Below, piece after piece: positions 1-30,398 of a stretch of 30,398 nt of DNA. The notes under the pieces are model-generated. The model was given only the letters and a program-made list of their open reading frames with translations. It was not told where the DNA came from and searched no databases. A program made the position numbers and the translations under genes. This stretch comes from a virus, in the IMG/VR virus record IMGVR_UViG_3300017759_000037, positions 1 through 30,398 of that record. One strand, written 5' to 3'. Positions within the stretch are counted from its first letter, which is position 1. Every line of letters begins with the position of its first letter.

Positions 1-188
1 CCAATTTTCTTAACACCACCTGCAGTTTTATCAGATGCTTTTTCAACACCTTTTAAACCTTTAGCAGTTTCTTCATTTCCTTTTTTGACTTCTTTATTAA
101 GATTAACTATTTCATCAGTTAGGTTATCAACACCTTTTTCTGCTTTTTTAGTTTCTATATCTAATTGGACTTGTATTACTTCTGCCAT
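1..188 (-). CDS. tape measure protein, N-terminal part (cut by the window edge)
   Basis: The ATG at 188 opens a frame that runs off the left edge without a stop; 62 codons and two bases of the next are visible. The protein starts MAEVIQVQLDIETKKAEKG and is Lys/Glu-rich and helical, as expected for the start of a phage tape measure protein, which sets tail length and helps DNA pass into the cell. It overlaps the small gene at 176-319 by 13 bases. The right edge of the window (29154-30398) carries what I take to be the C-terminal part of the same gene. Hydrophobic segments usual in tape measure proteins are not in either part, so some coding sequence may be missing between them. Identity rests on position and composition. 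Confidence 0.65.
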   Translation of the reverse strand, partial: MAEVIQVQLDIETKKAEKGVDNLTDEIVNLNKEVKKGNEETAKGLKGVEKASDKTAGGVKKI

Positions 189-319
189 TTTATTTCTTTT
201 TTAATTTGTTTAAATCCTTCTTTAAAGGTTTCAGCTAATTTATATTTGCCTTGTGCAATTCTAATTATTTCTGTTTCTCCGTCTACGATCTTTAGTAACT
301 CTAATATATTTTTTATCAT
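176..319 (-). CDS. small conserved-looking tail-region protein, 47 aa
   Basis: The frame runs from ATG at 319 to TAA at 176. The protein begins MIKNILELLKIVDGETEIIR and is rich in Lys, Ile and Glu, probably one or two helices, with no membrane segment or signal peptide. It starts 4 bases after the stop of the 792-residue tail protein and its end overlaps the tape measure start by 13 bases, so it fills the gap exactly and is likely translated by coupling. I do not recognise a family. Its position next to the tape measure start suggests a tail assembly role, which is inference only. Confidence 0.5.
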   Translation of the reverse strand: MIKNILELLKIVDGETEIIRIAQGKYKLAETFKEGFKQIKKEIKWQK

Positions 320-323
320 AATT

Positions 324-2702
324 TTAAGGTTGACCACATAATATGTTTGTTATAACTCCTGATGAATTTACTGTCATACTCATAAGATATGAACTATCTG
401 TACATCTTGTTGTTGTTTCGCTTGAACCAACTTGATAATATGTATCTGCTGCTAATGTTGTTGTTAATGCTGTATCTGTGTATATAACATCTCCAACAGA
501 TAAATTTTGTGCAGCTCCTATTTGACTTGAGTAGTAATAATTATAATAAACAGGTGTACTTGTGTTATGATATACGTCTGTCAACACTCTAAAGTTTCCT
601 GATACATTTCCAATATAATTATTGTTAAGTAATTCCATTGAACTTTCTCCTGTTATTAAATTAGTAGTCATATTGTTTATATTATAACTCTGATTATTAA
701 TAACTACCCTATCATTCATATTTAACTTATAAATAATCTTTAAAGGTAAATAGGCTTTTAATTTTGTTAATCTTCTTTTACTATTAAATATGTCTTGTAT
801 GTATGTTAAATAGTTTTCTTGAAATAATGTTCCTGTAAAATCTGTTTCTAAACTATATTCATTAATTTCTAAATAAAAGTTTATGTTTTTTGTACTTGTT
901 GAAGAACTTAAACTTAAACTATTGCTTGGTATGTAGTAATCTTCTAATTTACTATGCGTTCCTGATAAGTCATCTTGAAATGATATTGGTGTTGTTCCAG
1001 AACCAGTTTGTCTAATGGGATAAAAAATTAATGGTTTACCAAAAAACGCTTCACGGTTGTCATCTACAAAATATCCCCATTGTATTGTAGTCTCATTATT
1101 TGGGGGAGATAGTGTAGTATTAGCATCTACTAATCTTTCGTATTGTAAATGTTCAAAAGGAATTTTAACTTGATAAACTGGATTTGGTGCATCAAAATTA
1201 TTACCTATTGTTGCATTACCTGTAAACTGTTCAGCTCCCCAACGTTTACCTTGTAGTTGTTCATATTGTAAAGCTAATAATGTTCCTGTTCCCTCGTAAG
1301 CAAACTCTATTTCTCTATATGGCAAAGCTACATTTACTTGACCTGTATTTGTATCTACATATTCACTTATATCATAACTCGTACCTGCTGTATAAAAGTC
1401 ATCTAATTTTTGTACTTTAATTTTTCCAAAATCAGCATCTTGTGCATCACTAACATAATAAGCTGTTAGATTAAACATCTTAAATAAGCCTGTAAGAAAG
1501 TCTAATATTTTCATATCAGGTATTTGTTCTGTAATTATAAATTGAAGTGTAGCAGTAGCACTAAATGAACCTGTATCGTATGTATCATTCCACCCAGAGC
1601 CATCTGCAAAACCTGCAAAATCCCATTCTATTTTTGAGAAGGTTATATTAGCACTTACTCTTATTATAACTGTATAAACAGCAGCATCCATAAAACCCAT
1701 ATCTGCAGGGTCGTAAGTATTATTACCTGTTTGTTGTGTGAATGATGCCCATACTGTACCATTACGATTTATAATTACATCATAGGGTTCTGTTGATGAG
1801 GTTTGTATAGTTAGTTGTTGTAGTATAGTAGGTAAATAACCTTGATTAATTATTATACCAGAACCAGTTACATTAGTAGTTTTAAAGTTAATTGTAGACA
1901 AAGGGAATGTATCTACTAAAGTAGGAAATGTAGTAACTTGGTCAGCAGGTTGCACTAACCCTTTTTTTCTATGTAACCACATATGTAGATTATAGAACTC
2001 TGCATTGCTTGTACTGAAAAAGTCATCTGTAAAAACTAATGAAGGATAATTGACTGTAATAGCTTCTATTATTTCATATAATCTTATAGCATATTTTAAA
2101 TCTTTCCAGTAAACACCATTTGAATTAGTACCTCCTCCTGTATGCCAGTATAAATTACCATTGTCAGTACCGTGTGTTTGTGAATCGTAATATAATCTTG
2201 ATATTGTTCCATTTGCTCCTGATGTAATTAAAGGACATAATATAGCATCACTTGTATTTTGTAATTTTGCTTTTACATTTGCTGCATCATAATTCAAATT
2301 ATATTGGTCTAAATCACTTAATGCGCCAAGTTTGTCATCTCCTAATATGTCTTTTATGTTTACTGTTTCTCCAAAGAATGTGATACGATAGGCATACGCT
2401 TTATTTAGTTTTAAGTCTACGCCATCAAGTCTTATATAACCTTGTTTAAAAGCTACATTGTTTAATTCTATTTTTGCATCTACTTTGTTTCTTGCATCAA
2501 AACCTCCAGTTATATTAAAGTTGTAATAATGCTTGAATATTTTATTATTAGTTTTAGAAGCTGGAACTGTAAACGTTTGAGTAAATTCAGTAAATATCTT
2601 TGCAGGGTCTTTTATGTTTTGTATTGATTGATTAAACGAAACCTGTTCATCTTTAAATAAGTCAATTCTTTCATCACTAATATATAGTTGTAGTTTCTGC
2701 AT
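324..2702 (-). CDS. large tail-tip / baseplate-hub-like structural protein, 792 aa
   Basis: This is the second largest gene of the tail module. The N-terminal part (residues 1-115) contains a stretch about incoming strain of sheets, with the segment QTFTVPASKTNNKIFKHYYN near residues 42-61, a pattern I recall from Bacteroidota phage tail proteins. The middle is rich in Thr, Asn, Tyr and aromatic residues typical of beta-structured virion proteins. The last 90 residues (from about VYHNTSTPVYYNYYY) look like a separate small beta domain ending in Cys. Its start codon overlaps the stop of the upstream 331-residue tail gene (TAATG). Position between tail completion proteins and the tape measure gene suggests a tail-tip or hub component. 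No enzyme motif is visible; the exact role is inferred. Confidence 0.55.
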   Translation of the reverse strand: MQKLQLYISDERIDLFKDEQVSFNQSIQNIKDPAKIFTEFTQTFTVPASKTNNKIFKHYYNFNITGGFDARNKVDAKIELNNVAFKQGYIRLDGVDLKLNKAYAYRITFFGETVNIKDILGDDKLGALSDLDQYNLNYDAANVKAKLQNTSDAILCPLITSGANGTISRLYYDSQTHGTDNGNLYWHTGGGTNSNGVYWKDLKYAIRLYEIIEAITVNYPSLVFTDDFFSTSNAEFYNLHMWLHRKKGLVQPADQVTTFPTLVDTFPLSTINFKTTNVTGSGIIINQGYLPTILQQLTIQTSSTEPYDVIINRNGTVWASFTQQTGNNTYDPADMGFMDAAVYTVIIRVSANITFSKIEWDFAGFADGSGWNDTYDTGSFSATATLQFIITEQIPDMKILDFLTGLFKMFNLTAYYVSDAQDADFGKIKVQKLDDFYTAGTSYDISEYVDTNTGQVNVALPYREIEFAYEGTGTLLALQYEQLQGKRWGAEQFTGNATIGNNFDAPNPVYQVKIPFEHLQYERLVDANTTLSPPNNETTIQWGYFVDDNREAFFGKPLIFYPIRQTGSGTTPISFQDDLSGTHSKLEDYYIPSNSLSLSSSTSTKNINFYLEINEYSLETDFTGTLFQENYLTYIQDIFNSKRRLTKLKAYLPLKIIYKLNMNDRVVINNQSYNINNMTTNLITGESSMELLNNNYIGNVSGNFRVLTDVYHNTSTPVYYNYYYSSQIGAAQNLSVGDVIYTDTALTTTLAADTYYQVGSSETTTRCTDSSYLMSMTVNSSGVITNILCGQP

Positions 2703-3697
2703 TATCTAATGTTGTTTATGTAATCAAATGACATATCAAAATCAAATGTATAGTCTATTAGTTTGTCGTTTAGTGAAGTCTTTTTAACCATACTATTTTT
2801 TTTAACATTGACAGGAACATATTGTGTTGAATTAGGATTAGTAGGGTCAAGTCTTGTTAACCACACTTGTTCTGACAATAGTAATTGTTCAAACCATTGA
2901 TTTGCCCATTCAGGATAATAGCCACTACTTAAAGTTATGCTTGTATTTGCTACTGTATTATAATCTTGTTTAGTATGTACATAAGGACTATAAACCCCTG
3001 CTGTATTTGTAACAACTCTTTGAAATTGCTCTTGTTTTTTTGTAGTAGTGTTTACAGATTTTAAAAAGAACCATAAGTCTTGTAATGCTCCATACTTATT
3101 TACAAATGTAATTTTATGACCGTTGCCATATTTAGTACAATCAATTCTTATTATATTCATTTTAACACCTGCTGGACTTCCTACAATATCTAAAGCTGTA
3201 GCTCCATAACTTTGATATCCCATAGTCTCATTAGCATTAATATAAGGAACTGAACCTGCTGTAGAGTTAGGTACATAAATATAATATTCATTATCTGCTA
3301 TTGTGTGATCAGGGTCTCCACTTATTAACCAAGTTGGTCTTGAGCCAAAAGGAACTGTTGGATTTGAACCCTCCATAAAAGTTCCATAGCCATCGTAACC
3401 TACATCTGTTATTGTTGATGTTGTTAAAGCTGTTCCACTTCCATCTGTTGAAGCGTGTGAAGTTAAAGTAGATATAATAGCTAAAGTTTCAGCAGTATAA
3501 CTACCATCATAAGTTATGTTTATAAAATCTCTACATAGTTCTGCTATTTCCCAAAGCATATTTGCTCCTGCTGTTGCGCCTTTTACTAATGTATATTGTA
3601 TAGTTCCATCAATACTAATAGTTAGTTTAGCAGAATTTGCTCCTGTACCTGCTGCTGCGTATTTATATTGTGGACTTCTTAATGCTATTGCTGCCAT
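2702..3697 (-). CDS. tail-associated structural protein, 331 aa
   Basis: A protein of 331 residues, rich in Thr, Ser, Gly and Tyr, with alternating hydrophobic patterns that suggest beta sheet. A recognisable central segment GHKITFVNKYGALQDLWFF (about residues 193-211) is one I recall in marine Flavobacteriia phage tail genes. It lies 3 bases after the HK97 gp10-like gene and overlaps the next tail gene by one base (TAATG), so it belongs to one tail operon driven from the promoter at 5441. It could be a distal tail, tail-tip or second tail tube protein. No catalytic motif or signal peptide is present. The structural assignment is firm from context, the specific role is not. Confidence 0.5.
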   Translation of the reverse strand: MAAIALRSPQYKYAAAGTGANSAKLTISIDGTIQYTLVKGATAGANMLWEIAELCRDFINITYDGSYTAETLAIISTLTSHASTDGSGTALTTSTITDVGYDGYGTFMEGSNPTVPFGSRPTWLISGDPDHTIADNEYYIYVPNSTAGSVPYINANETMGYQSYGATALDIVGSPAGVKMNIIRIDCTKYGNGHKITFVNKYGALQDLWFFLKSVNTTTKKQEQFQRVVTNTAGVYSPYVHTKQDYNTVANTSITLSSGYYPEWANQWFEQLLLSEQVWLTRLDPTNPNSTQYVPVNVKKNSMVKKTSLNDKLIDYTFDFDMSFDYINNIR

Positions 3698-3700
3698 TGT

Positions 3701-4234
3701 TTATTTTTTTGTTCCTAATATTATTCCTTTTTCTATATCTAATATAAAGTCATTTACTAATTCTTCTGGCAGTCTTTTAAAAGCTGCTTCAAATGGTTTA
3801 GTAAAAAAGTATGTAGGTTTAAATCCTTGTGCGTATATACTTCTTTGTAATACAAATGCCATACTCTTATAACTTCCTTTTTTAAATTTACCTTCTTTAT
3901 CTCTAAATCTTATATTCTTTCTTTGTGCCCAGTCTCTTAAAGGTTGCATTGGAGGCATCTTTTGTTTATAACTAAACTTACTGTTAGGAGCTTTTTGTCT
4001 ACCTCCTTTTATTAATGCAGGATTAGCACCCTTTACACCTTGATCTTGAAATATACCGTAATCTTCCATATAGAAGTCAAGTATAAATCCTTTTTGTTCT
4101 TTATCTAATGTGTATCTTATTGATTCATACAATGCTCCTCCACCTTGTTTGTTTTTAGTCAGTCTTGATCTGGCTTGTTGAACAACATACCTTCCAAAAT
4201 CATTAAGAGCCTTATTTATATTTTCAAAGTTCAT
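3701..4234 (-). CDS. HK97 gp10-like head-tail / tail completion protein, 177 aa
   Basis: The size and features match the HK97 gp10-like neck and tail completion family: an N-terminal helix with QQARSRLTKNKQGG (about residues 19-32), a segment YGIFQDQGVKG (about 64-74) where the family has a conserved position-facing loop, and a C-terminal helix after FKPTYFFTKPFEAAF. The protein is very basic. It begins on the last base of the upstream gene's stop (TAATG at 4234) and ends 3 bases before the next tail gene. Proteins of this family close the tail or join it to the head. The assignment is by motif memory and gene order. Confidence 0.6.
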   Translation of the reverse strand: MNFENINKALNDFGRYVVQQARSRLTKNKQGGGALYESIRYTLDKEQKGFILDFYMEDYGIFQDQGVKGANPALIKGGRQKAPNSKFSYKQKMPPMQPLRDWAQRKNIRFRDKEGKFKKGSYKSMAFVLQRSIYAQGFKPTYFFTKPFEAAFKRLPEELVNDFILDIEKGIILGTKK

Positions 4235-4704
4235 TAACAGATTCTTATATCGTTATAAATTATAATATCCATTGTTGCAGTCCACCCAGCTAATTGGTTT
4301 TCAAACCTATCGTAAAATGGTTCACAATTTACAGGACTATCTAATTGATACTGGTCTTTGTATAAAGTACCCATTCTTAAAACTTGTATTACTTTATTTA
4401 ATACTGCTAATTGTGTGTTAAGTATATCTTGTTCATTATTGTTTCCTATAAACCTATCTTCTGTTGGTAATTTAGATTGATCTACAATATCCATTGCAAG
4501 AATGCTTATGTTGAACGTAAGTGTTTGTTCTTCTTGTGTTACGTTGTTGACTATAATGTGAGCAAGAGGGAATATGTCTTGCTTGTTAAGGTTAACATCA
4601 TATAGGTCTCCTGTAGTTACTGTATTACAATTTATGTCAGCTAAAAGCTGGTCTTTTATTGTTTCAGTTAATTGGTAAAATCCCCTTATTCCTTGTTGGC
4701 TCAT
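4234..4704 (-). CDS. putative tail terminator / minor tail protein, 156 aa
   Basis: This 156-residue protein starts with a helical segment (RGFYQLTETIKDQLLADI) and ends with a beta-rich part (ENQLAGWTATMDIIIYNDIR). The order helix, then sheets, with a central helix (NTQLAVLNKVIQVLR), fits the fold of tail terminator proteins such as lambda gpU-like folds, but I cannot show homology. It starts inside the stop of the frameshifted tail chaperone reading frame (ATGA at 4701-4704) and shares one base with the HK97 gp10-like gene. In many phages the tail terminator and gp10-like genes are adjacent, which supports the call. Confidence 0.45.
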   Translation of the reverse strand: MSQQGIRGFYQLTETIKDQLLADINCNTVTTGDLYDVNLNKQDIFPLAHIIVNNVTQEEQTLTFNISILAMDIVDQSKLPTEDRFIGNNNEQDILNTQLAVLNKVIQVLRMGTLYKDQYQLDSPVNCEPFYDRFENQLAGWTATMDIIIYNDIRIC

Positions 4705-4955
4705 TTAAACTTACTTTTTATTTGTTTCGATTCTAATTCATTTTTGTCTTTCATAAATGCTAACATCATTAAACACTTATGCATTTCTAATTTTGTGATA
4801 TCTTCAAATCTTGTAATATCTCCTCCAGCGAGTCCGTAAAGGCTCGAATACCATCCCCACTTTTTTGCAAATCCAGCACGTCCAGAAGTTGTTTCTCCTC
4901 CTTGTTCTCCAAATAATTCATCATAGTTTTCGATAATTCTATCCCTAAACGATAA
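4701..4955 (-). CDS. tail assembly chaperone, C-terminal extension reached by -1 frameshift (84 aa)
   Basis: In the -1 frame relative to the gene at 4787-5437 an open frame continues for 84 codons from a T9 run to the TGA at 4701. It encodes LSFRDRIIENYDELF and then FAKKWGWYSSLYGLAGGD and FEDITKLEMHKC, a Trp-rich module I recall as the second part of tail chaperones in marine Flavobacteriia phages. There is no ATG, GTG or TTG before the conserved part; the first ATG falls near its end (EMHKC). The clean reading is a 245-residue fusion: residues 1-161 of the zero frame followed by these 84. The stop overlaps the next start as ATGA. Separate initiation at a non-standard codon is the alternative. 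Confidence 0.7.
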   Translation of the reverse strand, partial: LSFRDRIIENYDELFGEQGGETTSGRAGFAKKWGWYSSLYGLAGGDITRFEDITKLEMHKCLMMLAFMKDKNELESKQIKSKFK

Positions 4956-5437
4956 AAAAAAAGTATAGAACCGAATACAGCATCCATAGGCATTGTAGTA
5001 ATTCTGTCCTTTTTATCGGGGTCATAGTCCTCTATTAAATACTTGTTTCCAAGTTTCTGTTTGATAGGTCTGTATAATACATTCATTGCTATTTCTATAT
5101 TATCCCAGTCTCCCATATAAGTATCAAGGTCAATATATTCTCCTAATGTAATTTCATCAAGATCAGGAACAAAACCATACTCTACATTGTTAAGCCAGAA
5201 GGACTGTACTAAATCAGGCTTCTGTTCAAACATATCTGATATTATTCTTGTGATACGTTCTGCATCTGACAATCTTATGTTAAGAGCATCTTGAGGTTTT
5301 ACCCTACAAAATATCTCAATCATTTTAGTCTGTATAAAGTTATTATCCTTTGCTTTGTCTTGTGCTTTTAAGAACCTTTGATATTGCTTTAGTGTAATCT
5401 CATTAAGTTCGTTAGGAACGTTTATATTAGCTTTCAT
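4787..5437 (-). CDS. tail assembly chaperone, zero-frame product, 216 aa
   Basis: The protein begins MKANINVPNELNEITLKQYQ and is mostly helical and acidic. Segments such as LKQYQRFLK, FVPDLDEITLGEYIDLD and MNVLYRPIK are ones I recall in chaperone-like genes of marine phages of this kind. It precedes the tail genes, like lambda gpG. At codon 161 it passes a T9 run that fits a -1 slippery site, and the zero frame then continues for another 55 codons to its own stop at 4787, while the -1 frame gives the longer fusion (4701-4955). The late promoter motif at 5441-5468 ends 3 bases before its ATG, so it heads the tail transcript. Confidence 0.7.
   Translation of the reverse strand: MKANINVPNELNEITLKQYQRFLKAQDKAKDNNFIQTKMIEIFCRVKPQDALNIRLSDAERITRIISDMFEQKPDLVQSFWLNNVEYGFVPDLDEITLGEYIDLDTYMGDWDNIEIAMNVLYRPIKQKLGNKYLIEDYDPDKKDRITTMPMDAVFGSILFFYRLGIELSKTMMNYLENKEEKQLLDVLDLQKSGDGIRAFTDSLEEILQDLKISQN
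4955..4961 (-). promoter_or_regulatory. -1 ribosomal frameshift slippery site (T_TTT_TTT)
   Basis: On the minus strand the zero frame reads CTT TTT TTT TAT across a run of nine T (4954-4962), giving T_TTT_TTT, which fits the X_XXY_YYZ rule for -1 slippage. After the slip the next codon is TTA at 4955. The run is at the end of the region where both frames are open. I did not find an obvious strong hairpin immediately after it, so efficiency cannot be judged. Confidence 0.65.
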
Positions 5438-5440
5438 ACT

Positions 5441-5468
5441 TATATAACGTAATTAAAGTAGGATTTTA
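5441..5468 (-). promoter_or_regulatory. late promoter motif copy 1 (TAAAA-N13-ACGTTATATA), tail module
   Basis: Minus-strand TAAAA (5464-5468) is followed after 13 bases by ACGTTATATA (5441-5450). The spacing is the same in all five copies in the window. The box ends 3 bases before the ATG of the tail chaperone and lies directly after the terminator at 5473-5505, as expected for the start of a new transcript. Confidence 0.65.
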
Positions 5469-5472
5469 GTAT

Positions 5473-5505
5473 AAAAAAAAAGGTGCTATTTCTAACACCC
5501 TTTTT
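5473..5505 (-). terminator. intrinsic terminator after the small accessory genes
   Basis: On the minus strand a 7-pair stem (GGTGTTA / TAGCACC, with one G-T pair) with a GAAA tetraloop is followed by a run of T (plus-strand A run 5473-5481). A stretch of A before the stem can also pair with the T run. It ends the transcript of the 5532-6543 genes and is followed at once by a late promoter motif. Confidence 0.75.
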
Positions 5506-5531
5506 CCAAACAAAACAACTCAATTATATAG

Positions 5532-5807
5532 TCACTCACTATAATATTTATTTTCTTCTTTTATTAATTCTAAATCATACAAGGCTTCATTCATTCTTTC
5601 TCTATATTCACTATTAGCCATTTTAGAAGCTGTAAGATCATTTTGTAAACCTGCAACGTAAATTGAATTATCAATAAACGCATCTCTTAATTTTAGAACC
5701 TCTTTGTTTTTAGGTTTTGCCTTTAACCACTTTTTAATTAATTCTCCAATTAATATTTGATTGTTGCTGTATTCTAAATCTTGTATGTTCTGTATTTTGT
5801 TTCTCAT
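5532..5807 (-). CDS. hypothetical helical protein, 91 aa
   Basis: A charged, mostly helical protein (Lys, Glu, Asn and Leu rich) with segments IGELIKKWLKAKPKNKEVLKL and a C-terminal helix NEALYDLELIKEENKYYSE. No signal peptide, membrane segment or cysteine motif. It is the last gene before the terminator at 5473 and overlaps the upstream 57-residue membrane protein gene as ATGA (5804-5807), so it is translated as part of the small-gene operon 5532-6269. I do not recognise the family. Such genes between terminase and tail modules often act on the host early in infection, but nothing here shows that. Confidence 0.6.
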   Translation of the reverse strand: MRNKIQNIQDLEYSNNQILIGELIKKWLKAKPKNKEVLKLRDAFIDNSIYVAGLQNDLTASKMANSEYRERMNEALYDLELIKEENKYYSE

Positions 5808-5977
5808 ACTGCCATTTCTAACAAATGTAAGAAAAAAAACAATGCAATATAAAATACTGCCCAGCCAATAGCTGCATAACCTGCAATTTTTAAAAATGTT
5901 TCTTTGTTTTGTTTTTTAGATATTTTCTTTGCAATGTAATATCTTCTGTTTCCGTTATCTTCGTAATAGTATTTCAT
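5804..5977 (-). CDS. small membrane protein, 57 aa
   Basis: The frame from ATG at 5977 to TGA at 5804 encodes a basic, Tyr-rich N-terminus (MKYYYEDNGNRRYYIAKK) and one clear membrane segment, about residues 31-52 (IAGYAAIGWAVFYIALFFFL). The positive charges before the segment suggest the N-terminus stays in the cytoplasm. Its start shares a base with the stop of the 42-residue gene (TAATG) and its stop overlaps the next ATG (ATGA). Function unknown; it could be an envelope-active accessory protein or superinfection factor, which is only a guess. Confidence 0.6.
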   Translation of the reverse strand: MKYYYEDNGNRRYYIAKKISKKQNKETFLKIAGYAAIGWAVFYIALFFFLHLLEMAV

Positions 5978-6105
5978 TATAATAAAATTAAATTTATAAT
6001 AGTAGCAATAACTAATAATACAAATGCTACTTTGATTGTGTTAAACATAGCTTCTTCCCTTTTAGGATTACGCCCTTGATTTGATCTATACTGTCTTTTT
6101 TTCAT
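5977..6105 (-). CDS. very small membrane protein, 42 aa
   Basis: The frame runs from ATG at 6105 to TAA at 5977. A basic N-terminus (MKKRQYRSNQGRNPKREE) is followed by one membrane segment (FNTIKVAFVLLVIATIINLILL) that reaches the C-terminus. Start and stop are both locked to neighbours by overlaps (ATGA at 6102-6105, TAATG at 5977), which is the main support that this short frame is real. It is the second of two single-span membrane proteins in a row. No family recognised. Confidence 0.55.
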   Translation of the reverse strand: MKKRQYRSNQGRNPKREEAMFNTIKVAFVLLVIATIINLILL

Positions 6106-6269
6106 AGTATATCGTTTTGATGTTTAAAATCTAAAATGTTTTTATAAGATGTTAATGCCCAGTCTTTGTGATGTGGTTTTAAATCTCCGTGTTGTATCAA
6201 CATTTTTAAAGTTGTTTCAACATCTATAATTTTAAATTTATCTTCTAATTTTATTTTATTTGCTGCCAT
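6102..6269 (-). CDS. hypothetical protein, 55 aa
   Basis: The frame from ATG at 6269 to TGA at 6102 begins MAANKIKLEDKFKIIDVETT and contains HGDLKPHHKDWALTSYK, with several His residues but no clear metal site. It is soluble and probably helical. It follows the terminator hairpin at 6281-6305, so it may be reached by readthrough or by a promoter I cannot see, and its stop overlaps the next start (ATGA). No family recognised. Confidence 0.5.
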   Translation of the reverse strand: MAANKIKLEDKFKIIDVETTLKMLIQHGDLKPHHKDWALTSYKNILDFKHQNDIL

Positions 6270-6280
6270 TTGTTAAGTAT

Positions 6281-6305
6281 TAAAAAGGGAGCTTTTACAC
6301 TCCCT
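6281..6305 (-). terminator. intrinsic terminator after the 76-residue gene
   Basis: On the minus strand AGGGAG and CTCCCT form a 6-pair stem with an 8-base loop, followed by TTTTT. It lies 8 bases after the stop of the gene at 6313-6543. The stem is short, so partial readthrough into the downstream small genes is likely. Confidence 0.65.
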
Positions 6306-6312
6306 GTTGTTA

Positions 6313-6543
6313 TTATTTAAACCATTGATCTTGTGCATCAATTTTTTCTAATCTTTGAACGCTTGTAACATTTATTCCAATTTTTCTTAAATGTTCTTTT
6401 GCGTCTGTTGCTGAAAAAATATTTTCTAATACAACAATTATTGATTCTCTTTTTTTGTGATCAACTGCAACACTAATTAAAAATGTGTTACTAAATGTTT
6501 CGGTTTCTTCTAACCATTCTTGATGTTTTTCTAATCTATTCAT
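6313..6543 (-). CDS. hypothetical protein, 76 aa
   Basis: A soluble protein of 76 residues, MNRLEKHQEWLEETETF at the start, with a probable beta strand (TFLISVAVDHKKRESIIVVL) and a helix (SATDAKEHLRKIG), then another strand (NVTSVQRLEKI). This beta-alpha-beta outline suggests a small compact fold. A host-like promoter (TTG-N19-TATATTGC) with an inverted repeat lies 44-73 bases before its ATG and a terminator follows its stop, so it can be an independent transcription unit. No family recognised. Confidence 0.55.
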   Translation of the reverse strand: MNRLEKHQEWLEETETFSNTFLISVAVDHKKRESIIVVLENIFSATDAKEHLRKIGINVTSVQRLEKIDAQDQWFK

Positions 6544-6572
6544 TTTTTGTTTTGTTTTTAAATAACTGCTTC

Positions 6573-6616
6573 ATTGCAATTATACTGCAATATACAACTA
6601 TTTATTTAATTAACAA
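6573..6616 (-). promoter_or_regulatory. host-like promoter with overlapping inverted repeat
   Basis: Minus-strand TTG (6614-6616, within TTTTG) and TATATTGC (6587-6594) are separated by 19 bases, matching the TTG / TAnnTTTG promoter layout known for Bacteroidota. An inverted repeat ATTGCA-N7-TGCAAT (6573-6591) overlaps the downstream box and could bind a regulator. The 17 bases at 6612-6628 recur exactly at 10942-10958, at the same place in the other promoter of this type. Confidence 0.5.
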
Positions 6617-6634
6617 AATATTTAATAACTTTTT

Positions 6635-6790
6635 TTATAAAGGTATTGTTACAAAGGTTTTGCCAAATCTCCAATTAAAAGAGTCTGTTAAAACTAAACC
6701 TGCTTTATTTGATTTAATCCAAGCGACCTTTCCCTTATGTATTCTACCCTGATAATAAACGTTAAGTGTTTGTCCTGTTTTGTATTTCAT
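6635..6790 (-). CDS. small basic protein, SH3/KOW-like pattern, 51 aa
   Basis: I choose the ATG at 6790 (MKYKTGQTLNVYYQGRIHKG) over the frame's upstream ATG at 6817, because the upstream nine residues (MLFILYIAS) are read from a promoter-like AT stretch. The protein is made of short strands: GQTLNVYYQG, HKGKVAWIK, AGLVLTDSFNWRFGKTFVTI. This alternation of Gly, Tyr and basic residues resembles small SH3-like or KOW-like barrels that bind nucleic acid or protein. The family is not identified. The sequence TTGTATATTGCA lies just before the chosen ATG and is shared with the promoter at 6573-6616. Confidence 0.5.
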   Translation of the reverse strand: MKYKTGQTLNVYYQGRIHKGKVAWIKSNKAGLVLTDSFNWRFGKTFVTIPL

Positions 6791-6832
6791 AGATGCAATA
6801 TACAAAATAAATAACAAATCTGTTAATAAAGT

Positions 6833-6934
6833 TTATTCAAACTCTATAATATCACACTCTCTACAGTAGTAGTAGTCCTTATTGTCTTTACCTGAATATA
6901 TAGTCATTGTCTGTTTACATTTTTTACATTCCAT
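6833..6934 (-). CDS. mini zinc-ribbon protein, 33 aa
   Basis: The frame from ATG at 6934 to TAA at 6833 encodes CKKC at residues 3-6 and CREC at residues 24-27, a two-knuckle zinc ribbon separated by a strand-rich segment (TMTIYSGKDNKDYYY). It begins one base after the terminase large subunit stop. A second protein of the same layout is encoded at 15197-15319. Tiny zinc ribbons of this type may bind nucleic acid or a host protein; the function is unknown. Conserved spacing of the four cysteines makes chance unlikely. Confidence 0.6.
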   Translation of the reverse strand: MECKKCKQTMTIYSGKDNKDYYYCRECDIIEFE

Positions 6935-6935
6935 A

Positions 6936-8141
6936 TCATTGTATATAATATTTACCCCTATTGGGATTCTGTAGCTGGTAGCTTACTGCATATCTAATTG
7001 CGTCAATAAGATGGTTATGTTTATCTATTGGTGTGTTAGATTTCTTCTCAAGCCAACTATAGTTGTTTAGTTCTTTGATTAAGTTTATGCTTTGTTCATC
7101 TACTATTAAATCATAGTCTTGTAATAATGATATTCCATAAGTTATAGAACCAGCTCCTTTTATTGAAGAAACTATATTACACCCTTTTTGTTTTAATTCA
7201 TAGATCAGTCTTTTTTCTGCTGCATCTCCAATTATTAAATTGTCTGTAGCGTGTTTCATATTTAAACGTGCTATTTCTGTTGTTGTTAAACCATTTAAGT
7301 AAAAACATTCTTTTAGATAAATAATCTTTCTTGTTGTATCTATATTAGTTTCTACTAATGTGTTAGGGTCATTAAATCCAAAGTCTTGACCAAATACACT
7401 AACGCCTACTTTTTTAAATTCTCCTATTGACCAGTTAGTTAATATAACACCTTCAGCTTTGTTAAGCCACCCTCCAAGCATTTGATGTTTATATTTTTCT
7501 GGTCTACGTTGTTTAATGTTCTCTATTTGGTTTATATAACTTTCTGATAGGTTCTTTAAGTTATCTAAATAGGTAGTGTGTATGTAAGTGATATTATCTT
7601 TTGATTCATTTGTGCCTTCTTGTATTCCTTTATCTTCAAAGAATCTTTTATATATCCAATGTTCTTTAGTTGTAGGATTTAGTATTAGTATCACTCTATT
7701 ATGTTTGCCTTGTTGTCTTACTGATAAATCTATTTTGTCAAATGTATCTTCATTAGTAAGTTCTTCTGCTTCGTCTAATACAAAGGTTGTAACCCCTTGT
7801 AATGACTTTAGATTAGCTGTTTGATCTCCACTTGATGTTTTGATACCCTTAAAGATTATCTTGCTCCCAGAACGCTTATTTCTTATTTCATCTTTTGTGA
7901 TATAAAAGTCATCAAAGATTTTAAGCAATTCAAGTTTTTCAATAAATTCAGGAATAATAGAAATATAAGTAGAAGATAAAGTGTAACGAGTAAACAGTAT
8001 AGTATGTCCAGCTTCATAAGTTAAAAGAACTAATAAGAGGTTTATGGAGAATGATTTACCAGACCCACGTCCTCCAGTTACAATAAAGTACCTCCCGTCT
8101 GATTCAGCAATAGGAGCATACTTTTTATTTATTTCAATCAC
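6936..8141 (-). CDS. terL: terminase large subunit
   Basis: This is the ATP-driven motor and nuclease that packages DNA into the prohead. The N-terminal ATPase has Walker A GGRGSGKS at residues 23-30 and Walker B FVLDEAEE at 120-127. The C-terminal RNase H-like nuclease has GQDFGFNDP (Asp253), GDAAEK (Asp306) and HLIDAIRYA (Asp380), the three acidic metal ligands. At 401 residues it has the usual length of the PBSX/Terminase_3 group. It overlaps the small subunit gene as ATGA (8138-8141). It probably cuts by the headful or a cos mechanism that cannot be told from this sequence alone. One of the surest calls in the window. Confidence 0.95.
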   Translation of the reverse strand: MIEINKKYAPIAESDGRYFIVTGGRGSGKSFSINLLLVLLTYEAGHTILFTRYTLSSTYISIIPEFIEKLELLKIFDDFYITKDEIRNKRSGSKIIFKGIKTSSGDQTANLKSLQGVTTFVLDEAEELTNEDTFDKIDLSVRQQGKHNRVILILNPTTKEHWIYKRFFEDKGIQEGTNESKDNITYIHTTYLDNLKNLSESYINQIENIKQRRPEKYKHQMLGGWLNKAEGVILTNWSIGEFKKVGVSVFGQDFGFNDPNTLVETNIDTTRKIIYLKECFYLNGLTTTEIARLNMKHATDNLIIGDAAEKRLIYELKQKGCNIVSSIKGAGSITYGISLLQDYDLIVDEQSINLIKELNNYSWLEKKSNTPIDKHNHLIDAIRYAVSYQLQNPNRGKYYIQ

Positions 8142-8410
8142 TTAAATTTGATTAGGTCTCTAAAGTTTACATTAAAGCCATCACTTGAAGATATGTCTAC
8201 AGATTCTTTAGGTTTGCCATATCTATAACCGAAATATAGATTCATAGCTCTACTGTCTCCTTTTAGTATTTGTTTACCTAAAGTTTTAATTACTTCATCA
8301 TTATCTATTAAGGCATCAAGTTTTTCAATCAGCTTTAGTTCGTCTGCTTTTTTAGGTCTCCCTGCAAAGCCTTTTGTCGAATGTCCTCCATTGTTTTTTC
8401 TATTATCCAC
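8138..8410 (-). CDS. terS: putative terminase small subunit, GTG start, 90 aa
   Basis: The position directly before and overlapping the large subunit, the basic N-terminus (NNGGHSTKGFAGRPKKADELKLIEKL) and the small size fit a DNA-recognising terminase small subunit. The segment YFGYRYGKPKESVDI near residues 59-73 is one I recall from small terminases of this phage type. The start is GTG: the codon at 8408-8410 is the only usual start codon, since no ATG lies before the conserved part and an in-frame TAA is found eight codons upstream. A late promoter motif lies 36 bases upstream (8447-8474). The GTG is part of a perfect DnaA box on the other strand. Confidence 0.7.
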   Translation of the reverse strand: MDNRKNNGGHSTKGFAGRPKKADELKLIEKLDALIDNDEVIKTLGKQILKGDSRAMNLYFGYRYGKPKESVDISSSDGFNVNFRDLIKFK

Positions 8411-8411
8411 A
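8403..8411 (+). other. perfect DnaA box (TTATCCACA) next to an AT-only stretch
   Basis: The plus strand reads TTATCCACA, the consensus DnaA box, directly beside about 40 bases made almost only of A and T (8411-8452). The phage encodes a DnaA domain-IV-like protein at 9676-10206. A replication origin is possible, but one box in an AT-rich genome can arise by chance, and the bases also encode the GTG GAT AA start of the gene. Confidence 0.35.
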
Positions 8412-8446
8412 ATTAATAAAATATTAATTAATTAATTTTATATATC

Positions 8447-8474
8447 TATATAACGTAATTTTTAACTTATTTTA
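8447..8474 (-). promoter_or_regulatory. late promoter motif copy 2 (TAAAA-N13-ACGTTATATA), terminase
   Basis: TAAAA (8470-8474) and ACGTTATATA (8447-8456) on the minus strand with the invariant 13-base spacing. It overlaps the last bases of the methyltransferase gene and lies 36 bases before the GTG of the small terminase subunit, the only copy with a normal-length leader. Confidence 0.65.
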
Positions 8475-9158
8475 AAATAATCTTTTTTGTGCCTTATGTT
8501 GTTCTATTCTTTTTAGTGCAGCTTCATAGTAATCTTTGTCTATTTCATAACCAGTAAAATTAAAATCTAAATTATGACAGGCAATAGCTGTAGTTGCACT
8601 TCCTAAATAAATATCTAATACATTTAAATTTTTTGGAAAACATTTCAAAATATCTGATACCATTTGTAATGGAAATGCCCTTTTGTGCTTATTTTTTGTT
8701 CCTTCAGGTTTCCAATAATTTACATCACTTATATTAATATTGTTTTTAAATTTAGTTTTTTTGTTTTTTGTTAACCAATATATTCTTTCTGTAAATGGAT
8801 AAAATCTAATTTTATCAAAATTCTGACTTCTATTTACCCAAACTATTTCTTGTTTGATTTTCCATTTACTTTTAAATAACCATTCATAAGGAGATATTTG
8901 AAAACCATCTTTTATTCTATTTTTATGATTATAAAAAACACTTCCATCATCTTTTATAATTCTATATAATTCATTTAATACTTGTATTTGTTTTTTTTGA
9001 TAATCACTTTCTTTATAATCGTCCTTGTAAGGATTAAAATAATTATTCCCTGTATGATGTTTATTTCCTAAATTATATGGAGGACTCGTAATGCAAATGT
9101 CAAAAGCATTATTTGGGGTTTTTTTCATAGCCTCTAAACAATCTTGATTGTATATCAT
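8472..9158 (-). CDS. DNA methyltransferase (N6-adenine or N4-cytosine type)
   Basis: The catalytic motif TSPPYNLG at residues 24-31 identifies an amino-group DNA methyltransferase (DPPY-type motif IV near the N-terminus). The S-adenosylmethionine-binding region comes at the C-terminus, LDIYLGSATTAIA at 181-193, followed by FTGYEIDKDYYEAALKRI, so the order is the beta class (as in MboIIM- and RsrIM-like enzymes). The usual DPFxGSGTT is changed to DIYLGSATT, with the Pro and one Gly lost. At 228 residues it is short but complete. It overlaps the upstream gene as ATGA (9155-9158). It probably protects phage DNA from host restriction; the target site is unknown. Confidence 0.85.
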   Translation of the reverse strand: MIYNQDCLEAMKKTPNNAFDICITSPPYNLGNKHHTGNNYFNPYKDDYKESDYQKKQIQVLNELYRIIKDDGSVFYNHKNRIKDGFQISPYEWLFKSKWKIKQEIVWVNRSQNFDKIRFYPFTERIYWLTKNKKTKFKNNINISDVNYWKPEGTKNKHKRAFPLQMVSDILKCFPKNLNVLDIYLGSATTAIACHNLDFNFTGYEIDKDYYEAALKRIEQHKAQKRLF

Positions 9159-9490
9159 TCTGTTCCTGATATTATGTCTTTTTTTGGTCTGTCTTGTAGT
9201 AAGCTAAAGCCTAATAATAAATAGTTAATAGCATCTGCATATCTTGTTTCTAATGGTTCTGCTTGATGCATAGTAGGGTCTCCTGCGTGTGCAAGTATTG
9301 ATTGTATGTGTTTATTAAAAAATACTGCCCATACTTCCATTGGTTCTATGCCTATAAACTTTGCAGAACATTTAAAGTTGTGTAGTATATCTAAATTTTT
9401 TTGTGTGTATTCAGGTTGTTTAACATCCATTATTTGTTGACAGATGTCTAATAGATATTTTTTTGTTTCTTCAAATTCTTGTTTAGTCAT
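9155..9490 (-). CDS. all-helical phage protein, DUF1599/Nmad-like pattern, 111 aa
   Basis: The sequence has KQPEYTQKNLDILHNFKCSAKFIGIEPMEVWAVFF early, then HIQSILAHAGD and TRYADAINYLLLGFSLL near residues 82-97. The combination of an early LHNF segment, a Lys-His helix and a late DAINYLLL helix is one I recall for phage proteins of the DUF1599 / nucleotide-modification-associated kind, related to all-helical nucleotide pyrophosphohydrolases. If so, it may act on deoxynucleotides. It overlaps both neighbours (ATGA with the methyltransferase). The family link is from memory and not tested. Confidence 0.5.
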   Translation of the reverse strand: MTKQEFEETKKYLLDICQQIMDVKQPEYTQKNLDILHNFKCSAKFIGIEPMEVWAVFFNKHIQSILAHAGDPTMHQAEPLETRYADAINYLLLGFSLLQDRPKKDIISGTE

Positions 9491-9689
9491 AATTTTGTAT
9501 TGCTTTTTTTATGTATTCGTATATATCTAATTGATTAATAGCATTGTTAAATTGTAATTCTACTATTTCAAATTCAATGTCATTATCTTTTTCAATGTCA
9601 TCTTCTAATTCTTTTATCAATCTTTTTTGTTCCCAGATTTTAGATTGAACTTTTAATAAGGATTGTTCTTTTAGTTTATTCCCCTGCAT
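9483..9689 (-). CDS. small coiled-coil protein, 68 aa
   Basis: A single long charged helix pattern: SLLKVQSKIWEQKRLIKELE, then a highly acidic middle (DDIEKDNDIEFEIVELQ) and a short C-terminal helix. Heptad-like spacing of Leu and Ile suggests a coiled coil. It overlaps the upstream DnaA domain-IV gene by 14 bases and the downstream gene by 8, so it is clearly part of the same operon. No family recognised and no catalytic residues. It could be an adaptor for the replication proteins next to it. Confidence 0.55.
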   Translation of the reverse strand: MQGNKLKEQSLLKVQSKIWEQKRLIKELEDDIEKDNDIEFEIVELQFNNAINQLDIYEYIKKAIQNYD

Positions 9690-10206
9690 AAGCTGTTGTG
9701 CTATCTCTATACTGCCATTCCCACCCCTTAATCATTAATTCCATTCTTGTAATAAATTCTCCTTCTCTTGCTTTTGGAACTTGATTTATTAAATCTATTA
9801 TTTTAGATTCATTTGGTTTTGTATTTAGTCTTTCTATTTCTGCTTCAAGTTCTTTACATTTAAGTTCTAAATAAGTTTCCCTGTTTATTCCTTTTATATT
9901 CATAGAAGTTTTTAGAATAATCATTTCTTCTATTTCTTGTATTCTTTTATTTGTAGACTTATATAGTTCATAGTTTTTTAATGACCATATAATAGTTGCG
10001 TGGTTTATACTTGAAGCACTATCTTCAAAGTATCTTGACATTTCAGTCAATCCCATATCTAATTTGTTTTTTAATATGTAGAAGAATAACGATCTCATTT
10101 CTACTACTTCTCTTTTTCTTGATCTTTCAAATATATTAATACCTGATAGCTCTATTACTTTTTCTGCTATCTCGTTTTGAACAAACCATTTGTTTTCTTT
10201 AATCAT
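9676..10206 (-). CDS. DnaA domain-IV-like DNA-binding protein, 176 aa
   Basis: Residues about 29-80 resemble the C-terminal DNA-binding domain of DnaA: RKREVVEMRSLFFYILKNKL, then LTEMSRYF and SSINHATIIWSLKNYE, which matches the position of the DnaA signature (…HTTVLHA…). The AAA+ domain of DnaA is absent; the rest is a coiled coil (about 112-131, LELKCKELEAEIERL) and a C-terminal tail. It could bind DnaA boxes as an origin-recognition or host-DnaA-competing protein. A perfect DnaA box lies at 8403-8411. It overlaps both neighbours in the replication operon. The domain is a good visual match; the role is inferred. Confidence 0.65.
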   Translation of the reverse strand: MIKENKWFVQNEIAEKVIELSGINIFERSRKREVVEMRSLFFYILKNKLDMGLTEMSRYFEDSASSINHATIIWSLKNYELYKSTNKRIQEIEEMIILKTSMNIKGINRETYLELKCKELEAEIERLNTKPNESKIIDLINQVPKAREGEFITRMELMIKGWEWQYRDSTTAYAGE

Positions 10207-10912
10207 TTCTTAATTTTAATAGGTTATAACATTCTGCGTATTTCTGTCTTGCCTTACCTTTGTATTCTTGTTTAAATAATTCGTATAGTCTTTTAGTGTA
10301 TTGATATTTACTTTTGCAATCTTGAAAATATTTTTCTGCAAACTTTTTACCTTTACCTTTAAAGTAGTTTACGTTGTCTGCTGTATCTCCTACTATCATT
10401 TGTTCATAAAAGTTGTATAATGCTTCCTGTTCACTTATGTCTAATACCTTTCTTGTTTTATAGTGATAATTATACATTAAGCAAGGGAATTGTTTATAGT
10501 CCTTGTCAATGCTTACAATCATTACATTATCCCTTCCAAATTCATTTGATAGTGTTTGCCAGTATTTAGCTACAAGATCATCAGTTTCTAATCCATATAC
10601 AAATTTACTGTCGTATGTATCTTTAACGTATTGATGCATATCGTGTAGTAATGGAGGTAACTCTTGTTTTTTTCTGTTTGCTTTATATACTGGTGTTAGT
10701 ATTTTTCTAAAGTTTCCTTTGCTTCCATTAAATGTAATCACTTTGTCTATTTCGTATTGTTCTTCAAGATCATTTACAATCTTCATAAACTGTTCATCAA
10801 ACTTTACAATAGAATCTTCTATGTCTCTATAGTAAGGGTCTTGGTTTTCTTCATCTCTTGTTCTGTAACAACTTGCGAAGATTAAGCTGTCTGCATCTAT
10901 TAACAATATCAT
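10199..10912 (-). CDS. 5'-3' exonuclease, FEN/PIN superfamily, 237 aa
   Basis: The acidic metal ligands of flap endonucleases and T5/T7-type exonucleases are all present: LIDADSL (Asp6, Asp8), ETDDLV (Glu109, Asp111, Asp112), SIDKDYKQ (Asp136, Asp138) and GDTADNV (Asp176, Asp179), the last followed by a helix-hairpin-helix-like KGKGKKFAEKYF. The clamp segment YKANRK is at 76-81. The enzyme removes primers or degrades DNA ends in replication and recombination. It is the first gene after a host-like promoter (10917-10946) whose downstream box ends 4 bases before its ATG. Confidence 0.85.
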   Translation of the reverse strand: MILLIDADSLIFASCYRTRDEENQDPYYRDIEDSIVKFDEQFMKIVNDLEEQYEIDKVITFNGSKGNFRKILTPVYKANRKKQELPPLLHDMHQYVKDTYDSKFVYGLETDDLVAKYWQTLSNEFGRDNVMIVSIDKDYKQFPCLMYNYHYKTRKVLDISEQEALYNFYEQMIVGDTADNVNYFKGKGKKFAEKYFQDCKSKYQYTKRLYELFKQEYKGKARQKYAECYNLLKLRND

Positions 10913-10916
10913 TTAA

Positions 10917-10946
10917 TAAAAATACTTAATTAAACGATATAAACAA
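10917..10946 (-). promoter_or_regulatory. host-like promoter before the exonuclease gene
   Basis: Minus-strand TTG (10944-10946, in TTTTG) is followed after exactly 19 bases by TATTTTTA (10917-10924), close to the Bacteroidota pattern TTG-N19-TAnnTTTG. The upstream box lies in a 17-base sequence shared exactly with the promoter at 6573-6616. The downstream box ends 4 bases before the ATG, so the transcript would have almost no leader. Confidence 0.5.
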
Positions 10947-10951
10947 AATAT

Positions 10952-11383
10952 TTAATAAGGTTCGTTAAGATTAATTCTTGTGGCTTGATTTTCCTTGAGT
11001 AAGTAAACAGGTTTGAGTAATCTTTTTTTAGTCCATAATGTAGTATCTGGACAGTACATATCTACTGTTTCTGGAAGTTCTAATGCATTTAACCAGTATA
11101 GATAATTACCTTTAGGGTCATTAACGAAATATAGCTTGACCACTTTTTTATCCATTTTCATTAATGCATCATATTTATATTTTTCTAACATTTTTTCTTC
11201 ATAGTATTTGTTTCTAAATTTCATTTCTATAACACAAGGATTTCCATTTTTCGTGAATCCACAAGCGTCATAATGCTTAAAACCATCTCCAGTCCATTCT
11301 AAATCCCAGCCATCCATATTTAAAAAAGCAACTAATACTTTTTCAAATTTTTTTATTGTTTCAATCCCCATTGTTCCAAACAA
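10952..11383 (-). CDS. PD-(D/E)XK nuclease-like protein, 143 aa
   Basis: The likely active site is HYDA (Asp39), 13 residues, then IEMK (Glu53, Lys55), the order and spacing of PD-(D/E)XK nucleases such as Holliday-junction resolvases and VRR-like enzymes. The sequence between has a turn (FTKNGNPC) as usual. A later segment (FVNDPKGNYLYWLNAL) is beta-rich. Two starts are possible, ATG at 11383 and at 11371; the second (MGIETIKKFEK) reduces the overlap with the upstream gene from 23 to 11 bases and is my preference. Next to exonuclease and DNA-binding genes, a role in recombination or replication-fork processing is likely. Confidence 0.6.
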   Translation of the reverse strand: MFGTMGIETIKKFEKVLVAFLNMDGWDLEWTGDGFKHYDACGFTKNGNPCVIEMKFRNKYYEEKMLEKYKYDALMKMDKKVVKLYFVNDPKGNYLYWLNALELPETVDMYCPDTTLWTKKRLLKPVYLLKENQATRINLNEPY

Positions 11384-11570
11384 TATTTAATTCTTGAATC
11401 CATTTGTTAATTTGCTTGGGATTACAGGTGCAGGGATTTGGTAGGTTATGTCCGTATATTTTCCTGTGCAGGTTACAAACCATTTCAAATTCTTCACGAC
11501 TAATGGTTGATTTTTTTGAAAGCCTAAATTTTTCCCAGTCTTTGAAATCATATTTATTAAATTTTACCAT
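11361..11570 (-). CDS. small basic protein with CxC motif, 69 aa
   Basis: The sequence VCNLHRKIYGHNLPNPCTCNP (one fewer residues shown where needed) has Cys at 32, 48 and 50 with His at 34 and 41, a possible single metal site. After it comes KQINKWIQELNIVW, a helix. I recall similar short proteins next to nucleases in marine phage genomes. It overlaps its downstream neighbour by 11 or 23 bases and the upstream 52-residue gene by 7. Function unknown; binding of nucleic acid is possible. Confidence 0.5.
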   Translation of the reverse strand: MVKFNKYDFKDWEKFRLSKKSTISREEFEMVCNLHRKIYGHNLPNPCTCNPKQINKWIQELNIVWNNGD

Positions 11571-11722
11571 CTTTTTATTTTTATCTTATTTAAAGAATCA
11601 CGTCTTTCATTACATCCACAATCTTCTTTACCTAATTTCTTTGCAATGTATTTAGCTATGCGTTTGCCTTGACCTATAGTTATTATGCTTATTATTTTTT
11701 CTAATAAATCTCCTAATTTCAT
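11564..11722 (-). CDS. small basic protein with CGC motif, 52 aa
   Basis: The frame from ATG at 11722 to TAA at 11564 encodes MKLGDLLEKIISIITIGQGK, then AKKLGKEDCGCNERRDSLNK. The DCGC-(N/D)-(E/K)R-x5-L-N-K ending is a pattern I recall in small proteins of marine Flavobacteriia phages. The start overlaps the stop of the PD-(D/E)XK gene as ATGA (11719-11722), which supports its reality. The N-terminal amphipathic helix could touch the membrane. Function unknown. Confidence 0.55.
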   Translation of the reverse strand: MKLGDLLEKIISIITIGQGKRIAKYIAKKLGKEDCGCNERRDSLNKIKIKRW

Positions 11723-12225
11723 AATAATTCTTGTATGTCAGTTAATAAATCGTTTCTTATTTCATAAGTATCAGTTTTCATTTTAAAAGACGTATCGTTA
11801 CTTCTTTTTCTTATTGTACCTTTCTTATAAAATATTGCGTTCTTAAATAAATCTGTTTTTGTAATCCATCCACATATATTAAGGTTATTTGTTTTTTTAT
11901 TTAAGCTGTTAAATATATATATATCACAATCATAAGTTTCTTGAAAGGCTATAAAATTATGTACAAAATAATCTTTAACATCTACTGTCCTTCCCATAGT
12001 TTTTACATCAATTTTGTTTGTGCGATGTATGAAATCATAGCCACCATCAAAACCATTTTCAAACGTATGCTTTTTCTTAAATATTTTTTTAGTTAATACT
12101 TCTCCAATCAAACCTACAAACTGTTCTTCTTTATTTCCATTAGCAGAATGTCTGTTACCCATATTATTATTTTTCAAATAATTCCAACATTTTAATTTAA
12201 GTTGTTTAGGAATTTCTATTGTCAT
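11719..12225 (-). CDS. PD-(D/E)XK endonuclease-like protein, 168 aa
   Basis: The core is GLIGEVLTKKIF (Glu42), then GGYDFIHRTNKIDVKTMGR, giving Asp64 and the pair Asp73 and Lys75 (IDVKT). This is the layout of PD-(D/E)XK nucleases that resemble restriction or very-short-patch enzymes. The C-terminal half (CDIYIFNSLNKK…CGWITKTDLFK) has the strands often seen after such a core. It may degrade host DNA, or act in recombination, and it lies in the operon with the sigma factor and ATPase (ATGA overlap at 12222-12225). Its partner could be the methyltransferase at 8472, but they are not adjacent. Confidence 0.65.
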   Translation of the reverse strand: MTIEIPKQLKLKCWNYLKNNNMGNRHSANGNKEEQFVGLIGEVLTKKIFKKKHTFENGFDGGYDFIHRTNKIDVKTMGRTVDVKDYFVHNFIAFQETYDCDIYIFNSLNKKTNNLNICGWITKTDLFKNAIFYKKGTIRKRSNDTSFKMKTDTYEIRNDLLTDIQELL

Positions 12226-12701
12226 AATAATTTTTTTAGTTTCTCTTTTACTTTCTTATAAGTATTATAAAGTGAGTAGTAAGGTATGCCTGACTTTCTT
12301 GAAAGCTGCGCAATACTTTCGCCACCTTCTATGATCTCAAATATCTTTTTATCATACCAATACATATTGTTTAGTTCATTTTGTATTGAAGCATAGACTT
12401 CTTCATAATTAGCTGCATCAAAGTCTGCTAAAAAATCCCTCATATTGTCTATAGATAACGTATTGACTTTAGCCTCTTTGCGTTTTAAATCAAGGAACAA
12501 AGATTTTAATGTTTTAAAAATATAGTAATAATTATAGTCATCTCCAAAATCAATATCTAATCCTTTGTTTATTCTTTTTTGAATTTTGATGTACATTTCT
12601 TGTGTAATATCTTCTGCTGTTTCTTTGTTACAGCCAAAGGAGCAAACAATGTCAATCCATACTTGATGCTTTTTATAGATGTCCGATAAGTAGTTTTTCA
12701 T
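12222..12701 (-). CDS. phage sigma-70-family (ECF-like) RNA polymerase sigma factor, 159 aa
   Basis: Region 2 is visible at about residues 27-75: ETAEDITQEMYIKIQKRI, then FKTLKSLFLDLKRKE, as in ECF-type sigma factors (the A-x-D-x-x-Q-E motif). Region 4 is at about 115-157: YDKKIFEIIEGGESIAQLSRKSGIPYYSL and a recognition helix NTYKKVKEKL. Region 3 is absent, as in ECF factors. It would direct host RNA polymerase to phage promoters. The five ACGTTATATA motifs in front of virion genes are the obvious candidate targets; this is inference. The gene starts 4 bases after the ATPase gene and overlaps the next (ATGA). Confidence 0.8.
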   Translation of the reverse strand: MKNYLSDIYKKHQVWIDIVCSFGCNKETAEDITQEMYIKIQKRINKGLDIDFGDDYNYYYIFKTLKSLFLDLKRKEAKVNTLSIDNMRDFLADFDAANYEEVYASIQNELNNMYWYDKKIFEIIEGGESIAQLSRKSGIPYYSLYNTYKKVKEKLKKLL

Positions 12702-12704
12702 AAT

Positions 12705-13547
12705 TTAGTTTTCCAAAGGGTCATATAAATCCCCAATGATTTCAGGTAGTTCCATTTCATTTACCTTAAAACTAAATGTCTCAAACGCATAACCTCTGCT
12801 TCTTTTGCATTTAACTGTTATCCATTCTTTATTAACTGTGTTTGCTTCTAATTGTATTTGTAGTTCTGCTTTTTTTTCTAAAAAACTTCCAAGATGACCT
12901 GTAGGTTTATCACTTCCAAAGTTAGAATGTATCACGCACATAATATGTATGTTATATTTAGATGACCATTCCATAAGTCTTTGAACACAAGCATTAGATT
13001 CTTCAATGTTATTAACGTCTGCACATAAGTCTGCAATACCATCTACAATAAGTAAACCAGCATTTTTAGCTTTATGTTCTAAACAATAATCTATAAATTC
13101 TATTCTGTCTTTATAACCAATAGTTCTTAAACCATAAGTTAAGTAGTCGTCTGATGTTCCTGCCATTTCAGCAATTCTTTTAAATACTCTTTGACAATGC
13201 CACCGACCTTGTTCTGTATCTATGTGTATTAACTCTTTGCCTTGTCTATGTCCTTTTAAATTACCTCCGAAATGATTTTGGTCTGATAAGTAAACTGATG
13301 CAAGTAATGATATAAAGAATGTCTTTTTAGTCTTTGGAGGAGCTTGTATAAAACTAAAGTTCCCATAAGTTCCTAAAGGTATTGGTAAAAGCATATCTTT
13401 ATTTCTTCCTTTTATTAATGTTTCTCCAAAAGACAATGCTACTGGAGGATATTCTAATTTTTCATTTACATCTATTGTACAATCTTCTTCTATTGATTGC
13501 ATTGCAAGATATTGTACTGTTTGTTGTTCGTCTAGTCTTAATTGCAT
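12705..13547 (-). CDS. RepA-like (AAA_25-type) hexameric ATPase/helicase, 280 aa
   Basis: A RecA-fold ATPase resembling plasmid RepA and phage replicative helicases. Walker A is unusual: IQAPPKTKKTFF at 67-78 keeps the Lys75-Thr76 pair, while the glycines of GxxxxGK(S/T) are replaced (AxxxxKKT). HIDTEQ (109-112) gives the catalytic Glu region and LLIVDG (165-170) Walker B with Asp169. The later segment MCVIHSNFGSDKPTGHLGS fits sensor and motif 3 positions. It probably unwinds or loads at the origin. It sits just after a terminator (13562-13592), so its promoter must lie in the short gap or transcription must read through. Confidence 0.75.
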   Translation of the reverse strand: MQLRLDEQQTVQYLAMQSIEEDCTIDVNEKLEYPPVALSFGETLIKGRNKDMLLPIPLGTYGNFSFIQAPPKTKKTFFISLLASVYLSDQNHFGGNLKGHRQGKELIHIDTEQGRWHCQRVFKRIAEMAGTSDDYLTYGLRTIGYKDRIEFIDYCLEHKAKNAGLLIVDGIADLCADVNNIEESNACVQRLMEWSSKYNIHIMCVIHSNFGSDKPTGHLGSFLEKKAELQIQLEANTVNKEWITVKCKRSRGYAFETFSFKVNEMELPEIIGDLYDPLEN

Positions 13548-13561
13548 TTATATAAATATAT

Positions 13562-13592
13562 AAAAAAAAGGGGTCGTTTAAAACCCCTTCAA
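13562..13592 (-). terminator. intrinsic terminator after the SSB gene
   Basis: Minus-strand AAGGGGT and ACCCCTT (13568-13574 with 13583-13589) form a 7-pair stem with an 8-base loop, followed by eight T. It lies between the SSB stop (13617) and the ATPase start (13547), so it controls the amount of transcription entering the ATPase and sigma factor genes. Confidence 0.75.
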
Positions 13593-13616
13593 AAAAATAA
13601 ATTTTATTTTGTTTTC

Positions 13617-13910
13617 TTAAAATGGTAAATCATTAGATACTGGAGCTGTAGTATTCTCTTGTTCTCTTTCAGCTAACTTAATAATGTCGTTAGTCCATAC
13701 TACTTTACCGTTACCAAGATAGTTTCTTTGTACTTTGGCATCTCTTTCTTCTTTTGTTTGAGAATCCATTAAAGCTACGTTGTTTCCGTATCTTGTATCG
13801 TCATTTACTGAAATAGTTAAGTTATAATAAACTGCACCATCTTTACCTTTGATAAATTTTTCTTTAGGTAATTTATCGACCCTAATACTCGCATTGATAA
13901 TTGCACTCAT
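13617..13910 (-). CDS. ssb: single-stranded DNA-binding protein, 97 aa
   Basis: An OB-fold-sized protein with strands INASIRVDKL, VYYNLTISVND and YLGNGKVVWTN, and a disordered tail ending SNDLPF, the acidic-Pro-Phe tip by which SSBs contact replication partners. At 97 residues it is shorter than bacterial SSBs (about 150-180), as in some phages. It would cover single strands during replication and recombination. It is preceded by the possible annealing protein gene and the 57-residue gene and followed by a terminator. The tail tip is the strongest evidence. Confidence 0.65.
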   Translation of the reverse strand: MSAIINASIRVDKLPKEKFIKGKDGAVYYNLTISVNDDTRYGNNVALMDSQTKEERDAKVQRNYLGNGKVVWTNDIIKLAEREQENTTAPVSNDLPF

Positions 13911-13922
13911 AATTTATTGATT

Positions 13923-14096
13923 TTAATTAATGTTTTCTTTTGTAATCCATTTGCCTTGATGGTCAATAACTGTATAGTTATGTTCCGTTAATAAAACTAT
14001 AGCTTTGTTTATTTCTTTAGCTGTTTTTCTATAGTGATTAAATATTTGATTCTCAAATGGATGATGATCTTTTTCTTTGTATATTTTGTCAGCCAT
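13923..14096 (-). CDS. hypothetical protein, 57 aa
   Basis: The frame from ATG at 14096 to TAA at 13923 encodes MADKIYKEKDHHPFENQIFN at the start and EINKAIVLLTEHNYTVIDHQGKW near the end (20 or fewer residues of each are diagnostic). The alternation suggests a helix followed by two strands. It overlaps the upstream gene by 8 bases and ends 13 bases before SSB, so it belongs to the same operon. No family recognised. Confidence 0.55.
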   Translation of the reverse strand: MADKIYKEKDHHPFENQIFNHYRKTAKEINKAIVLLTEHNYTVIDHQGKWITKENIN

Positions 14097-14517
14097 TGTT
14101 TTTAATTTTATTTATTAATTCTTCTTTTGTAGTTTTCTTTTTAAATGAATCTGATTCATCTTCTCCAAACACTCCAAGTTCATAAAACCCTGTTAGTTTT
14201 AGTACAGCTCTTGACATAGCTCTTTTTTCTGCCATTTCAGCGACATACCAGCTTTGACAATTACCTTCGTTATACGATGCACCTTTTAAAGCAGAACCAA
14301 AAGTTATAATCTTTTTATTGTTTTTAGTTGCTATTGCTTTAAATACTGCAAAGTTAGTTTCACATTTAATTACTTCATAGTCTATAGAGATTTGTTCTAT
14401 AGCTTGAATCTTGTCGATTCCTTGTCTTGTAATTATTGTGTAATGTTGATGTTTAAAAAAGTCATCTTTAGATAACTCGTACTTGTGATAAAGTTCTGCT
14501 AATTTTTCTTTGTTCAT
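14089..14517 (-). CDS. possible single-strand annealing (ERF/Rad52-like) protein, 142 aa
   Basis: A segment SWYVAEMAEKRAMSRAVLKL at about residues 89-108, followed by TGFYELGVFGEDESD, resembles the conserved core of phage proteins annotated as ERF- or Rad52-like annealing proteins, where a helix of this type is followed by Gly-rich acidic sequence. The N-terminal half is mixed strands and helices (KIQAIEQISIDYEVIKCETN). Its neighbours SSB, NinG-like protein and exonuclease support a recombination role. The match is from memory and without alignment, so the function is tentative. Confidence 0.5.
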   Translation of the reverse strand: MNKEKLAELYHKYELSKDDFFKHQHYTIITRQGIDKIQAIEQISIDYEVIKCETNFAVFKAIATKNNKKIITFGSALKGASYNEGNCQSWYVAEMAEKRAMSRAVLKLTGFYELGVFGEDESDSFKKKTTKEELINKIKNNG

Positions 14518-14702
14518 AATCTCATTAAGTTATTAGAATGTTCAACTTCGAGTTTAGCTTTTAAAACTTCATTTTCTTGTTCAAGTAAATCATTTTTCTT
14601 ATTTAACTTTTTGATTTCTTGTTCTTTGTTTTTAATAAAGTTTTGGTAAAATCCTACCTGAACATAGTGTTGTTCATAGGGTATGGTTCTGTTTTTAGTC
14701 AT
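14514..14702 (-). CDS. small coiled-coil protein, 62 aa
   Basis: After MTKNRTIPYEQHYVQVGFYQ the protein is one continuous heptad-like helix (NKEQEIKKLNKKNDLLEQEN, then EVLKAKLEVEHS). It begins just after a terminator (14756-14790) and is the first gene of the recombination operon. Its stop overlaps the next ATG (ATGA at 14514-14517). Upstream, TTG and TATATTTA occur 22 bases apart, which could be a weak host promoter. No family recognised; a leader or adaptor role is possible. Confidence 0.55.
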   Translation of the reverse strand: MTKNRTIPYEQHYVQVGFYQNFIKNKEQEIKKLNKKNDLLEQENEVLKAKLEVEHSNNLMRL

Positions 14703-14755
14703 ATATATAATTTTAAATGAATTATAAATATAAACAATTTTTTTAATAAATAAGC

Positions 14756-14790
14756 AAAAAAAAAGGGCTAAAATAAATTAACCCTCTTTT
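14756..14790 (-). terminator. intrinsic terminator after the NinG-like gene
   Basis: Minus-strand AGGGTTAA and TTAGCCCT (14778-14785 with 14764-14771) form an 8-pair stem with one G-T pair and a 6-base loop, followed by nine T. It ends the transcript that includes the NinG-like gene (stop at 14830). The 127-base gap 14703-14829 otherwise holds only AT-rich sequence and a possible weak promoter. Confidence 0.75.
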
Positions 14791-14829
14791 ATACAAGACA
14801 AATGTAACAGAACACTATAAATATAGAAA

Positions 14830-15219
14830 TTAGTTTAACTCTTTTATTAACATATTATAACGATTTATTAACTCGTGAATTTCAGGTGTGGAGAATTTAG
14901 TTATTTGTTTTGCTTTTAAATAAAGTGATTCAGCACACCCTTCTCCAAATTCCATATCAAGATTTTTACCAAACACATAAGATTCTCCATAATTAAAGAC
15001 ATTGCATTTTGCACATTGTACTTGACAATTTATTTTATCCCAACGAGTAGAATAATATTTACGACTTTGAAAATGACCACATTGTAATTTTTTCCAATGA
15101 TCTTTTTTGCCACAAGTAAAGCATTGTGCTATTCCATTTTTAGCATAACGTTGTCTAATATATAAACTGAATACTTTGTCAAGTTTTTTAATTAGTTTAC
15201 TTCTTGTTAATTTTTTCAT
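14830..15219 (-). CDS. ninG: NinG/Rap-like recombination protein, 129 aa
   Basis: The pattern CFTC (Cys33, Cys36), QCGHFQSRKYYSTRW (Cys47, His49) and CQVQCAKCN (Cys65, Cys69, Cys72) is the cysteine/histidine core of lambda NinG (Rap), a Holliday-junction and D-loop endonuclease with an HNH-like zinc site. I take the ATG at 15219 (MKKLTRSKLIKKL) as the start, because the longer frame to 15267 overlaps the zinc-ribbon gene without adding conserved residues. It overlaps that gene by 23 bases and is followed by a terminator. Length fits the C-terminal conserved part of the family (lambda NinG is longer). Confidence 0.8.
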   Translation of the reverse strand: MKKLTRSKLIKKLDKVFSLYIRQRYAKNGIAQCFTCGKKDHWKKLQCGHFQSRKYYSTRWDKINCQVQCAKCNVFNYGESYVFGKNLDMEFGEGCAESLYLKAKQITKFSTPEIHELINRYNMLIKELN

Positions 15220-15319
15220 TTGTAGGTATAACGTTATTGCATTTACTACATAAGTAATAATAACCATTTTGATTACTACCTAAATATAGCATTTTGTATT
15301 TACATTTTATACAATTCAT
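15197..15319 (-). CDS. mini zinc-ribbon protein, 40 aa
   Basis: The frame from ATG at 15319 to TAA at 15197 has CIKC at residues 3-6 and CSKC at 24-27, with a Tyr-rich middle (YLGSNQNGYYYL) just as in the 33-residue protein at 6833-6934. The two look like paralogues: M-x-C-x-x-C-K at the start and YYY-x-C-x-x-C in the second half. The mirror-repeat tract 15326-15373 ends 6 bases before its ATG and would form its 5' leader. The gene overlaps the NinG-like gene by 23 bases. Function unknown. Confidence 0.55.
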   Translation of the reverse strand: MNCIKCKYKMLYLGSNQNGYYYLCSKCNNVIPTNEKINKK

Positions 15320-15325
15320 AATAAC

Positions 15326-15373
15326 AAAAAAGAAAGAAAAAGAAAAAGGACAAAAAGAAAAAGAAAGAAAAAA
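15326..15373 (+). repeat. perfect homopurine mirror repeat, 22-base arms around GGAC
   Basis: The plus strand reads A6 G A3 G A5 G A5, then GGAC, then the same arm in reverse order, A5 G A5 G A3 G A6, with no mismatch. The whole tract is purine except one C in the centre. Such mirror repeats can form intramolecular triplex DNA (H-DNA). In the transcribed direction it is a pyrimidine tract in front of a zinc-ribbon gene. Confidence 0.85.
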
Positions 15374-15473
15374 GCCTACAAAAAAGAAATAATTTAATTA
15401 CCTGTTCCAAGCACCGTCCATCTTTATTAGGTTGTGCAAGTTTTGCTATAAGCTAAACAAATATATAAAAATA
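15374..15473. other. non-coding gap, no gene seen
   Basis: These 100 bases between the 44-residue basic protein gene and the mirror repeat hold no convincing reading frame. On the minus strand a seven-codon frame (MDGAWNR) is present but too short to support. A weak fold is possible (GCAA-AAC-TTGC at about 15436-15446 and GCAC pairing with GTGC). On the minus strand TATATTTG, a good Bacteroidota -7 box, occurs near 15461-15468 without a clear TTG 19-21 bases before it. A small RNA or a promoter for the zinc-ribbon and NinG-like genes is possible. Confidence 0.3.
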
Positions 15474-15608
15474 TTATTTACCTTGACCTTTATATTTCTT
15501 AAAATAGTTTTTAGAGCTTTTTAAGGCACTCATTTTACTTTTAGCGTGTATTCCCTTACGCTTCTTTGATTTGCTCTTATATGTGTTTATATTAATTCCT
15601 TTAGACAT
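15474..15608 (-). CDS. small very basic protein, 44 aa
   Basis: The frame from ATG at 15608 to TAA at 15474 encodes TYKSKSKKRKGIHAKSK and then SKNYFKKYKGQGK. The KRKG(I/V)HAK-x-K…SSKNYKK-x-Y-x-GQG pattern is one I recall as widespread in marine phages of this kind. About 40 percent of residues are Lys or Arg, so it probably binds nucleic acid or an acidic surface. The start shares one base with the holin stop (TAATG), placing it last in the lysis operon. Function unknown, but the pattern makes the gene credible. Confidence 0.65.
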   Translation of the reverse strand: MSKGININTYKSKSKKRKGIHAKSKMSALKSSKNYFKKYKGQGK

Positions 15609-16015
15609 TATTTCTTAATGATCTTTGCTGTTTTTTCTATACCTCTTGATGTAAAGTAAAACCCTAAACTCATTATAACTATCTGACCAAGTAAGTCTAC
15701 ATATTGATTAGCTATGTTAAATTCTCCTATGTTACCGTCTATTAAAGCAAATAGAGTATATAGAACCAAAGAAAATATAGTTAGCATAGGTCTTATATTC
15801 TTCGACAAAAAACTATCAGACTGCATATCTGCTGCGTGTCGATTTGTTATTTCTCTTTCAAGATCAAGTTCAGCTTTTATAAATATCTGCTCCATCTCTT
15901 TTTCAAATTGAGCTTTTTCAACTTTACTAAAAGTATGTTTGTCTATAATACCAGATATTTTTTCTGCTATACTACCTCCTGCTCCTCCAAATAGTTTTGC
16001 TAAAATATTTTTCAT
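15608..16015 (-). CDS. holin of the 3TM gene-transfer-agent type, 135 aa
   Basis: The layout matches the GTA_holin_3TM family: a Gly/Ala N-terminus (LFGGAGGSIAEKISGIID), a long charged helix (about 31-63), then SDSFLSKNIRPMLTIFSLVLY and membrane segments at about 77-93 and 105-122, with a basic C-terminus (GIEKTAKIIKK). The holin makes the lesion in the inner membrane that lets the endolysin reach the cell wall. It is read from ATG at 16015; a small membrane gene (15972-16109) overlaps its start by 44 bases in another frame. The N-terminal part is amphipathic rather than a full membrane span. Confidence 0.7.
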   Translation of the reverse strand: MKNILAKLFGGAGGSIAEKISGIIDKHTFSKVEKAQFEKEMEQIFIKAELDLEREITNRHAADMQSDSFLSKNIRPMLTIFSLVLYTLFALIDGNIGEFNIANQYVDLLGQIVIMSLGFYFTSRGIEKTAKIIKK

Positions 16016-16109
16016 AACTTATTTTTAATATAATTAGTGTTATTATTATTGTAAAAATGTTTAGATGACTTTCGCCACATAAACCAAAAAGATGTTTTAT
16101 AAATTCCAT
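15972..16109 (-). CDS. small membrane protein overlapping the holin start, 45 aa
   Basis: The frame from ATG at 16109 to TAG at 15972 begins MEFIKHLFGLCGESHLNIF and contains one membrane segment (about 18-30, IFTIIITLIILKI). The KH(L/I)FGLCGE-x-H-x-(N/S)(I/L)FT pattern recurs, in my memory, as a short gene just before the holin in related phages. It starts 4 bases after the lipoprotein gene and overlaps the holin start by 44 bases. It could be an antiholin or holin partner. The last ten residues are read from holin leader sequence and may be poorly conserved. Confidence 0.5.
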   Translation of the reverse strand: MEFIKHLFGLCGESHLNIFTIIITLIILKISYEKYFSKTIWRSRR

Positions 16110-16112
16110 AAT

Positions 16113-16460
16113 TTAATTTTTCATTTTAACCTTATTTTCATTTACTTCTAATCTTGATATGTCTTTTGATTCAGATTTAAACGAATTGTTTGAATTGTTA
16201 GAACTATTAGAACTGTTAGATTCGTAAGTCTTATGATTTGAATATACGTTTGTGTTATATCTCCAGCCATTGTAATAATAAGAATCGTAAAAATTACCGT
16301 AAGAAGGATATATTGTTTGATAAATATTAGGTCGTATTCTATTTATTGGTATTAGTAATGTATCTCCTTCTGAAGTAACTGCCAAAACGTGCTTTATAGT
16401 AGGTTGTGGTGTGTATGTTCCACAACTAACAATTAACAATAAAAAAACTAATATTTTCAT
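16113..16460 (-). CDS. small lipoprotein, 115 aa
   Basis: A lipoprotein signal is present: MKILVFLLLIVSCGTYTP, with the lipobox IVSC placing the lipidated Cys at residue 13. After it comes a strand-rich segment (IKHVLAVTSEGDTLLIPINR), a Tyr-rich middle and a low-complexity Ser/Asn stretch (about residues 82-93), then a charged tail. Such a protein would sit in the periplasm or outer membrane. Its place between the thioredoxin-like protein and the holin suggests a spanin-like or envelope-remodelling role, but no helical spanin pattern is seen. It overlaps the upstream gene as ATGA (16457-16460). Confidence 0.6.
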   Translation of the reverse strand: MKILVFLLLIVSCGTYTPQPTIKHVLAVTSEGDTLLIPINRIRPNIYQTIYPSYGNFYDSYYYNGWRYNTNVYSNHKTYESNSSNSSNNSNNSFKSESKDISRLEVNENKVKMKN

Positions 16461-16777
16461 TCTTTTGATATAATGTTAACTGTTTCTTGTATTTGTTGTT
16501 TTGTAGCTTGTATTTTAAATGATAGGTCAGCTACATACTGCATTCTAACTTTACCATTTTTATCTATTATAGCAATTACTGGAACTGATGTTATGTTTTT
16601 TCTTATGTCTGCTGGTTGGTCTTTTAAGTAACTAAATTTAATTACAGCATTTTTTATGCTTGATAAATCATAATTGTTTTTATAATTCCATTTTGCATTA
16701 ATTTGTAAAACAGTTGTTTCTTGTGCATTCAAAGAACACACCAATAATACAAAAAGAACATATAGTAAATGTTTCAT
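16457..16777 (-). CDS. exported thioredoxin-like protein without CxxC, 106 aa
   Basis: A signal peptide (MKHLLYVLFVLLVCSLNAQ, cleavage probably after Ala18) is followed by VLQINAKWNYKNNYDLSSIK, a strand, a helix and SVPVIAIIDKNGKVRMQYVA, in which VPV is the cis-Pro loop and the rest the last strands of a thioredoxin fold. The catalytic CxxC is missing: the position after the first strand has WNYKNN. So it is likely a binding or scaffold protein and not an oxidoreductase. It overlaps both neighbours as ATGA in the lysis-region operon. Why a phage exports such a protein is unknown. Confidence 0.6.
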   Translation of the reverse strand: MKHLLYVLFVLLVCSLNAQETTVLQINAKWNYKNNYDLSSIKNAVIKFSYLKDQPADIRKNITSVPVIAIIDKNGKVRMQYVADLSFKIQATKQQIQETVNIISKE

Positions 16778-17082
16778 CTTCTAAATACTTTAATTTCTAA
16801 ATCTTTAATTGATTCTTTATTTTCTTGTATATCCTCTTTTAAATTTTTTGTGAGGTTATCTATTTGTATAACGTTAGAACGTATTAATTCGTCTTTAAGC
16901 TGAAACTCCATTCTTTGTACAAATTCATCTCCACTAAAAGAATCTATTTTGTTTTGTAAATCAGATATTTCGCCTTGTAATGTGAACCACATACTTGCAA
17001 GAGATACTGCACCTCCTACAATCATTGCAATAGTTTTTAAATCAAGTTGTACGTTTGTATCTTCACTAATCTTTGTTGCCAT
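16774..17082 (-). CDS. membrane-anchored coiled-coil protein, 102 aa
   Basis: A short polar N-terminus (MATKISEDTNVQLDLK) is followed by one membrane segment (TIAMIVGGAVSLASMWFTL, about 17-35) and a long charged coiled coil (about 36-99). The layout is that of an inner-membrane spanin (i-spanin) or of a holin accessory protein with a periplasmic or cytoplasmic rod. It begins directly after the 145-residue gene and overlaps the thioredoxin-like gene as ATGA (16774-16777). A partner outer-membrane lipoprotein is encoded one gene further on (16113-16460), which fits a spanin pair, but neither is proven. Confidence 0.5.
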   Translation of the reverse strand: MATKISEDTNVQLDLKTIAMIVGGAVSLASMWFTLQGEISDLQNKIDSFSGDEFVQRMEFQLKDELIRSNVIQIDNLTKNLKEDIQENKESIKDLEIKVFRR

Positions 17083-17520
17083 TTATTTTTTGTCTATTTG
17101 TTTTAGTTTACTTATTGCCCAATTTATTCCTGCTGAACCTCCCCAAGCATCCCACATTATACCACCACATCCTTCAGAATAAGGAACATCTTTATGTTGT
17201 TGATGTCTTTTAAATGATGCCATACGAGCTATAGTATCTCTTGTTATGTTTTTTTTGTCTGCTAATTGTCTTGCTCTTACCCAGCCTACTTGTGTTCCAC
17301 ATTTAGAACCATTTTTTTCTTTAAATGCTATAGCTCTTTTTGCATTGTTACTTGCACCTTGTGGGTAGTCATTATATGATTCTAATTCTACCGAACCCTT
17401 AAAAGCATCATAACACATTGCTATTGCTTGGTCTTTATCGTGGTATTTCATAAGTTCTGGAACACAACGCATCATAAAATTCTTTTGTTGTTCTCCTTGC
17501 TTTTTTTTAGGTATCGGCAT
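17083..17520 (-). CDS. conserved phage protein with GCGG…WGG motif, 145 aa
   Basis: Two parts are visible. Residues 1-40 hold GEQQKNFMMRCVPELMK and AIAMCYDAF, a short Cys-x(n)-Cys unit I recall attached to phage portals and proteases. Residues 50-140 hold YPQGASNNAKRAIAFKEKNG, CGTQVGWVRARQLADKKNI and DEGC-like EGCGGIMWDAWGGSAG, a compact module frequent in Bacteroidota phages (DYP-x-GA…W-x-RA-x-QL…W-x-x-WGG). I do not know its function; the highly ordered Gly/Trp pattern suggests a DNA- or capsid-binding domain. It sits within the lysis operon and overlaps the membrane gene at 17507. Confidence 0.55.
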   Translation of the reverse strand: MPIPKKKQGEQQKNFMMRCVPELMKYHDKDQAIAMCYDAFKGSVELESYNDYPQGASNNAKRAIAFKEKNGSKCGTQVGWVRARQLADKKNITRDTIARMASFKRHQQHKDVPYSEGCGGIMWDAWGGSAGINWAISKLKQIDKK

Positions 17521-17668
17521 TATTATAAAATTTAAAATGTAATACTATAAATACTACATAAATGTTTAACTCTGTAAAGTCAGTATGCTCATCTTCTGGC
17601 AAATAACTAAAACCAATTAATATGCCAAGAGCAAATCTTTCAATTATAGCAAATTCTACTTTTTTCAT
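17507..17668 (-). CDS. small membrane protein, 53 aa
   Basis: The frame from ATG at 17668 to TAA at 17507 has two hydrophobic stretches, about residues 5-21 (EFAIIERFALGILIGF) and 35-46 (LNIYVVFIVLHFKF), with an acidic loop between (LPEDEHTDFTE). A pattern (I/V)ER-x-A-(L/I)G…(P-x-D-(E/D))…(D-F-T-E-L) recurs in my memory in related phages. The start overlaps the endolysin stop as ATGA, and the end overlaps the next gene by 14 bases. A holin or antiholin role is possible. Confidence 0.55.
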   Translation of the reverse strand: MKKVEFAIIERFALGILIGFSYLPEDEHTDFTELNIYVVFIVLHFKFYNNADT

Positions 17669-18138
17669 TTACAGCTTTTACATTCGCCTGTATAAGTGTA
17701 GTATCTGCCTTTACGTTTTATTTCTAAAACTTGTTTTCTGTTTTTCTTTTTATTCCAACTAACGTGAATCCATTTAGGTTCGCCTTCTTCATTAGGATAT
17801 TCGTTTATTAAAATATCAAAGTCTAAATTGTCTTTTATGTAATGAAGCATTTCTAAATTAGTTTTGCCACCTAAAGAATCTAAATCAATAGCTAAACCGT
17901 CTTTATGAGCAGATGAAATAGCACCACCAATTCTTGAATTTAATTCTTCTGATCTATAAAAGCTGTTAATTCTTATAGGGTGGTCTACCCATTCTCTTAA
18001 TGGCTGAAAGATTTTTTCTGCTATTAACTCCATATTTTCAATATGTTCTTTTTTAGGTTTATTTGATATACCTAAACGTTTTGCTGTTTCGGAACGTACT
18101 GCTTCCTTATAGCTTATGTTTTCGCTTATTTTCTTCAT
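17665..18138 (-). CDS. M15-family peptidase endolysin, 157 aa
   Basis: The zinc site is visible: SAHKDGLAIDLD (His78 and Asp85) and WIHVSW (His125), after SFYRSEELNSRIGG (about 59-72). This is the D-Ala-D-Ala-type M15 (Peptidase_M15_3/A) layout used by phage endolysins that cut peptidoglycan cross-links. There is no signal peptide, so release depends on the holin. The C-terminal tail ends with CKSCK. It overlaps the upstream membrane protein gene by 32 bases and the next gene as ATGA, within the lysis cluster. The family is certain, and the use as endolysin follows from context. Confidence 0.85.
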   Translation of the reverse strand: MKKISENISYKEAVRSETAKRLGISNKPKKEHIENMELIAEKIFQPLREWVDHPIRINSFYRSEELNSRIGGAISSAHKDGLAIDLDSLGGKTNLEMLHYIKDNLDFDILINEYPNEEGEPKWIHVSWNKKKNRKQVLEIKRKGRYYTYTGECKSCK

Positions 18139-18277
18139 ACATTAAATACCATTTGTGAGTTGTGTACAGGATTGTAACTGTAAGTAGTATTATTTTTAAC
18201 ACCATATCAATATTTGTGAAACTCAACGTGAAAGCTGAAAAATTAATTGCATACAACTTCATATCCTGTAAACTCAT
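18107..18277 (-). CDS. small membrane protein, holin-like, 56 aa
   Basis: The frame from ATG at 18277 to TAA at 18107 starts MSLQDMKLYAINFSAFTLSF and has one membrane segment (about 25-41, MVLKIILLTVTILYTT), ending with a charged tail (YEENKRKHKL). A second ATG five codons in (MKLYA) is a possible alternative start. It shares one base with the stop of the coiled-coil gene (TAATG) and overlaps the endolysin start by 32 bases. I recall proteins with the same MKLYA-x-N…F-T-N-(I/V)-(D/E) beginning just before the endolysin in related phages. A pinholin or antiholin is the likely role. Confidence 0.6.
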   Translation of the reverse strand: MSLQDMKLYAINFSAFTLSFTNIDMVLKIILLTVTILYTTHKWYLMYEENKRKHKL

Positions 18278-18510
18278 TATTTATCTTCTTTGATTTCTTC
18301 ATATGACCCATCTTTTAGGTCTATGTTTATTTTACCATATTTTTCTTCTAATGATTTCTTTGATTCTTCTTGTTTAGAAATTTCATCAGCGTACATATGG
18401 TTTAAGCTATGGATTTGTGTACTTAACAATCCTATGTCGTGCTTAATAGCATTTAGCTTACCTTGTTGTTCTTGTAATTCTTTTAATTCTTCTTTTGTAA
18501 TTTTTGACAT
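18277..18510 (-). CDS. small coiled-coil protein after the tail fibre, 77 aa
   Basis: A continuous charged helix (TKEELKELQEQQGKLNAIKH, then LSTQIHSLNHMYADEISKQE) followed by an acidic tail (LKDGSYEEIKEDK). It starts 33 bases after the tail fibre stop, in an AT-rich gap that contains TATATTTA but no clear upstream box. Proteins of this length and layout are frequent after tail fibre genes in tailed phages and may be assembly helpers or fibre chaperones. It precedes the lysis genes and shares a base with the next start. No enzyme features. Confidence 0.6.
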   Translation of the reverse strand: MSKITKEELKELQEQQGKLNAIKHDIGLLSTQIHSLNHMYADEISKQEESKKSLEEKYGKINIDLKDGSYEEIKEDK

Positions 18511-18542
18511 TTTATTAAATTTATGATTAAGATATAAATATA

Positions 18543-21500
18543 CTAATTTTTACATTTACATTCTTGTTTCAATTTATCTACTTCTGCTTTTAGTTCTTGT
18601 ATTGACTTAACTAATAATGGAACTATTTTAGAATAATCAACTGACTGCATTTCTTCTGCATCTTTTTCTCCTACAACTGCTTGAGGTAAAACTTCTTGCA
18701 GTTCGTGAGCCATAACTCCATAACTTCTACTTTCATCTGTTTTCCATTTAAAGTCATAAACAGGTATTTTAGAAACCATATCTAAACCTGCAAAGTTTTG
18801 TAAATCTTCTTTTAACCTATAATCTGAAGATGTGTTATAAGATGTTGAAGTTCCTGAATAACTTATTGTCCCTGTTACACCTGCGCTTCCTTTAAATTGA
18901 ACGTGAGTACCTGCATATTGTGTTGATTCTATTCCAAGAGCATAAGTTATAGACGCATTATTATTATATATATGAAATTTAGTATTTGTATTTATTACAT
19001 CATCTATACAAACTCGACCTGAACTATCAATACGCATTCTTTCTGTAGCATCTTTTGCTGAACCTGTATTGCTTACATTAAAAGTTAAAAAGCCACGACT
19101 TGAAACCATCATTTGACTACTCGCATCTCCCATATTTCCAATAGCAAATTTATTGCTACCTATATCGGCTCTAATTTCTGTTACTGTTGGAACAGTTATA
19201 AGCGTATCTGCAACACGCATTCTTTCTGTTGCTCCTGTAAAGAATTTTAACATATCGTTATGTGATATAAGTAAAGCAGCATCATTTGCAGCTAATTCAG
19301 CCTCATTAGTACCATTAATTTGGAAATCTAATCTTGAATTACCTCCAGCTATACCATTAATAGTTAATGATTTTTGGTTAGTAAAATTATTAGGACTACC
19401 ACCAATTCCTACGTTTCCAGAACTGTCTATACGCATTCTTTCAGTTGCGCCAGAGCCACTATCAGTTCTTAATATAATATTTTCATTATCAGCGTTATTT
19501 GATATAAAAAGACTACCTGCATTATTATCAATATTACTATTTCCTGTTGTACCATTATGATATATGTCTAAATCATTTCCTGTACCTAATCTTATTTTTT
19601 TATCATTACCTAAAGAGACATCTCCTGCAAAAGTTGCGTTATTGTTTGTATTTAATTGTAAAGCTACACCACTTCCTGTTGAACATAAAAACTTAAATTC
19701 CCCATTATCATTTATAATATCCCAGTCATCTTGTTGTAAATCTGTAAAACTTAATTTTGGTATTGTTGATTGTATTGCTACATCTCCTGTAAAAGTTACG
19801 TCATTGTTATTCGCCATTTTAAAAATGACGTTTGAAGTAGTTTCATTATAAAAATATAAGAAAGCAGAATCGTGTTCAATAGAAAAATTATTTGCACCTG
19901 TTCTTCTAAAAGCTATTTTTTTATCATTTCCAACATTATTACAAGTAATTAATCCTGCAAAAGTTGCATCTTGTGACGAATCCAGCGTAAGAGCTGTTGT
20001 CGCACCAGTTTGCAATATCATTTCGCCTGAACCTGTTGTTTCTATTCCAACTTCATTCCCGTTACTTTCTAAAATATAAGATGCTCTATGACCACTCGTA
20101 GAAGATGTGTCTACTATAGCTCTAACGTGTTCAGTACTGGTTACAATTAAAGCATTAGCTGAATCATTATTGCTTGCAGCACCCCCACTACAAGTAACAG
20201 TTCCTGCAAAAGTTGTGTTTCCATTATTAAAAATTTCAACAATATCTAATCCATTTCTACCAATTCTTAATTTTCCTGCTGCACCTATATTTTCTATAAA
20301 CCAAGTTCTATTTGTAAATGAAGTATTAGAAGTATCAAAGAATATAGCAGGTCTTCCTGCACCAAAACTTCCTAATTTAATTTTATCTGCTGTTTCACTT
20401 GCTGCAGTTGTATTTGATAAATTAATTACCTGTACACCATAAGCAGTAGTTTCTAATTTACCTATGTTATTATTATATAAGCCTACACTACCACTTTCAT
20501 TTGCAATTATCATATTAGATTGGTTAGCACCTTGTAATCTAATTGAGGATGACCCCCTTAACAATAAATTTCCTGTACCTGTATCTGCAATTATAGAATC
20601 TGTTCCATCGTGATATATTTGTAGGTCGTTTCCTGTTCCTAATATTAATTTTTTATCATCTCCTAAATGAACATCTCCTGAAAAAGTTGCGTTTCCATTA
20701 TTTGCACCACTTAAAGTTAAAGCAGTAACATTACTTCCATTATCATTTACTCTAAATTTTATGTCTTGGTCAGATACGTTATTTACTAAATATAAATTTG
20801 TTCCTGTATCTTTTTCAATATAACTATCATTACTTGAATTTAAATTTATAATACTATATAAACTTGAAGAATTTACATTTAAATCTCCACCATTTACAGT
20901 AACATCTCCTGCAACTAAAGTATTTCCACTTGTAGCATTTACTGTAAACTTATTTGTGTTTATTGCTAAATCTCCTGTAAAAGCAGTATTTCCACTTGCT
21001 GCAGCTACTGTAAATTTATCTGTATTTACTGCAAAGTTACCTGTTGAACTTAAAAAACTATTTGTTGCCAAAGAACCATCTACCGTAATTGCTGTTCCTG
21101 ATTCTGAAACTATTGAATCTGATATTACACTTGTTGATGACCATTTAGTTAAGTTACCTGTTGTTCCTGTTCCGTCTACTTGTGAATGATCTAATTTAGT
21201 CCATTGATTGTTTGCACCTGCTATAACCCAGTCTCCTACAGTCCAGTTAGATATACCATTTAATGTAGTAGTACCTCCAACACTTACAACATAATAATGA
21301 CCTTGTGTTATAAAAGGACTATTGTCTATTGTATAGGCTTCTCCTGTTAACATTATATCTGCACTTAAAGAAAGTGTTGTATCACTATCTACGTTTGAAA
21401 CTAATGCAGTTTGACCATCTACTTGATTTACTACTTGATCTCCTACCGTTACTGTACTTGTAAAACTTGCCGAACTATCTACTAATTTATTTGCTGTTGT

Positions 21501-22934
21501 TGAAGTTGTTGTTCCGTTTGCAGCTTCTCCACCCCCAGAACTTAATACTGGAGAATTAGTATCTGCATCCCAAGAACCCATAAATCTTAAACCACCTGCT
21601 AATCCATTTACTTGTGATTGTAGTTTGCCAAATCCTTCAACTATTGTATCTGTTGCTAAAACAGAACTTGCAGAAGGAGAAGTTAATCCTGTTAATACTT
21701 TATTTGTTACTGAATTATTGTCTAACGTTACTGCACCACTTACATTTCCTGTTCCGTCTACACTTGATATTGTTCCTGTAGCTTGACCTGTTAAAGATAA
21801 ATCCCTTGCAGTTTCCCAAGCAGTAGCTGTATCTGCGTTTCCTGTTAAATCTCCAGTTACATTTCCAGTAACATTCCCTGTCACGTTTCCAGTAACATTT
21901 CCTGTAAGATTACCAGTTACATTGACATTTACTGTACTTGGTAAACCTATTGTTACTGCCTGACCAGAACCTGATGTTTCTATTTCATTTGTTGTTCCTA
22001 AAACACTAAATGTTTGTGAATTTAAAACTACTGCACCACTTCCTGAATCAGTTGTAAAATCTAAATCACTTGCATTGTTTAAACCTTTTACATAAGCAGT
22101 TGTCGCTACTTTTGTTGAATCGTCACTTGATGCTTGTGTTGTTGCAGTAACACCATTAGCTAATACAGATGTTGCAGTTACATTACCTGTTAAGTCTCCT
22201 GTAACGTTACCCGTTACGTTTCCTTGTAAGTCTCTATGTACTGTTGCAGGTAAACTTAAACTTAATCCTTGACCAGAAGCTGCAGTTGTTATTTGATTTG
22301 TAGTACCTGTTATTGCAAATGTTTGAGTATTTAGGTTTACATCTCCTGTTCCACTATCTCCACTAAAGTCTAAATCAGATGCTGCATCTAAAGTATCTAC
22401 ATAAGATGTTGTAGCTATTTTTGTAGAATTATCTCCAGCACTTTGTGTAGTTGCAGTTGAACCATTAGGTAAAACAACACCACTTGAATTTAAAGAAATA
22501 GTAAGTTTTTGATTTAATGCTACTGTTGTTATTTCGTTTGCAGTTCCAGCAATGTCTAATAATTGGCTATCTAAATCTACAGAACCATTACCAGTATCTC
22601 CTTCAAAGTCTAAATCTTGCAATGTAACGTGACCTTGTACATAATCTATAATAGCAGCAGTCGTTGGTATAGAGGTATCGTTATCGTTGTTTAAAACGCC
22701 ATCTGCAGCATCTACAAACTTGCTTATAATTATATTTTCGCCTGTATCTTTTAAAGAGCCAAATTCTAATATAGCAGTAACTTTAAAATCTCCTGCTGTA
22801 TTCATAAATACCCCACTTGCTAATCCTGTACCGTCTGTTAGCTCTTTTAAACTTGAAGTTAAAGCAGCATTATCAATAGTTTTGATTAAACCTGAATAAG
22901 TATCTGATATTCTTGTGTTAAATAGACTTGCCAT
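18543..22934 (-). CDS. tail fibre with C-terminal Peptidase S74 chaperone, 1463 aa
   Basis: This is the receptor-binding fibre, the largest gene. Residues 1-115 form the virion attachment part. The next part repeats a unit three times (DLDF…GTxNxI…TAxTQ…TSYV-like), then a short run of seven GNVT-type tetrapeptides (coded at 21841-21924). The middle holds further repeats such as FxGDVxLGxDKKIxLGTGND and MRIDSSG. The last 94 residues, from SDYRLKEDL at 1370, are an intramolecular chaperone: the Ser-Asp…Lys motif of the S74 self-cleaving domain, the segment PVYDFKW, YGVMAHELQ and a final coiled coil (LVKSIQELKAEVDKLKQ). The chaperone folds the trimer and is normally cut off. Confidence 0.85.
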   Translation of the reverse strand: MASLFNTRISDTYSGLIKTIDNAALTSSLKELTDGTGLASGVFMNTAGDFKVTAILEFGSLKDTGENIIISKFVDAADGVLNNDNDTSIPTTAAIIDYVQGHVTLQDLDFEGDTGNGSVDLDSQLLDIAGTANEITTVALNQKLTISLNSSGVVLPNGSTATTQSAGDNSTKIATTSYVDTLDAASDLDFSGDSGTGDVNLNTQTFAITGTTNQITTAASGQGLSLSLPATVHRDLQGNVTGNVTGDLTGNVTATSVLANGVTATTQASSDDSTKVATTAYVKGLNNASDLDFTTDSGSGAVVLNSQTFSVLGTTNEIETSGSGQAVTIGLPSTVNVNVTGNLTGNVTGNVTGNVTGNVTGDLTGNADTATAWETARDLSLTGQATGTISSVDGTGNVSGAVTLDNNSVTNKVLTGLTSPSASSVLATDTIVEGFGKLQSQVNGLAGGLRFMGSWDADTNSPVLSSGGGEAANGTTTSTTANKLVDSSASFTSTVTVGDQVVNQVDGQTALVSNVDSDTTLSLSADIMLTGEAYTIDNSPFITQGHYYVVSVGGTTTLNGISNWTVGDWVIAGANNQWTKLDHSQVDGTGTTGNLTKWSSTSVISDSIVSESGTAITVDGSLATNSFLSSTGNFAVNTDKFTVAAASGNTAFTGDLAINTNKFTVNATSGNTLVAGDVTVNGGDLNVNSSSLYSIINLNSSNDSYIEKDTGTNLYLVNNVSDQDIKFRVNDNGSNVTALTLSGANNGNATFSGDVHLGDDKKLILGTGNDLQIYHDGTDSIIADTGTGNLLLRGSSSIRLQGANQSNMIIANESGSVGLYNNNIGKLETTAYGVQVINLSNTTAASETADKIKLGSFGAGRPAIFFDTSNTSFTNRTWFIENIGAAGKLRIGRNGLDIVEIFNNGNTTFAGTVTCSGGAASNNDSANALIVTSTEHVRAIVDTSSTSGHRASYILESNGNEVGIETTGSGEMILQTGATTALTLDSSQDATFAGLITCNNVGNDKKIAFRRTGANNFSIEHDSAFLYFYNETTSNVIFKMANNNDVTFTGDVAIQSTIPKLSFTDLQQDDWDIINDNGEFKFLCSTGSGVALQLNTNNNATFAGDVSLGNDKKIRLGTGNDLDIYHNGTTGNSNIDNNAGSLFISNNADNENIILRTDSGSGATERMRIDSSGNVGIGGSPNNFTNQKSLTINGIAGGNSRLDFQINGTNEAELAANDAALLISHNDMLKFFTGATERMRVADTLITVPTVTEIRADIGSNKFAIGNMGDASSQMMVSSRGFLTFNVSNTGSAKDATERMRIDSSGRVCIDDVINTNTKFHIYNNNASITYALGIESTQYAGTHVQFKGSAGVTGTISYSGTSTSYNTSSDYRLKEDLQNFAGLDMVSKIPVYDFKWKTDESRSYGVMAHELQEVLPQAVVGEKDAEEMQSVDYSKIVPLLVKSIQELKAEVDKLKQECKCKN
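21841..21924 (-). repeat. seven tandem 12-base units inside the tail fibre gene
   Basis: Seven in-frame units of 12 bases, each coding four residues (NVTG, or NLTG and DLTG), with variation mostly at third positions. A shorter set of the same kind lies at about 22175-22225. Such repeats can change in number by slippage or recombination and so lengthen or shorten the fibre. Confidence 0.8.
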
Positions 22935-23013
22935 ATTTTTTATTTTTTATTTCTTGTTTCTTTAAAAACGTTTTCAGTTTTTCTATATTTTTTTGTTTTG
23001 GTTTATATCTCAT
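22918..23013 (-). CDS. possible 31-residue basic protein between connector and fibre
   Basis: The frame from ATG at 23013 to TAA at 22918 begins MRYKPKQKNIEKLKTFLKKQ and is a single very basic helix. Its start overlaps the stop of the connector gene as ATGA (23010-23013) and its end overlaps the fibre start by 17 bases. The coupling is the only support. It could be a real small protein or a means to carry ribosomes to the fibre start. Confidence 0.4.
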   Translation of the reverse strand: MRYKPKQKNIEKLKTFLKKQEIKNKKYGKSI

Positions 23014-23522
23014 AATACCCAGCCATTAAATAATGCATCATAGTCAGGATAAATGTCGTCATTTGTATTACTTGTGTATTCGGGATAATCTGATTGATTA
23101 AATGACATAAAATCAATGAAACGTCTCGAATAATATTCCATAAATTCACGAGCTTTATCTACTAAATAATCTACTTCGTTCTTACTTACTGTTTCGCTTG
23201 TTTCTGATCTATGTTTAAATACACCTCCATTTTTTATAGCATAACTTGCAAATGGAATATAATATACTTGAGCTGCCCATATTAACATTGGCTGTAAATA
23301 TGTGTTTAATAATGTTTTATATTTAGCATTAGCTACGTCATCAATTTCTCCATTAGCAATTAATGTAGATATTTTATTGTATAAGTCTGTACCTGTATAG
23401 TTTTGTATATCTATTTCTTGAGCTATCTTGATAAACTGTATAAATTTATCAGTATCTACGTTGCCATCTATTATGGAATTTCTAACTAAATCGGTTCTAT
23501 TTATAAATAATGCTGTTGCCAT
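23010..23522 (-). CDS. head-tail connector-like protein (DUF6712-like), 170 aa
   Basis: The segments FINRTDLVRNSIIDGNVDTD, FIQFIKIAQEIDIQNYTGTDL and YLVDKAREFMEYYSRRFIDF give an all-helical protein of the size and pattern of phage connector (gp6-like) proteins; I recall the same sequence pattern as DUF6712 in Bacteroidota phages. The gene follows the portal directly (6 bases apart), the usual place of a head-tail adaptor that seals the portal. The C-terminus ends FNGWVL. The specific family label is from memory. It belongs to the transcript from the promoter at 25998. Confidence 0.65.
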   Translation of the reverse strand: MATALFINRTDLVRNSIIDGNVDTDKFIQFIKIAQEIDIQNYTGTDLYNKISTLIANGEIDDVANAKYKTLLNTYLQPMLIWAAQVYYIPFASYAIKNGGVFKHRSETSETVSKNEVDYLVDKAREFMEYYSRRFIDFMSFNQSDYPEYTSNTNDDIYPDYDALFNGWVL

Positions 23523-23528
23523 AATTTT

Positions 23529-25568
23529 CTATTTTGGGTATGCTCCTTGATTAGGCATATTAACTGGTGCTATTTGTGATTGTTTAGTTCCTCTTGGATT
23601 CTTAATATAAGTTTTAGGTATCGTTCTTGTTTTCTTGTAATCACTTAAATCTTTAGATGGTTTTGTGTTTTTCTTTAAACGATATAATTGTCGCATCCAT
23701 TTATGTCTACAATAAATTCCACCTTTAAATTTGAATAAATCGTATGGTCTACCTTTATGTCCTAATTCTTTGTTAACTCCTTCTCTTGTTGCTTTGTCAA
23801 TATCTTCTAATCTATATACAATGCCTGATTTAGATAAACGCATCATATTTTCACAAAAATCTCTTGTTGAATTACTTGGTTTTTTAGAACCTACTACATA
23901 CTTATATCTAATCTTATAGTTTTTAGAATCTAAATAACTAAAGCCATCAGGTTTAGCAGTAATTTCATCTTTTAATTGTTGAAACAAACTCTTTTTTTCA
24001 TCAATACATATATTAGCCCAGTCCTCATTGCTTATGTCAGAACCTTCTTGTAATTCGTCAACAAGTTCCCATTCGTCATTTATTACTTCGCCTTTTAAAT
24101 TTTCTAAAATAACTTCTCCAAGTTCACTTGACATTTTAATAGGAATACAATTAGGCACTAATCTACCGTTCTTAACTTTCATCCCATATTGTTCATAACC
24201 TGCTTGACAAGGTTTTTTTAAATCTATTTCATCGTGTGATTCACAAGGCATATACCAAACCTTATCTCCTTCTTTGTGTTCGTGATGACCAGAACACCCC
24301 ATTTTTTCAGCTTGTCTTTCTGCTTCTTCTTTAGTTTCGTAAACTTCTAATCCGTGTATTTCTTTAAGATCAGTAGACATTTTAATTCCAGTTTCTTCTT
24401 CTATTTCTTCATCTGTTTGTACGCTTCTGTCAACATCAGTAAATTCTAATGGCTGTAACGTGATAAAGTAGAGGTTTAAGGCGATATTATTGTAAGCAAG
24501 TATATTATCAAAGCAGTCTATTAAAAGTTCCTGAAACGGTCTTATAACCGTGTTATCCATAAGTAAAGATGCTGTCTTTATTTCATCTGCATTGTTTCCA
24601 AGACCTGTATTGTCTTTTATACCTAAAAGCATAGGACTTACTACCCTATGAGCTACTAATACTTTACTTTGTGATTCGTCACTTAAGAATTGGTATTGAT
24701 TGTGAGCATCTGATAATTGAACAGGTGTTATTTCTGCTTGTGCTTCTTTATTGTCGTTAAATGATAATATAAATTTACCTGCATTACTTGTTCCACTAAA
24801 TTTTTGTGCAATACGTTGCTCTATTAGTTCTCTTTCTTGTGGATTAGGTGTTCCATTATTGAAATTTATAAGCATTGAAGGACTTAAACCATTCATTATA
24901 TTGTTTAAATGATAGTTACTAATCTCCTCCTCAAGTTCTGCATATTGTATTCCACCTTGATAATCTACAGGTGCATAGTAGTAAAAGCCTGATTTATAAG
25001 GTTTTACATAATATATTTCTATGTTTTCTTTTGACATTCCATAAGCTGGTATTCTTAATGGCTTATCACTTGGTTTTAATTTCGACCAATCTTTAAAATA
25101 ATAGTATGCTGGTATATCTCCATCTTCATTACATTTTTCTGCCCTTAATGTTTCAATAGGCATATGTTCTATTTGAGCAATTTTAGTTCTGTCTTTAGAA
25201 TAAATTATTTGCATTGCACATTGACCCATTAGTTTTAGATCATAACATAGTTTTCTTACAATATCTTTTTTAAATAATGTAATCATTTCTGCATACTGCT
25301 CTGGTTTTCTGTAAGAGTCAGTAGCTCCTAAACCTTTACCATAAATTTGTTGACTTATACCGTTAATACAAGCGTTGTTTGTTGGACTTCCATTGTATCT
25401 GTCTATTAAAAATTGAAAGTAATTGTTATCATCCCCATAACCTACCCATTCTTGGTTTGGAACTTCTGTCACTTCTGGACTTGTATAGGTACTTAAATTA
25501 ACAAAACTAATTTCGGATTTAGATTCTTTAACAAATTGACCTAAACTATTTCTTTTTCTATTTTTCAT
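23529..25568 (-). CDS. portal protein with a Cys/His-rich C-terminal extension, 679 aa
   Basis: Residues 1-395 form the portal ring subunit through which DNA enters and leaves the head; features include WVGYGDDNNYFQFL, NNACINGISQQIYGKGL and AHRVVSPMLLGIKDNTGLGN (about 307-325). From residue 396 an extension of about 280 residues follows: a Cys/His cluster CSGHHEH…MPCESH (Cys425, His428, His429, His431, Cys442, His445), then PCQAGYEQYG…NCIP (Cys454, Cys474), and finally DFCENMM…GGIYCRHKW (from about 570). A usual portal is 400-550 residues. It overlaps the upstream gene as ATGA and the extension ends with a basic Gln/Pro tail. The zinc sites are inferred from spacing only. Confidence 0.85.
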   Translation of the reverse strand: MKNRKRNSLGQFVKESKSEISFVNLSTYTSPEVTEVPNQEWVGYGDDNNYFQFLIDRYNGSPTNNACINGISQQIYGKGLGATDSYRKPEQYAEMITLFKKDIVRKLCYDLKLMGQCAMQIIYSKDRTKIAQIEHMPIETLRAEKCNEDGDIPAYYYFKDWSKLKPSDKPLRIPAYGMSKENIEIYYVKPYKSGFYYYAPVDYQGGIQYAELEEEISNYHLNNIMNGLSPSMLINFNNGTPNPQERELIEQRIAQKFSGTSNAGKFILSFNDNKEAQAEITPVQLSDAHNQYQFLSDESQSKVLVAHRVVSPMLLGIKDNTGLGNNADEIKTASLLMDNTVIRPFQELLIDCFDNILAYNNIALNLYFITLQPLEFTDVDRSVQTDEEIEEETGIKMSTDLKEIHGLEVYETKEEAERQAEKMGCSGHHEHKEGDKVWYMPCESHDEIDLKKPCQAGYEQYGMKVKNGRLVPNCIPIKMSSELGEVILENLKGEVINDEWELVDELQEGSDISNEDWANICIDEKKSLFQQLKDEITAKPDGFSYLDSKNYKIRYKYVVGSKKPSNSTRDFCENMMRLSKSGIVYRLEDIDKATREGVNKELGHKGRPYDLFKFKGGIYCRHKWMRQLYRLKKNTKPSKDLSDYKKTRTIPKTYIKNPRGTKQSQIAPVNMPNQGAYPK

Positions 25569-25993
25569 ATTACAATGTAATCATTATTATAAGAATTGTC
25601 TGTTATGTATTGACCTTGATTGATGTTATAGTATAAATTATCCATTTGATCTATTTCTTGGTCTGTACAGAAAATCTTGTCTTTAAATATATCTACAATG
25701 TTTGTTGTATCTACATTCCAAAATTCATTATAAACTTCCCATAAAAAATAATTAGTATTCCAAAAATTTGGGTCTGTATATAATTCTAAATCGTAAAAAT
25801 GACCTTCAACTAAAACAGGACTAAATGCTTGACTAAACGTTAAATAATTACCAGTTGTTGTGGCATTACTTACCTGATATGTTTGTATGTTGTTTGTACT
25901 ATCGTCTCTTATTGATAAAGTAAATTCATCCCCATATACTCTTGGGATAACTTCAAAGTTTTGAGCCGAAGCTGTGGTCTTTAATACAATCAT
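25565..25993 (-). CDS. virion-associated protein, 142 aa
   Basis: The N-terminal half is strand-rich (VLKTTASAQNFEVIPRVYGD, LTFSQAFSPVLVEGHFYDLE) and the C-terminal half is acidic and aromatic (LWEVYNEFWNVDTTNIVDIF, then DQEIDQMDNLYYNI). It directly precedes the portal gene and overlaps it as ATGA (25565-25568). The late promoter motif at 25998-26025 ends 4 bases before its ATG, so it opens the portal-to-lysis transcript. I recall similar short proteins next to portals in marine phages, probably a minor head or fibre protein. No family name and no enzyme motif. Confidence 0.55.
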   Translation of the reverse strand: MIVLKTTASAQNFEVIPRVYGDEFTLSIRDDSTNNIQTYQVSNATTTGNYLTFSQAFSPVLVEGHFYDLELYTDPNFWNTNYFLWEVYNEFWNVDTTNIVDIFKDKIFCTDQEIDQMDNLYYNINQGQYITDNSYNNDYIVI

Positions 25994-25997
25994 TTTA

Positions 25998-26025
25998 TAT
26001 ATAACGTAATAAATAAGTTATTTTG
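25998..26025 (-). promoter_or_regulatory. late promoter motif copy 3 (CAAAA-N13-ACGTTATATA), portal operon
   Basis: CAAAA (26021-26025) and ACGTTATATA (25998-26007) on the minus strand with the fixed 13-base spacing. It lies just after the terminator at 26041-26066 and 4 bases before the ATG of the 142-residue virion gene. Confidence 0.65.
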
Positions 26026-26040
26026 TGAAAATGTTAAAGC

Positions 26041-26066
26041 AAAAAAAAAGCACCCCGAAGGATGCT
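26041..26066 (-). terminator. intrinsic terminator with TTCG loop after the tail tube gene
   Basis: Minus-strand AGCATCC and GGGTGCT (26060-26066 with 26049-26055) form a 7-pair stem with a TTCG tetraloop, followed by nine T. It ends the transcript of the gene at 26089-26616 and is followed at once by a late promoter. Confidence 0.85.
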
Positions 26067-26088
26067 CTTAATTTAATATCAATAAATA

Positions 26089-26616
26089 TTAGTTAGGTAC
26101 TATTGCAGGCGCAGCAGCATTGATTAATCCTGAATCTAAAAAGTAAGGAGCTAATTCTTCTTGACCTTCCATTACTAAAGTGAATCCTGATAAATCTCCT
26201 GCAGCAGCTCCAGAAACTACTGTTCCTGAAACAAACTCCATTCCGTTTTCAAGTCCACATAAGAATTGATTTCCGTAGTAATCTTCAACACAAACATAAG
26301 GTCTTGCTTTAGCTATTTCTTGCAATTCAGCTTGTGTTTTAGCATCAAGGAATGTTAGTGTTAAATTTAATGTTTGAGTATAAAAAGTAGTTCCATTTTC
26401 TCTTGAACTTGTTACAGTTGTTTCAAGTGAAGAATTACCCTTTACATCAAATTGATACCAGTCAGGTTGAGTTCCCGAGATAGTTGTTACTTGTTTTGTA
26501 GTTGAATCTACAACTACACCAGTAATACCTCCGAAATCTCCAAACCAAACTGTTTTTATGCCACCAAAGGCACTTTTACAAGGTAATTTTCTCCCTGTGT
26601 TTAATGTACAAGCCAT
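26089..26616 (-). CDS. putative major tail (tube) protein, 175 aa
   Basis: The beginning TGRKLPCKSAFGGIKTVWFG, then KGNSSLETTVTSSRENGTTF and FYTQTLNLTLTFLDAKTQAE, give a beta-sandwich protein; the C-terminus (SGAAAGDLSGFTLVMEGQEE) is a common ending. I recall this pattern in marine phage genomes as a tail or head structural protein; the size and single copy suit a tail tube subunit. It lies between two strong terminators (26636-26676 and 26041-26066) without a visible promoter of its own, so it is expressed by readthrough from the capsid transcript or from a site I cannot recognise. Confidence 0.5.
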   Translation of the reverse strand: MACTLNTGRKLPCKSAFGGIKTVWFGDFGGITGVVVDSTTKQVTTISGTQPDWYQFDVKGNSSLETTVTSSRENGTTFYTQTLNLTLTFLDAKTQAELQEIAKARPYVCVEDYYGNQFLCGLENGMEFVSGTVVSGAAAGDLSGFTLVMEGQEELAPYFLDSGLINAAAPAIVPN

Positions 26617-26635
26617 AGTTTATATTTTATTTTAT

Positions 26636-26676
26636 AAAAAAAAGGGTAAGTAAGCATATACCCACCTACCCTTTAT
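26636..26676 (-). terminator. strong intrinsic terminator after the major capsid gene
   Basis: Minus-strand AAAGGGTAGGT and ACTTACCCTTT (26664-26674 with 26641-26651) form an 11-pair stem with one G-T pair and a 12-base loop, followed by T-rich sequence. The other strand also ends in T, so it could work in both directions. It lies between the capsid and tail tube genes. Confidence 0.85.
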
Positions 26677-26695
26677 TTTTGGTTAATTTAATTTA

Positions 26696-27664
26696 TTAAG
26701 AATAAAGTACTATTTCAGACCCAATTCCGTATTGTACTCCAGCAGTAAATCTCATAATTACTCTTACGTTTTTACTTCCGTCAATGTCAGCCATATCAAT
26801 TAGCTTAACAAGGTTATAATCAGACATTAAACCTGTTCCAAAGAATAAGTTACTTCTTTGAGCAGCCATTGCATAATTGTTTGGTAAACCATTAGCAACA
26901 AAGATTTTTACACCATCAATAGAAAGATTTTCTCCTCCTGCATACCATAGTGTACCTCTATTGTCAATCCCATTTGCTCCTACAGAACCTACATTTTCAG
27001 TCCCTGCAACGTTAGTTATAGCAGCATATCCACCTAAAGCTTTTACATAGGCTTTAGCAATGTTTTGTGAAACGTAAATGTGTAAGTCATCCTTACCATA
27101 TAATGTGCTTGGAATAGCATCAACAATTTTTCCAAGTTCTGCAATAACATTTCCTGAATTAACACCACCACCTACAGCAGCAACGTCAATTACGTCTGCA
27201 TCAGCAGTAGCTAAAGTTGTGAATCCGTCAAATTCTCCAGCTTGTGCACCTCCAAGATTCCCTTGCCAGATATTGCTTTCTGTATTAGCAGATACTTGTT
27301 CTGCAACGTGAGCTATTAAGAAACTTGAAAAATCAGGAGGTAAATTATCAAAAGCTGAATAGCCCATAGATACAGCTCCCCAGTCTGATTCAAAAGGTGT
27401 TTTACATAATTCAAGGTTAACTTGAAATTCTGTTGGCTGTATAATTCTTTCAGTAAGCGTTACAGTTCCAGCAGATGTGAAGTCACAAGAGTCATCAGTA
27501 ATTAAACCAGAAGTAACAACTTTTTTCATAACTTCTTTAAACTTAATGTTAGGCTTAATTTCGATAGCACCCTGACTTAATGTGTTACCACTCAAAAGAG
27601 CAGCAGCAATGTACTTACCTGCAAATTCTCCAGCATAAGTAGTAGTAATAGTTGGTTGTGGCAT
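26696..27664 (-). CDS. major capsid protein, 322 aa
   Basis: A protein with N-terminal TITTTYAGEFAGKYIAAALL, the segment VTLTERIIQPTEFQVNLELC (about 68-87), a helix DFSSFLIAHVAEQVSANTES (about 111-130) and a C-terminal RVIMRFTAGVQYGIGSEIVL fits the HK97-like major capsid proteins of marine phages of this kind. It follows the scaffold gene and protease and precedes a strong terminator, so it is the main product of the transcript from the promoter at 28344. It contains two possible cross-link Cys. The identity is strong from gene order and sequence pattern. Confidence 0.8.
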   Translation of the reverse strand: MPQPTITTTYAGEFAGKYIAAALLSGNTLSQGAIEIKPNIKFKEVMKKVVTSGLITDDSCDFTSAGTVTLTERIIQPTEFQVNLELCKTPFESDWGAVSMGYSAFDNLPPDFSSFLIAHVAEQVSANTESNIWQGNLGGAQAGEFDGFTTLATADADVIDVAAVGGGVNSGNVIAELGKIVDAIPSTLYGKDDLHIYVSQNIAKAYVKALGGYAAITNVAGTENVGSVGANGIDNRGTLWYAGGENLSIDGVKIFVANGLPNNYAMAAQRSNLFFGTGLMSDYNLVKLIDMADIDGSKNVRVIMRFTAGVQYGIGSEIVLYS

Positions 27665-27676
27665 AATTATTTATTT

Positions 27677-28336
27677 TTATTTATTTAATTGATTTAATAT
27701 ATAGTCCATTGTAGAAGGCTTTCTATTTGGCGAAATTCTAAAATGTTCTTTTTTTGCGTTTCCTGATTCAGGATTATGTTTAATTGGAGCAGCAGCAGGT
27801 TGTGATAATTCTTCCTTTAATTGCTCGTTTACTTCTTCGTTAAATTCTTCTTTAACTGTTCTGGATTTAGGTTGTCTTGAAACTTCTTCTTCCATTTCAA
27901 CTTCTTCTTCCATATTTTTTTCTCCGACTTTAGATTTAAGATCAGCAATAGCATCTTCAAGATTTTTAATTCTTTTTTCCATACCTTCCCAGTCTTGTAC
28001 ATCAGCTTCTTCATCCATTTTTTCTTCTTTGTCTTTGTACTCTAAATCTTCGGTTTCATCTTTAGATTCTTCTTCCTTTTGTGGAACTTCGTCAGATACT
28101 TCTCTAACGTCATCAATAATTCCTTCTTCTGCAACAACTATAAGTCTGCCATCTTCAAGTAGGTATTCTCCTACTGGCATAGCAACTTTTTCGTCATCTG
28201 TAAGAATGAATATCTCTTTACCTTTTTCAAACGACTCTGCTTCTACACGAGTACCGTTCTCAAGTTTTTGTTCTTCAAGTTTAACTTCTATATTTAGAAG
28301 CGTCTTGATTTGGTTTAACATTTCAGTTGATTTCAT
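27677..28336 (-). CDS. capsid scaffold-like protein, 219 aa
   Basis: The protein is very acidic. The N-terminal part (MLNQIKTLLNIEVKLEEQKL, then GTRVEAESFEKGKEIFIL and MPVGEYLLEDGRLIVVAEEG) is a small compact domain I recall before capsid genes in Bacteroidota phages. The rest is a Glu/Lys-rich coiled coil (VQDWEGMEKRIKNLEDAIAD) and a C-terminal tail (EHFRISPNRKPSTMDYILNQ) that could bind the capsid. It lies between the protease and the capsid gene, as scaffolds do. The late promoter motif at 28344 ends 7 bases before its ATG. Scaffolds bind inside the prohead and are removed by the protease. Confidence 0.65.
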   Translation of the reverse strand: MKSTEMLNQIKTLLNIEVKLEEQKLENGTRVEAESFEKGKEIFILTDDEKVAMPVGEYLLEDGRLIVVAEEGIIDDVREVSDEVPQKEEESKDETEDLEYKDKEEKMDEEADVQDWEGMEKRIKNLEDAIADLKSKVGEKNMEEEVEMEEEVSRQPKSRTVKEEFNEEVNEQLKEELSQPAAAPIKHNPESGNAKKEHFRISPNRKPSTMDYILNQLNK

Positions 28337-28343
28337 AATTATA

Positions 28344-28371
28344 TATATAACGTGGTTAATTAATTTTTTTG
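28344..28371 (-). promoter_or_regulatory. late promoter motif copy 4 (CAAAA-N13-ACGTTATATA), capsid operon
   Basis: CAAAA (28367-28371) and ACGTTATATA (28344-28353) with the fixed 13-base spacing. The box ends 7 bases before the scaffold ATG. About 30 bases around it nearly repeat copy 5 (AATGCAAAA…TTAATTAA). Confidence 0.65.
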
Positions 28372-28376
28372 CATTT

Positions 28377-28526
28377 TCATATTGTTCTTGATATAACTCC
28401 TATGCCTTGTGCCCATAAAGAGCCATCACAACATTTTCTTGAATAAGTATTTTTGTCTTTACATAAACAAGCACGTCTTGAACCTTTAGGACTTGTATAA
28501 CTTGGAAAAAATGTTTTTTTAGGCAT
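28377..28526 (-). CDS. SEC-C-like small zinc-binding protein, 49 aa
   Basis: The frame from ATG at 28526 to TGA at 28377 begins MPKKTFFPSYTSPKGSRRA and has CLCKDKNTYSRKCCDGSLW (Cys20, Cys22, Cys32, Cys33). The C-x-C…Y…KCC-G spacing resembles SEC-C zinc motifs of SecA (CPCGSGKKYKKCCG), with one residue more between the pairs. The ending SLWAQGIGVISRTI recurs in my memory in this phage group. It overlaps the protease stop by 8 bases and lies before the late promoter at 28344. A small capsid or assembly cofactor is possible. Confidence 0.6.
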   Translation of the reverse strand: MPKKTFFPSYTSPKGSRRACLCKDKNTYSRKCCDGSLWAQGIGVISRTI

Positions 28527-29118
28527 TAGTTAAAATATCTTTTATTTTTTCTATAAGATCATTAGCTTCTTTATCTTCTGATAAACCAACAGAATCTTTA
28601 GGTCGTTCCATTTTATCTGCAAAGTAGCCTTCTATAGAAAACCCTTTTACTTTGCCTGTTTTTACATAGTCATTCCAGACTTCATCATTGTTGACTTTTA
28701 CAGCTCCCATCCAAGTTCCTACAGGTACATTCATACCATACTTTCTGGACTTGTCGTGTACTTCATCTTCAACAAGCCAAGATTCTACTAAACTTAAACC
28801 ACTTAATGAATGTTGGTGTTCTAATGTTGAATTGTTTTGATTACCTTTTGTCAAATACATTTGGGATGCTTTCAATACCGTATCTTTAGAAAAGTATATA
28901 TAATATTCATCTTCTCCATTATTTCGATATATAGGCTTGTTTGGTATTAACAAAGCTCCCATTAATATCTTTTTTTCTTTATCTATTTCTGCAAGTTTAA
29001 TTTCATTACTTTTTAAAGCAATAAAATCTTCTTCAATGGCAGGACTTTCAACTATGGATATTGCTTCGATTCCAGATTCTTCTTGATTTTCGTCAAGTAT
29101 CAATTCAACTATCTTCAT
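28519..29118 (-). CDS. prohead protease, XkdF-like (Peptidase S78_2 type), 199 aa
   Basis: The middle contains LTKGNQNNSTLEHQHSLSGL, with His101 and His103 as candidate catalytic His, then SWLVEDEVHDKSRKYGMNVP, and VKTGKVKGFSIEGYF with Ser161 in the GFSxEG position. This matches the XkdF-like phage serine proteases that cut the scaffold during head maturation. The N-terminal part (LILDENQEESGIEAISIVES) and the IEEDFIAL motif are typical of the group. It follows the tape measure gene, with the late promoter copy 5 ending 4 bases before its ATG. Family assignment is good; the catalytic residues are inferred from the family. Confidence 0.75.
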   Translation of the reverse strand: MKIVELILDENQEESGIEAISIVESPAIEEDFIALKSNEIKLAEIDKEKKILMGALLIPNKPIYRNNGEDEYYIYFSKDTVLKASQMYLTKGNQNNSTLEHQHSLSGLSLVESWLVEDEVHDKSRKYGMNVPVGTWMGAVKVNNDEVWNDYVKTGKVKGFSIEGYFADKMERPKDSVGLSEDKEANDLIEKIKDILTNA

Positions 29119-29122
29119 ATTT

Positions 29123-29150
29123 TATATAACGTTATTAATTAAAAATTTTG
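29123..29150 (-). promoter_or_regulatory. late promoter motif copy 5 (CAAAA-N13-ACGTTATATA), protease
   Basis: CAAAA (29146-29150) and ACGTTATATA (29123-29132) with the fixed 13-base spacing, starting 4 bases after the tape measure stop and ending 4 bases before the protease ATG. Confidence 0.65.
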
Positions 29151-29153
29151 CAT

Positions 29154-30398
29154 TTATATTGTTGCTCCTTCTACAATATTTCTTTCAAGCCCTTGTGCAG
29201 TTGTTACATCATTACTTACAACGTATGCTCTGACTGGTTCTTGTGCTTGTGTTCCTAATACATCTGCTAACTGACTTGTTGCTCCTTGACCCACTACATT
29301 AAATGCAGGAGGTGTTGCAGGTGTTGGGGGAATTGAATTACCTCCACCTACTGATGCTCCTGCTGGAGGTGTTGGGTCTGGTGTTGATGTTATTGTTTTT
29401 ATGTTTGCAATACCTGCTGCAGTAACTGCTGCTGCACCAATAAATCCAAATATACCTCCTTGAGCTAATGCCTTTGTAGCACCTGCATAAGTATCTCTAA
29501 TAGCTTGTACTATTGCTATAGCTTTACCAAACTTTGAGTTTTTACCTACAATACTTGCAATATCTGTTAAGGCTTGTGTAGTTAATTCTTTTTTTGATTT
29601 ATTTAAGTCTTTCTCTATAGCTACTTGTTGATTTGCATTTTCTTGTTGATATGCTAATAGTTCGTTGTTAGCATCTTCATAGGCTTGTGTTCCTTTTTTG
29701 TATTGATCTCTTTTTTCTGTCAATCTTTTTGATTCTATTTCCCCTTCTTTTTGTGCAATATCTAATTTAGCCTGTAATCTTAAATAATCGTTTTCTATTT
29801 GTTCTGCTGTAAATTCAGATTGTGCTTTATTTCTTTCTGCTTCTGCATCACTTATAGATTGATTTAATTCTTTCTGTTCTCTGTCTAATGCTAAATCATT
29901 TGCTTTTTGTTCTGATCTAAAACCAGCAACTGTAGCTTGTACTGCTAACAATTCATTTTGTGCTTCTATTAATGCTATCTGATTTTGGTCACTATCGTTT
30001 TTATCAAATTGTGCTTGAGCTGCAGCAAGTATAGCATTTGCATTAGCTAACATAGCTTTTTCTTGTTCATCTAATACAGCATTCAATTCATCATTAGCTT
30101 TCTTTCTTTCAGCTATAGTATTTCTTTCTTCATCTCTTACTTGTCTTAATGTTTCTGCTTGTAGGTCATATTTCTCAATTAATCCTTGATTTTGTACTGC
30201 TGCTAATTCTGCTGTTTTAGCAAGATTAACATTTGCAGTTGCAGCTTCAACAGTTTCTTTTACATAATTTGTAGTAGCAGTAACAACTTTATCTACTGCT
30301 TCTACTGTTTTGTTAAATGAATCATCAACACCTGTAACAACATCTACTAATTCTTTACCTGCATTTTTAGCTGAATCTAATGCACCTGCAAAGTCTCC
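29154..30398 (-). CDS. tape measure protein, C-terminal part (cut by the window edge)
   Basis: The frame is open from the right edge (30398 is the first base of a codon) to the TAA at 29154, 414 codons. The first ATG within it is at 30086, but the coding pattern continues upstream of it to the edge (GDFAGALDSAKNAGKELVDV). Long coiled-coil segments (for example QYDLQ-like EKYDLQAETLRQVRDEE) alternate with Ala/Gln-rich helices. A hydrophobic stretch (FGFIGAAAVTAAGIANIKTI) is followed by a Pro/Gly linker and the ending AYVVSNDVTTAQGLERNIVE, which I recall as the C-terminus of tape measure proteins in this phage group. The N-terminal part is probably 1-188 of this window. Confidence 0.8.
   Translation of the reverse strand, partial: GDFAGALDSAKNAGKELVDVVTGVDDSFNKTVEAVDKVVTATTNYVKETVEAATANVNLAKTAELAAVQNQGLIEKYDLQAETLRQVRDEERNTIAERKKANDELNAVLDEQEKAMLANANAILAAAQAQFDKNDSDQNQIALIEAQNELLAVQATVAGFRSEQKANDLALDREQKELNQSISDAEAERNKAQSEFTAEQIENDYLRLQAKLDIAQKEGEIESKRLTEKRDQYKKGTQAYEDANNELLAYQQENANQQVAIEKDLNKSKKELTTQALTDIASIVGKNSKFGKAIAIVQAIRDTYAGATKALAQGGIFGFIGAAAVTAAGIANIKTITSTPDPTPPAGASVGGGNSIPPTPATPPAFNVVGQGATSQLADVLGTQAQEPVRAYVVSNDVTTAQGLERNIVEGATI

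Follow-up and report, generated by a model that had tools for sequence, protein, structure and literature searches.

A gene pair for a membrane coiled-coil protein and a thioredoxin-like protein without redox cysteines, conserved in lysis cassettes of phages that probably infect Bacteroidota

Introduction

Among the described systems, those closest to the locus reported here are the spanins. The passages of PMC6139136 on two-component spanins (e.g. Rz/Rz1 and PseT.3/PseT.2) give a periplasmic cysteine for 507 of 528 spanin pairs; 21 known pairs lack it, so that this residue is not strictly defining. They also report one survey in which 91 of 677 genomes, including those of Croceibacter and Bacteroides phages, contained no recognisable spanins. 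In phages of Bacteroidetes, unimolecular spanins were the only spanin type found in a 2025 survey, as far as its account of spanins goes (PMC12596118), and proteins of this type were proposed, in the relevant part of PMC8776804, for the flavophages Ingeline and Nekkels.

Two further points of comparison lie outside the spanins. The antiholin-holin pair RI and T of phage T4 combines a small exported protein with a protein that has one transmembrane (TM) segment and a periplasmic part. Thioredoxin, in turn, is treated solely in connection with replication and ribonucleotide reductase in the passages of PMC3556154 that concern it, and the open-licence literature, searched at the level of listings and the beginnings of abstracts, yielded no report of thioredoxin-like proteins encoded in lysis cassettes of Bacteroidota phages.

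Here we analyze a virus record of 30,398 bases (the window), in which three neighbouring genes encode a membrane-anchored helical protein (Cc), an exported thioredoxin-like protein (Trx) and a lipoprotein (Lipo). The initial annotation had suggested that they may form one lysis or envelope system special to phages of Bacteroidota, in which the coiled coil and the lipoprotein resemble a spanin pair. This interpretation is partly supported by our results: cc and trx constitute a conserved unit, whereas the presence/absence counts in cassettes show the third gene to be optional.

Results and Discussion

The cassette and its genes

The minus strand of the window bears 35 of the 40 ORFs of at least 90 aa, including those for a terminase, a portal protein, a head-protease-like protein and a 1463-aa tail-fibre-like protein. 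Past the fibre gene, the order is: a 77-aa and a 56-aa ORF, the M15 endolysin gene, a 53-aa ORF, a phrog_2859-like gene, cc, trx, lipo, a gene for a 45-aa TM protein, a 3TM holin gene and NinG. The M15 peptidase endolysin (17665..18138, minus strand; PF08291, 8.1e-14; phrog_894 endolysin, 3.2e-29) has no signal peptide discernible by eye. The phrog_2859-like gene (17083..17520, minus strand; 7.4e-10) lies immediately upstream of cc, and the holin gene (15608..16015, minus strand) was assigned by its match to phrog_3427 holin (1.2e-16), its PF11351 score of 19.6 bits staying below the cut-off of 24.8.

As first annotated, cc (16774..17082), trx (16457..16777) and lipo (16113..16460) are genuine genes of the minus strand, joined at both junctions by 4-base ATGA overlaps. 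The existence of close and distant relatives, together with low median dN/dS values (0.144 for trx, 0.094 for cc and 0.096 for lipo), identifies them as real genes. The corresponding values for these three genes, the endolysin and the holin span 0.09-0.14, which indicates that all five are under purifying selection.

A thioredoxin fold without redox cysteines

The 106-aa product of trx is predicted to have a thioredoxin fold. Its AlphaFold model, based on an alignment of 21 natural sequences, reached a pLDDT of 82 and a pTM of 0.74; the elements follow the order beta-alpha-beta-alpha-beta-beta-alpha, with a short helix 1, and residues 1-18 have a pLDDT below 50. Foldseek named thioredoxin or Trx in 41 of the 50 matches listed (best E 4.6e-4, TM 0.60); the other nine, the top one included, carry different names and are presumably thioredoxin fusions or complexes. 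In VIA-align, the top match was a designed thioredoxin (Z 10.0, 79 residues, rmsd 2.2), and thioredoxin names stood on nearly all of the 50 matches listed. A profile search of the PDB up to E 10 gave weak but consistent results, with thioredoxins accounting for 20 of 23 matches (best E 0.005); the remaining three (YopH twice and SidI) were taken as chance.

Window Trx itself matches nothing in Pfam up to E 1 and nothing in PHROG with a value better than 0.058; a divergent member of the family (L055) passes the Pfam model PF00085 (29.3 bits, cut-off 23.5). Matches to BppU_N in 4 of 21 members (best 0.0015) were regarded as fortuitous. Among the BFVD structures matched are unnamed viral proteins with up to 36% identity, and relatives of Trx therefore already exist in public predictions without a function.

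Conservation was counted over 82 unique full-length proteins, that of the window among them. Invariant or nearly so are W30 (79), N31 (80), N34 (80), P66 (82) and G75 (82). When aligned with solved thioredoxins, the segment W30-N31-Y-K-N34 (16676..16690, minus strand) occupies the WCxxC position, W-C falling on W-N, and their Pro coincides with Pro66 (16580..16582, minus strand), at the position of the cis-Pro loop. CxxC was found in none of the 82 proteins; 65 have no cysteine past the signal peptide and 17 have one. Trx thus resembles thioredoxin (PF00085) in its fold, the order of its elements, the placing of Pro66 and an AxW motif, and differs from it in that both redox cysteines are replaced by conserved Asn, that it is exported, and that its partner gene encodes a TM coiled-coil protein.

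Since Asn replaces both Cys, dithiol chemistry is impossible for this protein. That the site of the redox motif is nevertheless strongly constrained favours a binding role. By analogy with thioredoxin, we take the substrate groove to consist of W30-N31-x-x-N34, Pro66 and the loop 83-86. Trx would then be a natural case of a thioredoxin fold retained, probably for binding, beyond the loss of its redox site.

Residues 1-18 (16724..16777, minus strand) form a signal peptide ending in NA-Q, with Gln19 as the predicted mature N-terminus; this prediction derives from the Bacteroidetes Q-rule for signal peptidase I, as set out in the relevant passages of PMC5837995. Of the 82 proteins, 79 have Gln where cleavage is expected, which fits the Q-rule and the association with Bacteroidota. 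On the strength of this residue, the phages carrying cc and trx probably infect Bacteroidota. The initial annotation had described a secreted thioredoxin-fold protein with a replaced active-site Cys pair and had pointed to the same host group, and both proposals agree with these data.

The pairing of cc and trx

Relatives of trx are encoded in 224 IMG/VR stretches, 80 of which entered our pool of loci (at most 80 per query). Iterated HMMs were built for nine cassette genes and run over 293 loci, the window's own (L222) included; the gene labels used here derive from these HMMs. Loci were dereplicated by shared exact sequence, by which contigs may be merged or split.

The gene directly upstream of trx was cc in 103 of 104 readable dereplicated loci (109 dereplicated trx ORFs). 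The one exception is the second half of a frame-broken trx copy in locus L211 (3776-4118), where the gene is split into two overlapping ORFs in different frames by sequencing error or decay. A second count placed cc within 400 bases upstream of 107 of 112 trx ORFs, 102 of them with a -4 overlap, and the five ORFs without cc all start within 106 bases of the end of the locus.

Both genes were present in 50 of 74 full dereplicated cassettes, cc only in 7 and neither in 17, and lipo was found in 9, 1 and 4 of these, respectively; trx never occurred without cc. Part of the pool had been found with trx as the query; the count restricted to the 51 full cassettes retrieved with the endolysin, phrog_2859-like or holin query is free of this bias and gave 27 with both genes, 7 with cc only, none with trx only and 17 with neither (Fisher P=2e-8). 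The conserved unit is therefore the near-obligate gene pair cc-trx, with lipo as an optional neighbour. The 17 cassettes without either gene indicate that lysis as such can proceed without the pair, or that something else takes its place.

Distance-matrix correlations did not single out cc and trx among the cassette genes. In 34 cassettes the coefficient was 0.91 for cc-trx versus 0.84 for cc-lys, and in 65 cassettes trx-lys (0.80) exceeded cc-trx (0.70; partial coefficient given lys and holin, 0.55). A separate observation concerns an 89-kb contig (L021/L155) with two lysis cassettes approximately 6 kb apart, both with cc-trx in L021; the contig may hold two phages in tandem, be a chimera of the assembly or carry a genuine duplication.

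Searches of named phages returned no match for the trx and cc queries or for those from L055, L195 and L164 (the records nearest to the window possibly lying outside the search set), and pattern-based scans of genome contigs revealed no relative of trx or of the holin; neither search produced an isolate or host genome with cc-trx. A cc protein of the L010 type matched one hypothetical protein of a Pelagibacter phage in the named-phage search.

The coiled-coil partner

Cc (102 aa) has a short N-terminus, a single TM segment at residues 17-35 (16978..17034, minus strand; hydropathy maximum) and a helical or coiled-coil C-terminal part. The membrane anchor proposed in the initial annotation is thus present; the evidence for a coiled coil in the window protein is mixed, as the heptad score was reached by 17 of 2000 shuffles for residues 36-49, 200 of 2000 for residues 53-102 and 110 of 2000 for residues 36-102. 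Over 88 relatives, the mean number of K+R is 2.53 in the N-terminal part (of varying length) versus 1.31 in the 16 residues past the TM segment, which weakly suggests an N-in orientation. The ectodomain contains no cysteine and comprises about 67 residues, by arithmetic at most about 10 nm as a helix.

The unique cc proteins fall into 68 that adjoin trx (linked) and 20 that do not (unlinked), with none common to both sets. The last 45 residues pass the heptad test (p<=0.05) in 67 of 67 linked proteins (one sequence with an X having been dropped) versus 2 of 20 unlinked ones. A motif of the type ExxxKDxLIR (e.g. EYDLKDxLIR), a pattern picked after the sequences had been inspected, occurs in 67 of 68 linked versus 2 of 20 unlinked proteins; in the window it is EFQLKDELIR (residues 59-68; 16879..16908, minus strand). 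The two unlinked proteins bearing it are the first products of tandem cc genes in L193 and L194, in which the second cc is followed by trx.

This motif may be a docking site for Trx. The contrast tracks clades of the cc tree and may therefore reflect ancestry, not docking. On each of the contigs L231 and L233, a cc of the unlinked type occurs in addition to a linked cc and its trx, which indicates that the two kinds of cc are not substitutes for each other.

Location among lysis genes

The setting in a lysis system, as originally suggested, is supported: in the window the genes lie between the M15 endolysin and the 3TM holin, and of the 51 dereplicated trx loci that extend for 2.5 kb on both sides, 50 have an M15 or holin family gene within that distance. 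The exception (L277) has cc-trx between a gene for a Peptidase_S78_2 protein and two unassigned genes resembling those for scaffold and capsid; elsewhere in this record, at a distance of about 10 kb, there are an M15-like match and a holin-like ORF. The head-protease protein concerned (L277, 2674-3618) is matched by the HMM of the phrog_2859-like gene of the window (17083-17520), and it again stands right before cc-trx.

The pair is embedded in a same-strand run of genes with overlapping starts and stops, which includes fibre, endolysin and holin, and its position relative to the endolysin takes several arrangements among relatives. It occurs together with unrelated holins and with either M15 or amidase endolysins. 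Amidase_2 replaces M15 in L281 and L193, and among 406 cassette pairs with cc and trx each at least 85% alike, the M15 proteins were less than 60% identical in 11 of 279, the presence of lipo differed in 113 of 406, and the holins were less than 40% identical in 70 of the 316 pairs in which both were known. The correlation between cc and holin distances was 0.30-0.33.

The lipoprotein is an optional member

Lipo (115 aa) was correctly annotated as a lipoprotein: it has the lipobox LIVSC, with the lipobox Cys at position 13, and is the sole lipobox ORF among the 180 window ORFs of at least 30 aa. Its model (pLDDT 57) shows only a short beta hairpin, followed by a long Y/N/S-rich tail at very low confidence, which is probably disordered. 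A match to PF12912 (E 0.0059, under the cut-off) was taken as chance.

The initial annotation had linked Trx to both neighbours; the link to the coiled coil held, in contrast to that with the lipoprotein, since 41 of the 50 cassettes with cc-trx lack lipo, and in the 51 full cassettes lipo was associated neither with cc (Fisher P=0.71) nor with trx (P=1.0). Among 24 full cassettes without trx, 5 contain lipo, 4 of these without cc as well. Even the 8 cassettes whose Trx is at least 95% identical to that of the window are divided (lipo in 3, absent in 5). In 18 of 32 dereplicated lipo loci the gene directly follows trx (12 with a -4 overlap, 5 with a gap of 1 and one with -1); in the other 14, some of them at locus ends, no trx was seen directly upstream. 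These presence/absence counts rule out the trio as a functional unit.

A search of the 41 pair cassettes without lipo for a different lipoprotein in its place found none within 1.5 kb on the same strand, the single match (L268) being Trx itself; the lipobox pattern recovers 13 of the 14 Lipo family members in full cassettes and matches on the opposite strand in 2 of 41 (control). Nine records of 30-34 kb, classed by IMG/VR as possible fragments, contain cc-trx and lack the Lipo family; seven of them have no lipobox ORF on either side of the seam at base 20,000. The other two (G002 and G010) encode an unrelated lipoprotein of 81 aa, and G010 also has a 35-aa lipobox ORF that is likely due to chance. 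The Lipo profile matched none of 12 records versus 5 of 5 controls. The unrelated 81-aa lipoprotein is rich in Cys (L297, 5929-6174, for G002; L309, 4024-4269, for G010). In the Lipo family, no cysteine occurs beyond the lipobox, the one flagged sequence having a start called too far upstream.

Proposed mechanism and alternative explanations

These observations lead us to propose, at a probability of roughly 45%, that Cc and Trx act together in the periplasm at lysis, the former as a coiled coil of the inner membrane that holds the latter, a thioredoxin fold without redox function. Cc would be anchored in the inner membrane and extend its helical part into the periplasm, and Trx would be exported by Sec and cleaved before Gln19. 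It would be held at Cc, probably through the binding of a peptide by its groove, for which the ExxxKDxLIR segment of Cc is the simplest candidate; with Asn for both Cys, Trx would serve as a non-redox peptide-binding head. Presumably made with the holin and the endolysin, the pair would contribute, independently of Lipo, to the last stage in breaching the Bacteroidota envelope, and it is likely to be a novel component of host lysis by these phages.

The least certain part of this proposal is the step concerned, which may be disruption of the outer membrane, a tentative and rather doubtful reading, or another step in the periplasm. The pair alone would hardly cross the periplasm, so that a role at the outer membrane would need apposed membranes or a host partner. 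We consider it somewhat unlikely that Bacteroidota phages use a lipoprotein-free complex, in which an exported redox-dead thioredoxin fold caps a coiled coil of the inner membrane, in place of spanins at the last envelope step. If they do, no lysis machinery of this kind in the periplasm has been described before, and such phages would be classed as spanin-less by a lipoprotein search. The pair is widespread in IMG/VR, lies among lysis genes and has no lipoprotein nearby in 41 of 50 cassettes, which makes it a concrete and testable candidate for the crossing of the outer membrane by phages in which no spanins are recognised.

One alternative is a classical two-component spanin, with Cc as i-spanin, Lipo as o-spanin and Trx as an accessory that bridges or folds both. 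The window offers the right signals (a TM anchor with a helix, and a lipobox) in adjacent overlapping genes of a lysis cassette, and the tail of Lipo, the only lipobox product of the window, could reach across the periplasm. The presumed partner of Cc is, however, a soluble exported globular protein, and neither the ectodomain of Cc nor Lipo beyond its lipobox has the cysteine found in nearly all spanin pairs covered in the passages cited from PMC6139136. The spanin-pair reading is weak above all because Lipo comes and goes independently of cc-trx, even between cassettes with nearly identical Trx and in cassettes without trx, and because most of the longer records without its family have no lipobox ORF; we therefore regard this explanation as very improbable. 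Nor does Lipo resemble the unimolecular spanins of Bacteroidetes phages, with which this system has the host group in common: it has a lipobox and no C-terminal TM segment, its last 19 residues are hydrophilic and no C-terminal helix was modelled.

The pair could instead regulate the timing of lysis, as a periplasmic antiholin system that delays or triggers the holin on a periplasmic signal. A small exported protein and a single-TM protein with a periplasmic part, encoded next to a holin, recall RI and T, and Cc has a weak match to the holin family phrog_1296 (E 0.032, with no stretch passing alone). The cassette, unlike RI/T, contains a separate 3TM holin, and the combination of near-identical pairs with dissimilar holins makes a holin-specific regulator less likely; we judge this explanation unlikely. 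Superinfection exclusion, or an envelope-modifying moron that moves as a unit and blocks the entry of phages or their DNA at the inner membrane, would account for a two-gene unit that 27 of 51 cassettes contain, whose placing with respect to the endolysin varies and which once lies away from lysis genes (L277). The proximity of lysis genes in 50 of 51 loci and the overlapping gene run with fibre, endolysin and holin argue against such a role, which is decidedly unlikely. A redox-active periplasmic thioredoxin, keeping envelope or lysis proteins reduced or oxidised, would agree with the fold of Trx, but the absence of CxxC from all 82 proteins, none of which has more than one mature cysteine, excludes classical dithiol chemistry and leaves this function barely conceivable.

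Other features of the region

The number of promoter-like sites in the region was at chance level (24 found versus 25.7 expected). On the minus strand, a terminator-like hairpin with a T tail lies downstream of NinG (14759-14790), and a pyrimidine-rich (T/C) tract of about 70 bases is located between the holin gene with a 44-aa basic gene and NinG (approx. 15320-15390); small ORFs over a similar tract occur in relatives.

The gene for the 45-aa single-TM protein (15972..16109, minus strand) overlaps the start of the holin gene with its 3' end, in a different frame. Its product has a conserved CG(E/D)xHxN-like segment and counterparts in many relatives, and is possibly an antiholin.
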